Assembly: GCA_016934715.1 (NCBI GenBank)
Contig: JAFGSI010000004.1
Location: 186,001 to 250,000 of the forward strand
Source of the DNA: Anaerolineales bacterium
Lineage (GTDB): Bacteria; Chloroflexota; Anaerolineae; Anaerolineales; Villigracilaceae
Reading direction: 5' to 3'
Length of the DNA stretch: 64,000 nt
Notes under the pieces: model-generated
Databases searched by the model: none
Seen by the model: the letters and a program-made list of their open reading frames with translations, nothing else
Told to the model about the DNA's origin: nothing
Position numbers and translations under genes: made by a program
Shown: one piece after another, positions 1 through 64,000 of the stretch
How positions within the stretch are numbered: position 1 is the first letter of the stretch
How the letters are laid out: each line of letters starts with the position of its first letter

Positions 1-2091
1 CCCCACACCGACCACCACCGCACCGATCAACCGTTCTCCCACCAGGTCGATCCCTTCCCCAAAGATCCCCCCCATGACCACCAATCCGACCAGCGTTTCC
101 TGGTTGCCGGCTGAAAACTGGGCCAGGAAGGCCTCGCGGGCGGATTCCGTCATGCCTCGATCCTGCACAAGAAGCTGCTCTTCCGGGAGTCTCTCTTTGA
201 GGTGTTCAAGAACCGCAGCCAGATAGGCATAGGACGGGAAGAAGACCAGGTAATTGCCCACATGCGCGCTGCAGGTGGATTCGACCGCAGAAGCGATCTC
301 TGCATAGGAATCGGCCCGCCGGGCATACCGGGTGGAGATCCCGTTGTGGATCAGCAAGGACACATTCTCTGCGGGGAATGGGGATTGGAAGATCCGCCTG
401 GGATGGTCCGCCGCGCCGGTCAGGAGCTTCGTGAAGTAATCCAGCGGCAGCAGCGTTGCCGAGAAAAAGATGGTCGCACGGCTGCGTTCCAGTGGACCGG
501 CCAGCATGGGGGCTGGATCCAGGCAGAACAGTTTTGCTCTCAGGCCGCCCTGGCCCTGGCGCTCGAAGTAGGACACGTAGAACGTGTCGAAATATTCGGC
601 CGTACGCAGATAGGTGCTGCACAAGAAATAGAATTCCAGCAGTTCCTGCCTGAACGCAGCGGGCTGATTCATGACCAGCCAGTCCTCTGCCTGCTGGTTG
701 AATTCCCGGACCGCCTTGAGCAGCGCTTCGGGAGGCGCGTACTCGACCAGCGCCTGCCTGCCTTCCGCCTGGCAGGCTTTGCGCGTCTCCAGCAGGACCT
801 TGTTGATCGCGTTCAGGTTCCTGGCCAGGGCGGGCAGATGCGGTTTCAGGGTGCGCTGGAGGGTCAGCACGGTCTTTTTCTCCAGTTCGGCCGAATACAT
901 CGACCGGGCCCGGTCGGGAAGGTTGTGCGCTTCATCGACCAGGAAGATGTACGGTTCCGCGCGGAAGTCAAAAAAGCGGTGCAGATAGACGCGTGGATCG
1001 AAGGCATGGTTGTAATCACAGATGATGCAGTCGACCCACAAGGCCAGGTCCAGCGAAAACTCGAACGGGCAGAGCTCGTACTTGCGGGCGATCGCTTCGA
1101 TGACCGGACGGGTGAACGCTTGATGGCGGTCGATCTCCTCGAGCGCTCTTTTCGCCTTGCCAAAATAATCCCGGGCAAAGACGCAACCCTCCGGATCGCA
1201 GGCCACCGGCGGGCAAAAACAGATCTTTTCTTTGGCCGTCAGGGTCACGCTTTTAAATTGCAGGCCTGCCTGGCGCATATCCTCCAGCGCCTTTTCGGCC
1301 GCCGCGCGCCCGGACGTCTTGGCGGTCAGGTAAAAGATCTTCGTGGCCAGGCCCTGCCCCAGGGCCTTGACCGCCGGGAAAAGGGCTGCGATGGTCTTCC
1401 CAACTCCCGTGGGCGACTGGACATACAGGTGGTCGCTGGAGCGGATGGCCTTATAGACCGCAACCGCCATTTCCCGCTGGCCCGGGCGGTACTCCGCATA
1501 GGGGAAATCGAGTTGTTGGATCGATCGGTCGCGCTCGGCCTGGATTGCATGGACCTTGCGGAACCAGTCCCGGTAGGGAGTGATCAGGTTGAGGAAAAAG
1601 GTTTCCAGTTCGGCCATCGGATAATGGCGCCCGAAGGTTTTTTCCTGCCTGCTGTCCAGATGGTAATAGGTCAGGTGAATGGTGACCCCACTCAACTGCT
1701 GCTGGCGGGCGTACATATAGGCATAGCACTGCGCCTGCGCCCAATGCAGCGGGTTGTGCTGCTCACTGACCAGTTCCAGGTTCAAGGTGGTCGTTTTGAT
1801 CTCTTCCAGGATCACCGGCTCCCTGCTGGTGTACAGGCCATCGATCCGGCCCTGCACATCGATGGGCAGCTCAGCATCTTCAACCCGAAAGGTGATCTCC
1901 ACTTCGGAGTGATAGTCTTCGGGGCGGGAGCGCTGCACTTGCTTGTGACCTTGTGTCCCGAGCTGGGCGCGATCGCGTTTTTGAAACCCGCCGGCGGTGA
2001 GATCACCCGCCTGCAATACGAATTCCACCAGGCTGTGGACAGAGACGGTATGAGGTTGGCTTGCTTTGGTGGGAGCAGGATCGGTGTGCAT
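1..2091 (-). CDS. DinG/XPD-type ATP-dependent helicase with N-terminal PD-(D/E)XK domain (partial)
   Basis: Superfamily 2 DNA helicase of the Rad3/DinG group, cut by the left window edge; about 697 residues are visible and the C-terminal end is missing. Residues about 60-130 look like a Cas4/RecB-type nuclease (GRIDG near 80, then EEIKTT near 95). Walker A SPTGVGKT is near 224, a cysteine-rich stretch (CFCPPVACDPEGC) near 292 fits the Fe-S cluster of this family, and a VDEAHN box is near 384. The C-terminal helicase half (VVMGGIFGEGIDLVGE) reaches the edge. The ATG at 2091 is chosen because the nuclease domain starts soon after; upstream GCTAGAAT could be a -10. Expected role: ATP-driven 5'-3' unwinding in DNA repair. 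Family call is firm, exact role inferred. Confidence 0.9.
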   Translation of the reverse strand, partial: MHTDPAPTKASQPHTVSVHSLVEFVLQAGDLTAGGFQKRDRAQLGTQGHKQVQRSRPEDYHSEVEITFRVEDAELPIDVQGRIDGLYTSREPVILEEIKTTTLNLELVSEQHNPLHWAQAQCYAYMYARQQQLSGVTIHLTYYHLDSRQEKTFGRHYPMAELETFFLNLITPYRDWFRKVHAIQAERDRSIQQLDFPYAEYRPGQREMAVAVYKAIRSSDHLYVQSPTGVGKTIAALFPAVKALGQGLATKIFYLTAKTSGRAAAEKALEDMRQAGLQFKSVTLTAKEKICFCPPVACDPEGCVFARDYFGKAKRALEEIDRHQAFTRPVIEAIARKYELCPFEFSLDLALWVDCIICDYNHAFDPRVYLHRFFDFRAEPYIFLVDEAHNLPDRARSMYSAELEKKTVLTLQRTLKPHLPALARNLNAINKVLLETRKACQAEGRQALVEYAPPEALLKAVREFNQQAEDWLVMNQPAAFRQELLEFYFLCSTYLRTAEYFDTFYVSYFERQGQGGLRAKLFCLDPAPMLAGPLERSRATIFFSATLLPLDYFTKLLTGAADHPRRIFQSPFPAENVSLLIHNGISTRYARRADSYAEIASAVESTCSAHVGNYLVFFPSYAYLAAVLEHLKERLPEEQLLVQDRGMTESAREAFLAQFSAGNQETLVGLVVMGGIFGEGIDLVGERLIGAVVVGVG

Positions 2092-2318
2092 TTCGTCCGA
2101 GATTCTAGCACGGGTTCGAGAAGTCGAGTGAAGCGGACCGGAACAGAGCAGGATCAACCCATGGCGGATGCAGGCGCAGAACCCCACCATCTCAAGTAGT
2201 TGGCAGAGCAAGAGGCCAGCGAACTGTCAACGCCAATTCGAAATGGACATGGCGACAAGTAGAAATGCCCATTGAAGAACGCACTAAAAACATGTGATCA
2301 AAGGTCGCAGCCAGCAAA

Positions 2319-2501
2319 AGAAGCTGGCAACCCAGGCGCTCCGGCAGGGACCTGTTCACCCTGCAGCACCTGCCCGGGCATTCCTCCCTGGAGATGGTCC
2401 AGCAATCTGCCAGCGTGGCCGAGAGCGCTATCGAGCAGGCCCACCGCAAGGCCGGCCCGGCGGATAACTGGCGGTTGTGGTGCCAGGAAAGTGATCCATA
2501 A
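2319..2501 (+). pseudogene. Tyrosine recombinase (phage integrase) C-terminal relic
   Basis: No start codon, but the frame reads DLFTLQHLPGHSSLEMVQQ followed by IEQAHRKAGPADNWRL and a TAA stop. This is the C-terminal end of a XerC/phage-type integrase (normally LQHLLGHSS, then a catalytic Tyr). The catalytic Tyr position is changed (QQSASV where about RRYV is expected) and everything N-terminal to it is gone. It is a decayed remnant of a mobile element, next to another damaged gene. Confidence 0.75.
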
Positions 2502-2556
2502 ATGCCGGTGCAGCTTATTGTTATGGTGATCTGAGGAGATCGATCTGGCCGAGAAG

Positions 2557-2862
2557 ATGGTTCGAAGGCAGTTCTGCTTGTCCCATCGTCAGGATCAGCT
2601 GCTGAAGCAGTTGGCCAGGCAGCATGGCGTCAGCGAGGCAGAGCGTATCCGCCAGGTCCTGGAACGTGAGGCAGGATTATCCGCGCCTGTATGGCGAGAC
2701 AGCAGGAAGGCATTGGAGGCCATGATCCACTTCGCCCGTTCCTTGCGCAAGCGCCCCGCGTTGATGCAGGGGAAACCTGATCCGTTCGGTCGCGAGGAGA
2801 TTATGCTGAGCGCGATGGTCGTTGGGATGCGTCGGCGAAGGGAAAATAACGTATGCTGCTGA
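2557..2862 (+). pseudogene. Ribbon-helix-helix (CopG-like) antitoxin, probably frameshifted near its C-terminus
   Basis: Small DNA-binding-type protein: residues 1-45 (RRQFCLSHRQDQLLKQLA, then GVSEAERIRQVLE) look like a ribbon-helix-helix antitoxin that usually precedes a PIN toxin. The tail after REEI is not family-like. Shifting frame at about 2802, as if one T had been lost from ATTTAT, restores YAERDGRWDASAKGK and a TAA at 2847. A GAGGAGAT ribosome site precedes the ATG. No PIN toxin is recognisable downstream; 2863-3110 shows no gene. Probably an orphaned, damaged antitoxin. Confidence 0.55.
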
Positions 2863-3111
2863 CCTGATTTTTGTTCCCATGAGGTCAGCAGCCGCGAGTT
2901 GTGTAAAGAACGAGTATTTGCAGGAGAGTCAGGGGGGGATGCACTTCGCAAGTCTTGAGCAGATGCCATGCTTACAAAAATCACGGAATTATGAGTCCCC
3001 GATTAGAAAAAAGACCTTGTTGGTCATTTTTATCCATTACGATTGGATGTTAAGGTAAAATGAAAAAAGCAGGTCGTAATCCAGCAATCTATATCAGGTA
3101 AGGAGCTTTCC

Positions 3112-3615
3112 ATGAACCAGAGTAGCACCACCCAGAAAACCACGCAGATGTCCGTCAAGCGCACCACCGCGATCGGCAAGACGTCCAGGGGATTCACGGA
3201 CGAAGAACGAGCCGCGATGAAAGAGCGCGCCCAAGAGCTGGAGGCGGAAGCACGCAGCAGCCCGCGCACGAAGAAGGCCAAGGCCGATGGAGAAAGCGAG
3301 GTGCTCGCGAAGATCGCCGAGATGCCGGAACCGGATCGCGCCATGGCCAGGCGGCTCCATGCGATCATCAAAGCCAGCGCGCCAGCTCTCTCGCCGAAAA
3401 CCTGGTACGGGATGCCTGCGTATGCCAGGGATGGCAAGGTCATCTGCTTCTTCCAAAGCGCGCAGAAGTTCAAAACGAGGTACGCGACGTTGGGCTTCAG
3501 CGACTTGGCGAACCTCGACGAAGGCGCCCTGTGGCCGGTCGCCTTCGCGCTGAAGGAGTTGACTGCCACCGAAGAGGCAAGGATCGTTGCACTCGTGAAG
3601 AAAGCGGTGAGCTGA
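3112..3615 (+). CDS. DUF1801-type (YdhG/iron-chaperone-like) protein
   Basis: 167-residue cytosolic protein. The C-terminal two thirds match the DUF1801 fold: [44 protein letters not shown], then a closing helix. The first 70 residues are a Lys/Arg/Glu-rich helical extension. Start ATG is preceded by AAGGAGCTTTCC. Family members include a frataxin-like iron-binding protein in Bacillus, but most are uncharacterised. Family assignment is good; biochemical role is open. It is followed by a short non-coding stretch with a decayed reading frame. Confidence 0.75.
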
Positions 3616-3927
3616 GGGCTGGGCTCGGCCCCGGGCGGGATTGTCGATCGGGACAAGGCGTTCCTGCCTGACGAGAACGCGCACCATCGTGCGCCGGATG
3701 AGTCCCAACCGTGTGACCCTCCGGAGAGGCTGCCCGACGAAATGGGGGGAGAAACCGAGCTTGCGAGCGAGCCCCGGCGCGGTCGTGGCACGATCCGCAA
3801 GGAGCGCCTCGTAGTTGGTTCGGCCTTGCCCAGGCGCCCGGGCGCGCTGTCGAGGAGGAAGCACCGGATGGTTGCCTTTGTGAAAGACGCCGACGGGAAC
3901 ATCCCTGGTTCGATCCAGGATGCCTGA
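3616..3927 (+). pseudogene. Possible VOC/glyoxalase-superfamily relic (C-terminal tail only)
   Basis: Between the DUF1801 gene and the toroid protein lies a 340-base stretch with no intact gene. In one frame, open from the preceding stop, it ends HRMVAFVKDADGNIPGSIQDA and TGA. That resembles the closing strand of VOC proteins (F-x-DPDGN). The rest of the frame does not look like protein, so this is at best a remnant. Confidence 0.35.
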
Positions 3928-3959
3928 CCGATCGCGACCTCGAAAAAAGGAGACCAACG

Positions 3960-5018
3960 ATGACCGCACTGCAAAAACGAGAGGATAAAAGTAATCTGAA
4001 TTGGACCCTCCTCAACCCGCAGATGGCGACCGAGCCACCCGGACGGCAAGCCTCGAAGCCAAAGAGATCGGTCCTGCGCTGGCTGCTTGATTCTGACCCG
4101 TCGATCCGCTGGCAGGTGATGCGAGACCTGACCGATGCGTCCACGGACGAGGTCGCGGCAGAGCGCAGGCGGGTCGCGGCAGAGGGTGCAGGCGCGAAGT
4201 TGCTCGCCCTGCAGAGTCTCGATGGGCGCTGGGGAGGCGCGGCGTGGAATCGCGGGTGGAACTCTACCATGCACGTCCTGATGTTGCTGCGAGACATGGG
4301 CCTCGATCCCGCAAGTGACGCGGCGCGCCGCGCGGTGGGACTCGTCCGCGACAGCGTGACGTGGAAGGGGTGCGGTCCGCAGGAATGTGATGACAATCCC
4401 TTCTTCGCCGGTGAGTTGGAACCATGTATCAACGGACAGGTTGGGGCGGTCGGCGCGTACTTCGGTCAGGACGTCCGGGGCATCGTTGACCGACTTCTCG
4501 CCGAACAATTGCCCGATGGTGGCTGGAACTGCGAAGCGCTCAACGGCTCGACGCGATCGTCGTTCAACACAACGATCTGCGTGCTGGAGGCCCTGCTCGA
4601 GTACGAACGAGCGACCGGAGGAAGCCCGGAGGTGACCGAGGCCCGTCTCCGCGGGCAGGAGTATCTCCTCGAGCGCCGACTCTTCCGGCGGCGGTCGACC
4701 GGTGAGGTGATCGAGCGAGACCGCAAGGGCGGCGCTGCATGGACGCGCTTCTCCTTCCCGACATGGTGGCACTACGATGTGCTGCGGGGACTCGAGTACC
4801 TGCGCAGCGCCGGCGTCACGCCCGACGAACGCGTGGTCGAGGCGATCGACCTGGTCGCGTCGAAGCGCGACGGCGACGGGCGGTGGCCGCTCGAGGCCCG
4901 CTATCCCGGTGTGATGCCGGTCGAGATAGATCAGGGCGAAGGCCAACCGAGCCGGTGGAACACCCTCCGCGCCTTACGCGTGCTGGACTGGTATTCAGCA
5001 CGCGACCAACGCAGATGA
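3960..5018 (+). CDS. Prenyltransferase/squalene cyclase-like alpha/alpha-toroid protein
   Basis: 352 residues with repeated helical units carrying QW-like motifs: LQSLDGRWGG near 81, LPDGGWNCE near 185 and KRDGDGRWPLE near 308. These mark an (alpha/alpha) toroid as in squalene cyclases and protein prenyltransferases. There is no DXDD acid motif and no TM segment, so terpene cyclase activity is unlikely. Homologues are usually annotated as squalene-cyclase-like proteins of unknown function. Start ATG has AAAGGAGACC upstream. Stand-alone gene followed by a strong promoter for the next one. Confidence 0.75.
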   Translation: MTALQKREDKSNLNWTLLNPQMATEPPGRQASKPKRSVLRWLLDSDPSIRWQVMRDLTDASTDEVAAERRRVAAEGAGAKLLALQSLDGRWGGAAWNRGWNSTMHVLMLLRDMGLDPASDAARRAVGLVRDSVTWKGCGPQECDDNPFFAGELEPCINGQVGAVGAYFGQDVRGIVDRLLAEQLPDGGWNCEALNGSTRSSFNTTICVLEALLEYERATGGSPEVTEARLRGQEYLLERRLFRRRSTGEVIERDRKGGAAWTRFSFPTWWHYDVLRGLEYLRSAGVTPDERVVEAIDLVASKRDGDGRWPLEARYPGVMPVEIDQGEGQPSRWNTLRALRVLDWYSARDQRR

Positions 5019-5048
5019 TGCTGGAAGGGGGCGGACAACGAATCGAAC

Positions 5049-5077
5049 TTGGCCCGTTCGGTGAAAATTGCTATAAT
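5049..5077 (+). promoter_or_regulatory. Sigma70-type promoter upstream of the GDPD gene
   Basis: TTGGCC, a 17-base spacer and a perfect TATAAT. The predicted transcript starts about 140 bases before the annotated ATG of the phosphodiesterase gene, and that leader contains coding-like sequence. Confidence 0.7.
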
Positions 5078-5225
5078 CTTGAGTGCATGATGGACGATTC
5101 CGCCGCTTACGTTCCCGAGTTGGGCCGCAAGCGGGTCTTCATCAGCCAACACCGGCCGCAACGCGGACGCCGGGTTCCTGCGCAGCGCGATCGAGCGCCA
5201 GGCCCGCTTTGCCGGGAGAAACAAG

Positions 5226-6572
5226 ATGGCCATTGCAATCCTGGTCCACGCCCTTCTTTTCCTTGCCTTCTGGCTGACGAACCGGCCCTACCAGAAGTCG
5301 CTCAACGACTTCCTGGTCGGTGCGACCGGCCTGCGGGTGAATTTCCTGTTGATCTTCTTGATCTTTGCCGGGCTGGTCGCCCTGTGGAGCGCGGCGCGCC
5401 TGGTTCTGCGCAGGGACGTCCGCCGGGCTGGTCCCGTCTGGCTCTACCTTTCCGTCGGCATTTTCTTCCTGGCCTTTTTCTACAGCAGTTTCACCTTCCT
5501 GTTCCTGAAGAACTCGACCCAACTTTACCGGCTGGGACAACTGTTCCAGTATTTCCGCCTCTTTGTCGACGCTGGCCTCCTGTTGCTCCTGGCGCGGGGC
5601 CTGCGCCGGTGGGTGAAAGGCGGCAGCGGAAAGAAGAAAGTCCTGGTCTCTGCCGGCCTGCTTATCATCTGGCTGATCCCCGTCTTGTGGACCCCGGGGA
5701 ACGTTTATCGCCGGGTGTTGCCTGAAAAGCCCCGCCTGATCGCTCACCGCGGCGCCGCGACCCTGGCGCCCGAGAACACCCTCGCTTCGATGCAGGCCGC
5801 TGCCGGCCTCGGTGTCTATGGCCTGGAAACGGACATCAGTGTCAGCACCGACGGCGTGCTTTTCCTGATGCACGACTCCACCCTGGCCCGCACCACGGAT
5901 GTGGCGCAGGTCTTCCCGGGGCGGGAGAAGGACCCGGCCGAGACCTTCAGTTGGGACGAGCTGTCCCGGCTGAATGCGGGGGACTGGTTCGATGGGCGAG
6001 CCATTTTCCCCGGTGAGCCCATCCCGACCCTGGAAGTCATGCTGCAAGTGGTCGAGGAAAACAACCTGTATTTCATCTACGATCTGCGCATCCCCTCCGC
6101 CGGTCATTCCTACGCCGATCAGGCTCTCGATCTGTGCCTGGAGGCGATCAGGACGGCCGGCGTCGCCGACCGCACCTGGGTCCTGGCGGAGCCGGATGAG
6201 ATCGAGCTGGTTCGAGCGATCCTGCCCGACGCCATCCTGACGGCCGGGATCGGCTATTATGAGTATCCGCCATCGCCTGCGGCCCTCGCCGCCGATGGCT
6301 ACCGGGTCGTCAACAGCGTGTACAGCCTGTCGAACCGCAGGATCCATGCTTACCAGGATGCCGGTTTATGGGTCAACCTGTGGTTGGTGGACGAGCCCTG
6401 GCAGTATTCTCGTCTCTGGCTGGCCGGGGTGAATTCCGTGACGAGCAACTACGTCCAGACGTTCGCGGCCATGTCGCACCCGGTCGCGGCGATCACTGTT
6501 CCGGTCTATCTGGCTATTTGGGGGGCGGTGGGCCTGCTGGCAGCCGGGCTGTATTGGTCGAAGAAGCCCTGA
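5226..6572 (+). CDS. Membrane glycerophosphodiester phosphodiesterase
   Basis: 448 residues. The N-terminal 160 hold about five TM segments, then a GDPD TIM-barrel domain from residue 170 and a last TM at about 420-442. Catalytic and metal residues are present: HRG at 174-176, the ETD triad at 201-203 and HD at 216-217. Such enzymes hydrolyse glycerophosphodiesters (lipid head groups or glycerol-phosphate polymers) to glycerol-3-phosphate and an alcohol, here on the outer membrane face. The ATG at 5226 has GGGAGA upstream. The frame continues upstream to a TGA at 5089 without another ATG or GTG, so the true N-terminus may be longer or frameshifted. Monocistronic. Confidence 0.88.
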   Translation: MAIAILVHALLFLAFWLTNRPYQKSLNDFLVGATGLRVNFLLIFLIFAGLVALWSAARLVLRRDVRRAGPVWLYLSVGIFFLAFFYSSFTFLFLKNSTQLYRLGQLFQYFRLFVDAGLLLLLARGLRRWVKGGSGKKKVLVSAGLLIIWLIPVLWTPGNVYRRVLPEKPRLIAHRGAATLAPENTLASMQAAAGLGVYGLETDISVSTDGVLFLMHDSTLARTTDVAQVFPGREKDPAETFSWDELSRLNAGDWFDGRAIFPGEPIPTLEVMLQVVEENNLYFIYDLRIPSAGHSYADQALDLCLEAIRTAGVADRTWVLAEPDEIELVRAILPDAILTAGIGYYEYPPSPAALAADGYRVVNSVYSLSNRRIHAYQDAGLWVNLWLVDEPWQYSRLWLAGVNSVTSNYVQTFAAMSHPVAAITVPVYLAIWGAVGLLAAGLYWSKKP

Positions 6573-6576
6573 GTCT

Positions 6577-6611
6577 GTTATGCGACGCCCTTTGGAAGTA
6601 CGGCGCATAAC
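6577..6611 (+). terminator. Terminator of the GDPD gene
   Basis: GTTATGCG pairs with CGCATAAC, with further partial pairing inside (CGCC/GGCG region), followed by ATAAAAAAAG. It lies 4 bases after the GDPD stop. The rest of 6612-6927 holds only the DUF2255 fragment and the AbrB promoter. Confidence 0.6.
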
Positions 6612-6713
6612 ATAAAAAAAGACGGCATCCTGTCCTGTGGATTGGTCCTGTAAAAACGGACAGAAAAAGAAAGCCGCCGTAAGGCGAAACAGACTGACAC
6701 CTGCGCTTGTAAT

Positions 6714-6788
6714 TCGAGCGAGGGATGCAATCTGCAGTTCTTCTGCCGTTCCAATCTTGTCGAGTTCGTCGCTTGTCCATGCGGTCAT
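6714..6788 (-). pseudogene. DUF2255-type protein, truncated after about 25 residues
   Basis: MTAWTSDELDKIGTAEELQIASLA is the N-terminus of DUF2255-family proteins (W-x-x-D-E-L-x-K-I, then E-L-x-I-A). It has an AAAGAGGT ribosome site before the ATG. Family-like sequence stops at about 6714 and the frame runs on into unrelated residues, so the gene lost its body by deletion or insertion. Confidence 0.6.
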
Positions 6789-6883
6789 CGGAATACCTCT
6801 TTTTTATACATCCAGTTTCCTGTTGCCCAACCACTTCACCAGTTCAGGGTTACGGTGGTCAAAGAAACTACTCGGGGTTGTGA

Positions 6884-6889
6884 TATAAT
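6884..6889 (+). promoter_or_regulatory. -10 element of the AbrB/PIN operon
   Basis: TGATATAAT gives an extended -10 (TATAAT) 38 bases before the antitoxin ATG. No good -35 is visible, which is tolerable for an extended -10 and leaves room for autoregulation by the AbrB-type antitoxin. The ribosome site AAGGAG follows at 6913-6918. Confidence 0.5.
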
Positions 6890-6927
6890 TCGTTTTACGT
6901 ATTGTGTTCGATAAGGAGATGTAAAAA

Positions 6928-7143
6928 ATGGAAGTGACAACGATTTCATCCAAATTCCAGTTGGTCATCCCACGCAAAATTCGCGAACAGTTCAACTTGA
7001 AACCGGGTCAGAAAGTGGTATTCCTCCCGTTCAAAAAAACCTTACGCATGGTTATTGTGCCCTCTATTGAAGAAGCATATGGAATGTTGAAGGGCTTGGA
7101 TGCTGAAAACTTGCGCGAGGAAGAAGACGAGGAACGGCCATGA
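6928..7143 (+). CDS. AbrB/MazE/SpoVT-type antitoxin (VapB-like)
   Basis: 71 residues. Positions 1-45 form a swapped-hairpin AbrB DNA-binding domain (TTISSKFQLVIPRKIREQFN, then LKPGQKVVF). The acidic C-terminus (LREEEDEERP) is the likely toxin-binding part. Its stop overlaps the start of the PIN gene (ATGA), the usual coupling in VapBC pairs. Expected to neutralise the PIN toxin and repress its own promoter. Confidence 0.88.
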   Translation: MEVTTISSKFQLVIPRKIREQFNLKPGQKVVFLPFKKTLRMVIVPSIEEAYGMLKGLDAENLREEEDEERP

Positions 7144-7514
7144 ACGTGGTCGATTCATCGGGCTGGGCGGAATATTTCAGTAAAGGTCCGAATGCCCGGT
7201 ATTTCCTTCCAGCCATTCAAGATACACAGAATTTGCTTGTACCGACCATCTGTCTTTATGAGGTTTTTAAGAAGGTATTATCGCAGTTCGACGAAGAGAC
7301 CGCCTTGCAAGCCTTGTCCGTGATGACTTTGGGGCAGGTGGTGGAACTGGATCGTGATCTAGCCATTGACGCTGCGCTTGTATCGACGGAAATGAAACTG
7401 GCCATGGCAGATAGCATTATTCTGGCAACAGCCCAGGCTTCCGATGCCACCCTTTGGACCCAGGACCGACATTTCAAGGATATCCCCGGTGTCAAGTACA
7501 TCGGGAAGAAATAA
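7140..7514 (+). CDS. PIN-domain toxin (VapC-like ribonuclease)
   Basis: 124 residues with the PIN acidic set: D5 in NVVDSSGWAEYF, E41 in LYEVFKK, D95 in MADSIILATAQ and D110 in TQDRHF. Predicted Mg-dependent RNase blocked by the AbrB-type protein encoded just upstream with a 4-base overlap. Complete and family-length; nothing suggests inactivation. Confidence 0.88.
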   Translation: MNVVDSSGWAEYFSKGPNARYFLPAIQDTQNLLVPTICLYEVFKKVLSQFDEETALQALSVMTLGQVVELDRDLAIDAALVSTEMKLAMADSIILATAQASDATLWTQDRHFKDIPGVKYIGKK

Positions 7515-7547
7515 CAGCCTTGCCGTATTCGACGTATAGGAGGATCC

Positions 7548-8924
7548 ATGCCAGCCCAGAAAACAGTCTATCAGATCAAAGTAACATTGGTCGGTTCCAA
7601 ACTGCCCATCTGGCGCAGGATCCTGGTGACAGACAAGGTCTCGTTGGGCCACTTACATGCCATCCTGCAGATCGCCATGGGCTGGACCGATAGCCACCTG
7701 CACATGTTCACGATTAACGGACAGGCCTATGGCGACCCGGAAGCTGATGAAGCCGGGGAACTCGGCTCGCAAGATGAATACCGCTACCGGCTGGATCAAT
7801 TTGTCAGCGGTGAGGGATTTGAGATTCGTTATGAATACGATTTTGGGGATAGCTGGGAACATATTCTGCAGGTGGAAAAAATCCTGCCGGCCGAGAAGGG
7901 GGTGCGCTATCCCATTTGCATCTCCGCCAGGCGCGCCTGCCCGCCGGAAGATGTAGGCGGTGTGTGGGGTTACGAAAATTTTCTACAAGCCATCTCGGAT
8001 CCGAAACATGAACAGCATGACGAATATCGCGAATGGATTGGCGGCGATTTTGATCCGGAGGAATTCGACCTGGATGAAGTGAACGAGCGGTTGCGTCACT
8101 ACAAACAATACCGGCAGGAGGTATCTGTAGAATATTCTATGCCCAAAGCCGAGGCCGGGCAGTTGGAGAAAGTCATTGCCTGGACGCAAAGATTGCCCGG
8201 TGATGTTGATCGGTTTGATGCTTTACCCGTGCGTCGTGATATGCTGGCGTTTTTGAGCTACCTGCTTGAAAACCGCACGGTTGGAACGCAATCCACCGGG
8301 AACCTCCCGCTCAAAGCCGTGCACGCGATCTGTGCCCAATTTGCAGACCCGCCAGAACTCGAAGGTTCCATTGGAGATTACCATTACCGGGTACGCAGCG
8401 AAGATGATGTCTGGCCATTGGTCTATGTTCACACTCTTGCCAGTGCAGGCGGGCTGGTGACTGGCGGGCCGGCGCGCATTTGGAAAGTCACTGAAGATGG
8501 ACTAAAATATCCTCAAATTCCATCCCCGGTGCAGGTGGTTTTTCTGCTGCAATGCTGGTGGCATTCGGTGGATTGGACCATAGCCTTTCCCTTCACGGGT
8601 TTCAGAGATGGGCTGCCTCCCGGGTTTAACATGGTGACCCTGGCCTGCCTGCTGGAACTGCCAGTGGGTGAAGCATCCTCCTATGCGGCATTTGCTGACC
8701 GCGTGATACGAAACAGCGGCCTGGTCTGGCCGATCGATGACCAGGTTTCGGCAAGGGACATCCTGCACTCGGCCATCGAGCGCATGGTCATCCAGCCGCT
8801 GGTTGATTTCAGTGTTTTGGAATGTGAGCATGGCATAAAAACCGTCGACAGGCATGATGATTCTGAACTCGTTCGCATACGTTTGTCCCCGGTCGGTAAA
8901 GGGATGTTGGAATTACTGAAGTAA
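7548..8924 (+). CDS. pRiA4b ORF-3-like family protein
   Basis: 458 residues. The first 180 match the plasmid pRiA4b ORF-3 family: YQIKVTLVGSKLPIWRRI, HLHAILQIAMGW.DSHLH, YEYDFGDSWEHIL and RRACPPEDVGG. The family is widespread on mobile elements and has no established activity. The remaining 270 residues are an uncharacterised alpha/beta region with no clear motif. Start ATG follows AGGAGGATCC, 33 bases after the PIN stop, so it may be co-transcribed with the toxin-antitoxin pair. Confidence 0.8.
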   Translation: MPAQKTVYQIKVTLVGSKLPIWRRILVTDKVSLGHLHAILQIAMGWTDSHLHMFTINGQAYGDPEADEAGELGSQDEYRYRLDQFVSGEGFEIRYEYDFGDSWEHILQVEKILPAEKGVRYPICISARRACPPEDVGGVWGYENFLQAISDPKHEQHDEYREWIGGDFDPEEFDLDEVNERLRHYKQYRQEVSVEYSMPKAEAGQLEKVIAWTQRLPGDVDRFDALPVRRDMLAFLSYLLENRTVGTQSTGNLPLKAVHAICAQFADPPELEGSIGDYHYRVRSEDDVWPLVYVHTLASAGGLVTGGPARIWKVTEDGLKYPQIPSPVQVVFLLQCWWHSVDWTIAFPFTGFRDGLPPGFNMVTLACLLELPVGEASSYAAFADRVIRNSGLVWPIDDQVSARDILHSAIERMVIQPLVDFSVLECEHGIKTVDRHDDSELVRIRLSPVGKGMLELLK

Positions 8925-8949
8925 GCAGATTTTTCACGGGGAGCATGCC

Positions 8950-9609
8950 GTGGATCGAAAAGTGTTTATCACCTCCAGGGAAGCGGTCTGCAGCGAGTGT
9001 GGCGCAGAACTGGGGCGCCATGCCTGGATCACGTTGGTCGAAGACAAGGGCGCGCTCTGCCTGCCCTGCGCCGACCTCGACTACCTCGTTTTCCTTCCCC
9101 CGGGAGATGCCGCGCTCACCCGCCGGGCGGGTAAATATTCCACGCGTTCGGCGGTGGTGCTGCAGTGGAGCCGTGCCCGCAAACGTTACGAACGACAGGG
9201 ACTTCTGGTGGAAGATGCCGCCCTGCAGCGCGCCGAGCAGGAATGTCTGGATGACGCCGATGTGCTTGCCCGCCGACGTGAACGGGAAGCCGAGCGCCGG
9301 GCGGAGCTCGATCAGGAATATGTGCTGCGCTTTTCCGCGCGAGTGCGCCAGTTGTTCCCCGGCTGTCCCGCCGGGGGTGAACTTCAAATTGCCGAGCACG
9401 CCTGCCAGAAATACAGCCTGCGGATCGGCCGCTCAGCGCAGGCCAAGAACCTGGATGAAGAAGCCATCCTGTTGGCGGTGGTCGCCCACATCCGTCATGC
9501 CGAGACGAAGTATGATGAACTGCTAGCGCAGGGAGTGGATCGCGGGCAGGCGCGCGACCAGGTGGAGGATCAGATCGATCGGGTCTTGGAGCGGTGGAAA
9601 TACGAATAA
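8950..9609 (+). CDS. DUF2293-type protein with zinc-ribbon-like N-terminus
   Basis: 219 residues starting at GTG (GGGGAGC upstream). The N-terminus has CSECG and CLPC pairs, which would fit one zinc site. The C-terminal 90 residues (VRQLFPGCP, IAEHACQKYSLRIGRSA, AVVAHIRHAETKYDELL) match DUF2293, uncharacterised. The middle is charged and helical. It lies 25 bases after the pRiA4b-like gene and is probably in the same transcript. Role unknown. Confidence 0.7.
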   Translation: MDRKVFITSREAVCSECGAELGRHAWITLVEDKGALCLPCADLDYLVFLPPGDAALTRRAGKYSTRSAVVLQWSRARKRYERQGLLVEDAALQRAEQECLDDADVLARRREREAERRAELDQEYVLRFSARVRQLFPGCPAGGELQIAEHACQKYSLRIGRSAQAKNLDEEAILLAVVAHIRHAETKYDELLAQGVDRGQARDQVEDQIDRVLERWKYE

Positions 9610-10252
9610 CTGTATTGCACCACGCTTATTTTGTTCGCGGAATGACTTTGGATGTAATCAGGAATGAACGTTTCGTTTTCATGCTTGGTAGTGCAGCCTT
9701 GCATGAGGTCGAAATGCCAGGAAGATTATAAGGTATTCCTGGCTGAATCTTCAATTTGAAAACCTGCACGCCTTTGCCCTGCTGGACCGCACCTGCTCCC
9801 CGGATTTTATGCTCCATTTATGCGATTCCACTGGAAGGGATGCCGATCGGGAAGCAGCTGCAATACTTATCCAGAACGTGATTGAATGCTGGGTGCTCAT
9901 CATGGAGAGATTGTCTTCCATTCGTTGGTGGTGCGGCCGCGGCGATCGGGGCGGAGCGCCCAATCCAGTGAAATCTCTGCTGGATATTCTTCAGGAAGAC
10001 ATGATGGCGGTGTGTCAAGAGATCGTTAGGCCTACCAGACAAGCGTTCGGTTTTCTGTAAAAGCCCTCCCTGGAAATCTCATATTTCATCAGAAAGAGCG
10101 AAAGGTTGCGGGGGGTGAAGAGGAAGCATTCGTGATCGGACGATCGACCGGGTATGCCATCTCGAGTCCGCGCTCGACGGATCTTGAGCCAGTTTCTGTC
10201 AACCTGTGGCTTTTACGGACGCTGGCCGACTTCTTGGGCCGGCGGGAGGAAT
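9610..10252. other. Intergenic stretch without a recognisable gene
   Basis: About 640 bases. Short frames exist on both strands, but none has a ribosome site together with a protein-like sequence, and no repeats or RNA genes were seen. Confidence 0.5.
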
Positions 10253-10585
10253 ATGCAGGAAAGGACCGGCGTGACGACCACACCAATCCTGCTATATAAT
10301 AGGATTGAGAGATCAAAATCCATTCGGGAGGCTTGTGTAAATCTTGAAGAGGCCCGCAAAGTCATTCGGGTGAAAAATATGCCGCGCTGGCTGGGGAAGC
10401 TTCTGGTGGATGGCTGTCTACCTCGGGAAAGGCTGGAATGGGCTGCTCAATGGGCCTACACTTCGAGATTAAGACAGGCTGCGAATCTCTTGCTTGATTC
10501 GATGCTGAATGCTCAACCCGGATCCGTGAAGCAGGTCCAACCTGAACGCGACTCATCTTCTGATGCCTCATTCTTTATCGCCTGA
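10253..10585 (+). CDS. Hypothetical small protein (110 residues)
   Basis: Start ATG with a strong GGGAGGAAT ribosome site. The middle (IREACVNLEEARKVIRVKNMPRWLGKLLVDG, given here in outline) is plausible helical protein rich in basic and acidic residues, followed by a polar tail. No family recognised. A TATATAAT box at about 10291-10298 lies inside the frame, so the stretch could instead be a promoter region of something shorter. Isolated between two gene-free gaps. Confidence 0.35.
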   Translation: MQERTGVTTTPILLYNRIERSKSIREACVNLEEARKVIRVKNMPRWLGKLLVDGCLPRERLEWAAQWAYTSRLRQAANLLLDSMLNAQPGSVKQVQPERDSSSDASFFIA

Positions 10586-10681
10586 CCTTCTGGCTTCCCG
10601 GCGGCAGAACTGGAACACAGCGAGAAACATGCCTGTGCGGGTGGCGGATTGAAAGAGCGATGGAACCCCAGAGGAGATCCC

Positions 10682-11290
10682 ATGCGTTTTCATTACGGTG
10701 CAGTTCCTGAGAACAACGATTTTTCCCCAGAGATCGGCGGATGGCGCGGGATCTGGGAGCCGGGCCCTATTTTGATTCAGATCCTGGCCATTCCCGTCGC
10801 GGTTGGCCTGGTGATGATCTGGATGCTGTTGCTTGTTCTATCCCTTTATTCAACGAACCCGGCCTCTCCACTCGCCCAGATCTTTTTTCCTGGCAGGATG
10901 TTCGGCGAGATCTTGCTGTTCTTTCTCCTGATCATTCCTCTGCATGAGCTTGTTCACGCCCTGATGACTCCCGGTGCGGGATCGTCGCCTCACACGGTGA
11001 TCGGTTTTTGGCCCTCCAGGCTCCTTTTCTATGCTCATTACGAGGAGGAAATGCCACGCAATCGGTTCTTGCTGGTTTTTGTCATGCCGTACCTTGTTTT
11101 TGGAATCCTGCCCATCGCGCTCCTGGCACTCCTCCCGGCGCTGGCTTCCCATCTCGCTGCGCTTTCATTCGTCGGCAGCATTCTCGCTTGTGGCGACATT
11201 CTGGGCGCGGGTCTGATTCTGTTCCAGATCCCTGCTCGAGCGGTCATCCGCAATAAAGGCTGGAAGACTTATTGGAGACCTGTGCCCTGA
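10682..11290 (+). CDS. DUF3267-type membrane metalloprotease-like protein
   Basis: 202 residues with four predicted TM segments. The HELVH motif at about residue 95 sits in a membrane helix (LLIIPLHELVHALMTP), as in DUF3267 proteins, which resemble M50 site-2 proteases. The second half has two more TM segments. No typical C-terminal D-G motif is evident, so protease activity is unproven. ATG at 10682 is preferred over an upstream TTG because AGGAGATCCC precedes it. Monocistronic. Confidence 0.75.
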   Translation: MRFHYGAVPENNDFSPEIGGWRGIWEPGPILIQILAIPVAVGLVMIWMLLLVLSLYSTNPASPLAQIFFPGRMFGEILLFFLLIIPLHELVHALMTPGAGSSPHTVIGFWPSRLLFYAHYEEEMPRNRFLLVFVMPYLVFGILPIALLALLPALASHLAALSFVGSILACGDILGAGLILFQIPARAVIRNKGWKTYWRPVP

Positions 11291-11414
11291 GCAGGCTTTC
11301 GGCGACGGCGGATGGCCGCAATGGGTCACGCCGGAGTTCGCCTCCGGAATTGCCAGGTCCGAGGCGCAGATCTCCGGGAGGGGATCCGAAGGCCTGTGGG
11401 ATGTCACCGGATCT

Positions 11415-12665
11415 CTAGCGGCGCTGCTCCCTCGCCCAGTCAATGCTCTTCCGGATCGCCTGGGCTGCAGCGTCTACGAGCCGGTCAGAACCGAGGGGGG
11501 TGAGATGGTGGCTGTCAATGAATCCTTCCTGGCCCAGTTCATTGACGCTCTGCAATTGCGTGAAATCCAGGAAGGTAATATTGTCGAATCTCTGTTCGAG
11601 TGCGTGCATATACTCGGTCAGGGCTGCCTGGCAGGTCAGGTATTCGGCGTCTGGAAGCATCACCGCGGAATAGTATGCCGGGTGTCTTGGGCTGACATAG
11701 AAGATCATGGCGCTGTGATGTTCTGTGGCGATCTGGGCGAATTCCTCGATGTTGCGTATGCCTCCACCATCGAGCTGCTGGCAATGCGGCGCGGGAAGGT
11801 TCTCGATATTATTCTGCAACAAGGCGTTCCGGTCAGTGAGCACGAGCATCGGATCGTGGATGAATTGGCCCTCGGGCCCGAAGGTGCTTACGCCCTGCGT
11901 GGAACCAAATACCAGCATGCGCAGAGGAATATAGACAGCATCTGTCAATGCCTGGAAGCTCAACGGCGTCTTGAGCTGGTCCAGGATCGTCCTCCACGCA
12001 ACGTCCCGGTCCAGCCATGGAAGCAGTTGGATCGGAGCGTGCTCCACGACCAGATCGACCCCCTGGGGAAGTGGGGGCGCGACTTCGATCAGGAAGGCTT
12101 CGGGCAGCGTTTCATTCTGGCTGAGCATATACCGCAAGGCAATGACAAAATCCTCCGATTCGCCGCTCTCCAGTGCCCAGTTGAAGGCCGTGTAGCCCAG
12201 GGTTTGTTGGACGTAGGTCGGTTGAAGCCGCATCGCTCGAGACGAGCCCAGGATGACGACCTGTGGGGTTGTGGCCAGGCGATGATAGAGTTCGTACTTT
12301 GCTGTGCGGGAAGGATACATGGTCGGGAATAACCCTCCCCCAAACCTGGCGTGCGGGTCCACCACCACGATCAGGCTCACGGCGAGCACAAGGAAGGGGA
12401 CGAACCCGAGCAGCCAGTATTTCAGAAGCGGAAGGTCGTTCTCCGTTTTCCCGGATGATCGATCGCGGAACCGGACAACCCAGATCATCAGGAAGAATAG
12501 AAGGACGCAGATCCATCTGGTTCCTTCATTAACAATTGTCACAATGGCACTGAGCGAGAGTGTGATCTTTCCGGAAAGCTGTAGAACCGCCGACGCGGCG
12601 GACGCCAGGAGCAACGCTCCCCAAACCAACCCCGATCGGTACCGTCCATCTCGACTGGAAGACAT
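11415..12665 (-). CDS. SGNH/AlgJ-like membrane-anchored protein, partner of the MBOAT
   Basis: 416 residues. Three N-terminal TM segments (about 12-35, 42-66, 85-107) are followed by an extracytoplasmic domain with VVILGSSRAMRL near 141 (GDS-like Ser block) and DSHHLTPLGSDRL near 390 (Asp-His block). These fit the SGNH-like proteins that accompany AlgI/DltB acyltransferases. It starts 9 bases after the MBOAT stop, so the two form an operon. Likely role: final O-acyl transfer to an extracellular glycan. The pairing is seen; the substrate is unknown. Confidence 0.75.
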   Translation of the reverse strand: MSSSRDGRYRSGLVWGALLLASAASAVLQLSGKITLSLSAIVTIVNEGTRWICVLLFFLMIWVVRFRDRSSGKTENDLPLLKYWLLGFVPFLVLAVSLIVVVDPHARFGGGLFPTMYPSRTAKYELYHRLATTPQVVILGSSRAMRLQPTYVQQTLGYTAFNWALESGESEDFVIALRYMLSQNETLPEAFLIEVAPPLPQGVDLVVEHAPIQLLPWLDRDVAWRTILDQLKTPLSFQALTDAVYIPLRMLVFGSTQGVSTFGPEGQFIHDPMLVLTDRNALLQNNIENLPAPHCQQLDGGGIRNIEEFAQIATEHHSAMIFYVSPRHPAYYSAVMLPDAEYLTCQAALTEYMHALEQRFDNITFLDFTQLQSVNELGQEGFIDSHHLTPLGSDRLVDAAAQAIRKSIDWAREQRR

Positions 12666-12674
12666 GAAGCGATC

Positions 12675-14066
12675 CTAGAACTGCACGTAGGCGAATTGAA
12701 CGACCTGCCCGATCAGAAACAGGCAGACGATGGTGACCAGGCCAAGAACGGCAGCCAACCACTTGCTCGCTACCATCCGGGCTTCAACCAGCGCCTTAGC
12801 TTCCGCAAAGCCGGAGAAGGCGATCGGGAGGGCCAGCACCAGTATCGGCGTGGCAGGGTTGCTGGCCAGGGCCAGCGAATCCCGGACAGGACCCAGGCCT
12901 GCCAGCCCGCTCATGTTGGTCAACAACTGCCCGAGGGACTCCAGGGAGGGGCTCATGAAGATGGCCCAGCTGAACATGAGCGCGATCAGGAACCCTGCCC
13001 TCCCCAGCCAGCCGGGTAAAGGTTTCCATTGGCGCCTCTCCCACCCGGCCTGGATGTTGAGCAGAAGTCCGTGGTAGATCCCCCACAGGATGTAATTCCA
13101 GCCGGCTCCATGCCATAAACCGATCAGTCCGAGGGTGGCAAAATTGGCAGTGTAGTGAGACGCGCTCTTGTGTTCTCCTCCCCATTTTCGCAGCAGGCTG
13201 CGGCTCCATGGAAAGAACAGGTAGGTGCGAAACCACTGTGAAAGTGACATGTGCCACCGTTCCCAGAACAGGCGCGGGCTGGTGGCCAGATAGGGGCTGT
13301 CAAAATTCTGGGGCAGGCTGAAGCCGAACAAGATGCCTACGCCAAGGACAATATCGGTATAGGCCGAGAAATCGAAATAGAGCTGCATCGCGAACGTAAC
13401 GACAACGTACCATGCCGGGAGGAGTCCCACCGGAGCCACCGTCGACAGCGCGGTGGTTAACACATCCGCGATCAGGACCTTTTTGATGAGCCCGATGCTG
13501 ATGGTAAGCAAACCCCGGTAGATGTCGCCGCGAGCAATGGATCCGGGTAATGCGTGCAATTGTCTGGCCATGTCACCATAGCCGCTGATCGGTCCGGCAC
13601 TGATCTGCGGGAAGAAGGCTGAGTACGTCATGAACGTCAGAAGGTCGGTAGATGCAGGATGGCGCCTCTGTTTTACATCCAAAAGATAGCCAATGTGCTT
13701 GAATACGAAGAAGGAGATCCCCAGGGGCAGTGCGAGGTGGAGCAGTGGAGCTGCGCAGGAAAGAGGCAGGCTGGAAAGAAGCGCATTCAGGTTTTCTGCG
13801 CCGAAGTCGTAATACTTGAAGAATCCCAATGCCAGCAGGTTTGCGATGATCCCTGCGGCTGGCCGGTCCTTACGCGCGGACCAGAACGTGAGACACGACA
13901 ACCCCAACAAGACCGGCAGGTACTCGATCCCGGCAAGACCATAAAAGAGATAGCTCGCGACGAGAAGAAACCAGCGTTTCACCTGCGGCGTTCTGCAAAC
14001 CGCGTAATAGATGACCAGGCTGGCGGGCAAGAAAAGGACGAAAAATGCTTGGCTGGCAATAACCAC
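12675..14066 (-). CDS. MBOAT O-acyltransferase (AlgI/DltB-like)
   Basis: 463 residues, about 11 TM segments. Family blocks are clear: FFPQISAGPI near 151, FDFSAYTDIVLG near 231, NFDSPYLATSPRLFWERWHMSLS near 257-280, and the catalytic-His motif GLWHGAGWNYILWG near 314. It passes acyl groups across the membrane for glycan O-acylation. The only in-frame start after an upstream stop is GTG at 14066, without a good ribosome site. The SGNH-like gene follows directly. No alginate or teichoic acid genes are nearby, so the acceptor is unknown. Confidence 0.92.
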   Translation of the reverse strand: MVIASQAFFVLFLPASLVIYYAVCRTPQVKRWFLLVASYLFYGLAGIEYLPVLLGLSCLTFWSARKDRPAAGIIANLLALGFFKYYDFGAENLNALLSSLPLSCAAPLLHLALPLGISFFVFKHIGYLLDVKQRRHPASTDLLTFMTYSAFFPQISAGPISGYGDMARQLHALPGSIARGDIYRGLLTISIGLIKKVLIADVLTTALSTVAPVGLLPAWYVVVTFAMQLYFDFSAYTDIVLGVGILFGFSLPQNFDSPYLATSPRLFWERWHMSLSQWFRTYLFFPWSRSLLRKWGGEHKSASHYTANFATLGLIGLWHGAGWNYILWGIYHGLLLNIQAGWERRQWKPLPGWLGRAGFLIALMFSWAIFMSPSLESLGQLLTNMSGLAGLGPVRDSLALASNPATPILVLALPIAFSGFAEAKALVEARMVASKWLAAVLGLVTIVCLFLIGQVVQFAYVQF

Positions 14067-14424
14067 GAGGCAGAGTCCGGTATGCGTTTACGAAGTACGA
14101 ACAGGTGCTGTGCGACGAACGCCGGCCGCCCGGTCCAGGGCGAATCCGGGTCCCCGGACCAGGTCGGAGGACCGAGGGGATGGTTTCCGCTGCCGCTTGT
14201 TCTTGTGCGACACCTTTTTCCTGTTCGGAAGCTGGGGGCGCCCTACAGGAATTCCCCGATACTGATCCTGTCTTTTCTGTATTGGGTGGGGCAGGCTTCG
14301 TCAATGGGGATGGGACAGTTCATGGCCTCATCCCATTTCCCGAGAGATCTCCATCCCATGCACTTTTCGCTCAAGGAGGTTGGAGAGCACCCGCCACGTG
14401 CGTGGCCAGGGAAGGGAGTGTCCC
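14067..14424. other. Intergenic stretch
   Basis: About 360 bases between the divergent-side end of the MBOAT gene and the 75-residue gene. No protein-like frame, repeat or structured RNA noticed. Confidence 0.5.
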
Positions 14425-14652
14425 TTAATTCCACCCGCCGGTCTTCATGCGGTTGCGGATCTCTTCCTGCAGGGCCTCCAGCATTTCGAAGTACGAAACC
14501 CGGTTGGCCGGGCTGCCGAGGGTGGCCTGTTCTTCGAGGCGGGCCAGCAAATAGACCACCCATGACAGCCAGGTGCGCGGGTTGCTCTGCAGGTCGACGA
14601 TCTGTTTTGCGGTTTCGAGCAGGTCATCACGCAGTGCGCTTTCTTTGCTCAT
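14425..14652 (-). CDS. Hypothetical 75-residue helical protein
   Basis: Starts at ATG 14652 with an AAGGAG site 8 bases upstream, and reads MSKESALRDDLLETAKQIVD, then an amphipathic pattern with two Trp (TWLSWVVYLLARLEEQA). Cytosolic, helical, possibly a small adaptor. A well-formed promoter lies 80 bases upstream, which supports expression. Family not recognised. Confidence 0.6.
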   Translation of the reverse strand: MSKESALRDDLLETAKQIVDLQSNPRTWLSWVVYLLARLEEQATLGSPANRVSYFEMLEALQEEIRNRMKTGGWN

Positions 14653-14731
14653 CTCAGTACTCCTTGTTGGGTCTGTTTCGAGCGGCAAGACCGTCTTGCC
14701 GCACAAGGGTCTCCCTGGCCTGGACATCCCT

Positions 14732-14759
14732 ATTGTATCACCCCTTACCGCAGGGCCAA
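14732..14759 (-). promoter_or_regulatory. Promoter of the 75-residue protein gene
   Basis: On the minus strand: TTGGCC, 16-base spacer, TACAAT. Same -35 as the GDPD promoter. Confidence 0.55.
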
Positions 14760-14941
14760 TTTCGCCTCGAAGATCCTCTTGAGGGGGGGCTGTGCGGCCT
14801 CGATCGGATGGGTCGCCTGGTCCATCCCGACGGCTCCATTTCCGATCACAGCGATGGCGGAAATCGGATCGCGCCGAACCGACTCTCCCGGATTCGACCG
14901 GCCGCCGTAAGGCCCCGGCTTCAGCGATTTAATTTCGCCGA

Positions 14942-14972
14942 TTGCTCCGAAACCTCCAAAATGTGATAAAAT
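14942..14972 (+). promoter_or_regulatory. Promoter of the TPR gene
   Basis: TTGCTC, then GATAAA at a 17-base spacing (or TAAAAT at 19). It lies 53 bases before the TPR gene start. Confidence 0.5.
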
Positions 14973-15024
14973 AAAGCAGAACAAATGTTCTCTCCGGTGG
15001 TCAGATCATGCAAGGAGGTGGAGG

Positions 15025-15681
15025 ATGGAGTCCGAGTTTGAAACCCATTTTCGGCGCGGGCTTTCCTGCTATCATGCCGCAGAGTTCGAAACCGCGGTCA
15101 GCGAGTTTTCGAAATCCATTGAATGCGATCCGTCCTCTGCAGAGGCTTATTTACGCCGCGCCCTGGCGGCAGAAGAATGCGGGCATCTGGCAGAGGTCCG
15201 CGCGGATCTTGAAATGATCCTGCGGCTGGACCCTGGTTCCGGAGTGCGTTTTTTCGCACGGGCGATGCTGCTGTCGCAGAGCAATTTTCTCCAGGCCGGC
15301 CAGGACCCGGACAGCTTTTATCTCGAAACGATCCAGCTTTACTCCCGGGCAATAGACCAGGCGCCTTGCCTGGCGCCGGCGTATTTCTTCCGCGGGGAAA
15401 TGAAGTGGGAGATCGGGGATGTCCATGGTGCCCTGGCAGATTATGATCGGGCGATCAAGCTGGACAGCCTCTATGCCCGGGCGTATGTCCGGCGTGCGCG
15501 GGCGAAGGCCAGACTGGGGGATCTGCCGGCAGCCATGGATGACCTGGAATTCTTCCTGACGCTCCCCATGGGGAAGACCAGGAACAGCAACGTGCTGAAG
15601 AACATTTCTGCTTATGGGTTGCAGCTATCCAGGAACAGGCCGCCCTCCGCCCAGGGGGAATGGCGGCAGAGCGACCTCTAG
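15025..15681 (+). CDS. TPR-repeat protein
   Basis: 218 residues with two blocks of tetratricopeptide repeats: residues 5-75 (GLSCYHAAEFETAVSEFSKSI, AYLRRALAAEECGHLAEVRAD) and 100-180 (AYFFRGEMKWEIGDVHGALADYD, AYVRRARAKARLGDLPAAMDDLE). No signal peptide or TM, so a cytosolic protein-protein scaffold. A strong AAGGAGG site precedes the ATG. It converges on the FHA gene of the secretion locus and is not in that operon; any link is conjecture. Confidence 0.85.
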   Translation: MESEFETHFRRGLSCYHAAEFETAVSEFSKSIECDPSSAEAYLRRALAAEECGHLAEVRADLEMILRLDPGSGVRFFARAMLLSQSNFLQAGQDPDSFYLETIQLYSRAIDQAPCLAPAYFFRGEMKWEIGDVHGALADYDRAIKLDSLYARAYVRRARAKARLGDLPAAMDDLEFFLTLPMGKTRNSNVLKNISAYGLQLSRNRPPSAQGEWRQSDL

Positions 15682-15887
15682 GCGCGCAAGCCCTGCTCCC
15701 CTACACGGGTCTGCATCGTGGATGACGTGCGCAGGTGGTCGGGCAGGAGCAGGAGTCAGCCGGTGGCAAGATCTTGTTCGCCTGTTTCGAGAAATGCCTG
15801 CGCCGGGCCCGTGTGACGACACCTGTGGAGGGTGGCTCACGAGAATGCGCCTCGCCGCATGGTTCCTCTTGGCCAGGGTATGAAGAA

Positions 15888-15916
15888 ATCCCCGATCTCT
15901 TGATGAGATCGGGGAT
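15888..15916 (-). terminator. Terminator of the leftward secretion operon
   Basis: Perfect 12-bp stem (ATCCCCGATCTC/GAGATCGGGGAT) with a 5-base loop. Read leftward it is followed by TTCTTCA and lies 40 bases after the FHA gene stop. It may also stop the converging TPR transcript. Confidence 0.75.
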
Positions 15917-15955
15917 CTTTACCAGCAGAGGGATGAGAAGGCGGAGCTTTGCCTC

Positions 15956-16555
15956 TCAATCTTTCCCCGCCCGGAAGGTGACCCGCACCCCGCCCTTCTC
16001 GGCCTTGCCGAACTCGATCACGTCGCCGTCCTGCAGGACCTGCGGCTGGCGTGGCAAGAGGCGCTGGCCGTTGACGAAGGTCCCGTTGGTGCTGGCCTCG
16101 TCCTGCAGGAGGTAATCGCTGCCCGTGCGGGTGATCAGGGAGTGGCGGCGGGAGGTGTACTTGCGCAGGTCAATCGAGCTGAGGTCCACCTCGGGGATGA
16201 TCTGGCTCTTGGGGTCACTGCGCCCGACCCACAGGGAGCTCTCCTCCAGCAGGAGCACTTTCCCTGAGTCGAGCTTCAAGAACGCCGCTCCCGACCCGGC
16301 CGGTTCTTCGGTCTGGGCGCTGACCTGCAGCAGCAGCGTTGCCCCGCACAGGATGCCCATGTCGGACAGGGTGGCGTTGGGCGGCAGGCGGTGCAGACCA
16401 TCCGGGGTGCGCTGAACGAGGGCGTGCTGCCCCTCGGGCTGGTCAAGGGCCCGGGCAAGGGCGATCGCCAGCAGGCGGGTGCTGACCGTGATCGGGACGG
16501 CCAGGTCACGGCGTTTGTGCTGTTCGTATTCGAGGGTGATTACGGCCTGTTCCAT
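15956..16555 (-). CDS. YukD/EsaB-like ubiquitin fold fused to an FHA domain
   Basis: 199 residues. Residues 1-80 look like the ubiquitin-like YukD/EsaB protein of type VII secretion (AVITLEY, ALARALDQPEGQHALVQRTPDG, LPPNATLSDMGILCGATLLLQV). Residues 92-195 are an FHA domain with the phosphothreonine-binding set: LWVGRSD, Y.SRRHSLI, DEASTNGTFVNG and LQDGDVIEFG. In Firmicutes EsaB is separate and FHA domains sit on the EssC motor; here the FHA is joined to YukD while the motor has none. Last gene of the operon, 6 bases after a WXG100 gene. It probably reads kinase signals from the neighbouring Ser/Thr kinases. Confidence 0.85.
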   Translation of the reverse strand: MEQAVITLEYEQHKRRDLAVPITVSTRLLAIALARALDQPEGQHALVQRTPDGLHRLPPNATLSDMGILCGATLLLQVSAQTEEPAGSGAAFLKLDSGKVLLLEESSLWVGRSDPKSQIIPEVDLSSIDLRKYTSRRHSLITRTGSDYLLQDEASTNGTFVNGQRLLPRQPQVLQDGDVIEFGKAEKGGVRVTFRAGKD

Positions 16556-16561
16556 GCGAGG

Positions 16562-16867
16562 TCACCTGTTCCTTGTAAGCTGGGCGAACTCGGCTGCCCA
16601 GCGGAAGTCCGATTCTTCCCAGCGGTCCGCCTGGCGCTGCAGGGTTGTGCCAAGCAGATGCAATTCATCTGCCTGGGTGATCAACCGCCGCAGCAGGTAT
16701 TCAAGCTCGCCGTGAAATTCTCCTGCGCTTCCTCCGATCCAGCTCATTTCCAACCGGCGGGCATGGCTCCGCATCCTGTCGAGCATGTCGAGCATGTCCA
16801 GGGTCCCCCGCTGAAGCAGGCGGCTGGTCTGGCGCAGTTCCTCGGGTTCGACGTGGATGTCAGACAT
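16562..16867 (-). CDS. WXG100-family small protein
   Basis: 101 residues, all helical, with the turn motif as WIG at 43-45 (LEMSWIGGSAGEF) between two long helices. ELEYLLRRLITQADELHLLG forms the second helix, ending YxxxD/E-like (WEESDFRWAAEF). Expected to dimerise and be exported by, or to activate, the FtsK-like ATPase of this locus. It sits between the possible EspG-like gene and the YukD-FHA gene in one operon. Confidence 0.8.
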   Translation of the reverse strand: MSDIHVEPEELRQTSRLLQRGTLDMLDMLDRMRSHARRLEMSWIGGSAGEFHGELEYLLRRLITQADELHLLGTTLQRQADRWEESDFRWAAEFAQLTRNR

Positions 16868-16884
16868 GCTCTGGGTCCCAGGAC

Positions 16885-17706
16885 TCAGGCGACGAAGCTC
16901 TTCAGCAGCGTTTCAAGGGCCTTGCGGTCCAGCAGCTGGATGGAGCCCTGGGCGCTGTCATCCGCCGAGGGAAACTCGAAAGCCCAGGTGCGCTGCTGGC
17001 CTTTCAGGAGCAGCAGCATCGGCTTGGTGGATTTCTGGACGTCTTCGATCGTGTCACTGTGTTTAGTCTCCAGGCGCAGGATGGTGGCCCGGAGGGTCTG
17101 CCCGACAACATCCTCGGCCAGTTGCCCGGCCTCGGCTGCCTTCCAGCCGGCATCGACCAGCGATTGTTTGACCTGCGCCTGGTTCTGCCCTCGACTGGTG
17201 GCTTCCCCGAGCAGGGCCGGGGTGATCCTGGCCTTGATCCTGGCGGATTGTCCGCCGTGGCCCATTTCGGCGAAGACGTTTTCCAGAAAACCGGGCAGCG
17301 CCTCCAGGGGGCCGCTCTCGAGGATGTGGATGACCCCCGACTGGATCGTATGGGAGGTGAAACCGCGCCGCTTCTGGGTGTGGATCGTCGCCCCGATCTG
17401 GCCCGCCGGGCGGACCAGGCTGACCTGCAGCAGGCGGTCGTAGCGGGCCAGCGGGAAAAGGGCCTGCTCGAGGATCGGGTCGAGCACTGGCGCCCCGGCC
17501 GCCGAGATTGTGCACAGGCCGCGCGCGAGCATCGAATGGCTGGCGGTCGACAGGCGGATGTCGACTTCCTGCTGGTCCGCCTCGGGGTAGATGGCGGCCA
17601 GCACATCCCGGCCCAGTTCGGGACAGTTGATCATCCCCAGGGCCAGCGAGAGTTCTTCCAGGCCGAGGGAGAACAACTTGAGGGTGTCTTTGGACGAAGC
17701 AGTCAT
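16885..17706 (-). CDS. Conserved secretion-locus protein, possibly EspG-like
   Basis: 273 residues, no signal peptide or TM. ATG at 17706 is chosen for its AGGAG site. The pattern (LGLEELSLALGMI, LAAIYPEA, SMLARGLC, a central run LARYDRLLQVSLVRP with beta-rich repeats, then a helical C-terminus with TLRATILRLETK) recalls the alpha/beta layout of actinobacterial EspG chaperones, which bind PE/PPE-type WXG partners. The similarity is pattern-level only. Position between WXG100 genes in the secretion operon supports a role in substrate handling. Confidence 0.5.
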   Translation of the reverse strand: MTASSKDTLKLFSLGLEELSLALGMINCPELGRDVLAAIYPEADQQEVDIRLSTASHSMLARGLCTISAAGAPVLDPILEQALFPLARYDRLLQVSLVRPAGQIGATIHTQKRRGFTSHTIQSGVIHILESGPLEALPGFLENVFAEMGHGGQSARIKARITPALLGEATSRGQNQAQVKQSLVDAGWKAAEAGQLAEDVVGQTLRATILRLETKHSDTIEDVQKSTKPMLLLLKGQQRTWAFEFPSADDSAQGSIQLLDRKALETLLKSFVA

Positions 17707-17738
17707 ATCACGCTCCTGATGATTCTGTCGCACAGCGC

Positions 17739-18674
17739 TCAGAATAAGGATGAGATGCCTTTACAGATCCCGCTGAAAGCGTTCGAGGCCTGATCGCCGA
17801 CCCACTCGAGCGCGGCGCCGCCGCCCCGGACCATGGCATCCCGGGCACCGGATCGCTGCAGCAGTTCGTAGCCTGTGTCCGCCAGCCAGTTGAAGGCGAG
17901 CCCGCCGCCGTACCAGGCGGCCAGGCCGGCGCCGGCAACGACCACCGCCGGCGCACCGAGGGCGGTCACCGCACCGATGGCTACGGTTGCCGCGGCGTAC
18001 TGCACATAAGGGCTGGCGATGATCTTCCCGGCGACGAAGGCCACGTCAATGGCGGTCGCGGCGGCCCGGTCCGTACCCTGGCTGTATTGGGCAAAATTTT
18101 CAACCCCCCGGTCGGCGAGCTCCAACGCGGCCAGTCCGTACTGCAGAGGACCGGGGTGGGAATTTTTCAGCATGTGGCCGGGCAGGTTCTGGGCCTTGAT
18201 CGAGGTCAGCGAACCGGCCAGCCCGGCCTGGGATTTCATCCCCCGCGCGCCGAACAGCTTGACCTGGCCGGCGTAGGCGCTCCCACCTGCCAGGCCGCCT
18301 ATGACAAGCGCCGTCGCGAGGCCGGTGTTGGCATCATCGAGGTACCCGAGGCCACCTCCGAGCGTGCCCCAGCCGGTGCGCAGGTCGTGCCAGCGCCCGA
18401 AGGGCCGCTGGCTGTCGACCTGTTCCCACTCTTCGGCTTCCCACCCGACCCGGCGGGCCAATGTGCCGAGTTCGTGGACCTGATTCTGGAAGGCCCGCAG
18501 CCAGGCCTGCAGATCATCGAGATAGTCAGAGGCGCCGCCGCCGGTCCAGGCGAGAGACAATCGGGAGCCCGAGGCCTGCAGGTTCTGTTGCTGGGTCAGC
18601 ATATCCAGCGCCGCTCGGTCGAGCTGGCGGGCGATCTCCCGAACCTGTTCTGTATCCATGTGAAGGGTGGTCAT
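17739..18674 (-). CDS. WXG100 protein with hydrophobic C-terminal extension (candidate T7-type substrate)
   Basis: 311 residues. Residues 1-95 form a WXG100 hairpin (LSLAWTGGGASDYLDDL, WTG at 43-45). The rest is Gly/Ala-rich with several hydrophobic stretches (LATALVIGGLAGGSAYAG; IASPYVQYAAATVAIGAVTA; PAVVVAGAGLAAWYGG) that could cross or insert into a membrane. The layout is like LXG/WXG effectors with hydrophobic bodies. GAGGAACCC precedes the ATG. No immunity gene is obvious. Could be a structural membrane component instead of a toxin. Confidence 0.75.
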   Translation of the reverse strand: MTTLHMDTEQVREIARQLDRAALDMLTQQQNLQASGSRLSLAWTGGGASDYLDDLQAWLRAFQNQVHELGTLARRVGWEAEEWEQVDSQRPFGRWHDLRTGWGTLGGGLGYLDDANTGLATALVIGGLAGGSAYAGQVKLFGARGMKSQAGLAGSLTSIKAQNLPGHMLKNSHPGPLQYGLAALELADRGVENFAQYSQGTDRAAATAIDVAFVAGKIIASPYVQYAAATVAIGAVTALGAPAVVVAGAGLAAWYGGGLAFNWLADTGYELLQRSGARDAMVRGGGAALEWVGDQASNAFSGICKGISSLF

Positions 18675-18734
18675 GGGCAGGGTTCCTCACAACTTGTCAA
18701 ACGCGAAAACTGTTGGTGGCGGGTACGAACGGAC

Positions 18735-21700
18735 CTATTTTTCTTTGCCGCAGGTCCCCATCCAGGGCGATTGCACCAGGAGGGCCTTGCCCTTGGACAC
18801 CCAGAAGCCACGACCGGGCGGCATCTCCAGCTTTCGGAAGCTCAACGGGATCTGGTAGCCAAGCCATTCCAGTTCGCTGGGATCTTTGCTGAACCCGATG
18901 CCGGTGCGGCTCTGCCTCAAGGACCGCACCAGCGGGGAGGCCTGCTGCAGGCGGATCTCATCCACCATCCCGCTGGCGATCAGGGTGTAGGCTGTGCTGC
19001 TGCCGGTCTTCAACTGGAAATTGTTGAGGGCCTGCAGAAGGGCCTCTTTGCCGGGCTCGAAGGCTGCCCCCAGGTCGTCGATCAGGATCAGCAATTTCTT
19101 CTTCGGGCTGCCTTGTTCGAAGCGGGCCGTGATCTGTTCGCACAGCTTGACCGCCTCCTCCGTGGAAGCGGCGCATTGGATCTTCTTTTCCCCCCTGGCG
19201 AACGCCACCAGGGGCGAGCGGCGCAGCGCGAGGGCGGCGATCTCCCAATCCTTGCGCTCGGCCTGCAGGATCGCCTGGGCGGCGCAGGCCAGGAAATTGC
19301 TCTTGCCGCACTGGCGTGGCCCCAGGACCAGCCAGTGCTGCAGTTCGTCGAGCAGGTCGGACGTGATCACCTGCAGGGAGTCGTGGGATTGGCCGACCAG
19401 CAGCAGAGGGCCTGCCTCAGGCTGGGAGGGCAGCTGCACCTGCTGGAGCATCTCGTCCAGAGGAATGCAGGCGGACAGGGTCTTGATCTGGAACGGCAGC
19501 GGGCCCTTCCAGCTGTCGGCCATCAACTGGCCGATCATCCGGATATCGGTGATCGTGGTGGTATTGGGCTCGGGCATGATCACCGGCTGGGCGACCTGGC
19601 ACTCGACCACCCCGCCGTCCACCCAGTAGCCGCGGCCCTCCGCCTGGGCGCTCAAGGGACCCGGAGGCCGGCCGAGGATGTCCATGAGTTCGTCCCGGCT
19701 GGCCATCTGCAGGACCAGGTGGCGGGCGATGTTGCTGGAAACCATGCGCGGCAGTTCCAGCCCGCGGTTGGTGGCGAAGATCAGGTGCAGGTTGGCCGCC
19801 TTGCCGTCGCGCGAATAGCGCGAGAAGCGGTCGGCGTGGTCGGGGTAGGTGGCCCGCAGTTCGGCAAAGTTGTTGACCACCACGAACAGGGCCGGGTCGC
19901 GGCTGCCCATTTGGGCATCCTCGAAGCTGATCGAGGTGCGGCGTTCCAATTCGGCATCCAGGTAGTTGAGCAGGCGTTCCATACGTTCCTGCTCGGGCAG
20001 GCGGATGACCGCGCCGGTGTGCGGCAGGGTCTCGAAGGCCCGCAGGCTGCCGCTGCCGTACTCCAGGATGAAGAACTGGGCTTCTTGCGGGGTGTAGGTC
20101 GAGGCCAGGGAGAGCAGGACCGTGGTCAGGGCCATGGCCTTACCCGATCCCGGGGCACCCACGATCCACAGGTGGCCGTCCTGCTGCTCGAAGTGGACCT
20201 GCAGGCGCTCCTGGCGGCAGTCACCGGGCAGGTCGACGCGCCCGAGGGTCGCCACCAGGCCACTGGCCTGCCCGCCGTTCCAGAGGCCCTCTTTCAGGGC
20301 CCGTCCAACCCGAGGCTCCTCGTTGAGCAGCGCGTCGAGGCTGAAGTCGGTCCCGAGCGGATCCAGATAGATCTGGCGGACGGCGAAGTCCTCGTCGGCC
20401 GCAGCCTCCTGCATCAGGCCGATCATGGCATCCAGCTCGGTCAGGTTCGGGCCTGCGCTGCCGGTCTTCTCCGCCTCCCGGACGGTGTGCTTGTAGAGGG
20501 TCTCGAGTTTCCCGCTCGGATCGACGGCGTAGATCTTGAATTCGTCCATGGCCTCGGAGGTCGCCGAGAGCACCAGCTGATCGGTGCGCGAGCCCTGGAA
20601 TTCGTAGACGTCTTCCTTGACCCGGATGTAGCCCCGTCCCGGGCGCTTGCTGGGCGGACGGGTGGAGTCTACGATGCGCATCTCGTCCCGTTCGGAGACC
20701 CTCAGCACGATCCGCCAGCCGATGTTGGCCAGCAGGGCATCCACGGCACCGGTCACCTTCTGGTTGGCCAGCAGCAGGTACATGCCCAGCGCCCGGCCCT
20801 GGGTCGCCAGCAGCTGCAGCACCCGCTGCATGTCGGGGAGCAGTTCCACGCCCTTGGCAAACTCATCCAGGACCAGCAGCAGGTGGGGCAGGGGCTGCTC
20901 GGGGAAGCGTTTGTTGTAGGCCCAGATATCCGAGATCTTGCCGGCCTCTTCGAAGATCCGCTTGCGGTGTTCGATCTCGCTCTCGATCGCGATCAGGGCC
21001 CGTTCGGCCAGCTCCGGGCCGAGATCCGTGACCAGGCCGACCACATGGGGCAGTTCCTTCAGTTTGCTCAGTTCGGAGGCTCCGGCCTTGAAGTCCATCA
21101 GCAGGACGTTGAGGTGGCGCGGGGAATAGTTGTAGGCCGCGCTGAGCACCAGCGACTGCAGGAAGACGCTCTTGCCGCTGCCGGTCGTGCCGATCAGGAC
21201 GGTGTGGAAGGCCTGCTTGCCGCCCAGGTCCTCCGGGCGCAGGTCTAGCCCGATCGGTTCGAGCGAATCGCGGTTGACCCGCACGCCGACCGGGAACTGG
21301 AGCATGTCGCGCGCTCCGAGCGGACGGGTCCAGCGCTGCCGGAGGGCCTCCGCGTCCAGCAGGGAGACCCCCAGCGCCTCGGAGATGCGGATGCTCTCGG
21401 GAAGGGCGGCGCCGCTCTGGACGCCGATCACCTCGTACCCGGCCAGGGTGCGGGCGACCTGTTCGCAGTCGGGTTGGCCGGCTGGTTCCGGGCTGCCGTC
21501 CAGCACACTGCTTCCGCTTTCGCCTCCCCAGGTCTCGACGTAGCGGAAGCTCTCCTCGGAGACCTCCAGGCGGGCGCGGCACTCGCGCGGACAGCCCTGC
21601 AGGCCGGCGATCAGCAGGTAGATGCCGACCTCGTGGCCGCTGGCCGCCAGCTGGGCCAGGGCCGGCAGCTGGCGGATGCCTCCGTTGTCGTCCAGGACGA

Positions 21701-22730
21701 CCACGATGGCGGGGTGTTTGGTGTATTGTTCAGGATTGACGCCGACCCGCCGGCGGTTGTATTCATCCGAGAGCCACTCCAGGCAGGCATCGATCGCTTC
21801 GGAGTGAAAGGCCAGGTGGCGCAGGGTTTCCTCGGGTTCGAAGGCCCGTAGGTGGGGAGCCCATTTCAACCACTCCCAGCGTTCGGCGGCTCCGCTCCCG
21901 TCGGCCAGCACGAACAGCTGGACATCCTGCGGAGAATGGTGGACCAGGATCTCCAGGAGCAGGCGGCGGGTCATGCCGTACAGGAAGGCTGAATTGGCAC
22001 CTGCCACGGCCAGGCTGCCGGCCGTGGCCAGGGGCAGGAGCGCCGGCAGGTTGGGGATCTCCGCGAACTTCCGGATGACCCTGGGGGGCAGCTTGATCAA
22101 TGGATCGTTCTGGTCGGCGATGCGCGGGGGGGAGACCTTGAAGGAGGCCGCTCCAGCCCGGAGCAACCCGATCCGCAGCGAGAGGAAATCGGGATCGGAT
22201 CGCCGCCGGAGCCACAGCCGCTGGCGGCGGTCAGGATCCCTGACCGCGATCCTGACCAGCCCTTCCAGCGCCGGGTACTCACGCGCAAGGATATTGCGCT
22301 GGTCCTGGACGAGGGCGGTCAGGCGGCCTTCTTCCTGCCTGAGCACCTTCCCATACTCAGCTTCCCGGGCACGGATGCTGCGGTCGTATTTCTTCTTCTG
22401 GGAGAAATAGCTTCCCAGGGTGGCCAGGGGGAAGATCAGGCTCATGAACAGCATCGGGATGCTGGTGATCGACAATGCCGCGCTGCCTGTCGCGTAGCCG
22501 ATGACCAGTGTGATCACCATCATGATCAACATCCCTGCTCCCGGCAGGATGGTCATGAACCAGTTGATGGTCGGGGGAGTGCCGGGAAGCGGCCTGGGAG
22601 CCGGCAGTTCGATCTCGTCGGCAGGAAGCTGCCAGGGCTCGCGCTGGGAAATGATAAAGCGGCGCCGGGCGCTCGCGGGAGGGCCGGGGACGCCAGGGGA
22701 GGCGTTCTTCGGTGCAGCAGACTGGGTCAT
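18735..22730 (-). CDS. FtsK/SpoIIIE-type type VII secretion ATPase (EssC/EccC-like)
   Basis: 1331 residues; motor of the WXG100 secretion system. Two TM segments at about 57-80 and 86-107, then a 400-residue linker, then three ATPase domains. Domain 1: GTTGSGKS near 520 and LLLVLDEF near 620, both intact. Domain 2: GAPGSGKA near 860 lacks the Ser/Thr after Lys, and its Walker B (VVVNNFAEL) lacks acidic residues. Domain 3: GPRQCGKS near 1139 and LLILIDDL. So domain 1 is likely the active one and domain 2 regulatory, as in EccC. No FHA domain is present, unlike Firmicutes EssC. Second gene of the leftward operon. Confidence 0.93.
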   Translation of the reverse strand: MTQSAAPKNASPGVPGPPASARRRFIISQREPWQLPADEIELPAPRPLPGTPPTINWFMTILPGAGMLIMMVITLVIGYATGSAALSITSIPMLFMSLIFPLATLGSYFSQKKKYDRSIRAREAEYGKVLRQEEGRLTALVQDQRNILAREYPALEGLVRIAVRDPDRRQRLWLRRRSDPDFLSLRIGLLRAGAASFKVSPPRIADQNDPLIKLPPRVIRKFAEIPNLPALLPLATAGSLAVAGANSAFLYGMTRRLLLEILVHHSPQDVQLFVLADGSGAAERWEWLKWAPHLRAFEPEETLRHLAFHSEAIDACLEWLSDEYNRRRVGVNPEQYTKHPAIVVVLDDNGGIRQLPALAQLAASGHEVGIYLLIAGLQGCPRECRARLEVSEESFRYVETWGGESGSSVLDGSPEPAGQPDCEQVARTLAGYEVIGVQSGAALPESIRISEALGVSLLDAEALRQRWTRPLGARDMLQFPVGVRVNRDSLEPIGLDLRPEDLGGKQAFHTVLIGTTGSGKSVFLQSLVLSAAYNYSPRHLNVLLMDFKAGASELSKLKELPHVVGLVTDLGPELAERALIAIESEIEHRKRIFEEAGKISDIWAYNKRFPEQPLPHLLLVLDEFAKGVELLPDMQRVLQLLATQGRALGMYLLLANQKVTGAVDALLANIGWRIVLRVSERDEMRIVDSTRPPSKRPGRGYIRVKEDVYEFQGSRTDQLVLSATSEAMDEFKIYAVDPSGKLETLYKHTVREAEKTGSAGPNLTELDAMIGLMQEAAADEDFAVRQIYLDPLGTDFSLDALLNEEPRVGRALKEGLWNGGQASGLVATLGRVDLPGDCRQERLQVHFEQQDGHLWIVGAPGSGKAMALTTVLLSLASTYTPQEAQFFILEYGSGSLRAFETLPHTGAVIRLPEQERMERLLNYLDAELERRTSISFEDAQMGSRDPALFVVVNNFAELRATYPDHADRFSRYSRDGKAANLHLIFATNRGLELPRMVSSNIARHLVLQMASRDELMDILGRPPGPLSAQAEGRGYWVDGGVVECQVAQPVIMPEPNTTTITDIRMIGQLMADSWKGPLPFQIKTLSACIPLDEMLQQVQLPSQPEAGPLLLVGQSHDSLQVITSDLLDELQHWLVLGPRQCGKSNFLACAAQAILQAERKDWEIAALALRRSPLVAFARGEKKIQCAASTEEAVKLCEQITARFEQGSPKKKLLILIDDLGAAFEPGKEALLQALNNFQLKTGSSTAYTLIASGMVDEIRLQQASPLVRSLRQSRTGIGFSKDPSELEWLGYQIPLSFRKLEMPPGRGFWVSKGKALLVQSPWMGTCGKEK

Positions 22731-22839
22731 GGGCTTGTGTCAACCTGACATGCCTACAAAGCAACCCGGCCCAGGGGAAATGCGCCCTGGGAGGGTTGAT
22801 GGAACGCAACTGGAAGGACCTGGATATGAGAGGCGCTGG

Positions 22840-23115
22840 TCAGGCCAGGCGCTGGGCCATCTGCTCCCACTCGTTGATCTCCGACTGGAGACGGGTGGAG
22901 AGATTGTTGAGCTGGTCCAGCAGCGAGTTCAGGTTGCCGCGCCAGGTTTCATATTCGTTGAAGAACTCGGTCGCCGAATTGCCCTGCCAGGCCGACTGCA
23001 ACCCGTTGACAGAACTGGTCATGCTCTGCAGCTGCGAGGTGAGTTGAGAGTGGGTATTGGTGATGTTGCCGTGCGTGCTGCGAGCGGTCTCGACTTCCAT
23101 ATGCAGTGTTGCCAT
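22840..23115 (-). CDS. WXG100 protein (EsxA-like)
   Basis: 91 residues with a canonical hairpin: LQSAWQGNSATEFFNEYETW (WQG at 45-47) and a C-terminal helix. First gene of the leftward operon directly ahead of the ATPase, as esxA is ahead of essC-type genes. The ATG at 23115 has ACGGAGGTTG upstream and a perfect promoter behind it. Likely the main secreted or structural WXG100 subunit. Confidence 0.9.
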   Translation of the reverse strand: MATLHMEVETARSTHGNITNTHSQLTSQLQSMTSSVNGLQSAWQGNSATEFFNEYETWRGNLNSLLDQLNNLSTRLQSEINEWEQMAQRLA

Positions 23116-23160
23116 GTACAACCTCCGTTAGAGTAATGTAAGGATTGGTTTCGTCAAAAT

Positions 23161-23189
23161 ATTATATAATGGCCGTAAGCTTCAGTCAA
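23161..23189 (-). promoter_or_regulatory. Promoter of the leftward type VII operon
   Basis: On the minus strand: TTGACT, 17-base spacer, TATAAT, about 46 bases before the WXG100 start. The -10 overlaps a plus-strand TATAAT at 23165-23170 that could serve the divergent kinase gene, so the two transcripts probably compete. Confidence 0.75.
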
Positions 23190-23242
23190 TTGAAAAGACC
23201 TTTCAACTTCGATAACTGGCTATTTCCAGGCAGAGGAGAACC

Positions 23243-25165
23243 ATGGACAGTCTTGTTGGACAATCGATCGATCGTTATCACATCTTGGAACAGCTCGGTG
23301 AAGGCGGCATGGCCGTGGTCTACAAGGCCTATGACACCCGCATCGAAAATGACGTCGCGATCAAGTTCATCCGCACCGAACGCTTTACGCCCGATTCTCT
23401 GGCCCGCTCCCTCAAGCGCTTTGAACGGGAGGCCAAGGCCCTGGCCCGCCTCACCCATCCCAATATTGTCAAAGTGATGGATTACGGTGAATATGAGGGC
23501 CGGCCCTACCTGGTGATGCCTTACCTGTCCGGCGGCAGCCTGAAGAACCTGATCGAGCAGCGCGGCCGCCTGCCCTGGGCGGAAGCGATGCGCCTGCTGC
23601 TCCCGGTCGCCCGGGCCCTCGCTTATGCCCATGGGCAGGAGATCATCCACCGGGATGTCAAGCCGGCCAACATCCTGATCACCGACTCCGGCGAACCGCT
23701 GCTGACCGATTTCGGAGTGGCGAAACTGGTCGAGGAAGAAGCCACGGTTGAGCTGACCGAGACCGGCATGGTGGTGGGAACGCCCGAGTACATGGCACCG
23801 GAGCAGATCGCCGGTCATTCCATCGATCATCGCGTGGACATCTATGCCCTGGGGATCGTCCTCTATGAAATGATCACCGGCCGGAAACCCTATCAGGCCG
23901 ACACGCCGATGGCGGTGATGATCAAGCAGAGCGGGGAGCCTCTCCCGCGGCCGCAGAAGTTCATTCCGGACCTGCCGGAGGCGGTCGAGCGGATCCTGCT
24001 CAAGGCCCTGACCAAGCAGGTCGAAGCCCGCTTTCAGGATATGGGGACTTTCATCCGGGCCATGGAAGGCCTGTTGGGGACCAGCGCCGGCAGGCAATCC
24101 GCCTCCGCCAGGACGGCCTCTGCTCCCCGGCGCAGCCCGGTTGGGGCACCTCCGCCCGCCGGGACCACCGGAACCACCTATGCCGCCATCCCGCGACCTG
24201 CCCGGCGGTCCACTGCCTGGATCTGGTGGCTGCTGGGGATCGGCGGCGGGTTGTTCGTTCTCTGCAGCCTGCTGGTCGTGCTGGGCGTTTGGGTATGGGG
24301 CATGGGGAACCCGCTTGCCGGTCTGTTTGCCACCCCGACCCCCTGGCCGACGGCCACTCCCCAGCCGACCGCCACTCCCCAGCCGACCGCCACCCCCCGG
24401 CCGACTGCCACCCAGGCCATCAGCCTGATTGGGACCTGGGACCTGTACTTTGACTGGGACTGCGATGGTGGGGAGGCGCTTGGCACGCTCTATCTCCAGC
24501 CCGGCGGCGAATATGTGACCGCCTCCAATCTGCATGGAACCTGGGTCACCAGTGGAAGCCAGATCTGGATGACCTACGACAGTGGCACGGAGTATTTCGG
24601 CGGGATCGGGGATCGCTACATGGAAGGCGAAATGACGTCCTTCGACGGGTCCACGGGCTGCTGGTGGGCCGAATACCAGGGATCCTCCACCTCGGGCAAC
24701 ACCGGCGGAAGCACGAACAACCAGCCCGGGGATGGCCTTAATTTTTCGCTCTCGCCGAATTTCGGGGACGTAGGCCTCAGTTCGGGTTTCGTGCCGGATC
24801 CCTTCAGCGTATCGATCACCAGCGGCGGCAGCGTGGATGTCCGCTCGCTCGGCCTGGGGGACGGTTGCCTTGGACACGCCACCAGCGCGCCCGATTTCCG
24901 CCTGTTCTGGTCGGGCAGCTCCCAACGCCTGCGGATCTTCTTCGTGGCCAATGGCGGGGAAGATACAACCCTGATCGTCAACAGCGCCACCGGGCAATGG
25001 TACTGCAACGACGACTCGGGCTACTCGTATGACCCGCAGGTCGATATCTCCAACCCTCCCTCCGGGCAGTACGACATCTGGGTCGGCAGTTATTCCGCTG
25101 GCGACTATGTCCCCGGGACGCTCTATATCACCGAGCTTGATCGTCACCCCGGCAACACGCCGTAA
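23243..25165 (+). CDS. Transmembrane Ser/Thr protein kinase with beta-type sensor domain
   Basis: 640 residues. Kinase domain 1-280 is complete: GEGGMA 19-24, K41 in VAIK, HRDVKPAN at 136-143, DFG 156-158 and APE 185-187. A TM follows at about 325-352, then a TPTP/QPTA repeat linker and a large extracytoplasmic part. The last 130 residues (PDPFSVSITSGG ... WYCNDDSGYSYDP ... YDIWVGSY) form the same module that occurs three times in the protein at 56052-57587. Divergent from the WXG100 operon, so it probably phosphorylates secretion components and pairs with the YukD-FHA protein. GAGGAGAACC precedes the ATG. Confidence 0.92.
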   Translation: MDSLVGQSIDRYHILEQLGEGGMAVVYKAYDTRIENDVAIKFIRTERFTPDSLARSLKRFEREAKALARLTHPNIVKVMDYGEYEGRPYLVMPYLSGGSLKNLIEQRGRLPWAEAMRLLLPVARALAYAHGQEIIHRDVKPANILITDSGEPLLTDFGVAKLVEEEATVELTETGMVVGTPEYMAPEQIAGHSIDHRVDIYALGIVLYEMITGRKPYQADTPMAVMIKQSGEPLPRPQKFIPDLPEAVERILLKALTKQVEARFQDMGTFIRAMEGLLGTSAGRQSASARTASAPRRSPVGAPPPAGTTGTTYAAIPRPARRSTAWIWWLLGIGGGLFVLCSLLVVLGVWVWGMGNPLAGLFATPTPWPTATPQPTATPQPTATPRPTATQAISLIGTWDLYFDWDCDGGEALGTLYLQPGGEYVTASNLHGTWVTSGSQIWMTYDSGTEYFGGIGDRYMEGEMTSFDGSTGCWWAEYQGSSTSGNTGGSTNNQPGDGLNFSLSPNFGDVGLSSGFVPDPFSVSITSGGSVDVRSLGLGDGCLGHATSAPDFRLFWSGSSQRLRIFFVANGGEDTTLIVNSATGQWYCNDDSGYSYDPQVDISNPPSGQYDIWVGSYSAGDYVPGTLYITELDRHPGNTP

Positions 25166-25181
25166 GATGGATCAGGCAGCC

Positions 25182-25220
25182 CGTCTCACCCCGAAAGAAG
25201 ACTCGGGGTGAGACGTTTTT
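25182..25220 (+). terminator. Terminator after the first kinase gene
   Basis: 13-bp perfect stem (CGTCTCACCCCGA/TCGGGGTGAGACG), 8-base loop and TTTTT. Confidence 0.9.
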
Positions 25221-25280
25221 GTCCATCCGGCGCCAACCCGTAGCAGCGCGCGAACACGCTTCTTTTCCAAGGAAACAAGC

Positions 25281-26771
25281 ATGGCTGGTCTGATCGGTCA
25301 TTCGTTGGGACGCTACCAGATCCTCGAACGCCTGGGCGAGGGCGGGATGGCGACCGTCTACCGGGCTCGTGACCCGCAGGCGGAGCGGGATGTGGCGGTC
25401 AAGATCATCCGCCGGTCAGCGTTCCCCGCAGAGCAGTTTGACAGGATCCTGCACCGTTTCAGGCGTGAGGCCCGGGCCCTGCGCCGGCTTTCCCATCCCG
25501 GGATCGTGGCCATCCTCGACCACGGCGAGCATGCAGGGACGGCCTACCTGGTGCTCGAATATGTCCCCGGCGGGACGGTCAAGGACCGCCTGGACGAGCC
25601 CATGCCCTGGCAGGAGGCGGTCCGGCTGCTGCTCCCGGTGGCGCAGGCCCTGGCATACGCCCATAGCCAGGGCATCATTCACCGCGATGTCAAGCCGTCC
25701 AACATCCTGCTGAACGAGACCGGCCAGCCGCTGCTGACCGACTTTGGGATTGCCAAGCTGCTTGAGACCGAGGCAACCCAGACCCTGACCGGCACGGGGA
25801 TGGGGGTCGGCACCCCGGAGTACATGGCCCCTGAGCAGGGCCTCGGCGGGGAGATCGACTCCCGGGTGGACATCTATTCGCTGGGGATCGTTTTTTATGA
25901 GCTGGTGACCGGGCACCGGCCGTTCACGGCCGACACACCCATGGCGGTGATCGTCAAGCACATCAACACGCCGCTGCCCTCGCCGCGCCGGTTCATCCCC
26001 GAGCTGCCCGAGAAAGTGGAAGCGGTCATGCGCCAGGCGCTGGCCAAGAATCCCGCCGAGCGCTACCCGTCGATGGGCGCGTTCGCCCTGGCCCTGGAGG
26101 GGCTGCCGGGCGGGCGGAAGAGAACGGCCGCCCGGGCAGGCGGGGAGACGGGCAGGGCTCCCGAGACTTTTGGAACGCTGCACCAGGAGGACACCCGGCT
26201 CACCCGTGTGCAGGAGGCCCTGCCGGACCCCGGGGAGCCGGAGCGCGCGCCAGGCACGCCCGGCCCGGGCGGGCCGGCGCGGCGGCCCTGGTGGCCGTGG
26301 CTGCTGGGCGGCGCTTTGCTGGCCGGGCTGGGCTGCATCATGGTGGCGGCCCTGGTGGGCGGCAGCCTGATGCTGCCGCGCTCCGCTTCCCGGCCCACCG
26401 CGGCCCGCCCGGGCGTTCCGACCGCCACCTCCACCACCGCCTCCCGCCCGACCGCCACCCGTTCCGGCGGGAATACGACCACTGCCCAGACGACCTGTCC
26501 GGGCGCGCCGCCGCAGCGCATCGAGGTCGGCGATCACATCTACGTCTGCACGCAGAGTGACACGGTGGCGATGCGCTCCGGGCCGGGCCGCGCCTTTGCG
26601 ATCATCCACCGCATGCAGCCGGATGCCGAGTTCGAGGTCATCGGCGGTCCGGAGTGCGGCGATGACTGGACCTGGTGGGAGGTGCGTTCGACGACCAGCG
26701 GCTACACCGGCTGGATGGCCGAGGGCGGCGACTCGGTCGACCCCTACTTCCTGTGTCCGGGATATCCGTAG
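25281..26771 (+). CDS. Transmembrane Ser/Thr protein kinase with SH3-like extracytoplasmic domain
   Basis: 496 residues. Kinase domain 1-275 with GEGGMA 19-24, VAVK to K41, HRDVKPSN near 134, DFG near 154 and APEQ near 184. TM at about 338-362 (LLGGALLAGLGCIMVAALVGG), then a Thr/Pro/Arg linker. The C-terminal domain from about 405 (YVCTQSDTVAMRSGPGRAFAII, WWEVRSTTSGYTGWMAEG) is a bacterial SH3 domain, usually cell-wall binding. It may sense wall state. Same N-terminal layout as the kinase upstream (tandem duplication) but a different sensor. A terminator separates the two genes. Confidence 0.93.
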   Translation: MAGLIGHSLGRYQILERLGEGGMATVYRARDPQAERDVAVKIIRRSAFPAEQFDRILHRFRREARALRRLSHPGIVAILDHGEHAGTAYLVLEYVPGGTVKDRLDEPMPWQEAVRLLLPVAQALAYAHSQGIIHRDVKPSNILLNETGQPLLTDFGIAKLLETEATQTLTGTGMGVGTPEYMAPEQGLGGEIDSRVDIYSLGIVFYELVTGHRPFTADTPMAVIVKHINTPLPSPRRFIPELPEKVEAVMRQALAKNPAERYPSMGAFALALEGLPGGRKRTAARAGGETGRAPETFGTLHQEDTRLTRVQEALPDPGEPERAPGTPGPGGPARRPWWPWLLGGALLAGLGCIMVAALVGGSLMLPRSASRPTAARPGVPTATSTTASRPTATRSGGNTTTAQTTCPGAPPQRIEVGDHIYVCTQSDTVAMRSGPGRAFAIIHRMQPDAEFEVIGGPECGDDWTWWEVRSTTSGYTGWMAEGGDSVDPYFLCPGYP

Positions 26772-26854
26772 ATGGCCTCCGCCGGCCAGCTCGGCCTGCC
26801 AACCGCCCCACCTTTCAACCCGGGCGCGATCCCCGGAAAGGTGCGAAGAAAGCG

Positions 26855-26883
26855 TTGACGCGTGCGTCCCATCCCCCTATAAT
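26855..26883 (+). promoter_or_regulatory. Promoter of the rightward WXG100 gene group
   Basis: TTGACG, 17-base spacer, TATAAT, about 40 bases before the WXG100 gene at 26923. Confidence 0.8.
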
Positions 26884-26922
26884 GATTTCAGCACCGCATG
26901 GATTCGAAAGGAGTTGCCCACG

Positions 26923-27201
26923 ATGACCACTCTCAAGATGGATATTGACAACTGCACCCTGATCCATGGTCGTTTCGTCACGGTCAGCAGGTCCCTCGAC
27001 GAAAACCTGGGATCGCTTTCCAGCTCGGTGGGGAGGGCCCTGGAGGCGGCCTGGAAAGGCAGGTCAGCGGTCGAATTCCTGGAGGAGTTCAACCGCCTGA
27101 AGCACGGCTTGGATGTTGAGGTGCAGTCTGTAAAACAACAGGTCGCCGCTCTTGGAACTGCGATCACGCAGTACCAGGACATCGACCGGGAGTTCGGATG
27201 A
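26923..27201 (+). CDS. WXG100-family small protein
   Basis: 92 residues with WKG at about 47-49 (ALEAAWKGRSAVEFLEEF) and two helices; ends YQDIDREFG. AAAGGAG ribosome site. First gene under its own promoter, followed by two more secretion-type genes. Probably exported or a partner for the longer WXG proteins. Confidence 0.85.
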   Translation: MTTLKMDIDNCTLIHGRFVTVSRSLDENLGSLSSSVGRALEAAWKGRSAVEFLEEFNRLKHGLDVEVQSVKQQVAALGTAITQYQDIDREFG

Positions 27202-27241
27202 TCCGGGTCGTCATTCCGGGAGATGAATTGCGGAGGATCCC

Positions 27242-28027
27242 ATGAATACACTTCACATGGATACAGCGACACTGACGGAATTGTATGGCTACATCAACAA
27301 TTGGCTGATGGAAACCCGGACCGCTGTCGATGTCCTGAAAAGGGACAGCGGCGTTCTGCCCGACTATTGGGAGGATGCGCAGGGCGAACGCGCCGGGCGG
27401 GCCCTCCAGGAGAATGTCCGACACCTGGAAGGCCTGCTGGCCGCCGTGGAGACCCTCAATCAGCGCATGTGGCGGGAGATCGATGAATGGCTGCTGGCCG
27501 ACGGGATGGGGCAGCGCGACTTCCGAGGAATTGCGGCTGCTTCCATCCTGGGCGAGCCACCCCGGCCTGCCCCGCCGCGTGAAACAGAATTGGCGTATTA
27601 TGACCGTCCGGATGATGATGGCGGTGGTTTCTGGGGCGCCCTCAAGAGCGTTACCGTGGACCCGTTGATCAGCGCGGCAAAAGCCACCGGGGGGTTTGTG
27701 AACCAGTATGTCATCGAACCGATCGATGATTTCGTGGTTGAGCCGATCGCGGATGGGCTGCGTGGGCTCATCACGCCGGCCAGTGCCAGTCCTCAGGCGG
27801 TCAGGAACAGCCCCGGAGCAAGGAACGCCCCCCTGCCTCCCGGGGCGGATCCGGGGATCCGGATCATCAACCGGGACGACATCCTCAACCGGGATGACAT
27901 CCTCAACCGGGATGACATCCTCAACCGGGATGACATCATCAACCGGGATGACATCATCAACCGGGATGACATCATCAACCGCGATGACATTATCAACCGC
28001 GATGACATCATCAACCGCGATGATTGA
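27242..28027 (+). CDS. WXG-like protein with C-terminal NRDDI(I/L) hexapeptide repeats
   Basis: 261 residues. Residues 1-95 have the two-helix WXG100 layout, but the turn reads YWEDAQGE, so the motif is altered. A middle region (SVTVDPLISAAKATGGFVNQY, VIEPIDDFVVEPIADGL) resembles linkers of secreted toxins. The C-terminus is nine perfect six-residue repeats (I-I/L-N-R-D-D) up to the stop, giving an alternating acid/base, Asn-rich tail of unknown fold; Asp-rich repeats could bind cations. AGGATCCC precedes the ATG. Candidate secreted surface protein. Confidence 0.75.
   Translation: MNTLHMDTATLTELYGYINNWLMETRTAVDVLKRDSGVLPDYWEDAQGERAGRALQENVRHLEGLLAAVETLNQRMWREIDEWLLADGMGQRDFRGIAAASILGEPPRPAPPRETELAYYDRPDDDGGGFWGALKSVTVDPLISAAKATGGFVNQYVIEPIDDFVVEPIADGLRGLITPASASPQAVRNSPGARNAPLPPGADPGIRIINRDDILNRDDILNRDDILNRDDIINRDDIINRDDIINRDDIINRDDIINRDD
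27863..28024 (+). repeat. 18-nt tandem repeat, nine copies, in frame
   Basis: Unit ATCMTCAACCGSGAYGAC encodes I(I/L)NRDD. The first copies use CTC (Leu) and GGG, the last use CGC and GAT, so variants are grouped in order, as expected from stepwise tandem duplication. Ends exactly at the stop codon. Confidence 0.97.
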
Positions 28028-28050
28028 CGGGTGAAGACAGGAGATTTCCC

Positions 28051-28497
28051 ATGGAGACCATGTTGTTCAGGGGGCCCGGGTTTGAAATGCAGGTGCCGAC
28101 CAACTGGCTGATTCGCGCCTCCCCGCAGCATCAGGCGATTTTCATAACCCCCCAACGGGAAGACAACCTGCTTGCCAATCTGGTCGTCGATCTGGTCCGG
28201 ATCAGCAGCGATGTCGGCCTGGCAGAGATCCGCATCCTGCTCCAGCGGACGCGCCAGGATCTTTTCCCGGATGCAGAGGTGCTGGTCGAGGATGAAGCCA
28301 CACTGGATGGACGCCCGGCCTATCACTGCTTCTACCGTTTCCAGCATCCCAAGGCAGACAAGGCGACCCTGCAGCGCATTATTGCCCTGCCGGTGGACGG
28401 CATGCTGGTCAGCCTGACCGCCAGCCGGACAGCCGGGGAAGCGGCCGACCTGGACCGGACCCTGGCCGGGATGATCCAGGATTTCAAGTTTGTGTGA
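28051..28497 (+). CDS. DcrB/DUF1795-like (PsbP/Mog1 fold) protein
   Basis: 148 residues. The pattern (FRGPGFEMQVPTNWLI, FITPQ, LVVDLVRI, LDGRPAYHCFYRF, QRIIALPVDGMLVSLTAS, DLDRTLAGMIQDFKFV) is that of DcrB-type proteins with the Mog1/PsbP fold, often encoded with secretion systems as accessory or chaperone-like proteins. No signal peptide. ATG 28051 with ACAGGAG upstream; lies 23 bases after the repeat protein and is probably co-transcribed with it. Confidence 0.75.
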   Translation: METMLFRGPGFEMQVPTNWLIRASPQHQAIFITPQREDNLLANLVVDLVRISSDVGLAEIRILLQRTRQDLFPDAEVLVEDEATLDGRPAYHCFYRFQHPKADKATLQRIIALPVDGMLVSLTASRTAGEAADLDRTLAGMIQDFKFV

Positions 28498-28659
28498 GGG
28501 GAGCGGGAACGGCAAAAAGCGGCCTGTGGTGGAAACTTCCGCTGGCAGGTTCTTGGGGCGGCGGATCCAACCAGTGCCTCGATCCTGTCTCGTATCAACC
28601 CGATCCGGCTGAGGCCTGCTCCGTTTCTGCTGCGAGCCAGACGAAAAGAAAGGAACCAC

Positions 28660-28886
28660 GACCGGTCTGCTCGGCCCATCCCTGGGACGCGATCAGACCG
28701 CTGCGCAGATCGGTGCAGGCGGCAGGAGGGGGGGTTCCAGGGCCTTCGATTTGTGTCTGGAGACAGACCCGGCTGCCAGGAGCATCTGCAGCGATCGATT
28801 TCCCCTGCGGGCTGGCTCGGGCTCTGAAGCGCTTCGAAGGCGAGGCCAGGGCCCTGGCAACGGGAGGGATCGTGTCGGACGGATGA
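28660..28886 (+). pseudogene. Decayed third Ser/Thr kinase (N-terminal lobe fragment)
   Basis: One frame reads GLLGPSLGRDQTAAQIGAGG, matching the GLIGHSLGRYQILERLGEGG start of the neighbouring kinase. After a frame change, LARALKRFEGEARALA matches the helix LKRFEREAKALARL of both intact kinases. The glycine loop is damaged, the catalytic lobe is gone. A relic of tandem kinase duplication inside the secretion locus. Confidence 0.75.
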
Positions 28887-28937
28887 CCGGGAGGCATTCC
28901 GGCTCTCTACAGGCGCTTAACAACTGCCCAGGGATCA

Positions 28938-28967
28938 TTGCGGAGAAGGTCGTGGTTGGGATAGAAT
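28938..28967 (+). promoter_or_regulatory. Possible promoter of the WXG-CHAP gene
   Basis: TTGCGG, 18-base spacer, TAGAAT, giving a leader of roughly 190 bases. Moderate match only. Confidence 0.4.
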
Positions 28968-29162
28968 CATCCGGTCGCCCTCCAATCCTTGCCCAATCTT
29001 AAAAACTGCTGCGATGTCCAGAGATCCCCTCGCCTCCGAACATGCCCGTCCCATCGCCCGGTCCGGGCAGCCATATCTGCTGGACTTGAGGCCTGCCCTG
29101 GATCGCGCACTCTTCCTGGATCAACAGGGGTCCTGTCGCTTCCGCGAAGCGAGGAGGCACTG

Positions 29163-30398
29163 ATGCCTGCGCTTCACATGGATCCCGAGCAGGTCCGCCA
29201 GGCGGCTGAGCAGCTGGAGCAATTTGCCGGCCTGATCTACGAGGGCAGCCAGGCCCTGCAGCGGCGGCTGGCCCGCCTGGACTGGCAGGGCGGCGGCAGT
29301 GCCGATTTCACGGTCCGCCTTCAGCAGGTGGTCCGCGGGCTGCGCCAGCAGGCCGAAGAGGCCCGGACCTTCAGCCAGCGCATCCGGCGCGAGGTCGATG
29401 AGTGGCAGGCGACAGATTCGGCCGGACCCGGCCACCCGACTTCACGGTTCGGGTTCGGCCCGCAGCTGGCCGCGGCCGGGGGCGGAGTTGCCCTGGTGGG
29501 CAGCGTGCTGGGCGCTTCGACGTCCGCCGGGGAGGCCTATCATGATGCGATCCGGGGGATGTCCTGGAAAGACCGCTTCCTGGAAGAACAGCGCCTGGAT
29601 GCGGCGCGGGCGGCTTCCCGGGCCCACCTGGATGCAATGCAGGACGAGGCCGAAATCCACTCCCGGCTCGAGGATCTCGATGCCCGGATTGCCGACCTGG
29701 AGCGCCGGCGGGCCGGGGCCCAATCCAGGGCGGATGCCTGGTACAACCGGATCCGGCCGGATTGGGACAAGGAGCACCGGCCTTTTCCCGGGGATGGGGA
29801 CGGCCTTCCCTGGCGGACCGAATCCGATGATTATGAGGACCAGGTGTCGCAGTTGGACATCGAACTGCAGGCCCTGCGGTCCGAACGCCAGAACCTGCAG
29901 GCCGAGCTGGATGCCTGCCGGCAGGAACAGGCCAACCTGGCCGAATTACAGGCCCGCCAGTCCGCGCTGGAGGGGGTGATCGCCCCGGGAATCCCGGAGG
30001 ATGGGCCGTCGGCGAGACACCCCTATTTTCCAGGGACCGACTCCACCAACTGCACACGCTATGCGGCTCGCCACCGCAACGTTCCCTGCAGCGGGAATGC
30101 CCATCAGTGGAATGACCAGGCCGCCGCCGCCGGATACGAGACCGGCAATCGCCCGGTCCCCGGCAGCGTGCTGGTGATCGAGCCCGATCCGACCGGCCGC
30201 CAGAGCCATGCGACCCATGGTCATGTGGCGATCGTGGACGGCGTGGATGACCTGGGCGGCGGCAGTTACAACGTGCACATCCGCGAGGGCGGCTGGAACG
30301 GGGGCTACAGTGAGCGCAGCCTGACCATCCATACCAGCGGGGCTTCGGCCGATGTCCGGGGGGTGCCGGTCAGTTTCATATACGATCAGCAGCGGTAG
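29163..30398 (+). CDS. WXG100-coiled-coil-CHAP protein, putative secreted peptidoglycan hydrolase
   Basis: 411 residues. Residues 1-95: WXG100 hairpin (LARLDWQGGGSADFTV). Residues about 150-280: long charged coiled coil (EAEIHSRLEDLDARIADLERRRA; QLDIELQALRSERQNLQAELDA). Residues about 290-411: CHAP domain with catalytic Cys in DSTNCTRYAARH near 298, and His in HATHGHVAIVDGV near 357. CHAP enzymes cut peptidoglycan peptide bonds. WXG fusion marks it as a substrate of the type VII system, either to open the wall for secretion or as an antibacterial effector. ATG 29163 with GAGGAGGC upstream. No immunity gene follows. Confidence 0.88.
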   Translation: MPALHMDPEQVRQAAEQLEQFAGLIYEGSQALQRRLARLDWQGGGSADFTVRLQQVVRGLRQQAEEARTFSQRIRREVDEWQATDSAGPGHPTSRFGFGPQLAAAGGGVALVGSVLGASTSAGEAYHDAIRGMSWKDRFLEEQRLDAARAASRAHLDAMQDEAEIHSRLEDLDARIADLERRRAGAQSRADAWYNRIRPDWDKEHRPFPGDGDGLPWRTESDDYEDQVSQLDIELQALRSERQNLQAELDACRQEQANLAELQARQSALEGVIAPGIPEDGPSARHPYFPGTDSTNCTRYAARHRNVPCSGNAHQWNDQAAAAGYETGNRPVPGSVLVIEPDPTGRQSHATHGHVAIVDGVDDLGGGSYNVHIREGGWNGGYSERSLTIHTSGASADVRGVPVSFIYDQQR

Positions 30399-30444
30399 GC
30401 GTGTTTGCCCTGCCGGGTGGAAAGGCGCCCCTTCCAGGATCACC

Positions 30445-30474
30445 CGGCCAGACGGTCCCAGGACCGTGTGGCCG
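30445..30474. terminator. Bidirectional hairpin between convergent genes
   Basis: CGGCCAGACGGTCC pairs with GGACCGTGTGGCCG (14 positions, one mismatch) around a 2-base loop, between the CHAP gene and the converging dnaE-type gene. No T-tract. Confidence 0.5.
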
Positions 30475-30491
30475 TCTGCCGCAGCCCGCCT

Positions 30492-33400
30492 TTATCCAGG
30501 CCGGGCAACCTTTTCCGCCCGCAGCAGCGGCTCGACCCGGGCCGGGTCGGTTTCCACCACGCCGGTTACCAGGATCGGCGCGGCGGCGTGGATGAAGGTC
30601 CGCGCCTGGCGGTAAACGTCCGGGAACAGGACCACGTCCAGGGTCCCGGACAGGTCCTCCAGGGTCAGGAACATCATCGCCTGGCCTTTGGCGGTCCGGC
30701 TGCGGTGCCCGCTCTGGCGTACGCCGGCCACGGTCACCCGCTGGCCGACCCGCCCGGCGGCCTCAACGGTCGTGATCGCCCCGGCTGCCCGGATCTGCTC
30801 GGCGGCCAGTTCGAGCGGGTGGGCCTCCAGGCTGGTGCCGAGCAGCTCCTTCTGGGCAGCGGCCTTCTGTTCGAGGGTCCAGTCAGCGGCCTGGACCGCA
30901 TCCTTGGCCCCGGTCCAGGCGAACAGGCTGGGCTGCCCGGCCTGCCAGCCGCCGCCTTCCAGACGGTTCAAAATCGAAGGGATCGTCCCGAAGCCCTCCA
31001 GGGCCCCGGCGCGCGCCAGGCTGGTGGCTTCCTGCGGGCGCGGGTCGACCCGCGCCAGGAAGTCCTCCAGCGATCCGAAGGGCCTGACCTGCCGGACGAT
31101 GCGCTCGATCGTCCGGCGGGTCAGGCCCCTGACCTGGTCGAGGCCCATGAAGAGGGCCCGCTCTCCGCTTGCATCCTGTGCGTAGACAAAGTTGCGGCCC
31201 GAGAAATGGATGTGCGGGGCGTGCACGGCCAGCCCCAGCCGGCGGGCCTCGCCCAGGTAGACCCGCTGGCTGTAGTAGCCGCCCCAGTTGGCCAGCACGG
31301 CGGCCATGAACTCGCCGGGGAAATGGGTCTTGCACCAGGCCGACCTCCAGCCCACCTGGGCATAGGAGGCGGCGTGGGCCTTGGGGAAGCCGTAGCCGGC
31401 GAAAGCGGCCATCATCTCCCAGACCCGCTCGCCGGTCTCGGGTGGGATGCCGTTGCGCGCATGGGCCTGCTCGATGAATTTGCGGCGCAGCTCCTGCATG
31501 CGTTTGCCCGGGTCGAAGTGGCTCATTGCCCGGCGCAGCAGGTCGGCCTCTGCCAGGCTGAAGCTGGCCAGTTCGTGGGCGATGCGCAGGACCTGCTCCT
31601 GGTACAGGATCACCCCGAAGGTCTCTTCCAGCAGGGGCGCCAGGGCCGGATGGAGGTGGCTGACCGGCTCGTCGCCCTTGTAGCGGCGTACGAAGGCGTC
31701 CTTCAACCCGCCGCTCAAGGGACCCGGCCGGTAGAGCGCCAGGGCGGCCATGATGTCGTCCTGGCTGCGGGCGTGGATCGCGCGCAGGGTGGCGCGCATC
31801 CCGGGGCTCTCGATCTGGAAGCAGCCGATCGTTGCGCCGCTCTCGACCCGCTCGGAGGTCGCCGGGTCCATGTCGGGGGTCGCCTCGAGAACCCTCAGCG
31901 GGCTGGTGAATTCCTGCGGACGGCCGGCCTGGATGAAGGCGGCCACGTCGCCCAGGACGGTCAGGCCGCGGATCCCGAGCAGGTCGATCTTGACCAGACC
32001 CATGGCCTCGACTGCCTCCAGGTCGAACTGGGTGATCGTGATCCGCTTGCTGCCCGAGCGCATCACCGGCACCAGGTCGGTCAGCGGGCCGGGCGCCACG
32101 ACCACCCCGCCGGGGTGGACCGAGAGATGGCGCGGCAGCCTGAGCAGGGCCTCGGCCTGCTCGAAGATCTGCCGGAAGGCCGCCGCGGGGTAGGCCTCCC
32201 GCAGGTCGGCGAAGGGCGAGGGCGGGTCACGGCCCTCCTGGTCCTGCTCCTTGCGGGCCCAGAAGGCGTGCGGCAGCTGGTCGACCATCTCGCGCACCCG
32301 GGCGGGGGTCAGGCCGTGGGCCTTGGCCACGTCGCCCAGGGCCGAGCGCGGCCGGAAGCGGTTGACCGTCGCCACCATTGCAGCCCGGTCTGCGCCGCAG
32401 GTCTCGAAGACATGCTGGATGACGGCCTCGCGCCCGCGCGAGCACAGGTCGGTATCGATATCGGGCGGGGTCGCCCGGGCCGGGTTGAGGAAGCGTTCGA
32501 AGTACAGGTTCAGGCGCAGCGGGTCGGGGCTGGTGATGCCCAGGCAGTGGGCGACCAGCGAGGAGGCCGCCGAACCGCGCGACGAGAACGGGATCCCGCT
32601 TCGGCGGGCGAAGTCGAGGATCTCCTCGACGATCAGGAAGATCGGCTCGTAGCCCATGCGGGCGATGACCTCCAGCTCGTGGTCGAGGCGGGCCCTGACC
32701 GGCGGGCGGATCCGCCCGTACAGGCGGCGGGCTCCCGCCTCGGCCTTGCGGCGCAGGTGTTCGGCGGCGCTGCGCCCCTCCGGCAGCGGGACGATCGGCA
32801 TGCGGGCCACGCCCAGCGGCAGGGCGAAATGGCAGCGGGCGGCGATCTCGGCCGTGGCGGCCAGGGCCGCCGGGAAGTGCTGGTAGCGGGATTCGATCTC
32901 GCCTGCCGGGACGAAATGCGCCCCCGGTGGGGCGGCCGCGGTGACGGGGAGCCGGCCCAGCGGCTGGTTCAGGCGGATGGCGGTCAGGGTGCGCTGCAGG
33001 CTGGCCTGGGCGGGGGTCAGGTAATGGACGGGATGGGCCACGACGGTCGGCAGCCCCAGCTTGTGGGCCAGCAGCGAGACCGGCAGCGCCCGGGCCGGGT
33101 CCTGCAGGGCGGCATACAACCGGCCGGGAAAGATCTCCCCGAGTTGGGCGAGTCGTTCCCGGGCCGCCTCTCCCGTCTCGGCGCGCAGGGCGATCAGGTC
33201 GCCGGAGAAGGACGACAGCATGCCAGGCGGGCAGGCGGCAAGCGGATCGTCCCGCAGGGCCAGGGCGCTCGCCAGGCGGCACAGGTTGGCCCAGCCGTCC
33301 AGGTTCATGGCCAGGAGCGACAGGGGGCCGGCTTCCAGGTCGATCTCCAGGCCCAGCACGGGCTGGACGCCGGCCTCCTGGCAGGCGGTCACGAATTCGA

Positions 33401-33539
33401 CCGCCCCGGAGAGCAGATGGTGGTCGGTCAGGCCGAGGGCCGACATCCCGTCGGCTGCTGCGGCCCGGGTCAGCTCGGAGGGCAGCGGCAGGCCCTCCTG
33501 CAGGGAGTAAGCCGAGTGCGTGGTGAGATGGAGGTACAT
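30492..33539 (-). CDS. DNA polymerase III alpha subunit, DnaE2/error-prone-like
   Basis: 1015 residues, C-family polymerase. PHP domain at the N-terminus (LTTHSAYSLQEGLPLPSE, LGLTDHHLLSGAVEF), polymerase core with SSRGSAASSLVAHCLGIT, the catalytic PDIDTD, HLSVHPGGVV and VKIDLLGIRGL, and a C-terminal OB fold (VTVAGVRQSGHRSRTAKGQAMMFLTLED). Length and layout fit the shorter DnaE2/ImuC type used in damage tolerance rather than the replicative form. ATG at 33539 chosen because MYLHLTTHS is the usual N-terminus. Divergent from an HTH regulator and a PolB2 cassette, which supports a DNA-damage role. Confidence 0.88.
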   Translation of the reverse strand: MYLHLTTHSAYSLQEGLPLPSELTRAAAADGMSALGLTDHHLLSGAVEFVTACQEAGVQPVLGLEIDLEAGPLSLLAMNLDGWANLCRLASALALRDDPLAACPPGMLSSFSGDLIALRAETGEAARERLAQLGEIFPGRLYAALQDPARALPVSLLAHKLGLPTVVAHPVHYLTPAQASLQRTLTAIRLNQPLGRLPVTAAAPPGAHFVPAGEIESRYQHFPAALAATAEIAARCHFALPLGVARMPIVPLPEGRSAAEHLRRKAEAGARRLYGRIRPPVRARLDHELEVIARMGYEPIFLIVEEILDFARRSGIPFSSRGSAASSLVAHCLGITSPDPLRLNLYFERFLNPARATPPDIDTDLCSRGREAVIQHVFETCGADRAAMVATVNRFRPRSALGDVAKAHGLTPARVREMVDQLPHAFWARKEQDQEGRDPPSPFADLREAYPAAAFRQIFEQAEALLRLPRHLSVHPGGVVVAPGPLTDLVPVMRSGSKRITITQFDLEAVEAMGLVKIDLLGIRGLTVLGDVAAFIQAGRPQEFTSPLRVLEATPDMDPATSERVESGATIGCFQIESPGMRATLRAIHARSQDDIMAALALYRPGPLSGGLKDAFVRRYKGDEPVSHLHPALAPLLEETFGVILYQEQVLRIAHELASFSLAEADLLRRAMSHFDPGKRMQELRRKFIEQAHARNGIPPETGERVWEMMAAFAGYGFPKAHAASYAQVGWRSAWCKTHFPGEFMAAVLANWGGYYSQRVYLGEARRLGLAVHAPHIHFSGRNFVYAQDASGERALFMGLDQVRGLTRRTIERIVRQVRPFGSLEDFLARVDPRPQEATSLARAGALEGFGTIPSILNRLEGGGWQAGQPSLFAWTGAKDAVQAADWTLEQKAAAQKELLGTSLEAHPLELAAEQIRAAGAITTVEAAGRVGQRVTVAGVRQSGHRSRTAKGQAMMFLTLEDLSGTLDVVLFPDVYRQARTFIHAAAPILVTGVVETDPARVEPLLRAEKVARPG

Positions 33540-33670
33540 CGAACCGATTGTACTGCCGAATCGGATGGAGCAGGCCGGTTTTCCGGGGGACACTCGCCGA
33601 GCAGAGAGCGGGCGAGGTTCCGGCGACGCCGTTTGCGCGAGGGGTGCTCTCGCTAGAACAAATTTTCTGC

Positions 33671-33676
33671 TATAAT
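33671..33676 (+). promoter_or_regulatory. -10 box before the LuxR-type regulator
   Basis: Perfect TATAAT. Just upstream at 33655-33667 the sequence TAGAACAAATTTTC has a GAAC-N4-TTTC arrangement, one base from the Gram-positive LexA box GAAC-N4-GTTC. A GTG at 33681 in frame is close enough to the transcription start for leaderless initiation. Confidence 0.5.
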
Positions 33677-33707
33677 CAGGGTGGAACCCTGGTTCAGGGC
33701 ACCTGCC

Positions 33708-34127
33708 ATGGCGATCTGGAAACAACTTTTGCGTTCCCTGGGACTCGCGCCATCCTGCGAATCACACACCTACTCGCTGGACGGGAACCTGCACACAGTG
33801 CTGGTCCAGCTGGCCGAGCGTGAGCAGCGTCTCCCCGAGGAGGTTCACGCCGACCTGCTGGCTGACGCGCTGGCCCAGCGCGGCGATCACGAACGGCTGT
33901 GGTGGCTGTGGGAATCGCTCTCGCCGCGCGAGCAGGACGTCACCGCCCTGACCTGCCTGGGATACACCAACCGCCAGATGGCCGCCCGGCTGCACGTCTC
34001 GCCCGACACGGTCAAGGGCTACGTCCGGCAGGCGCTGGTCCGCTACAACCTGCACGGCAAGAACGAACTGCGCCTGCTGCTGGCCGATTGGGATTTCAGC
34101 GCCTGGGGGCCGCCGGCCCAGTCCTAG
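33708..34127 (+). CDS. LuxR-type HTH regulator
   Basis: 139 residues (148 if the in-frame GTG at 33681 is used). The C-terminal 60 residues are a LuxR/GerE helix-turn-helix: LSPREQDVTALTCLGYTNRQMAARLHVSPDTVKGYV. No receiver domain; the N-terminal 70 residues (helical) have no recognised family. It stands ahead of the RecA-like/PolB2 genes but is separated by a terminator, so it may control them or the divergent dnaE gene in trans. Target is inference from position. Confidence 0.8.
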   Translation: MAIWKQLLRSLGLAPSCESHTYSLDGNLHTVLVQLAEREQRLPEEVHADLLADALAQRGDHERLWWLWESLSPREQDVTALTCLGYTNRQMAARLHVSPDTVKGYVRQALVRYNLHGKNELRLLLADWDFSAWGPPAQS

Positions 34128-34184
34128 GCCGCCGGCCTGCCGGACCCCCAGCGCTGGCCCCTCCCCTGGGACCGGCCTGCCCTG

Positions 34185-34206
34185 CACCCCCGGGGGGGTG
34201 TTTTTT
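34185..34206 (+). terminator. Terminator after the LuxR-type gene
   Basis: CACCCC/GGGGTG stem (loop CGGG) directly followed by TTTTTT. Confidence 0.75.
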
Positions 34207-34233
34207 GTTCCCGGCAGGGGGTATCCTGAGAGC

Positions 34234-34758
34234 ATGAAGGCAACGCTCGAACCCCGTTCCTCCGGCTGGCTCCTGCTGGTCGGCCCGCGCAGCCTGAACG
34301 GCGACCTGCTGGCTGCGGTCGCCCGGCTGGGCGGGCGCAGTGCTGTGCGGGTCCTGGACGGCGGCAACCGCTTCAACGCCTACCGGGTCGCCCGGGCGGC
34401 GCGCGGCCGGGCGGAGGTCCTGGAGCGCGTCACCATCGCCCGGGCCTTTACCTGCTACCAGGTGCTCTCGCTGCTGGAGGGTTCCCCGGGCGGGACCGAG
34501 CCCTTCGTCATCCTTGACCTGCTCAATACCTTCTATGATGAATCCGTCCCGCCCGGGGAGCGCAAACGCCTGCTGGCAGCCTGCATTCCCCACCTGGGGC
34601 GCCTGGCCCGCACGGCCCCCGGCCTGGTCAGCGTCCATCCCCCGGCCGTCCCGGGGCGGACGGCTTCCGATCTGCTCGACCTGCTTCGGGGAGCGGCGGC
34701 CGAGGCCTTCTTTGCCCGGGCGGCAGCGCCCGAACCTGAACCCCGGAGGCTGTTCTGA
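34234..34758 (+). CDS. RecA-superfamily protein lacking a P-loop (aRadC/ImuA-like)
   Basis: 174 residues. The fold pattern is RecA-like: strand-loop GWLLLVGPRSLNG where Walker A should be (no GKT), VRVLDGGNRFNAYRVAR, then VTIARAFTCYQVLSLLE and a Walker-B-like strand FVILDLLNTFYDE. ATPase activity is therefore doubtful. Next come an 87-residue protein (1-base overlap) and a PolB2-like polymerase (4-base overlap). This trio matches the gene order described for archaeal aRadC-PolB2 operons, and parallels ImuA in bacterial mutasomes. The ATG at 34234 has only a weak ribosome site. Confidence 0.7.
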   Translation: MKATLEPRSSGWLLLVGPRSLNGDLLAAVARLGGRSAVRVLDGGNRFNAYRVARAARGRAEVLERVTIARAFTCYQVLSLLEGSPGGTEPFVILDLLNTFYDESVPPGERKRLLAACIPHLGRLARTAPGLVSVHPPAVPGRTASDLLDLLRGAAAEAFFARAAAPEPEPRRLF

Positions 34759-35021
34759 TGGGCCGCACGCTGTCGTCCGCAACCCAGCTCTTCCTGCAGG
34801 AAGAGGCCGCCTTTGCCCGCTTCCGGCGGGCCCTGCGCCGCGCCGACCAGCTGGCCCTCGACGACCTGTTCGCCAGCGCCCGCCAGCACCTGGCTGCCGC
34901 CCAGTACGCCGCCCACGCCCTGCCCTTCGAGGTCTTCCTGCTGGCCATGCTGCTCGAGGAGCACAAGCAGGTCCTGCGCCTGCGCCGCCAGCTGGACGAG
35001 CTCCTCCCCGGCGGACGATGA
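34758..35021 (+). CDS. Small helical protein of the RecA-like/PolB2 cassette
   Basis: 87 residues, fully helical and Ala/Leu/Arg-rich (FRRALRRADQLALDDLFASARQH, LPFEVFLLAMLLEEHKQVLRLRRQL). It overlaps the RecA-like gene by 1 base and the polymerase by 4, so the three are made together. No family name recognised. Position and size match the unnamed small subunit in aRadC-PolB2 operons; likely an adaptor between the RecA-like protein and the polymerase. Confidence 0.7.
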   Translation: MGRTLSSATQLFLQEEAAFARFRRALRRADQLALDDLFASARQHLAAAQYAAHALPFEVFLLAMLLEEHKQVLRLRRQLDELLPGGR

Positions 35022-37240
35022 GCACGGACTCGATCAGCGGCTGGCTGCTGGATGTCTACCCGGGCGAGGACGGCCTGACCGTCTGGCTGCTCGGCAGCGA
35101 TGGCCGCCGGCAGCGCTTCGTCCAGGACTTCGCCGCGGCGGTCTACGCCGCCGGGCCGGCTGCCCGCCTGCGGGACCTGGGACGCTGGCTGCAGGCCCAG
35201 GATGCGCCCGTGCGCCTGGGACGCGCCTGCCGCCGGGATGTCTTTCGCGGCCCGCTCAGCGTCCTGGCGGTCGAGGTCCTGCAGCCTGCCTGTCTGGACG
35301 GGATCTTCCGGCGCATGGTCCTGGCCTTTCCCGACCTGACCTACTACGATGCCGACATCTCCCTCCCGCTGCGCTACGCCGCGGCCTGGGACGTCTTCCC
35401 GCTGGCGCGCTGCCGGCTGGAGGTCCGCGACGGGCGGATCCTGGACCTGGCTCCGCTCGAAGCGCCCTGGGACCTGGAGCCCGAGCCGGTCCCGCTGCGG
35501 GTCCTGTCGCTCGAGCCGGACTGTGACCCGGCCCACCGGCCGCCGCGAACACTCAGGGTGGCCTTTGGGCGCCGGTGCTGGTCCCTGCCGCTCGAGCCGG
35601 TTCGGCCTCTGCTGGCCGGCCTGCGGGCCCTGCTCGGGCGCTGTGACCCCGACCTGATCCTGACCGCCTGGGGCGATACCTGGCTGCTGCCCTTCCTGCT
35701 GCAGGCCTGCCGGGAGAACGGCCTGCGCCTGCCGCTCAACCGGGAGACGGGCCCGGTGGTGGAGCGCCGGGCGCACACGTACTTCTCCTACGGCCAGATC
35801 GTCTCTCGCGAAGCCCAGGTCCAGCTGCGCGGCCGCTGGCACCTGGACCGCCACAACGCCCTGCTGTGGGATGACTACGGCCTGGAGGGGGTCCTGGAGA
35901 TGGCCCGGGTCACCCGCCAGCCCGTCCAGGATGCGGCCCGCCTTTCGCCGGGAACGGGCATCTCGGCGATGCAGTTCGTCACCGCCCTGCAGAACGGCAT
36001 CCTGATCCCCTGGCACAAGGGCCAGGCTGAGGCGCCCAAGACGGCCGCCGGTCTGCTGCGGGCTGACATGGGTGGGATGGTCTACCAGCCGACGGTCGGC
36101 CTGCATCGCGATGTGGCCGGGATCGACTTCGTTTCGATGTACCCGGGCATCATGGTGCACTTCAACATCTCCCCCGAGGTTCCGCAGGCTGACGGGGCGG
36201 GGGCGCACCTGCGGCGGGCGCCTGGCGAGCCGGGCATCGTGCCCCGGACCCTGGCGCCGCTGCTGCACAAGCGCCTGCAGCTCAAGGCGGCCCTGCTGAC
36301 CCTGCCTCTCCACGATTGCCGGCGGGCGGCCTTCCAGGCCCGGGCCAGCGCCGCGAAGTGGCTGCTGGTCACCTGTTTCGGCTACCTGGGCTACAAGAAC
36401 GCCCGCTTCGGGCGCATCGAGGCCCACGAGGCGGTGACCGCCTACGGGCGTGAGGCCCTGCTGCGGGCCAAGGAGGCTGCCGAGGACCTGGGCTACGAGG
36501 TCCTGCACATGTACGTGGACGGGCTGTGGGTGCGCCGGGCGGGCTGTCAGACCCCGGCCGACTTCGCGGCCCTGCTGGCGGAAATCACCGGCCGGACCGG
36601 CCTGCCGATCGCCCTGGACGGCGTCTACCGCTGGGTGGTCTTCCTGGCCTCCCGGCGGGACAGCCGCGTGCCGGTCGCCAACCGCTACTTCGGCGTCTTC
36701 CAGGATGGGAGCCTCAAGGTGCGCGGCATCGAGGCCCGCCGGCGGGATACCCCCGCCTTCATCGTTGAGACCCAGCTGGGCCTGCTGGAGATCCTGGCCC
36801 GGGCCCCCTCTGCTGGCCAGCTGGAGGAGCGCCTGCCGGAAGCCGAGGCCTTTGCCGGCTCGCAGAGGCGCGCCCTGCGTTCCGGCTGCGTGCTGCCGGA
36901 GAAGCTGCTGCTCGCCCAGAAGTTGAGCCGGGAACTGCAGGCCTATGCGAGCCCCTCGCCGGCGGCGCGGGCTGCCCGCCAGCTGCAGGAGGCCGGCAAG
37001 ACCGTCCGGCCCGGGCAGCGGGTGCGCTTCGTCTTCACGCGCGGCCGGCCGGGGGTCCGGGCCTGGGACCTGCCCGGGCCGCTGGACGCCCGCTGCCTCG
37101 ACCTGGTCCGCTATGGCGGCCTGCTCGAGCGCGCCGTGGAGACGGTCCTGGCACCGATCCGGCTGGAGGTCCATGGCGGAGGGGAGGGGCAGACGCTCGG
37201 CCTGTTGCCCCTGACATATGTACTCCCCGTTTCTGGTTGA
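35018..37240 (+). CDS. B-family DNA polymerase, PolB2-like, exonuclease motifs degraded
   Basis: 740 residues. Palm motifs: A, GIDFVSMYPGIM near 369; B, AKWLLVTCFGYLGYKNARFG near 446; C, MYVDGLWV near 498 (one Asp where most family B enzymes have DTD). Exonuclease motifs are degraded: LSLEPD where D-I-E is expected, and GDTWLLPFL for the second motif. So proofreading is probably absent, which suits a mutagenic or translesion enzyme. PolB2 enzymes are known mainly from archaea with a scatter in bacteria. Start ATG overlaps the small protein stop. Whether polymerase activity survives the altered motif C is not decided by the sequence. Confidence 0.85.
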   Translation: MSTDSISGWLLDVYPGEDGLTVWLLGSDGRRQRFVQDFAAAVYAAGPAARLRDLGRWLQAQDAPVRLGRACRRDVFRGPLSVLAVEVLQPACLDGIFRRMVLAFPDLTYYDADISLPLRYAAAWDVFPLARCRLEVRDGRILDLAPLEAPWDLEPEPVPLRVLSLEPDCDPAHRPPRTLRVAFGRRCWSLPLEPVRPLLAGLRALLGRCDPDLILTAWGDTWLLPFLLQACRENGLRLPLNRETGPVVERRAHTYFSYGQIVSREAQVQLRGRWHLDRHNALLWDDYGLEGVLEMARVTRQPVQDAARLSPGTGISAMQFVTALQNGILIPWHKGQAEAPKTAAGLLRADMGGMVYQPTVGLHRDVAGIDFVSMYPGIMVHFNISPEVPQADGAGAHLRRAPGEPGIVPRTLAPLLHKRLQLKAALLTLPLHDCRRAAFQARASAAKWLLVTCFGYLGYKNARFGRIEAHEAVTAYGREALLRAKEAAEDLGYEVLHMYVDGLWVRRAGCQTPADFAALLAEITGRTGLPIALDGVYRWVVFLASRRDSRVPVANRYFGVFQDGSLKVRGIEARRRDTPAFIVETQLGLLEILARAPSAGQLEERLPEAEAFAGSQRRALRSGCVLPEKLLLAQKLSRELQAYASPSPAARAARQLQEAGKTVRPGQRVRFVFTRGRPGVRAWDLPGPLDARCLDLVRYGGLLERAVETVLAPIRLEVHGGGEGQTLGLLPLTYVLPVSG

Positions 37241-37265
37241 CTTTCCGCATCCGATTTGATATAAA
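37237..37265 (+). promoter_or_regulatory. Promoter of the PPC lipoprotein gene
   Basis: TTGACT, 17-base spacer, TATAAA. The -35 overlaps the last codons of the polymerase gene. Confidence 0.8.
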
Positions 37266-37346
37266 TTATCTGTGTCTCTCTTTGGTGCGCCCGTGACCCA
37301 CGGCATCACCAATCACCCTTATTCCATCCTCTAAAGGAGTCCTGTC

Positions 37347-37820
37347 ATGTCTTCGAAAACCAGAACCATTTGGATCCTGTTCGTTGTGGCCATCCTGTCC
37401 TTGACCGCCTTCGCCTGCACGATCACGCCTACGGGCGGCGGCAATGCCCCCTTCACCGGCGGTGACTGCGATTCGCGCACCCAGCGCCTCGAGATGAACG
37501 CCAGCGTCGGCAGCCAGATCGCCGGCGGCAGCACCTGGGAGGATGTCTACAAGAACTTCTGCCTGTGGGTGCCCGATGGCGGCAGCCGCCTGGTAGTCAC
37601 CATCTCGAATTTCAGCAACAACGCGGACCTGGACCTGTACATCGATCGTGAGATCACCGAACTGCTCTCGGATACCGGCTTCGGCGAATGGTATTCCAAC
37701 GACGTTGGTGCCACGGAGTCCGTCACGATCAACAATGCCGGCGGCCGCTACTATGTCCAGGTTGTCTCCTACGACGGCTCGCCCAGCAGCTTCACCATCT
37801 CCAGCACTTTCACGCCCTAG
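37347..37820 (+). CDS. Lipoprotein with PPC-type (pre-peptidase C-terminal) domain
   Basis: 157 residues. Signal peptide with lipobox-like LTAFAC (Cys24), a short Gly-rich linker, then a beta-sandwich with PPC features: GSTWEDVYKNFCLWVP, LVVTISNFSNNADLDLYID, GRYYVQVVSYDGSPSSFTISSTF. Predicted surface-anchored; PPC domains are found in secreted proteins as adhesion or targeting units. AAAGGAG ribosome site, own promoter. Confidence 0.8.
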   Translation: MSSKTRTIWILFVVAILSLTAFACTITPTGGGNAPFTGGDCDSRTQRLEMNASVGSQIAGGSTWEDVYKNFCLWVPDGGSRLVVTISNFSNNADLDLYIDREITELLSDTGFGEWYSNDVGATESVTINNAGGRYYVQVVSYDGSPSSFTISSTFTP

Positions 37821-37963
37821 TTCTCCCAACCAGGGATCCAGTCGAGGCGGGCCAACGGCCCGCCTTTCGATTAACCCGACCCGTCTGAAGGGCGGCGGCG
37901 ATCACCCCGGCCCGCCGCAGGCGCGCATATAATAGGGGCAGGCCCTGGACTGCGGAGCAACGT

Positions 37964-38617
37964 ATGAATGCCCTGACTGAATTCATCGACCGGTTGCGTG
38001 CTGGAGCACGAACCACTTTCGAATCCCTGGATCAGCCCCCGGCGATCCAGGCCTACCTGGACAGCCTGCCCTACGTGGCCGAGGAACTCGACCGTTCCCC
38101 AAAACGGGTGCTGGAGGACGGCCAGGCCCACTGCCTGGATGGCGGCTTGTTCGCCGCGCTGGCCCTGCAGCGGCTCGGCTTTCCGGCGCGCGTCCTGGAC
38201 CTGGTGCCGGCCCGCGGCCTCGACGACGACCACGTCCTGGCGCTGTACCGGGTGGCGGGCTGCTGGGGCGCCGTGGCCAAGTCCAACTATGCCTGGCTGC
38301 GCTTTCGTGAACCGGTCTACCGCAGCCTGCGCGAACTGGCGATGTCCTATTTTGAACCCTACTTCAATGCCGACAGGGTCAAGTCGCTGCGGGCGTACAC
38401 CCGTCCGCTCGACCTGCGCCGCTTCGACGCCTCGGGCTGGATGTGGGACGAGGCGGGCGTTGCAGCGGTCAGCCGGAGCCTGTACGCCCTGCGGGCGACC
38501 CCGCTGCTCACGGCCGACCAGGCCGCCCGCCTCTCGATCGCGGACGAGCGCTCCTTTGCCGCCAACACCCAGGGGACCGACTTCGCCTGGGTCTACGGCG
38601 TGCGTGACAATCCATGA
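37964..38617 (+). CDS. Transglutaminase-like cysteine-protein (hypothetical)
   Basis: 217 residues, cytosolic. GQAHCLDGGLFAALALQRLGF near 56 and DDDHVLALYR near 88 have the Cys...His spacing of a transglutaminase-like fold, as in small bacterial members of unknown substrate. A -10-like TATAAT is at 37928-37933. The gene overlaps the next one by 4 bases (ATGA), so the two are coupled. The enzymatic role is inferred from motif positions only. Confidence 0.6.
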   Translation: MNALTEFIDRLRAGARTTFESLDQPPAIQAYLDSLPYVAEELDRSPKRVLEDGQAHCLDGGLFAALALQRLGFPARVLDLVPARGLDDDHVLALYRVAGCWGAVAKSNYAWLRFREPVYRSLRELAMSYFEPYFNADRVKSLRAYTRPLDLRRFDASGWMWDEAGVAAVSRSLYALRATPLLTADQAARLSIADERSFAANTQGTDFAWVYGVRDNP

Positions 38618-39303
38618 GCAGCGATTATCTCCTGATCCGCACCCGCCGCCGGACCATCGCCCTGATCGTCCAGCGTGACGGTTCGCTGGTCGTCCGGGCG
38701 CCGCTGCGGGCTTCCGAGAAGGTGATCCGCCAGTTCGTGGACTCAAAGTCCGAGTGGATCAGCAAGAAGCAGGCCCAGGCCCAGCGCGAGGCCCGGGCGC
38801 TGGTGCGCGAATATGTGGACGGGGAGAAGTTCCTCTACCTGGGCCGCGCCTACCCGCTGCGGATCAGCGCCCGCGCGCGGCCGGCCCTGGCGCTCAAGGA
38901 GCACTTCGAACTGGCCGGGGCCGCGCGCCAACAGGCGCAGGCGGTTTTCACCCGCTGGTACAGGGCCCGGGCGGCGGAGGTGATCTCCGGGCGGGTGGCG
39001 GCCCTGGCACAGGAAACCGGGTTCAGGGTCCAGAAGGTGCGCATTTCGTCGGCCCGCACGCGCTGGGGCTCGTGCAGCCCACTCGGGACGTTAAGCTTCA
39101 CCTGGCGGCTGGTCATGGCCCCCTTGGAGATCATCGACTATGTCATCCTCCACGAACTGGTCCACCTCGAGATCCGCAACCATTCCGGGGCCTTCTGGGC
39201 CCGGGTGGGGGAGCTGCTGCCGGATTACAGGACCCGCCGGGCCTGGCTGCGCAAGAACGGGCGCTTCCTGAACCTCGAGTCTGGAAGCGGATCCTCGCGT
39301 TAA
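38614..39303 (+). CDS. YgjP-like (DUF45/M48-type) metallopeptidase
   Basis: 229 residues. The family signature is complete: VRISSARTRWGSCSPLGTLSFTWRLV, then IIDYVILHELVHLEIRNHSGAFWARV (HELVH with a third His) near 188. Zinc-dependent peptidase of unknown substrate. Coupled to the upstream gene by ATGA overlap; the M50 protease gene follows at 17 bases. Confidence 0.85.
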   Translation: MSSDYLLIRTRRRTIALIVQRDGSLVVRAPLRASEKVIRQFVDSKSEWISKKQAQAQREARALVREYVDGEKFLYLGRAYPLRISARARPALALKEHFELAGAARQQAQAVFTRWYRARAAEVISGRVAALAQETGFRVQKVRISSARTRWGSCSPLGTLSFTWRLVMAPLEIIDYVILHELVHLEIRNHSGAFWARVGELLPDYRTRRAWLRKNGRFLNLESGSGSSR

Positions 39304-39320
39304 GTTGTATACTGGGGACC

Positions 39321-40640
39321 ATGGAACCTGCTGTCGAGAAAGTCTTCACCTGCAGCCGCTGCAAGAAGCAGTCACCGGTCGAGATCGTTTTCACGAAGGA
39401 GCAGCGCTTCTTCGGCCTGCTGACCCGCCTCTACTGCCCGGATTGCGCCCTCCGCCGGACGACGACCTCGGCGGTCGTCGGTTATATCCTGCTCCCGCTG
39501 GCCGGGCTGGCGCTTTACCTGCTCCTGCCGGGCCGGCAGGCCGGGCAGACCGCCCTGCTGATCACGTTCAGCCTGTTCCTGTTCCTGCCCCTGGTCGTGG
39601 TCCATGAACTGGCCCACGCCCTGACCGCGGCCCTGCTCGGCTTCCGGGTCTTCGGCATCCTGCTGGGGGGCGGCAGGCGGGTGTTCTACGGCAAGATCCT
39701 GGGCTTGAAGTGGGACGTGCGGGCCATCCCGCTGGGCGGGGCGACGATCCTTGCCGGCCCGCCGGCTCCGGCCTACCGGCTGAAAAATTTCCTGATCTAC
39801 CTGGCCGGACCGGCCGCGCATGCCCTGCTGGCGCTCTTGTGCGGGGTGGTGTGGCTGATGACGCTCTGGCTGCCTGTGCCGCGTTTCTGGTCGACCCTGA
39901 TGTTGCTGTCCGGCTTTATGAACGGCTTCCTGTTCCTGGCCAATTTGTGGCCGCGCAAGTTTCCTGTCCTGTTCGGGGCGAACGGTTCGGATGGCTGGCA
40001 CCTGATGCGGATCTTCTTCTGGAAGCCGGACGAGCTGGCGCAGCGCCAGGCCAGCTACTATGCATTGGCGGCCATGGAGGCCAGCGAGGAACGCCGCTTT
40101 GAGCAGGCCCGTCGCTGGACCGCGGCCGGCCTGCTGCGCTACCCGGACGATGAAATGCTGCTGAACGTCTCGGGGGTGGTCGACACCCGGATCGGCGAGT
40201 ACGAGCGGGCCCGCCAGGCCTTCGTCCGCCTGCTGCCGGGCAGCGAGCACAACCCGGCCTTCAAGAATCTCATCTTGAACAATGTCGCCTACGTTGATGT
40301 CATGCTGGAAGATCCCGCCCTGCTGCCCGAGGCGGACCGGTATTCGGCCGAGGCCTATCAGAATGTCCCCTGGGAACCGGCCATCCAGGGGACGCGCGGC
40401 CTGGTCCTGGTGACATTGGGCCGGCCGGACGAGGGTCTGCCGCTGCTGCAGTCGGCCTTCAAGAAGAATCCCGATCGGCAAGGCCGGGCGATCGAGGCCT
40501 GTTTCATTGCCCTGGCCGAGGCCAGACGCGGCAACCCAGCCGAGGCCCACAAATACCAGGCTGCCGCCCGGGCTCTCGACCCGGAGTGCATTGTTTTGAA
40601 GAAGGTCGCGGGGGAATTGCTGGCCTTACCGCACGCCTGA
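39321..40640 (+). CDS. M50 site-2-protease-like membrane protein with C-terminal TPRs
   Basis: 439 residues. An N-terminal zinc-ribbon-like region (CSRCKK ... CPDC) precedes TM segments from about 50. HELAH near 101 in VVVHELAHALTA is the zinc site of M50 proteases, and the TM helix after IYLAGPAAH near 164 resembles the second motif region. Residues about 240-439 form TPR-like helices (QASYYALAAMEASEERRFEQARRW; ERARQAFVRLL). Likely intramembrane protease with a cytosolic scaffold. ATG 39321, no strong ribosome site; 17 bases after the YgjP-like gene. Confidence 0.8.
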   Translation: MEPAVEKVFTCSRCKKQSPVEIVFTKEQRFFGLLTRLYCPDCALRRTTTSAVVGYILLPLAGLALYLLLPGRQAGQTALLITFSLFLFLPLVVVHELAHALTAALLGFRVFGILLGGGRRVFYGKILGLKWDVRAIPLGGATILAGPPAPAYRLKNFLIYLAGPAAHALLALLCGVVWLMTLWLPVPRFWSTLMLLSGFMNGFLFLANLWPRKFPVLFGANGSDGWHLMRIFFWKPDELAQRQASYYALAAMEASEERRFEQARRWTAAGLLRYPDDEMLLNVSGVVDTRIGEYERARQAFVRLLPGSEHNPAFKNLILNNVAYVDVMLEDPALLPEADRYSAEAYQNVPWEPAIQGTRGLVLVTLGRPDEGLPLLQSAFKKNPDRQGRAIEACFIALAEARRGNPAEAHKYQAAARALDPECIVLKKVAGELLALPHA

Positions 40641-40656
40641 ATTTTCGAACGCCGGG

Positions 40657-42270
40657 TCAGTGATCTTGCACCAACCAGAGAGGCTCGAACGGCCGCAGTT
40701 CGAGGGCGCCGGAGCCCGCCTCTGGCGTACAGGTCTTGCCGGTCAGGAGATCGGTCATCCGGGAGCCCGGCAGGACGATCCCCCGGACGGATTGGCGTTC
40801 CCCGCTCAGGTTGTTGAGGATCACGAGCTGTTGGCCGCGGGTGGTCCGGCGGTAGGCGGCCACAGCCGGGTTGTCCCCCTCCAGCCATTGGAGCTTGCCG
40901 TACCCCAGCACGGGATGGGCCTTGCGCAGGGCGATCATCGCCCGGATCGCAGCCAGCAGTGCCTGGGGATCGGAGCGCTGCGCCGCCACGCTGACCTTTT
41001 CCGGATGGTAGGGCGCGGCGTGGATCACGGGGCTGTAGGAATAGCCGGCCTTCGAGAAACCGGCCCCTGGCCCGGCGTCCCACTGCATCGGGGTCCGGAC
41101 CCCATTGCGGTCGGGCAGGGACAGGTCCTCGCCCATGCCGATCTCGTCGCCGTAATACAGGATCGGGGAGCCGGGCAGACTGAAGAGCAGGGAGCAGGCC
41201 AGTTCGATCTTGCGCCGGTCATTGTCCAGCAGGGGCGCCAGGCGGCGCCGGATGCCCAGGTTGAGGCGCATGCCCGGGTCGGGGGCGTATTCCTGCCACA
41301 TCCACTGGCGCTCTTCTTCCGAGACCATCTCGAGCGTCAGCTCGTCGTGATTGCGCAGGAAGGTGCACCACTGGCAGTTCTCCGGGATCGGCGGCGTCTC
41401 GGACAGCGCCCAGCGGATCGGTTCCGCCGCGCCGCGCCGGAGGGCCATGAAGATGCGCGGCATCAGCGGGAAATGGAAGGCCAGCTGGAATTCGTCGCCC
41501 TTGCCGAAGTAGGCCCGCACGTCGCGCGGCCACTGGTTGGCTTCGCACAGCAGGATCCGCCCGGGATAGTGTTCGTCGACGAAGCGGCGCATCGTCTTCA
41601 GATAGGCATGCGTCTCGGGCAGGTTTTCGCAGTTCGTCCCCTCCCGCTCAAAAAGGTAGGGGACGGCATCGACCCGGAACCCGTCCACGCCCAGGTCGAG
41701 CCAGAACTTCATGACCTTGAGCATCTCCCGGCGGACGGCCGGGTTGGCGAAGTTCAGATCGGGCTGGGAGGCGTAGAAGCGGTGCCAGTAATACTGGCCG
41801 GCGACCGGGTCCCAGGTCCAGTTGGAGGTCTCGGTGTCGAGGAAGATGATCCGGGCGTCGGCGTAGCGTCCGGGGTCATCGCTCCAGACGTAGTAGTCCC
41901 GGTAGAGGGAGCTCGGGTCCCGGCGGGCGGCCTGGAACCAGGTGTGCTGGTCGGAGGTGTGATTCAGCACCAGGTCGGTGATGACCCGCAGGCCGCGGGC
42001 GTGGGCGGCCGCCAGCAATTCTTCGAAATCCTCCAGCGTGCCGTAATCCGGATGGACGCCATAATAGTCCGAGATATCGTAGCCGTCGTCCTTGAGCGGG
42101 GAGGGGTAGATTGGCATCAGCCACAGGCAGTCGACGCCGAGTTCTTGCAGGTAATCCAGCCTGGCGGTCAGCCCCCGCAGATCCCCGTGGCCATCCGCAT
42201 TGCTGTCGTGGAAGGCGCGCACGTAGACTTCGTAAAAAACGGCATTCTTGTACCAGAGAGGTGAATTCAT
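40657..42270 (-). CDS. GH13 trehalose synthase-like enzyme (TreS family)
   Basis: 537 residues, GH13 barrel. [24 protein letters not shown] is the typical TreS/oligoglucosidase block; GFRVDAVP near 200 (nucleophile Asp), LLCEANQ near 240 (acid/base Glu) and FLRNHDELT near 306 (transition-state Asp) are intact. TreS converts maltose to trehalose reversibly; related oligo-1,6-glucosidases have similar motifs, and the TreS call rests on EANQWP and [11 protein letters not shown]. Last gene of the ABC operon, 22 bases after the permease, so it acts on sugar brought in by the transporter. Cytosolic. Confidence 0.85.
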
Positions 42271-42292
42271 CAGCAATTCTTATGGTTTCTCT

Positions 42293-43507
42293 TTATCCCT
42301 TTACGGAGCCGGCCAGCAGGCCGCGCACGAAGTAGCGCTGGAAGGCAAAGAAAACGATCATCGGGATCAGGAAGGAGAGGAAGGCGGCGCCGGTCAGGAT
42401 GTGCCAGTTGCCGCCGCGCGGGTCGATCAGGTTGGTCACCTGGACGGTCAGGACCGGGTGGGCGTTGAGGAAGATCTTGGCAACCAGGAAATCGTTCCAG
42501 ACCCACAGGAACTGGAAGATGCCCAGGGAAGCGATCGCCGGCAGGGACAGCGGCAGGACCAGTTTTCGGAAGGCCGTCCAGTGGGTGGCTCCGTCCAGGT
42601 AGGCTGATTCAAAGATCTCGCGCGGCAGGGAGCCGATGAAATTGCGCATCAGGTAGATGGCATAGGGCAGCCCAAAGCCGGTGTGGAACAGCCAGATCCC
42701 GAAGAAGGTGTTCTGGATCCCCAGCTGGACATACAGGCGGGAGATCGGCACCAGGGTCATCTGCAGCGGGATGATCTGCAGGCCGACCAGCAGGGCGAAC
42801 ATCCACTGCCGGCCCCTGAAATCCAGCCAGGCAAAGGCGTAGGCGGCCAGGGCGGCGAACAGGATCGGCAGGATCGTGGCCGGCACCGTGACGAAGACCG
42901 TGTTGAGGAAGGCCTGCCCCATGCCTTCGGGGTTGAGCAGGTCGCTGGCGTTGCATTCGAACTTGGCCAGTGAGCTGGCGATCCCCTGTTCGCAATCGGT
43001 CAGGTAATCCTGGGTGCCCTTGTACCCGACCAGCGCGTCGGCGTAGTTGCGCAGGCTGAAGCGCGCCGCGCTTTCCCCGCCCCCGGAAAGGATCTGCATG
43101 CGGGTCAGGATCGGAGAGAGCACCTCCAGGGCCTGGTTGGGATCCTCGGGCAGGGTGGGGCCGACCAGGTGGGGCCCGCCATCGACATCCTGCCTGAGCA
43201 TGGCCAGCAGGCGGTTCGAGCGCGGGTAGCGGGCGACGATCTCCGGGTCCGCCAGGTTGGCGGTTGCCAGGGCGCTGCCGTCGTTCCCGTGACAGGCGGC
43301 GCAGTAGGTTTCGTATTCTGCCTGGCCGGTCATCTCCTGCGCCCGGGCGATCGTCCACCAGCCGGACGTACGCACATCCTCACGTGACCGGAAGGAGGTG
43401 ACGAACAGACCCAGGGTCGGGATGATCCACAGGAGGCACATGCCGATCACGGCCAGGTGCAGCGGAAGTCTGCTCAGGAAGCGGTTCAAGCCTGCCAGCG
43501 GTTTCAT
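42293..43507 (-). CDS. Sugar ABC transporter permease (MalG-like) with inserted CxxCH cytochrome-c-like segment
   Basis: 404 residues; usual MalG-type permeases have about 280. TM1 is at about 18-40, then an extracytoplasmic insertion of roughly 140 residues. It includes YCAACHGNDGSA (CAACH at 69-73, coded at 43289-43303), a c-type haem attachment motif, and a second Cys pair near 165-175. TM2 starts at about 190 (FLNTVFVTVPATILP), and the EAA loop follows near 290 (ESAYLDGATHWTAFRKLVLPLSLPA). Overlaps the upstream permease by 4 bases. Import half is conventional; the insertion would be outside the cell. Haem binding is predicted only from the motif. Confidence 0.85.
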   Translation of the reverse strand: MKPLAGLNRFLSRLPLHLAVIGMCLLWIIPTLGLFVTSFRSREDVRTSGWWTIARAQEMTGQAEYETYCAACHGNDGSALATANLADPEIVARYPRSNRLLAMLRQDVDGGPHLVGPTLPEDPNQALEVLSPILTRMQILSGGGESAARFSLRNYADALVGYKGTQDYLTDCEQGIASSLAKFECNASDLLNPEGMGQAFLNTVFVTVPATILPILFAALAAYAFAWLDFRGRQWMFALLVGLQIIPLQMTLVPISRLYVQLGIQNTFFGIWLFHTGFGLPYAIYLMRNFIGSLPREIFESAYLDGATHWTAFRKLVLPLSLPAIASLGIFQFLWVWNDFLVAKIFLNAHPVLTVQVTNLIDPRGGNWHILTGAAFLSFLIPMIVFFAFQRYFVRGLLAGSVKG

Positions 43508-44415
43508 CGGATGGCCTCCTGCTGCCGGAAGCGGCGGATATTGATGATCATGATCGGGATCGTCAGGATGATCAGGATGACCGCGATGGCCATCGAACGC
43601 CCGGTATCCGTGACGATCAGTTTGAACATCCGGTTGGCGATCACTTCGGTGCCGTAGTTGCCCCCGGTCATGACGAAGACGATGTCGAAGATCTTGAGCA
43701 CGTTGATCACCATCGTGGTGATCACGACCGTGACCGTCGGCAGGATCAGGGGCAGCATGATCCGGAAGAAGAGCTGCCACTCGCTGGCCCCGTCGACGCG
43801 GGCGGCCTCCAGCACTTCGGCCGACAGGCCCTTGATCGCCGCCGAAAGGATGGTCATGCAGAAACCGGCCCACAGCCAGACACCGACGAGCATCAGGGCG
43901 AAGTTGTTGATCGCCGGGTTGCTCAGGAAGGCCTGCGGCGGAGCGCCCAGCGCGACCAGGACCGCATTCAACAGCCCGATCTGCTCTCCGCTGCCGGTCT
44001 CGATGTAATAGACGAATCGCCAGATGATGCCTGCACCAATGAACGAGATCGCCATGGGCATGAAGATGATCGACTTGGCCAGGCTCTCGTAGCGGACCCG
44101 GTCGGCCAGGACCGCGAACACCAGGCCGCCGATCACCGTTCCGGGGACCATGACCAGCAGCCAGAGGGCGTTGTTGCGCAGTGCGGTGACCATGTCGGGG
44201 TTGGTCAGGGCGTAGTGGTAATTTTCGAAAGCGCCCCAGCAGGAGTCGCCCGGAACGCAGTTGGTGGCGGCCGACTGGCTGCTGCTGGCGTCGAGGAAGC
44301 TCAGGTAGATCGTGTTGAGGGTCGGGTAGACGATGAAAATGAGCATGATGAAGAGTGCTGGCAGGAGGTACAACCAGGGGGCCAGGCGCCCCTGGCGCAT
44401 GATGAGCGGGGTCAT
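43504..44415 (-). CDS. Sugar ABC transporter permease (MalF-like)
   Basis: 303 residues, six TM segments. The EAA loop reads EVLEAARVDGASEWQLFFRIMLPLILP near 210. A short outside loop after TM1 has two Cys (NCVPGDSCWG). ATG 44415 has AAAGGAG upstream. The stop overlaps the start of the second permease (ATGA). Forms the membrane pore with it; the ATPase subunit is not in this window, so a shared MsiK-type ATPase is likely. Confidence 0.92.
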   Translation of the reverse strand: MTPLIMRQGRLAPWLYLLPALFIMLIFIVYPTLNTIYLSFLDASSSQSAATNCVPGDSCWGAFENYHYALTNPDMVTALRNNALWLLVMVPGTVIGGLVFAVLADRVRYESLAKSIIFMPMAISFIGAGIIWRFVYYIETGSGEQIGLLNAVLVALGAPPQAFLSNPAINNFALMLVGVWLWAGFCMTILSAAIKGLSAEVLEAARVDGASEWQLFFRIMLPLILPTVTVVITTMVINVLKIFDIVFVMTGGNYGTEVIANRMFKLIVTDTGRSMAIAVILIILTIPIMIINIRRFRQQEAIR

Positions 44416-44463
44416 GAATGCGCTCCTTTCTTCATCCTTCTGTTTATGAGCGGATGCGAGGGG

Positions 44464-44493
44464 GAGGCCGGGGGGACGCACCCCCCCGGCCTC
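44464..44493 (-). promoter_or_regulatory. Intercistronic stem-loop in the ABC operon
   Basis: 12-bp GC stem (GAGGCCGGGGGG/CCCCCCGGCCTC, 5-6 base loop) right after the binding-protein stop and before the first permease. No T-tract, so more likely an mRNA-stabilising or attenuating hairpin giving excess binding protein than a full terminator. Confidence 0.6.
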
Positions 44494-44509
44494 GCGAGAA
44501 AAGAAGGGA

Positions 44510-45847
44510 TTATCTACCGAGCGCTTCGGCCTGCGCCGCGGCGGCCGCTTCCAGTGCTGCGGCGACGTCACCGCCCTGAACAACGGCGATGAGGGCGGCC
44601 CACTCGGCCTCACCGAACGGGGCACCGATGGTGTCGCCCATGTCGGGGGTGAAGCCGCTGGCATTGGCCAGGGCTTCGGCCTTCTTGGCCAGCTGCTCGT
44701 CGGCGTACATGCCGACCGCCAGGTTGTTCGGGGAGAGGTCAAATCCGACCTCGGCCCAGGCCTGGGCGCCTTCGGCGCCGGTCAGGTAGGCGATCATTGC
44801 CTGGGTGGCGGGCGAGTCGCTGAAGGCCATCATATAGTCAGCGCCGCCCTGCATGCCCTGGGCGCCCGGGAAGGCGAAGAAGTCGAAGTCGGTCCCGTAG
44901 ACCAGGTCGGGGTACTGGCTCACGACCTCGCCGCCCGCAAAGCCGGACTGCTTGACCAGCATGGCCTGCGCCGGGTCGGAGAAGACCAGGTAGATCGCGT
45001 CCAGGAAGCCGGTGTTGAGCGTGCCGTTGGCTCCGCCGACCGTGTAGATCGGATTGGAGGCCCAGGCGGCGTAGGTCTCATAGGCCTGAACCACACCGGG
45101 ATCATTGTAGGGGATCTCGCCCGAAATGAGCTGCATGACGTAGTCCGGACCCTGCTGTGCCAGCAGGATGTCCTGGATGAAGTCGGATCCTGTCCAGCCG
45201 GTTGCCGATCCGCTTTCCATGCCCATCGACCAGGGGATATTCCCATCGGCGACCATCTGCTCGACGAGGGCGTTCAGTTCTTCAAAGGTGGTCGGGACGG
45301 TGTAGCCGTACAGGTCGAACTGGACCGGGCTGTACCAGATGATGGACTTGATGTCGGCCTTGACGGCGATCGCCAGCCAGCGGCCGCCGGCGGTGCCCAT
45401 GTCGATCCAGTAGGGAGCATAGTTGCCGGCATTCCCGCCAACCGTATCGAGGTCGACGAGCTGATCGCCGTACAGGCGCAGCGGGGAGGTGTTGGGCCAG
45501 AAGAGGATGTCGGGCGGGGTGCTCTGGACGCGGGCGTCCAGGATGGCGTCGTCGCGGGTCGATTCGGCGACGATCTCGATCCCGCAGGCTTCCACCAGCG
45601 GGGCGAAGATGGCATTGATCTTTTCTTCTTCGGCCCCGGACCACTGGTACATGACCGTCAGGGTGTCGCCAGGCGAAGCGCCCATGCACGGATCAACTTC
45701 GGTCACAGGGGGCTCGGTCGCGGGGGGTTCGGTCGCGGGGGGCTCGGTCGCAGGGGGCTCGGTGACCACGGGGGTCGTGGCCGATCCACAGGCAGCCAGG
45801 AGCAGGGCGACCAGGACGAAGGCAGTGAATACAACTTTTCTAGACAT
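44510..45847 (-). CDS. ABC sugar-binding lipoprotein
   Basis: 445 residues. Lipoprotein signal with LLLAAC (Cys20), then a VTEPPATEPPATEPP spacer repeat, then a type I sugar-binding domain (DTLTVMYQWSGAEEEKINAIFAPLVEACG, SGWTGSD-like middle, AMIAYLTGAEGAQAWAEVG near the end). First gene of the operon; the promoter is overlapped by a LacI operator. Probable ligand is an alpha-glucoside such as maltose or trehalose, judged from the TreS-like enzyme in the operon. Confidence 0.9.
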   Translation of the reverse strand: MSRKVVFTAFVLVALLLAACGSATTPVVTEPPATEPPATEPPATEPPVTEVDPCMGASPGDTLTVMYQWSGAEEEKINAIFAPLVEACGIEIVAESTRDDAILDARVQSTPPDILFWPNTSPLRLYGDQLVDLDTVGGNAGNYAPYWIDMGTAGGRWLAIAVKADIKSIIWYSPVQFDLYGYTVPTTFEELNALVEQMVADGNIPWSMGMESGSATGWTGSDFIQDILLAQQGPDYVMQLISGEIPYNDPGVVQAYETYAAWASNPIYTVGGANGTLNTGFLDAIYLVFSDPAQAMLVKQSGFAGGEVVSQYPDLVYGTDFDFFAFPGAQGMQGGADYMMAFSDSPATQAMIAYLTGAEGAQAWAEVGFDLSPNNLAVGMYADEQLAKKAEALANASGFTPDMGDTIGAPFGEAEWAALIAVVQGGDVAAALEAAAAAQAEALGR

Positions 45848-45937
45848 CTCGTTTTCCTCCTAGGAAATGTGGGAATTGAGTAGGTGTGGGTTGGGGTCAG
45901 GCTGGTTTGTCCGGGGCGTTTGCATCACCTCCTTAGG

Positions 45938-45951
45938 CTAACACGTGTTAG
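45938..45951 (-). promoter_or_regulatory. LacI-type operator before the ABC operon
   Basis: Perfect palindrome CTAACACGTGTTAG, 91 bases before the binding-protein start. It lies over the likely -10 region of a leftward promoter (TTGAGT at about 45969-45974). Same core AACACGTGTT as the site before the repressor gene. Confidence 0.85.
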
Positions 45952-45970
45952 TAAACTGGACAAAGAAAAC

Positions 45971-46996
45971 TCAATTTGCGGTGCTCGACCGGCGTACGAC
46001 CAGTTCGGCTTTCAGCAGGACCCCGGTCTGGTCCAGGTCTTCGTTCAGCAATTTTCGGACCAGCCGTTCGCCGGCCGCCCAGCCCAGGCCGTAGGCGGGC
46101 AGGTGCATGGTGGTCAGCGGCGGGTCGCAGTACTCGGCCAGAGGGATGTCATCGAAGCCGACCACCGCGATGTCTTCCGGAATGCGGACCCCGGCCTGTT
46201 TGAGCGCCTGGATCGCTCCCATGGCGACCACGTCGCTGGCGATGAAGACCGCCGAGGGGCGCTGCGGCAGCTTCAGCAGGTCGGCCATCGCTGCGAAGCC
46301 GCTGGCAGGGGTGTAAGCGCCTTCCCGCAGCCAGGTTTCCCGGTAGGGCAGGCCGGCCTCTTCCAGGGCCTGCCGGTATCCATTGCATCGTTGTTGGGCG
46401 GAGGTGTAGCTCAATGGGGCGTTGGTGATCAGGGCGATCTCCCGGTGTCCGAGTGCGAGCAGATGCCGGACGGCGGTGGCGGCACTCGCGAGGGTGTCGA
46501 TGTCGACGAAGGGGATGTCGTTGCCGGGCAGCTGGCCGATCAGCATGATCGGCACACCGTCGTTGTGCAGGGCAACGATCGCCTCGTCGTCCTGGCGCGG
46601 GCCTGAGAGGATGATCCCGTCGACGTGATTTTCATTGATCAGCCGGACATACCCGCTGCTGTCTTCCGGGTCGACCGGTTTGAGCAGGACGTGGTAGCCC
46701 TGCAGCGAAACGGCGTGCTCGATGCCCAGCATGACCCGCAGCAGGGCGGCGTCGGCGAAGACCTGTTCCGGGCTCTGGCGCAGGACCAGTCCAAGCGTAT
46801 TGGACTTGCCGCTGACCAGTTTCCTGCCGGCTGCATTGGGATGGTAGTTCAGTTTTTGGGCTGCTGCGAGGACCCGCTGGCGGGTGGCTTCGCTGATGTT
46901 GGCCCCTTCGACGTTGTTCAAGACGAACGAGACCGTCGTCCGGGAGACCCTGGCCAGCTTGGCGACGTCGAGACTTGTGGCACGATGAGCAGGCAT
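45971..46996 (-). CDS. LacI-family transcriptional repressor
   Basis: 341 residues from the ATG at 46996 (MPAHRATSLDVAKLARVSR). HTH near 9-28 with VSRTTVSFVLNN; hinge NYHPNAAGRKLVSGKS; periplasmic-binding-type effector domain with VDGIILSGPR and PSAVFIASDVVAMGAIQAL, VVGFDDIPLAEYCDPPLTT. Binds its palindromic operators at 45938 and 47012, so it represses the transporter-TreS operon and itself; effector is probably the imported sugar. It lies downstream of its own operator and upstream of the ABC operon on the same strand. Confidence 0.9.
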   Translation of the reverse strand: MPAHRATSLDVAKLARVSRTTVSFVLNNVEGANISEATRQRVLAAAQKLNYHPNAAGRKLVSGKSNTLGLVLRQSPEQVFADAALLRVMLGIEHAVSLQGYHVLLKPVDPEDSSGYVRLINENHVDGIILSGPRQDDEAIVALHNDGVPIMLIGQLPGNDIPFVDIDTLASAATAVRHLLALGHREIALITNAPLSYTSAQQRCNGYRQALEEAGLPYRETWLREGAYTPASGFAAMADLLKLPQRPSAVFIASDVVAMGAIQALKQAGVRIPEDIAVVGFDDIPLAEYCDPPLTTMHLPAYGLGWAAGERLVRKLLNEDLDQTGVLLKAELVVRRSSTAN

Positions 46997-47011
46997 GAAC
47001 ACCATCCATAG

Positions 47012-47023
47012 TAACACGTGTTA
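47012..47023 (-). promoter_or_regulatory. LacI-type operator before the lacI-family gene
   Basis: TAACACGTGTTA just downstream of the predicted transcription start of the repressor gene. A bound repressor would block its own transcription. Confidence 0.85.
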
Positions 47024-47032
47024 TCAATTTCC

Positions 47033-47061
47033 AGTATACAGATTTTTAACGGCCGTGTCAA
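47033..47061 (-). promoter_or_regulatory. Promoter of the lacI-family gene
   Basis: Perfect TTGACA, 17-base spacer, TATACT on the minus strand. Start expected at about 47026, next to the operator. Confidence 0.85.
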
Positions 47062-47468
47062 GTACCTGTCAGACCTCGGGCGGGGTGATATACAGATCGC
47101 AGGATCGGTCCCGCGGCCGCGTTCCGATGGGCGCCGTGAACCCGTCCGGCGGCCGGGAAGCAAGCCGGCATTGCCACCGGACCCGAAGCGCTGGTCGCGG
47201 AAGAAAGGGGCCTTGCACGCCTGCACCCTTCCCGTTCCACCGCCTGCCCGGGAGCTTTTTGTCCTCCCGGCCGGGGAACAGCCCGGGCCGGCTTTTCCCC
47301 CGCTTGCATGTTCCGCAATCCCGCCGGAATGGTCCTTCGGGGGACAGGAAAATGATGTTAAAATCGCGGGAAACCACACGCAGGCCGTCCAGTCCTGCAC
47401 CATCAGGGTCCTGGTTGTGGGGTCCCACAAGCAAGATCGCCAGAGCACAGCCAATTTGGAGGAAACGA
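47062..47468. other. Intergenic stretch before the oxidoreductase gene
   Basis: About 400 bases with no convincing frame. Nothing beyond a GGAGGAAACGA ribosome site at its right end. Confidence 0.5.
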
Positions 47469-48434
47469 ATGAAAGCGATTGTCCACACAGAATATGGGCC
47501 GCCGGAAGCGCTTCAACTCAGGGAGGTAGAAAAACCAACGCCCGGGGAGAAGCAGGTCCTGGTAAAAGTTCATGCGGCGTCTGTCAATGCGCTTGAGTGG
47601 CGAGGCTTCGCGATGCCAGCGCTCCTCGTGCGCTTCATGGGAGGTGGGCTTCTCAAGCCCAAAAATCCGAAGGTCGGTGTGGATGTCGCGGGGACGGTTG
47701 AAGCGGTCGGCAGCCGTGTTACGGAGTTCAAGCCAGGAGACGCGGTGTTCGGGGTAGCCCCGGGCGCATTTGCCGAGTATGCGTGTAATGGCGAAAGTAA
47801 ATTCGCGCTGAAACCAGCCAATGTCTCGTTCGAGGCCGCGGCAGCCGTTCCTGTGGCGGCGCTGACTGCCCTGCAGGGTCTTCGCGACAAAGGACAGATC
47901 CAGCCGGGGTCAAGGGTGCTCATTGACGGGGCGTCTGGCGGCGTGGGGACATTTGCCGTGCAGATTGCCAAATCCTATGGCGCCGAAGTGACTGCCGTTG
48001 GCAGCACTCGCAACCTGGACATGCTGGGTTCCATTGGCGCAGACCAGATCATCGATTACAAGCGGGAAGATTTCACCAGGAAGGGGCAGCAGTATGCCCT
48101 GATCCTGGCCGTGAACGGATACCATCCCATGCAAGATTATCGCCGGGCATTGATCGCCACAGGGATATGCGTCGTGGCTGGAGGGTCCATGTCCCAGATT
48201 TTCCAGGCGCTGCTTCTGGGGCCCTTCGTCTCGCGGCTCGGAAACAAGAAACACGTTTTCATGGGAATCGCGACAACCCCGAAAAAAGATCTGCTTGTGC
48301 TCCAAGAACTCCTGGCAGCGGGCAAAGTGGTCCCTGTGATCGATCAATGCTACCCGTTGCACAAGACGGCTGAAGCGATCAGGTACCTGATGGAAGAACA
48401 CGCCCGAGGAAAAGTCGTCATTACGATGGGATAG
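47469..48434 (+). CDS. Zinc-independent alcohol dehydrogenase/quinone oxidoreductase-like (MDR) protein
   Basis: 321 residues. GroES-like domain 1-120 (EYGPPEALQLREVEKPTPGEKQVLVKVHAASVNALEW) and a Rossmann domain with ASGGVGTFAVQIAKSYGAEV near 153. The catalytic zinc Cys/His of alcohol dehydrogenases are absent, so it fits the NADPH:quinone reductase branch (reduction of quinones or enones). GGAGG before the ATG. Convergent with the hydantoinase operon; no metabolic link seen. Confidence 0.88.
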   Translation: MKAIVHTEYGPPEALQLREVEKPTPGEKQVLVKVHAASVNALEWRGFAMPALLVRFMGGGLLKPKNPKVGVDVAGTVEAVGSRVTEFKPGDAVFGVAPGAFAEYACNGESKFALKPANVSFEAAAAVPVAALTALQGLRDKGQIQPGSRVLIDGASGGVGTFAVQIAKSYGAEVTAVGSTRNLDMLGSIGADQIIDYKREDFTRKGQQYALILAVNGYHPMQDYRRALIATGICVVAGGSMSQIFQALLLGPFVSRLGNKKHVFMGIATTPKKDLLVLQELLAAGKVVPVIDQCYPLHKTAEAIRYLMEEHARGKVVITMG

Positions 48435-48442
48435 AAGAACAA

Positions 48443-48467
48443 GGCCCGGTCAGGCTTCGACCGGGCC
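48443..48467. terminator. Convergent terminator (oxidoreductase / HyuB)
   Basis: GGCCCGGTC/GACCGGGCC, 9-bp stem with a 7-base loop. Read leftward it is followed by TTGTTCTTC and overlaps the last codons of the HyuB-like gene; also serves the rightward gene. Confidence 0.65.
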
Positions 48468-50069
48468 GTAGCCTCCCCCCCCCGGCGTGCGGATGACCAG
48501 CACGTCGCCCTTCTTCAGGTCGACCGTCCCCTTGCCCGGCAGGGGGATTTCCGCTTCCCCGCGCAGGATCCGGTTCTCGCCCGGCTGCCCGGATCCGCCG
48601 CCCCGCAGCCCGTAGGGACCCTGGCCGCGGCGTTCGCTGAGCAGGGTTACCTGGCAGTCGGTCAGGACCTCGATCGCCCGCACGATCCCATCCCCGCCGC
48701 GGAATCGGCCTGCTCCGCCCGATCCTGCCCGGACGGCGTAGCGCTGCACCCGCAGCGGGTAGGCGTACTCGAGGGCCTCGACCGGGGTGTTGAGGGTATT
48801 GGTCATGTGCGAATGAATTGCACTCGGCCCGTCACGATCCGGCCGGGCGCCCATCCCGCCGCCGATGGTCTCGTAGTAGGCGAATCCCGCCCCGGCTTCA
48901 CCGGTCCCCCTGGGGCAGCGGGGCAGAGCCCCGCCGATGGTGACATTGTTCATCGTCCCCTGGCTGGCGGCCGGGACCTTCTCCGGGCAGGCCTGGGCCA
49001 GGGCCCCCAGCAGCACGTCGACGATGCGCTGGGAGGTCTCGACGTTGCCCCCCGCCACCGGGGCGGGCGGCAGGGCATTGACCACTGTCCCGGGCGGGGC
49101 GAGCACCGCGATCGGGGCCAGGCAGCCGGCGTTGTTGGGCACGTCCAGCCCGAGCAGGCAGCGGAAGACGTAGTAGACCGCCGAGAGGGTGATGGCGAAG
49201 ACGGCGTTGACGCTGCCGGCCTGCTGGGGAGCCGAACCGCTGAAGTCGACCGTCGCCCGGTCGCGGTGGATGCTGACCGCGACCCGGATGGGCACCGGTG
49301 CGCCGCCCAGGCCGTCGTCATCGAGGTGGTCCTCAAAGCGGTAGGTCCCGTTGGGCAGCGACTCGAGCAGGCGGCGCGTGGTGCGCTCGGTGTAGGCCAG
49401 CAGTTGGCCCATCACCTCATTAACCTCCTCGGGTCCGTAGCGCGCCACCAGTTCGACCAGCCGCCCGGCGCCGCGGCGGTTGGCAGCGATCTGGGCCTGC
49501 AGATCGCCCAGGCGCTCTTGGGGTGTGCGCACATTGGCCAGCACCAGGTCGAGGATGTCGGTCTGCATCTGGTCGCGGCGCAGCAGCTTGACCGGCGGGA
49601 TGATCAGGCCCTCCTGGTAGATCTCGCGCGCCACCGGCATTGAACCGGGCGTCATCCCGCCCACGTCGGCGTGGTGGGCGCGTGAGGCGACGAAGCCGAG
49701 CAGGCTCCCTGTGGGTCCCGCTTGACGGGCGGAGGAGGGCAGGAATACAGGTGAGACCATGGTGATGTCGGGCAGGTGGGTCCCGCCGCGGAAGGGGTCG
49801 TTGAGCATCACCAGGTCGCCGGATCCCAGGTCGCCGCCGAATTTCTCGATCGCGGCGGCCACCGAGAGCGGCATGGCCCCCAGGTGGACCGGGATGTGGG
49901 CCGCCTGGGCCACCATCCGGCCGCGGGCGTCGAACAGGGCGCAGGAGAAGTCGCGCCGTTCCTTGATGTTGGGCGAGTAGCTTGAGCGGCGCAGCACGGT
50001 GCCCATCTCTTCGGCCGCGGCGGCGAACAGGTTCTTGAAGATCTCCAGCTTGATCGGATCGTAGTTCAT
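48450..50069 (-). CDS. Hydantoinase/oxoprolinase B-subunit (HyuB-like)
   Basis: 539 residues, full length. Family blocks: MNYDPIKLEIFKNLFAAAAEEMGTVLRRSSYSPNIKERRDFSCALFD, VMLNDPFRGGTHLPDITMV near 84, ASRAHHADVGGMTPGSMP near 127, YETIGGGMGARPDRDGPSAIHSHMTNTLNTP near 402. Partner of HyuA in ATP-dependent opening of 5-oxoproline or hydantoin rings, or acetone-type carboxylation. Start overlaps the HyuA stop (ATGA). Confidence 0.93.
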   Translation of the reverse strand: MNYDPIKLEIFKNLFAAAAEEMGTVLRRSSYSPNIKERRDFSCALFDARGRMVAQAAHIPVHLGAMPLSVAAAIEKFGGDLGSGDLVMLNDPFRGGTHLPDITMVSPVFLPSSARQAGPTGSLLGFVASRAHHADVGGMTPGSMPVAREIYQEGLIIPPVKLLRRDQMQTDILDLVLANVRTPQERLGDLQAQIAANRRGAGRLVELVARYGPEEVNEVMGQLLAYTERTTRRLLESLPNGTYRFEDHLDDDGLGGAPVPIRVAVSIHRDRATVDFSGSAPQQAGSVNAVFAITLSAVYYVFRCLLGLDVPNNAGCLAPIAVLAPPGTVVNALPPAPVAGGNVETSQRIVDVLLGALAQACPEKVPAASQGTMNNVTIGGALPRCPRGTGEAGAGFAYYETIGGGMGARPDRDGPSAIHSHMTNTLNTPVEALEYAYPLRVQRYAVRAGSGGAGRFRGGDGIVRAIEVLTDCQVTLLSERRGQGPYGLRGGGSGQPGENRILRGEAEIPLPGKGTVDLKKGDVLVIRTPGGGGYGPVEA

Positions 50070-52141
50070 CGGCCCAGCTCGATGATCAGGTTGCTGTTGG
50101 CGTCCAGGCTGGCGACGTCGCCCGGCCCGAGCAGGACGGTCGTGTCGGCGCGGACGACTACCGCCGGGCCCTCGATCCGGTTGCCGGGGACGAGCAGCTC
50201 GGCGCGGTAGAGCGGGGTCGTGTGCGGCCCGTCGAGGAAGAGCACCCTGCGCTCATCGATCCGGGCGGCCGACGGATCCGGACCCTGGAGCGGCGGACGC
50301 GGCAGGGGTGGGGGTTCCGCCTGGCCAACCGCCCGCAGGCGCAGGTTGACCACTTCGACTGGCGCATTTTCCTGCGCGTAGCCATACTGGTGGGCGTGCA
50401 GGCGGTGAAAATCGGCGTAGACGCTCTGGCTGAACGGGACGATCAGTTCGTAGGATTGGCCGCGGTAGCGCATGTCCAGGAACCGTTCGAGGCGGATCCC
50501 GGCCTCGGCCACGCCCTCCGCCAGCAGGTCGTCCCGGCCGCACATCTCCAGCGTCCGCAGCCGGTCGGCCAGGTCGGGGATGGGCGTCTCGCCGGGCAGC
50601 ATGACCGTGCGGGTGTAGTCCTTGATCACCTCGGCGGCCAGCATGCCGAAGGCCGAAAGCGTCGAGGCCAGCGGCGGGACGATCGCGGCCGGGATGCCCA
50701 GGGATCGCCCCAGGTCGGCGGCGTGCAGGCTGCCTGCCCCGCCGAAGGAGAGCAGGCGGAAGCGGCGCGGGTCGTGGCCGCGCTCGACCGAGATGACCCG
50801 CAGGGCGCGCTCCATGTGGGCGTTGGCAACCTGGATCACGCCCAGGGCAGCCTGCTCGGCATTCAACCCGAGCTCGGCCCCCAGGCGGGCCAGGGCCGCC
50901 TGGGCCCGGCTGGCGTCGAGCGGCATCTGCCCGCCCAGGAAGTGCTCGGCGGGCAGGCGCCCGAGGACCAGGTTGGCGTCGGTGACCGTGGCGGCCTCAC
51001 CGCCGCGCCCGTAGCAGGCCGGGCCCGGGTCCGCGCCGGCCGACTCGGGCCCGACCCGCAGCGCTCCACCGGCGTCGAGGCGGGCGATCGAGCCGCCGCC
51101 GGCGCCGATGGTATGGATGTCCAGCAGCGGGATGTGGATCGGGCAGCCGCCGACGACCGCCTCGGTGGTGATCGTCGGATGGCCCTCGATCAGGGCCACG
51201 TCGGTCGAGGTGCCCCCCATGTCGAAGGTGATCACCCGGACCTCTTCTGCCCCCTTCCCGGCCTCGGCCTGCCGCCCTTGTTGCGGAGCCGCGGGGGGCA
51301 GGGCTGCTTGCCGGGCAACATAATCGCACCCAACCACGCCTCCTGCTGGACCGGACAGGATGCAGCGCACCCCGTAGCGACGGGCCTGGTCCAGGCTGAT
51401 ATTGCCGCCGTTGGACTGCATGATGCGCAGGCTGTCCCGCTCTCCAAGGTCCGCCTCGAAATGGCCCAGGTAGGCGTCCAGGGCGGGGGAGACGTAGGCG
51501 TTGACGACCGTTGTGCTGGTGCGCTCGAACTCGCGGTACTCGGGCAGGATCTCGGACGAGAGCGAGACCAGCAGGCCGGCGCGGCGCAGTCTCTCGGCGA
51601 TCCTCTGCTCGTGTTCGGGGCGCAGGAAGGAGAACAGCAGGCACACTGCCAGGCTGGAGATGTTCCTTGTTTTCAGCTTTTGTACGATCTCATCCACCTG
51701 GCCCGGGGCGAGCGCCTGCAGCACATTCCCCTCGTGGTCAACACGCTCGTCGACCTCGAAGCGCAGGTCGGCCGGGACCAGGACCTCGGGCGGGTCTGCG
51801 AACAGGTCATAGAGCGCCGGGCGGTTCTGGCGTCCGATCTGGAGCACGTCGCCGAAGCCGGCGGTCGTAACCAGGGCGGTCGGGGCGCCCTTGCGCTCGA
51901 GCAGGGCGTTGGTGGCCACCGTCGAGCCGTGGATGATCTCCAGGGGCCGTGACCCGGGCAGGTGGGATCGTCCATCGGCACGGATGCGGTCCAGCCCCTC
52001 CAGGACGGCCTGGGCCGGGTCGGCGGGGGTGGAGAGCAGCTTGAAGGTCCGCAGGCTGCCGTCGGCAGGATCGTAAACGACGAAGTCGGTGAAGGTGCCG
52101 CCGATGTCGATGCCGATGCGCAGGGCCGGTTCAGTCTTCAT
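50066..52141 (-). CDS. Hydantoinase/oxoprolinase A-subunit (HyuA-like)
   Basis: 691 residues. N-terminal ATP-binding segment (IGIDIGGTFTDFVVYD, HGSTVATNALLERKGAPTALVTT), central HyuA block with TFDMGGTSTDVALIEG near 305 and IGAGGGSIARLDAGGALRVGPESAGADPGPACYGRGG near 343. Supplies the ATPase/phosphorylating half of the enzyme with the HyuB protein. Overlaps the DUF4037 gene by 11 bases and HyuB by 4. Exact substrate not decided by sequence. Confidence 0.93.
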   Translation of the reverse strand: MKTEPALRIGIDIGGTFTDFVVYDPADGSLRTFKLLSTPADPAQAVLEGLDRIRADGRSHLPGSRPLEIIHGSTVATNALLERKGAPTALVTTAGFGDVLQIGRQNRPALYDLFADPPEVLVPADLRFEVDERVDHEGNVLQALAPGQVDEIVQKLKTRNISSLAVCLLFSFLRPEHEQRIAERLRRAGLLVSLSSEILPEYREFERTSTTVVNAYVSPALDAYLGHFEADLGERDSLRIMQSNGGNISLDQARRYGVRCILSGPAGGVVGCDYVARQAALPPAAPQQGRQAEAGKGAEEVRVITFDMGGTSTDVALIEGHPTITTEAVVGGCPIHIPLLDIHTIGAGGGSIARLDAGGALRVGPESAGADPGPACYGRGGEAATVTDANLVLGRLPAEHFLGGQMPLDASRAQAALARLGAELGLNAEQAALGVIQVANAHMERALRVISVERGHDPRRFRLLSFGGAGSLHAADLGRSLGIPAAIVPPLASTLSAFGMLAAEVIKDYTRTVMLPGETPIPDLADRLRTLEMCGRDDLLAEGVAEAGIRLERFLDMRYRGQSYELIVPFSQSVYADFHRLHAHQYGYAQENAPVEVVNLRLRAVGQAEPPPLPRPPLQGPDPSAARIDERRVLFLDGPHTTPLYRAELLVPGNRIEGPAVVVRADTTVLLGPGDVASLDANSNLIIELGR

Positions 52142-53243
52142 GGGTGAAGAGGCTTTTCACGGCCGGACGCCAGTCGAGGTGCGAGCGCAGTTCGGTGTTG
52201 TCGCTGACCTGGTCGAGGTTGCCGAGCAGGCCTTTCCCAAGGATCTCCAGCACCTGCGGGTCACTGATCCGGGCCAGCAGGGCCTTGACGAACCGCTCGG
52301 CCTGGATGATCTCGAACGGGCGGCCGAAGAAGGGGCTGGTCTCCTCGCTGAGCGGGTCGGTCAGGCCGAGGGCGTTGTGCATCCGGGCGGCAGACTGGCA
52401 GGCCCGGCCGAAGGCGGCCTGGCGCGCCTGCCAGTCTGCGGCACGCAGCATGGCCCACAGGTGGGGGGTCATTTCGACGGCGCAGTCCAGCCGCTGAAAG
52501 GCCGAGCCGAACCACTTCGGGTAAGGAGCGTAGCGTTTCTCCATCAGGAAACCCAGCCCCATGAGGTCACGCACCAGGCGGGCGCCGATGAGCGCCGAGC
52601 CCAGTTCGTCGCCGGCGAAGCCGGCGCGCGGCATCAGGTGTTCCTCTTGCGCGATCCGTTTCCAGCCTGCGGCCAGCAGGTAGAGCCAGACGTCGTGCGG
52701 GTACCAGGCCAGCTGCTCGCGGAAGCCGGCCAGTTCGCCGGTCCCGTCGTGGTAGACCGCCCCGGCGACCATTGTGCCCAGGACCTGCGAGGAGAGCGAG
52801 AGCCAGTCGGAGGGTTCCAGCGGCTGGCGCGGGTCCCAGTTCAGGTGGCGGTCGGCGAAGGCCCGCAGGGTAAGCGGGGTGACGCCGTGCTGTACCGGCC
52901 CTTTGTCGTGGGGGGACATCCTGTGCGTGCCCGGCTCTTCGGGAGTTTCGGCGCAGTCGACCGGGAAACCAAGGAAGAAGTGCGGCAGGTGATGGGCCAG
53001 CATCTCCCGGATCGGGCCGGAGAGAGGCTGGTCTGCCTGGCGCAGGAAGAGCAGCAGGCGCGGGTACCAGTCGTGGTCCATCGACATGGCGGTGTCGAAG
53101 CCAAGCACTTCACTGCCCTGTCCGAGCAGGGCGGCGCCGTGGGCCAGGCCAGGGAAATGCTCGTCCAGCAGCGGGCGGACACATTCGCCGTAGAAGCGGC
53201 GGTTGAGTTCGAGGGCGGGGATGAAGGTAGGCAGTTCGGGCAT
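52131..53243 (-). CDS. DUF4037-type protein (nucleotidyltransferase-like)
   Basis: 370 residues. MPELPTFIPALELNRRFYGECVRPLLDEHFPGL, then GQGSEVLGFDTAMSMDHDW near 43 (G-S-x(n)-D-x-D as in a polymerase-beta-type fold) and later WLYLLAAGWKRIAQEEHLMPRAG. Matches DUF4037, a nucleotidyltransferase-like group without a known substrate. First gene of the HyuA/HyuB operon; a TATCAT box lies 7 bases upstream of the ATG, so the message may be near-leaderless. Its job in the operon is unknown. Confidence 0.8.
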   Translation of the reverse strand: MPELPTFIPALELNRRFYGECVRPLLDEHFPGLAHGAALLGQGSEVLGFDTAMSMDHDWYPRLLLFLRQADQPLSGPIREMLAHHLPHFFLGFPVDCAETPEEPGTHRMSPHDKGPVQHGVTPLTLRAFADRHLNWDPRQPLEPSDWLSLSSQVLGTMVAGAVYHDGTGELAGFREQLAWYPHDVWLYLLAAGWKRIAQEEHLMPRAGFAGDELGSALIGARLVRDLMGLGFLMEKRYAPYPKWFGSAFQRLDCAVEMTPHLWAMLRAADWQARQAAFGRACQSAARMHNALGLTDPLSEETSPFFGRPFEIIQAERFVKALLARISDPQVLEILGKGLLGNLDQVSDNTELRSHLDWRPAVKSLFTHED

Positions 53244-53559
53244 GTTTGAATGATACCCTGGAAAGAAACAGATGCCCAGGCAGTTTCCCCGGGCATCGTG
53301 GTGATGTGGAACGCACCTTGCGGGGGGTGTTGCCGGGATGCCGGCCGGCCGGAGTGGGTGACCGCCTGGCTCTCCGCGCAACAAAGAGGGGGTTTGGGGG
53401 TGGATCCACAGCAAGCAGTTCTGGTGGGTGGTGCTGCCGGAATTTCCTTCGCGATCCTGACACCAGATCCGATGGACGAATGATGTGGCGGCAGGAAGGG
53501 CACAGAACCTGATCCTGCCTCCCCCGGCGACCAGCAGTCAGATCCTCTCCCCACCACAC

Positions 53560-53818
53560 TGGTCAGGAGGGCAATCCTGATTTTTGTTGCCGAGGAAGGT
53601 GAAAAGCTCGTCCAGTGCAGCGTTCTCAAGCCTGTCTGGCATGGGCCATCCTCATAAAGCTGCACTGCCTTCTGGCGAATCACAGGGCTGTGGCCGCGGG
53701 CTTTCTTGGTCGGAGTGTGCTTGTGACCACCAAAACAGCACCGAACCCTTTGACTGCCCGCTATGGTTGTGCCGATCTTGCGCTGCCTGCCAGCATGCGC
53801 ACATTTTGGACATTTCAG
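53560..53818 (-). pseudogene. IS1-like transposase relic
   Basis: On the minus strand, from a CTG in place of ATG: LKCPKCAHAGRQRKIGTT, then QRVRCCFGGHKHTPTKK and IRQKAVQLYEDG, the zinc-ribbon and HTH start of IS1-type transposases. After a deletion and frame change it resumes as LDELFTFLGNKN, the first catalytic-domain block. Everything else is gone. The rest of 53244-53860 holds no gene. Confidence 0.75.
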
Positions 53819-53866
53819 AACCCTGTTTTCCCCATCATTTCAGGCACTCCCCCCGATTAAAAATTA

Positions 53867-53894
53867 TTGACTCTCTCGGGCTTTGCGGTATAAT
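53867..53894 (+). promoter_or_regulatory. tRNA-Lys promoter
   Basis: TTGACT, 16-base spacer, TATAAT, 13 bases before the tRNA. Confidence 0.85.
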
Positions 53895-53906
53895 CACAAA
53901 CCGCAT

Positions 53907-53979
53907 GGCCGACTAGCTCAACTGGCAGAGCAATTGACTCTTAATCAATCGGTTCAGGGTTCAAGTCCCTGGTCGGTCA
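53907..53979 (+). tRNA. tRNA-Lys (anticodon CTT)
   Basis: 73 bases. Acceptor stem GGCCGAC/GTCGGTC (one G-U pair), D-arm GCTC...GAGC, anticodon stem ATTGA/TCAAT with loop CTCTTAA (anticodon CTT), T-arm CAGGG-TTCAAGT-CCCTG and discriminator A. No CCA is encoded. It has its own promoter and terminator. Confidence 0.95.
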
Positions 53980-53983
53980 CTGA

Positions 53984-54006
53984 AGCCCTCTCCATGAGGG
54001 CTTTTT
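53984..54006 (+). terminator. tRNA terminator
   Basis: AGCCCTC/GAGGGCT stem, 5-base loop, then TTTT. Confidence 0.85.
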
Positions 54007-54086
54007 GCTAATGAACACCCGTATCATAACGCGCATGGGAGACGGAAGCGAGGATGGGTGTGAGGAGGAACGAGATGCCGTACGTC

Positions 54087-54119
54087 CCAGGGCTTGAGGA
54101 GCATCTTCTCAAGCCCTGG
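54087..54119 (-). terminator. Stem-loop after the toxin-antitoxin operon
   Basis: 12-bp perfect stem (CCAGGGCTTGAG/CTCAAGCCCTGG), 9-base loop, 20 bases beyond the XRE gene stop. Lacks a T-tract in the leftward direction. Confidence 0.5.
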
Positions 54120-54138
54120 AATTTGCGTCTTTTCCAAA

Positions 54139-54447
54139 TCAACGAGGAACGACGCGCAGCTCGATCCGGGCATCCAGGGCCTCGGCGATGCGGTCCAGGA
54201 AGGACAGGCTGGGTACGCGCGAACCATTTTCCAGCCGGGTGATGGACGGCTGGTGTGTCCCCACCATCTCAGCCAGCTGCGTTCCCCGGCACCTGCGTCC
54301 GGGGCAGGTGTGGGTCGGGCCGCGCTGGATGCACAGGCGGGTGATCTGGTATCCGAGTTCAAGTGCGTCAGCCGCGGCGACAAAGGCGGGGTCGGCCCGT
54401 TGTCGGCTTTGCCAGTCTTTCAAGGTTGTCGTTGGTATTGGGTTCAT
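54139..54447 (-). CDS. XRE-family HTH protein (HigA-like)
   Basis: 102 residues. N-terminal TTTLKDWQSRQRADPAFVAAADALELGYQITRL is typical of HigA-type antitoxins. The HTH reads GTQLAEMVGTHQPSITRLENG and FLDRIAEALDARIEL. About nine extra residues (THTCPGRRC) interrupt the first HTH helix compared with the family, which may impair it. It is 15 bases after the PIN gene; the ribosome site AGGA touches the ATG. Third gene of the operon. Confidence 0.8.
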   Translation of the reverse strand: MNPIPTTTLKDWQSRQRADPAFVAAADALELGYQITRLCIQRGPTHTCPGRRCRGTQLAEMVGTHQPSITRLENGSRVPSLSFLDRIAEALDARIELRVVPR

Positions 54448-54462
54448 TCCTAAATACCCCGA

Positions 54463-54867
54463 CTACGTAAGCCGTTCCAGAAACTGAGCGGGGGACAGAA
54501 CAGAATTGCCCTGTTCTTTCCATCTGGCAAAATGTTTGGTGTTGCCGGTTACCAGCGCATCTGCCGCGCCGGAAGCAGCAACCTCGGCAAATGGCAGGTC
54601 ATCCGGGTCCGGCAGGGTATCGGCTGGCAGCGGCAGCGCCGTAACCCGTTCTCCGGCCAGGCGGATATACCCAACGACCGCCCGGGCGAGGGATGAGTCG
54701 ATCTCCAATTCCGGGCGGGCGAGGACATCCAGGTATTCACCCAGAATGCGGTCATCGTAAAGCAACTGGATCCGGCCGCCCATGACCAGGTCAACGATCC
54801 TTCCCGGCGTTCCATCCGGGTTGTGCAGGCCGCTCACCAGCATATTGGTGTCAAGCACGATGCGCAT
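54463..54867 (-). CDS. PIN-domain toxin (COG1569-type)
   Basis: 134 residues. MRIVLDTNMLVSGLHNPDGTPGRIVDLV, then EYLDVLARPEL, PDPDDLPFAEVAASGAADALVTGN: the acidic set D6, E44, D88-D89 and the D-A-L-V-T-G-N block are all present. Predicted RNase toxin. Eight bases follow the Phd-like antitoxin stop, and the XRE gene comes next. Confidence 0.9.
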   Translation of the reverse strand: MRIVLDTNMLVSGLHNPDGTPGRIVDLVMGGRIQLLYDDRILGEYLDVLARPELEIDSSLARAVVGYIRLAGERVTALPLPADTLPDPDDLPFAEVAASGAADALVTGNTKHFARWKEQGNSVLSPAQFLERLT

Positions 54868-54875
54868 ACGCCGGC

Positions 54876-55166
54876 CTACTTCTGGCGACGCGCCTGGCGT
54901 GTTTTCCCGACCAACGCATCTGCCTGCTCGACGGCCATCTTACTCCGCCCGCGTTTGCGAGCCCCTTCCCGGATGGCCGCCACTGCCAGTTGGGCACGTA
55001 CCTGTGAAAGCAGCACCACGAGGTCTTCCAGGCTGCCCTTGGGGATTCGCAGCATGATCGCCAGCGGTTCACCATCCACGGTGACGATAAGTTCACCTTT
55101 TTCGTCCAACTTCTTACGTAGCTCGGAGGGCTGGTTGCGCAACATGCGATAGGGTACGAATTCCAT
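54876..55166 (-). CDS. Phd/YefM-like antitoxin
   Basis: 96 residues. VPYRMLRNQPSELRKKLDEKGELIVTVDGEPLAIML is the Phd fold. The C-terminal half (basic, RKRGRSK) is the likely toxin-binding and DNA-binding tail. First gene after the promoter, with AAGGAGATAG before the ATG. Confidence 0.85.
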   Translation of the reverse strand: MEFVPYRMLRNQPSELRKKLDEKGELIVTVDGEPLAIMLRIPKGSLEDLVVLLSQVRAQLAVAAIREGARKRGRSKMAVEQADALVGKTRQARRQK

Positions 55167-55200
55167 TTCTATCTCCTTCTGTATACAAACTCGCTACAAT

Positions 55201-55229
55201 TATTCTACACCCCTCCTTTCCTTCTTACA
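55201..55229 (-). promoter_or_regulatory. Promoter of the Phd/PIN/XRE operon
   Basis: TTGTAA, 17-base spacer, TAGAAT on the minus strand, 35 bases before the Phd-like gene. Confidence 0.7.
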
Positions 55230-55380
55230 AGATAATCGGCACATGCCAGGGGCCGATTTGGTTCGCTCCCTGGCATGTGCGGCCTATCTTTTCAGGCGGG
55301 CATATTCGTTCTACAGGCCCACGCCTGTCCCATACGGCAACAGCATTCCCCATTCCACAGAAAACCAAACAGGAGGAACA

Positions 55381-55696
55381 TGACCATCCGAATCCGGAAC
55401 GATTCGACCTCGGCTGTCGTAGGCGGCTACGCCGTGGACAGCCAGCATACCGCGATCTGGCTCGAAATGGCCCCGCAGCATCCCAGACCAGCGCGGCGAT
55501 CTGGGTGGACCTCGTCCAGGCCCGGCGACCGTGGCTGGATCTTGGCGATAGGGATGTTGCCGGAAATGGCCTGGCCGTGCGCGGGCTTGGCAGCTGCTAC
55601 GAACGCCTGGTGGCGGACGCGCCCTGGAGTTACCCTGGGCCACAACGCAAGGCCGCGACTTCTGCGGCTGATCGTGTCACTCCTCGGGCTACAATC
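55381..55696 (+). pseudogene. Possible frameshifted gene ending in a repeat array
   Basis: GGAGGAAC precedes an ATG at 55381 that opens IRIRNDSTSAVVGGYAVDSQHTAIWLEMAPQ. After about 55480 a shifted frame (open from 55277) continues with TSAAIWVDLVQARRPWLDLGDRDVAGNG, AVRGLGSCYERLVADAPW. Both parts read like protein, joined by a frameshift. No family recognised. It runs into the 24-nt repeat. Whether it is decayed or a sequencing artefact is not clear. Confidence 0.3.
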
Positions 55697-55864
55697 CACC
55701 GGTCGTCCTTGGCCATAGTACACCAGAGATCCTCACCCACACGACGCCACCGGTCCTCACCAAAGATGCACCAGGTGTTCGCGCCCACACTACACCACTC
55801 ATCCTCACCCGCGATGCACCGCCCTCGGGTGCCCGAAATTCGGTGTTCCTCCCGGCAAGCCATG
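55697..55864 (+). repeat. Degenerate 24-nt tandem repeat, seven units
   Basis: Units begin CACC (or CGCC/CGGT) and end in AGTA, GATG, ACTA or CATG, with core TCCTCACCC. Plus-strand frame gives eight-residue units like HxRSSPxM; minus strand gives WCxxGEDx. Period is exact although copies differ. Follows the damaged frame at 55381. Confidence 0.75.
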
Positions 55865-55900
55865 AACTTGCCCCGAAAAAAAGGACAGTAAGTTAAGGTC

Positions 55901-55956
55901 GGACTGTAGACGAATTTGACGCAGTTCCAGTCTTTTGTCCAATTGGTCTACAGTCC
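55901..55956. repeat. 11-bp inverted repeat flanking a 34-base core
   Basis: GGACTGTAGAC at 55901-55911 and GTCTACAGTCC at 55946-55956 are perfect inverts. The core contains CCAATTGG. Could be terminal repeats of a small element or an RNA hairpin. Confidence 0.75.
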
Positions 55957-56002
55957 TAAATAGTTCCCTATTGCAGATCGTGTCGAATACAAGAAAGGAG
56001 CG

Positions 56003-56045
56003 GCGGGCAGGGGCTGCCGCCTTTGGGGCGGCAGCCCCTGCCCGC
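56003..56045 (-). terminator. Terminator of the three-repeat surface protein
   Basis: 18-bp perfect stem (GCGGGCAGGGGCTGCCGC), 7-base loop; leftward it is followed by TCCTTTCTTGTATT. Confidence 0.85.
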
Positions 56046-56051
56046 TATTTC

Positions 56052-57587
56052 TCATGGATGGGAGTTGCCGGTGGTGATGTACAGGGTTCCCGGGATGCTC
56101 TCGCCGGGCCAGAAGCTGCCGACCCAGATATCGGTCCGTCCGCCGGGAAGCAGGGCGTCGAGCTCGATCAGGGGGCTGTATACGCCGGGCTCATAATCAT
56201 CGTTGCAGACCCACTCGGCATAGACGGTATTGATGATCATGGTGGTATCGGCACCTTCGTCGTCAGGAACAAAATAGATCCGCAGGTCGGTGGCGTTGCC
56301 CTCCCACCAGAAACTGAAGGTCGGCTCGGGGCTGGCGTAGCCGGTGCAGCCGTCCCCGAGATGCTGGTCCCAGACGTCCACCGGGCCGCCGGCGACGATC
56401 TCAACGGTGAAGGGATCGGGTGCAAAACTCGCCTCGAGGAGTGTCTCGCCATACACCGAAGGCAGGCTGTAATCGAGATCCGGGCCGGTGTTGCTGCCCC
56501 CGCCCCCGCCCCCGCCCAGGCTGCCGGGGTTGACGTCCGGGTCCGAGGTGACGTAGAGCGTTCCCGGGGCGGTCTCGTCGGACCAGTAGGTGCCGACCCA
56601 GATGTCGTAGCGGCCTTCGCCCGGGTTGCGGATCGTGATCAGCGGGTCATAGCTGTAGCCCGAATCGTCGTTGCACAGCCAGCCCCCGTCGGGGGTGTTG
56701 ATCACCAGGGTCGTATCTTCGTTCTGGTCGCCCATGAAGAAGATGTTCAGTTCACTGGTCGAGCCGGACCAGTAGAGGCTGAAGCTGGGGGCAGTCTCCG
56801 TGTAGCCGGTGCAGCCGGAGCTGAGGCCCAGCATGTAGACATCCACCGGACCGCCGGCGGTCACGAAGACCTCGTAGGGGTCGGGCGAGAAGCCGCCGGA
56901 GAGCGAATCGGAGCCGTAGGTCGGGGAGGCGTTCAGGTCCAGGGGCGGTCCGTCATAGTCGCGCAGGTCGTAGCCCCCGTAGGGGTTCTGCGGGTCGAAG
57001 CCCAGTTCGGTGATGAACAGGGTCCCGCTGCTGGTTTCGCCCTGGGTCAGGCCGCTGACCCAGATGGTGTAGACTCCGTCGATCGGGTCGAAGATGTCGA
57101 CCATCGGATCGAGGCCGCCGGTGCTGGCGTTGTCGTTGCAGTACCACTGCCCGTCGGGGGCGCTGATCAGCAGGGCGGTGTCTGCGCCGGTGTCGGAGAC
57201 GAAGTAGAGTCGCACTGAGCCGAAGTCGTGGCCGCGCCAGTGGAGGGCGAAGTTGGGCTCGCGTTCGGTGAAGCCGACGCAGCCAGCCCCCAGGTCCATG
57301 CGGGTGGTGTCGCGCGTCCCGCCGGCGTCGGTCGTGGCGATGAAGGGGTCGGGCAGGAAGCCGCTTTCGACCGTCAACGGGCCCGAGCGGGGCGTGGCCA
57401 GCGGGTCCAGGCTGCTGGCGAGCATGAAATCCAGCATCCCGGCGCGGTACAGGAAGGTCCCGCCGACCGCCAGCACCAGGCAGCACAGGCACAGGATCAC
57501 GACCACGATCCCGGCGATGATCCAGGCCTTGTTGTTCGACCGGGAGGAGGCGTCTTGAGGGCTGGGAGGGTATTCTTCGACAACCAT
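56052..57587 (-). CDS. Membrane-anchored surface protein with three PPC-like repeats
   Basis: 511 residues. A cytosolic N-terminus with a TM at about 23-48 is followed by three copies of a beta-domain of about 120 residues (starting near 75, 225 and 385). Each copy has P-D-P-F/Y, GCxGxxxxxPxFxxxW, LRxxF, W.CNDD and a YDIWVG/TIWV turn. The second and third copies are joined by a Gly-rich linker. The same domain forms the sensor end of the kinase at 23243-25165. Cell-surface; ligand unknown. AAGGAGAACC precedes the ATG. Confidence 0.85.
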   Translation of the reverse strand: MVVEEYPPSPQDASSRSNNKAWIIAGIVVVILCLCCLVLAVGGTFLYRAGMLDFMLASSLDPLATPRSGPLTVESGFLPDPFIATTDAGGTRDTTRMDLGAGCVGFTEREPNFALHWRGHDFGSVRLYFVSDTGADTALLISAPDGQWYCNDNASTGGLDPMVDIFDPIDGVYTIWVSGLTQGETSSGTLFITELGFDPQNPYGGYDLRDYDGPPLDLNASPTYGSDSLSGGFSPDPYEVFVTAGGPVDVYMLGLSSGCTGYTETAPSFSLYWSGSTSELNIFFMGDQNEDTTLVINTPDGGWLCNDDSGYSYDPLITIRNPGEGRYDIWVGTYWSDETAPGTLYVTSDPDVNPGSLGGGGGGGSNTGPDLDYSLPSVYGETLLEASFAPDPFTVEIVAGGPVDVWDQHLGDGCTGYASPEPTFSFWWEGNATDLRIYFVPDDEGADTTMIINTVYAEWVCNDDYEPGVYSPLIELDALLPGGRTDIWVGSFWPGESIPGTLYITTGNSHP

Positions 57588-57681
57588 GGGGTTCTCCTTT
57601 TTGACAGGGCTAGAATACGCATATTATATATCCGCTTTCTACCCCTGTGTGGGCCGAACCTGGACAAACCCAATTGGGTGA

Positions 57682-57710
57682 TTGTCCTGGGCGGATTTCC
57701 TCTTTATACT
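57682..57710 (+). promoter_or_regulatory. Promoter of the DUF2804-MFS-GH2 operon
   Basis: TTGTCC, 17-base spacer, TATACT, 52 bases before the ATG. Confidence 0.75.
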
Positions 57711-57761
57711 CTTTATACCCTGACCGGGGCGTGGTAAAACTGATCCTGGAGGCCCTTGACG

Positions 57762-58796
57762 ATGCAGACCGAACTCACCCAACCTGGTCCATTGCTGGAT
57801 ACGCGCGGCCGCCTGACCCAGGTCGGCTGGGCGCGCCAGCCGTTGCTGGACTGCAATCTCGAAGAGGCGCGATTTTTCGCCCTGCGCCTCTTCCAGCCTT
57901 TACGCATCAAGCGCTGGGATTACTATGCCGTCTTCACCCCGCGCCGCTTCTTCTCGGCCACGATCGCCGACCTGGGGTATGCCGGCAACATCTTCGTCTA
58001 CACCCTCGACTTCATCACCGGGGCCCTGCACGAGGAAGGGCTGGTCATTCCACTGGGCAGGGGCATTGACCTGCCGTCCAACAGCTGGGAGGGGATCAGC
58101 CGCTTCGAGAACAACAAGGCCAGCCTGGAGTTCAGCGTCGCGGCGGACCGGCGCCGGCTGGCGGTCTCCTGGCCGGGCTTCGCTGGAGGGCGCGGCATCC
58201 AGGCCGACATCACCCTGCACTGCCCGCCCGGGAACGAGTCGATGAACATCGTCATCCCGATCGCCGGGAAGCGCTTCTATTACAATCGCAAGATCAACTG
58301 CCTGCCGGCCGAAGGGAAGCTGCACTACGGGGAGCTGAGCGAAGAACTCACACCGGACACCAGCATGGGCTCGCTCGACTGGGGTCGCGGGGTCTGGGAG
58401 TACCAGTCCTTCTGGAACTGGGCCTCGGCCTCCGGACGTCTGCCGGATGGGCGTCCGGTCGGCCTGAACCTGGGCTGCGGTTTTGGCGACCTGTCGGCCG
58501 CCACCGAGAACGCCCTGGTGCTCGACAACCGCATCCACAAGCTCGACCAGGTCAGGTTCGATTACGTGTCAGGGGATTATATGAAAATGTGGCATTTTAC
58601 CGACAACCAGGGCCGCCTCGACCTGACCTTCGTGCCCTTCAAGGACCGCACGGCGCGCACCAACCTGGGGATCATCTTCAGTGAGGTCCACCAGATGTTC
58701 GGGCGCTACCAGGGCCGGGTGGTCAGTGATTCCGGTGAGGCGATCCAGATCGCAGACCTGGTCGGTTTTGCCGAGGAACACCACGCCCGCTGGTAG
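57762..58796 (+). CDS. DUF2804-type protein
   Basis: 344 residues. LLDTRGRLTQVGWARQPLLDCNLE at the start and later GSLDWGRGVWEYQSFWNWASASGRLPDGRPVGLNLGCGFGD are typical of DUF2804. No signal or TM; predicted beta-rich. Uncharacterised family; the position before a sugar-type MFS transporter and a GH2 enzyme suggests a link with glycoside or lipid metabolism. CTGGAGG ribosome site. Confidence 0.85.
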   Translation: MQTELTQPGPLLDTRGRLTQVGWARQPLLDCNLEEARFFALRLFQPLRIKRWDYYAVFTPRRFFSATIADLGYAGNIFVYTLDFITGALHEEGLVIPLGRGIDLPSNSWEGISRFENNKASLEFSVAADRRRLAVSWPGFAGGRGIQADITLHCPPGNESMNIVIPIAGKRFYYNRKINCLPAEGKLHYGELSEELTPDTSMGSLDWGRGVWEYQSFWNWASASGRLPDGRPVGLNLGCGFGDLSAATENALVLDNRIHKLDQVRFDYVSGDYMKMWHFTDNQGRLDLTFVPFKDRTARTNLGIIFSEVHQMFGRYQGRVVSDSGEAIQIADLVGFAEEHHARW

Positions 58797-58811
58797 CACC
58801 ATGGAGCCTCG

Positions 58812-60101
58812 ATGACGGATAAACGCAGCTTGCCCCCACGGATCTGGACCGCCCTGCTGTTGCTTGGTTTTTCAGGCCAGCTGGCCTGGGGCGTGGAGAA
58901 CCAGTATTTCAATACCTTTCTGTACGAAAACATCACCCCCGACCCGCGCCCGATCTCATGGATGGTCGCCGCCTCGGCCCTGACTGCCACCTTGACCACC
59001 ATCCTGATGGGGGCTCTCTCCGACCGCACCCGGAAGGGCTGGGGGAAACGCAAGCTTTTCATCCTGGCCGGCTACCTGGCCTGGGGCGTCTTCACGGCTC
59101 TTTTCCCGGCGGCGGCCTACCTGCGGCCGGTCGGGCTGGCGATCGGGATCGCGATCCTGTTCGACTCGATCATGACCTTCTTCGGTTCGACGGCCAACGA
59201 CGCGGCCCTCAATGCCTATGTCACCGATGTGACCACGGACCAAAACCGCGGCCGGGTGGTCGGCGTGATGCAGATCTTGACCTGGGTGGCGATCCTGATC
59301 GTCTATGGGGCTTCCGGCCTGATCATCGACGCCTGGGGATATTTCACGTTCTTCTACATGGTCGGCGGGCTGGTCTTCGTTCTCGGCCTGGCCGGCGGGC
59401 TGCTGGTCCGCGAGACGCCGGACACGAGTCCCGTGCAGGGATCGTACTGGGGTCAGATCGCTGATTCTTTCCGGACCCGCACCCTGCGCAAGAACCGCGA
59501 CCTGTTCCTGCTCCTGTTCGCCCTGACGCTGTATGGTATTGCCGAACAGATCTTCTTTCCCTACCTGATCATCTACCTCAACCACCACCTGCAGCTGCCC
59601 ACGACCCAGTCCTCGCTGGTGATCTTCGTCTGCATCCTGGTCGGCGGCATCCTGCTGGCCTATCCCTTCGGTCTGCTGGCGGACCGGGTCGGGCGCCGCA
59701 AGCTGGCCTTCGGGGCGATCTTCATCAAGATGACCGGGTTGATCCTCTTCTCGCTGACCGGCGACCTGCTGTTCCTGACCCTGACCGGCATCCTGTGGCT
59801 GGCGGGCATGTCGGCCTGGATGATTGCCACCGGCGCCTGGACCAAGGACCTGTATCCCGAGGACAGGCGTGGCCAGTTCGCTGGTTATTTTATCCTGTTC
59901 ACTGTCGCCTTTACGATGATCCCCGGACCATTGATCGGTGGCTGGCTGGCGAGCACGTTCGGCACCCCGATCGTCCTGGACGGCCAACCGGGCTTTGTCC
60001 CGCCGCCGCTGGTCTTCCAGATCGCCGGACTGGCCACCTTGCTGGCGGCACTGCCGCTGTTGGCCGTGAAGGACCGCAGACCTGACAAGGAAGACTCATG
60101 A
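58812..60101 (+). CDS. MFS transporter (GPH/sugar-type)
   Basis: 429 residues, 12 TM segments. Loop 2-3 has GALSDRTRKGWGKRKLFILAGY and loop 8-9 has PFGLLADRVGRRKLAFGAI, the major-facilitator loops. WGVENQYFNTFLYENITPDPRPISWMVAASALTA resembles glycoside-pentoside-hexuronide carriers. Its stop overlaps the GH2 start (ATGA), so it most likely imports the GH2 substrate. Confidence 0.88.
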   Translation: MTDKRSLPPRIWTALLLLGFSGQLAWGVENQYFNTFLYENITPDPRPISWMVAASALTATLTTILMGALSDRTRKGWGKRKLFILAGYLAWGVFTALFPAAAYLRPVGLAIGIAILFDSIMTFFGSTANDAALNAYVTDVTTDQNRGRVVGVMQILTWVAILIVYGASGLIIDAWGYFTFFYMVGGLVFVLGLAGGLLVRETPDTSPVQGSYWGQIADSFRTRTLRKNRDLFLLLFALTLYGIAEQIFFPYLIIYLNHHLQLPTTQSSLVIFVCILVGGILLAYPFGLLADRVGRRKLAFGAIFIKMTGLILFSLTGDLLFLTLTGILWLAGMSAWMIATGAWTKDLYPEDRRGQFAGYFILFTVAFTMIPGPLIGGWLASTFGTPIVLDGQPGFVPPPLVFQIAGLATLLAALPLLAVKDRRPDKEDS

Positions 60102-62047
60102 CCTGGAAACCCGTCCCTGGTGACCTGATGACCCGCTGGGCGAAGGCCGTCCTGCCCGAGCTGCCCTGGCCCGAGTATCCGCGTCCGCAGATGGCCCGCC
60201 CGGAATGGCTCAACCTCAACGGGTTGTGGAACTACGCCGTGACCCTGATCGGCGAACGCGGCCCGTTGCTCGAGCCCCTGTTCGGCGGCGAGAGCCGGGA
60301 CGGCATGGCGGCCAGGGAGGAGGATCCGGTCTCTCCCCTGTTCCTGCGCGATCGGGGGACCATCCTGGTGCCCTATCCGATCGAGTCGGCTCTCTCGGGC
60401 GTCAAACGCCAGCTTCAGCCGGATGAGCGCCTGTGGTACTGGCGCACCTTCACGATCCCCGGCGAGTGGCATGGCAAACGCATCCTGCTGCACTTCGGGG
60501 CGGTGGATTGGGAGACTGTCGTGTGGGTCAACCAGGCCCAGGTCGGCCTGCATCGAGGGGGCTACCTGCCGTTCAGTTTCGAGGTGACTCCCTTCCTGCG
60601 GGAGGGCGGGAACGAGATTGTCGTCGCCGTCTGGGACCCGAGCGACACACACTGGCAGCAGCGCGGCAAACAGGTTCTCGATCCGAAGGGCATCTGGTAT
60701 ACCCCGGCCTCGGGCATCTGGCAGACCGTCTGGCTGGAACCGGTTCCGGCAGCCTACATCGCCGGTTTGAGGGTCACGCCCAATCTGGACAAGGAGGCCG
60801 TGCACGTGGCGGTCGACCTCCGCCCGGGGATCAGGCATACGTTCGGGATGCCCCCCCCGGCCGGGAACGAGCAGCAGTTCCTGGAGGGGACCGAGATCAT
60901 CCCGGAGCGGGCGGACGCTTCGGGCGCGGCGCGCCTGCCGCCGGTCCGGGTGCGGGTGTACGACTCCGGCAAGCTGGTTGCCGACCAGCAGATGGAGATG
61001 GGCTCGAAGGGGCTGACCCTGGCGATTCCTGCCCCCAAAACCTGGTCGCCCGATGATCCGCACCTATACAACCTGGTGGTCGAAACGGACGACGACCTGG
61101 TCGAGAGCTACTTCGGGATGCGCAAGTTCAGCCTGGGCACCGATTCGCTCGGACGGACGCGCCTGTGCCTGAACGACCGGCCGCTGTTCCAGTTTGGGCC
61201 GCTCGACCAGGGCTACTGGCCCGACGGCCTGTATACCCCGCCGACCGATGCGGCCATGCGCGCCGACCTGGAGGCGATCAAGGGCCTGGGCTGCAATATG
61301 CTGCGCAAGCACATCAAGGTCGAGCCAGCCCGCTATTATTATTACTGCGATCAGATGGGCCTGATCGTCTGGCAGGACATGATCAACGGCGGCCGCTCGC
61401 AGAGCGAACTGGAGGCGATCCTGTCGCTGGTCTTCCCCTCGAGCCGGCGCGACGACCGTTCGTATTGGCGCTTCGGGCGCAGCGACCCCGAATCGCGCGA
61501 GGACTTCCACCGCGAACTGCGCGCCCTGGTCGACCACCTGTACCATTTTGCCTGCATCGGCGTCTGGGTGACGTTCAACGAGGGTTGGGGGCAGTTCGAT
61601 TCCGTCTCCATTTCGCAGTGGCTTAAATCCTATGATCCGAGCCGCCTGGTGGATCACGCCAGCGGCTGGTTTGAACAGGGCGGCGGCGATTTCAGGAGCC
61701 GGCACATCTACAGCCTGGCGCTCAAGCCCGAGCCGATGGAGTCGCGCCGGGCGATCGCCCTGACCGAGTTCGGTGGCTACAGCCTGAAACTGGACGGACA
61801 CCTGTGGAACCCGGAGCAGGAGTTCGGTTACAAGAAGTTCGATGATCGCCAGGCGCTGACCGAGGCCTATCTGGGCCTGATCGAGGAGCAGCTGATCCCG
61901 TGGGTCAAGGCCGGGCTCTCGGCTGCCATCTATACCCAGACCACTGACGTGGAAGGTGAGGTCAACGGCTACCTGACCTATGACCGGGAGGTCGAGAAGA
62001 TGAATTTCGACCGCCTGCGGGAGGTCCATCGCAAGTTGTGGAAATAG
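60098..62047 (+). CDS. GH2-family glycoside hydrolase
   Basis: 649 residues. Sugar-binding jelly roll (about 30-210: LNLNGLWNYAV, WYWRTFTIP, LHFGAVDWETVVWVN), Ig-like domain (about 220-345) and TIM barrel. The acid/base is in VTFNEGWGQF near 494 (Asn-Glu pair) and the nucleophile in ALTEFGGYS near 557. No signal peptide, so it works in the cytosol on a sugar brought in by the MFS protein. Beta-galactosidase/glucuronidase-type; the exact sugar is not decided. Confidence 0.9.
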   Translation: MTWKPVPGDLMTRWAKAVLPELPWPEYPRPQMARPEWLNLNGLWNYAVTLIGERGPLLEPLFGGESRDGMAAREEDPVSPLFLRDRGTILVPYPIESALSGVKRQLQPDERLWYWRTFTIPGEWHGKRILLHFGAVDWETVVWVNQAQVGLHRGGYLPFSFEVTPFLREGGNEIVVAVWDPSDTHWQQRGKQVLDPKGIWYTPASGIWQTVWLEPVPAAYIAGLRVTPNLDKEAVHVAVDLRPGIRHTFGMPPPAGNEQQFLEGTEIIPERADASGAARLPPVRVRVYDSGKLVADQQMEMGSKGLTLAIPAPKTWSPDDPHLYNLVVETDDDLVESYFGMRKFSLGTDSLGRTRLCLNDRPLFQFGPLDQGYWPDGLYTPPTDAAMRADLEAIKGLGCNMLRKHIKVEPARYYYYCDQMGLIVWQDMINGGRSQSELEAILSLVFPSSRRDDRSYWRFGRSDPESREDFHRELRALVDHLYHFACIGVWVTFNEGWGQFDSVSISQWLKSYDPSRLVDHASGWFEQGGGDFRSRHIYSLALKPEPMESRRAIALTEFGGYSLKLDGHLWNPEQEFGYKKFDDRQALTEAYLGLIEEQLIPWVKAGLSAAIYTQTTDVEGEVNGYLTYDREVEKMNFDRLREVHRKLWK

Positions 62048-62067
62048 GTGGATTGCCAGGCCATGAT

Positions 62068-62103
62068 GATCGCCAAGACCCCGTGGCGTGGGTCTTGGCG
62101 ATC
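62068..62103 (+). terminator. Terminator of the GH2 operon
   Basis: 14-bp perfect stem (GATCGCCAAGACCC/GGGTCTTGGCGATC), 8-base loop, followed by CTGGTTCTTG. The remaining 62104-62381 shows no gene. Confidence 0.7.
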
Positions 62104-62381
62104 CTGGTTCTTGCGGTTCCGCTGCGTGGTTGGCATCTTCTGCAGAGTCCTGCGCAAATTTCCGAAGCAAGCTCGTCGCTCCGACCGGCTTCGCGGCAGC
62201 CTCCGTTCAACTCTTCCTGCAGGAAGCAGGAATGCGGGGGGCGGGTGGATCGCCCGGCCGTGTTTGTTGCCGCGCTGCGGGATCTCGCTGAGGCCGGCTT
62301 CCTCCTGGGCTGGCAGGCGACTGCCCTTTTTTATGGCCAGGCCGGGCACCGCCACCTGCGGGTGGGCCCAAGGGGTGCGGG

Positions 62382-63920
62382 CTATTCGTTGAAGGTGTAC
62401 TCCAGATCCTGCCGCAGTCTTTCGATCGCGCGGTCCAGGTCCCCGTATGGCGTGTCCGTCATCCAATCCCCGAAGGTAGTCAGACGTCCCCAGGCTTCCG
62501 CATGGTTGGGCAGAGAGGCTTCGGCGTTCGGAATGTCAGGATACTCCAGGCCGGCAAGCAGGGTATCCCAGGTGTAGATGAAAGGATAGGCATCGGCTTG
62601 TAGTTCGATGTAAACGTCCTGGTAATCGGACAGGGCGGACAGGCCGCTGTAGGCCTCGTGGATCAATTGCTCGTTACGGGTGAGGTAGGTGAGCACCTCG
62701 AAGGCCTGTTCGGGATAGGGGGTTCCCTTCCAGATCCGGAAAGAATCGGAATCGACGCGGCCGTGAACGACGCCGTTGTAGGATGGCAGCGCGGCGAACT
62801 GAAACTCGCTGATCTCGGCCAGGTTCCGCAGACAGCAGAGGTACCAGCTCATACTGACGGTCATGGCGACCTGGCCGGAGTTAAAAGTATTTCCCCAATC
62901 AAGATCATCGCTGACAGTCCCGATCGGGATGAAGGGCTGCTCTCCCCACATGCCGTCGTAGTACCATTCCCAGGCGGCCTGCCAGGCATCCGGAATGACG
63001 GCCGTGTAGTTTCCTGGCCGGCCCTGGTAGGGCGTCCCGGCTCCCCAAAAGCTCCCCAGGTAGCTGGGATGACTCCCCCAGGCCGGGGAGTAACCATATT
63101 GGGTGATCCGGGAGGCATCGAATCTGGGGGAGGTGGCGTTGTTGCCGTACACGTCGAGGGTCAGCCGCCGGGCGATCTGGGTCAAGGTCTGCCAGGACCA
63201 TTCGACCTCGCGGCCATCCGGCCAGAGGTACGGTCTCCCGTATTCGGCCGGCGGGTAGTTCAGGCCGGCGGCGTCGAACATCTCCGGGACATAGAAGACG
63301 GCTGCCGGAAAAACCATGTAGGGCAGGCTCACCAGGCCGTCGTCGGTCTGGTACATCTCCACCAGGGCACGCTCGAACTGTCCCAGGTCAAAATTGGCGG
63401 CCTCCACGTAAGGGCGCAGGTCGAGCCACTGGTCCTCGAAGGCATTCGTGCCATACCAGCCCACCGGGCCGACGATATCCGGGCCGTAACCCGAGGCGAT
63501 CTGGTTGGCCAGGACGTTCTGGGCTTCGCTGTAAGGAAAGACTTCCAGGATGAGTTCGATGCCGGGGTGGCTGGCATTGAAGGCCGCCACGACTCTTTCC
63601 TCGACCGCGACCTGTTCTGGATCAGAACCGGTGCCCAGGCCGACGAACCAGTAGATCTGGACCGGTTCCTCGATCACATCCACCGGGGCGGGAGCGGGCG
63701 GCTCCGTGGGCCGCGCGGTGCTGGTCGGGAGGTGAGGAACCGTAGGGATGGCCGTGTCGGTCGCCAGCATGGACAGCGGGCCCTGCCCCTGCAGGCCGTA
63801 ATAACCGGCCGTGCCGCCAGCGGTGACAAGGCCGAGACAGCAGCACAGCGCCAGGACCGTACTGATGCCGGCGATCCACCAGCCCCATTTCACAGTTCTG
63901 CGCTTCGTATCCGTTTTCAT
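62382..63920 (-). CDS. Anchored ABC-type sugar-binding protein
   Basis: 512 residues. TM/signal region at about 12-38 (WWIAGISTVLALCCCLGLVTAGG) without a clear lipobox, then a Thr/Pro linker and a solute-binding domain: IYWFVGLGTGSDPEQVAVEERVVAAFNASHPGIELILEV, then GPDIVGPVGW and MSWYLC, AFEVLTYLTRNEQLIHEAYSGLSAL. The linker and TM resemble those of the kinases and the three-repeat protein, so it may be a sensor-type binding protein tied to the membrane. GGAGCGAC before the ATG; no permease genes are in view. Confidence 0.85.
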   Translation of the reverse strand: MKTDTKRRTVKWGWWIAGISTVLALCCCLGLVTAGGTAGYYGLQGQGPLSMLATDTAIPTVPHLPTSTARPTEPPAPAPVDVIEEPVQIYWFVGLGTGSDPEQVAVEERVVAAFNASHPGIELILEVFPYSEAQNVLANQIASGYGPDIVGPVGWYGTNAFEDQWLDLRPYVEAANFDLGQFERALVEMYQTDDGLVSLPYMVFPAAVFYVPEMFDAAGLNYPPAEYGRPYLWPDGREVEWSWQTLTQIARRLTLDVYGNNATSPRFDASRITQYGYSPAWGSHPSYLGSFWGAGTPYQGRPGNYTAVIPDAWQAAWEWYYDGMWGEQPFIPIGTVSDDLDWGNTFNSGQVAMTVSMSWYLCCLRNLAEISEFQFAALPSYNGVVHGRVDSDSFRIWKGTPYPEQAFEVLTYLTRNEQLIHEAYSGLSALSDYQDVYIELQADAYPFIYTWDTLLAGLEYPDIPNAEASLPNHAEAWGRLTTFGDWMTDTPYGDLDRAIERLRQDLEYTFNE

Positions 63921-63955
63921 GGTGTCGCTCCTTTTGCAGCCAGGTTGTCCAGATA

Positions 63956-63984
63956 AGTATAGAAGATTCTGATCGGCCCGTCAA
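63956..63984 (-). promoter_or_regulatory. Promoter of the anchored binding protein
   Basis: TTGACG, 17-base spacer, TATACT on the minus strand, 36 bases before the ATG. Confidence 0.8.
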
Positions 63985-64000
63985 ACGATCGGGGCCAGGA

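What the first reader, a model, noticed from the sequence alone, without database searches (positions are those of the whole stretch)
15956..16555. YukD-FHA fusion protein
A single 199-residue protein joins the ubiquitin-like EsaB/YukD domain with a complete FHA domain (GR, S, NG residues kept). It links phosphothreonine binding directly to a type VII regulator.
Basis: partly seen in the sequence, partly recalled or inferred. Interest (0 to 1): 0.5.

Follow-up and report, generated by a model that had tools for sequence, protein, structure and literature searches.

The report
Secretion subunit fused to phosphothreonine reader
A bacterial secretion machine of the type VII kind carries its small ubiquitin-like subunit fused to a domain that normally binds phosphorylated threonine, next to two membrane kinases, which suggests that phosphorylation helps to assemble or switch on the machine.

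Summary
Confirmed. The 199-residue minus-strand protein at 15956-16555 joins an N-terminal YukD/EsaB ubiquitin-like domain to a C-terminal FHA domain with its phosphothreonine-site motifs kept. It is not an isolated oddity: 21 such fusions, including this one, were extracted from genomes of the same order, with 13 invariant columns, eight in the canonical FHA motifs. The gene ends a tight type VII secretion operon: ATPase without FHA domains, long WXG protein, EspG-like chaperone (by fold), WXG100 protein, YukD-FHA. Two membrane Ser/Thr kinases lie divergently upstream. Elsewhere in the phylum the FHA half is decayed or absent. PP2C genes lie near 8 of 14 fusion loci and 0 of 17 stand-alone ones.

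Most likely it is a phospho-dependent adaptor: YukD docks on the secretion ATPase, FHA on a phosphothreonine, plausibly the neighbouring kinase's activation loop. Binding is untested. The nearest described system is T7SSc of Bacillota, whose YukD is a discrete protein. No paper found describes the fusion. New variant of a known kind.

The parts
15956..16555 (-). YukD-FHA fusion protein, 199 aa; last gene of the T7SS operon
16316..16555 (-). YukD/EsaB ubiquitin-like domain (about residues 1-80)
   Evidence: Pfam residues 12-76; model elements in 3-78; weak profile hit to EccD1
15971..16279 (-). FHA domain (about residues 93-195) with motifs GR, SRxH, NGT, NG
   Evidence: match to solved FHA domains, first two rows Z 16.4, rmsd 1.9 and 1.4 over 97 and 96 residues
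16562..16867 (-). WXG100 protein, 101 aa
   Evidence: PF06013 33.2 bits, cut-off 27.3
16885..17733 (-). EspG-like chaperone, 282 aa, no Pfam match by sequence
   Evidence: AF2 model pLDDT 77; Foldseek ranks 1-3 are EspG; 14 EspG rows Z 8.7-11.0, next unrelated row 4.8
17739..18674 (-). long WXG protein, 311 aa, hydrophobic stretch about residues 227-254
   Evidence: PF06013 26.4 bits, just below cut-off 27.3
18735..22730 (-). EccC/EssC-type ATPase, 1331 aa, hydrophobic stretch from residue 55, no FHA match
   Evidence: TIGR03928 520.5 bits, below its cut-off 778.4; PF01580
22840..23121 (-). WXG100 protein, 93 aa, upstream of the ATPase gene
   Evidence: PF06013 51 bits
23243..25165 (+). membrane Ser/Thr kinase 1, 640 aa, hydrophobic stretch about 325-361, T-x-T in activation loop
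25281..26771 (+). membrane Ser/Thr kinase 2, 496 aa, hydrophobic stretch about 338-366, C-terminal SH3-like match (25 bits, below cut-off 27)

Best explanation
The protein is the YukD/EsaB subunit of a Chloroflexota type VII secretion system, turned into a phospho-dependent adaptor. The ubiquitin-like half docks on the EccC/EssC-type ATPase, as the EccD ubiquitin-like domain does in mycobacterial ESX. The FHA half binds a phosphothreonine made by a neighbouring membrane Hanks-type kinase, most plausibly the phosphorylated T-x-T activation loop of the kinase itself (as GarA does on PknB) or a substrate of it. Binding would tether kinase and ATPase, so that an outside signal sensed by the kinase's outer part sets assembly or activity of the secretion machine; a PP2C phosphatase, where present, would reverse it. 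Shown: the fusion, its conservation, kept FHA motifs, T7SS operon, kinase neighbourhood, no FHA on the ATPase. Inferred: docking on the ATPase, phosphothreonine binding, identity of the target, effect on secretion. Because the ubiquitin-like domain runs on into the FHA domain, it has no free C-terminus for conjugation.
For: Pfam YukD and FHA in one ORF, family of 21. Thirteen invariant columns in the 21, eight of them in the canonical FHA motifs (that these are the phosphothreonine contacts is recalled). A kinase within 9 kb in 14 of 14 fusion loci with at least 9 kb of flank, against 9 of 17 loci with stand-alone YukD (Fisher p 0.0035); PP2C in 8 of 14 against 0 of 17 (p 4e-4). A catalytic-loop pattern HxDxxPxN in 24 of 29 kinase ORFs at fusion loci, at least one in 12 of 14 loci. 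T-x-T activation loop in 15 of 29 kinase ORFs at fusion loci (21 with a readable loop), 0 of 13 (6 readable) at stand-alone and 0 of 4 (3 readable) at decayed-FHA loci. No FHA on any of 8 ATPases tested from fusion loci. Literature: EccD ubiquitin-like domain contacts EccC (PMC11217815, passages); [quoted passage not shown] PknQ-MupFHA (PMC4238996, passages).
Against: No binding data. The kinase and phosphatase profiles were built from fusion-locus proteins, which favours finding them there, and the loci are related, so the p-values are indicative only. Two of the 14 fusion loci (L146, L147) show no catalytic-loop pattern in any kinase-like ORF. The four long-linker fusions have no detected kinase within 9 kb. 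No PP2C was found in the window. YukD did not bind the ATPase in a B. subtilis two-hybrid test (PMC9600267). In one other family of the phylum the FHA half has decayed, so a constitutive docking role is possible there.
Confidence: 0.55

Rival explanations
1. The FHA half is a phosphorylation-independent docking module, structural glue of the secretion machine like the FHA domains of EssC on EssB in T7SSb; phosphorylation plays no part.
For: T7SSb YukB FHA domains bind the YukC pseudokinase, apparently without phosphorylation (PMC9600267, passages). In family f36 the domain is kept but the NGT motif is lost. Kinase-like ORFs at L146 and L147 lack the catalytic-loop pattern.
Against: In the fusion class eight FHA-motif residues are invariant across 21 divergent proteins, which structural docking alone would not demand, and 12 of 14 loci have a kinase with the catalytic-loop pattern.
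Confidence: 0.25
2. The FHA half reads phosphothreonine on a WXG or EspG-bound substrate or on the ATPase, so that phosphorylation marks cargo or ATPase rather than tethering the kinase.
For: WXG100, EspG-like and long WXG genes sit directly beside the fusion gene in the window.
Against: No conserved phosphorylation site was looked for in them; docking on kinase activation loops has published precedent. The EspG-like gene was detected in only 5 of the 16 other short-linker loci, in L143 in pieces.
Confidence: 0.13
3. The fusion is a kinase-signalling or ubiquitin-like-pathway protein that merely lies near a T7SS.
For: The same genome carries a separate YukD-E2/JAB cassette.
Against: An ATPase gene or its fragment is within 9 kb in 16 of 17 short-linker loci (not L147), and WXG matches in 11 of the 16 other short-linker loci. 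Of the four long-linker loci two have the ATPase within 9 kb.
Confidence: 0.04

Closest known systems
YukD/EsaB of T7SSb (Bacillus subtilis, Staphylococcus aureus)
   Same: Ubiquitin-like domain, Pfam PF08817, encoded beside the FtsK-like ATPase and WXG100 genes
   Different: There YukD is a discrete small protein and the FHA domains sit on the ATPase, with phosphate-binding residues lost (PMC9600267, PMC10765036, passages); here FHA is on YukD with the motifs kept and the ATPase has none
EccD of T7SSa (mycobacterial ESX)
   Same: YukD-like domain fused to another domain; first row, though weak, among solved structures (4kv2)
   Different: EccD's partner is a multi-spanning membrane domain, here a soluble FHA domain
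T7SSc of Bacillota (TscA-TscG, Garrett et al. 2024, PMC11217815; passages and one section)
   Same: ATPase without FHA, WXG100, YukD-like protein, EspG-like chaperone, membrane kinase; PP2C at 8 of 14 fusion loci and a vWA protein at one
   Different: TscB is a discrete YukD-like protein; here it carries FHA. No PP2C found in the window. The vWA protein of L069 also carries FHA
FHA component TsxJ of T7SSe and T7SSf
   Same: A T7SS with a separate FHA protein and, in T7SSe, kinase and phosphatase genes
   Different: TsxJ joins FHA to DUF6382, not to YukD (PMC11217815, passages)
GarA/PknB and MupFHA/PknQ of mycobacteria
   Same: FHA protein that docks on a Hanks-type kinase activation loop; the FHA model matches GarA among solved structures
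   Different: No ubiquitin-like domain and no secretion system

Membership tests
YukD/EsaB (PF08817) | profile match over curated cut-off | tested here: met
   27.9 bits vs 27; 19 of 21 members match at E <= 0.01
YukD/EsaB (PF08817) | beside FtsK-like T7SS ATPase and WXG100 genes | tested here: met
   window:
YukD/EsaB (PF08817) | ubiquitin-like beta-grasp fold | tested here: inconclusive
   secondary structure of the model fits, but FHA filled the fold-search lists and the N-terminal part was not searched alone
YukD/EsaB (PF08817) | no free C-terminal Gly-Gly | tested here: met
   the domain runs on into linker and FHA
FHA (PF00498) | profile match over curated cut-off | tested here: met
   62.1 bits vs 20.7
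FHA (PF00498) | phosphothreonine-site motifs | tested here: met
   G111 R112 S135 R136 H138 G158 T159 N162 invariant in 21 of 21
FHA (PF00498) | binds phosphothreonine | not testable with these tools
   needs a binding assay
[quoted passage not shown]
   no FHA match in 8 of 8 ATPases of fusion loci; in the window 54 residues precede the first hydrophobic stretch
T7SSb | EssB, EssA, EsaA | not tested
   not sought
T7SSc | ATPase without FHA | tested here: met
T7SSc | EspG-like TscG | tested here: met
   by fold for the window; found by sequence in 5 of the 16 other short-linker loci
T7SSc | membrane Ser/Thr kinase TscD with conserved active site | tested here: met
   window kinases
T7SSc | discrete YukD-like TscB | tested here: not met
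   YukD is fused to FHA; hence said to work like T7SSc, not filed as T7SSc
T7SSc | PP2C phosphatase TscF in the cluster | tested here: not met
   no hit among window ORFs of 60 aa or more (rest of the genome not searched); present at 8 of 14 fusion loci
T7SSc | vWA protein TscE | not tested
   not sought in the window; one vWA-FHA protein seen in L069

The most novel reading that the evidence does not exclude
Probability: 0.4. Interest if true: 0.65.

Novelty: new variant of a known kind. Interest (0 to 1): 0.5.

Why it matters
The role of EsaB/YukD in type VII secretion is called unclear although it is essential in T7SSb, and phospho-control of T7SS is proposed from kinases, phosphatases and FHA proteins near the clusters (PMC11217815, passages). 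A fusion puts the two on one chain and makes both testable: what the FHA half binds tells what YukD is meant to sit next to. The three states (intact FHA, decayed FHA, none) beside the same kind of ATPase are a natural comparison set.

Tried and rejected
Chance or frameshift fusion: rejected, 21 members. FHA moved from ATPase to YukD within this phylum: not supported as a simple swap, since no FHA was found on the ATPase in loci with stand-alone or decayed YukD either (0 of 10 N-termini: eight stand-alone, two decayed). Single origin of the fusion: not settled. On a quick ATPase tree of 39 rows (14 short-linker, 2 long-linker, 7 decayed, 16 stand-alone) the 14 fall into two sets, the deepest forks are weak and long branches meet. 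Fold search with the whole fusion model lists FHA chains in the rows shown; no YukD chain appears there, which is no evidence against it. The second structure job went to the EspG-like protein. A phylum scan with the full-length alignment is swamped by FHA-only hits: among listed rows only the window and G017 match over the full length. Of the 32 stretches fetched from the phylum scan, 8 (L074, L077, L080, L172, L175-L178) were put in no class and left out of the counts. Whether the fusion exists outside Chloroflexota was not settled. My first catalytic-motif pattern for kinases was too strict (17 of 29) and was rechecked with a looser one (24 of 29).

Full report
What is there. The window holds a compact minus-strand operon whose last gene is the one reported: 15956-16555, 199 aa, ATG. 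Residues 12-76 match YukD (27.9 bits, cut-off 27) and residues 110-183 match FHA (62.1 bits, cut-off 20.7). Upstream in the same direction are a WXG100 protein (16562-16867), a 282-aa protein without Pfam match (16885-17733), a long WXG protein (17739-18674), the EccC/EssC-type ATPase (18735-22730) and another WXG100 protein (22840-23121). Divergently follow two Ser/Thr kinases, 23243-25165 and 25281-26771, each with one hydrophobic segment between the kinase domain and a C-terminal part, and with catalytic motifs intact as read from the sequence. NCBIfam names the ATPase only below its cut-offs (520.5 bits against 778.4 for EssC, 376.1 against 509.15 for EccCa, 315.9 against 346.55 for EccCb), so it is a relative, not a standard EssC or EccC.

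The 282-aa protein is EspG-like. An AlphaFold2 model from five homologues (pLDDT 77, pTM 0.73) has EspG3 and EspG1 chains as its first three Foldseek hits (E 1.7e-4, 1.8e-4, 9.7e-3). In the structural realignment 14 EspG entries score Z 8.7-11.0 (rmsd 5.3-6.4 over 200-226 residues, 9-14% identity) and the next unrelated row 4.8. The rmsd is large, so the fold class is shown rather than the detail. By sequence this gene was found in 5 of the 16 other short-linker fusion loci (L064, L065, L142, L144 and, in pieces, L143), so it is not a constant partner.

The fusion is a family. A scan of 61 genomes (own and relatives) with the whole protein showed near full-length matches in three other genomes; a fourth was recognised on reading the ORF. 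A scan of 400 genomes of the order with a YukD-only alignment matched 36 genomes at 39 places. I extracted 23 of the 39: 21 are YukD-FHA (17 with a short linker, window included; 4 with about 40-60 residues between the domains), one is YukD plus kinase (L156), one YukD plus E2 (L158). The other 16 places were not extracted; 14 of them are open frames under 150 residues. Pfam finds FHA in 21 of 21 and YukD in 19 of 21. Thirteen columns are invariant: P21 L93 G111 R112 D124 S135 R136 H138 G158 T159 N162 D178 G183. That eight of these are phosphothreonine-site motif positions is recalled knowledge of FHA domains. The two nearest same-genus genomes had no match to the YukD-only alignment.

Three states in one phylum. 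A scan of 400 genomes of the phylum with Pfam YukD matched 66; I fetched 32 stretches from it. Seventeen are class S: YukD ORFs of 109-215 aa without an FHA match, with an ATPase ORF in the stretch. Seven are class P: YukD proteins of 216-245 aa near the ATPase, from six genomes of one family (code f36). They align with the fusion family over 188 columns (hhalign probability 97.5, E 5.9e-12), but the NGT motif is replaced and the SRxH motif altered, and my FHA profile matches them only weakly, 16.7-26.5 bits: a decayed FHA domain. Eight stretches were left unclassed. No FHA match was found on any of 8 ATPases from fusion loci (the window, where 25 of 29 families are displayed; six short-linker and one long-linker locus), nor on 10 control ATPase N-termini (eight S, two P). 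On a quick ATPase tree of 39 rows the seven P rows form one supported set, 15 of 16 S rows another and 11 F rows a third with full support; three F rows and the two long-linker rows lie elsewhere and the deepest forks are weak.

Neighbourhood test. With one set of profiles over all loci, a kinase lies within 9 kb of the fusion gene in 14 of 14 F loci with at least 9 kb of flank in all (three of 17 F loci dropped for short contigs: L064, L066, L141) and in 9 of 17 S loci (Fisher p 0.0035). PP2C: 8 of 14 against 0 of 17 (p 4e-4). The kinase and phosphatase profiles were built from F-locus proteins and the loci are related, so these numbers lean towards the hypothesis. Against it: the four long-linker fusions have no detected kinase within 9 kb, and P loci, with decayed FHA, have one in 4 of 7. 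A catalytic-loop pattern (HxDxxPxN) is present in 24 of 29 kinase ORFs at F loci, 6 of 13 at S loci and 4 of 4 at P loci; some ORFs are fragments; two of 14 F loci (L146, L147) have none. A T-x-T activation loop is present in 15 of 29 kinase ORFs at F loci (21 with a readable loop), 0 of 13 at S loci (6 readable) and 0 of 4 at P loci (3 readable). Kinase 2 of the window lies beyond the 9 kb cut and is not in these counts; its loop, read, also holds T-x-T.

Mechanism. [quoted passage not shown] T7SSb YukB/EssC FHA domains lack conserved phosphate-binding residues and dock on the YukC/EssB pseudokinase (PMC9600267; PMC10765036). A 2026 paper cites a cryo-EM core complex of YukC, YukB and YukD (PMC13037476, passages); the cited work did not come up in the library. 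The most economical reading is an adaptor: YukD on the ATPase, FHA on a phosphothreonine of the neighbouring kinase or its substrate. Docking of FHA proteins on kinase activation loops has precedent in GarA/PknB (a title in a reference list) and PknQ/MupFHA. Each docking step here is inference.

What is known and what is new. YukD fused to a 12-helix membrane domain in actinobacteria was described in 2006 (PMC1779556, passages). Searches for YukD+FHA, type VII+Chloroflexi+EccC, YukD+Chloroflex, EsaB+forkhead-associated+type VII, WXG100+Chloroflexota+FHA, type VII+Anaerolineae, ubiquitin-like+FHA domain+WXG100 and YukB+YukC+YukD+cryo-EM returned no paper whose title, displayed abstract or passages I read describe a YukD-FHA fusion. 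I read passages of all five papers holding both YukD and FHA; most other hits were seen only as listings, and subscription papers and preprints are not in the library. The system works like T7SSc (ATPase without FHA, EspG-like protein, membrane kinase, at some loci PP2C and a vWA protein), but is not filed as T7SSc because its YukD is not discrete and no PP2C was found in the window.

Noticed in passing
L067 6635-12012 (same genome, contig C58): A separate ubiquitin-like cassette: E1/ThiF-like protein with a GntR-like N-terminus, zinc-finger-like membrane protein, YukD-E2 fusion (Pfam YukD and UQ_con), stand-alone YukD-like 88-aa protein, JAB protein and an FHA-like membrane protein. The E1, zinc-finger, FHA and membrane labels were read by eye.
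   Followed up: partly
L156 9663-12326: 887-aa protein with a weak YukD match (17.9 bits, below cut-off 27), a Ser/Thr kinase domain, a membrane segment (by eye) and a periplasmic binding domain: possibly YukD fused to a receptor kinase.
   Followed up: partly
L069 8574-10541: 655-aa protein with vWA (24.4 bits, cut-off 27) and FHA matches directly behind a YukD-FHA gene, followed by kinase and PP2C genes; recalls TscE of T7SSc with an added FHA.
   Followed up: partly
window 27242-28027: WXG-like protein (by eye) whose C-terminus is nine six-residue repeats of the form (I/L)NRDDI, the last one incomplete.
   Followed up: no
window 28989-30398: Protein with a WXG100 match (23.3 bits, cut-off 27.3) and a CHAP peptidase domain, a possible secreted substrate of the system.
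   Followed up: no
L143 9331-9839: Long-WXG and EspG-like genes appear broken beside an intact YukD-FHA gene.
   Followed up: no
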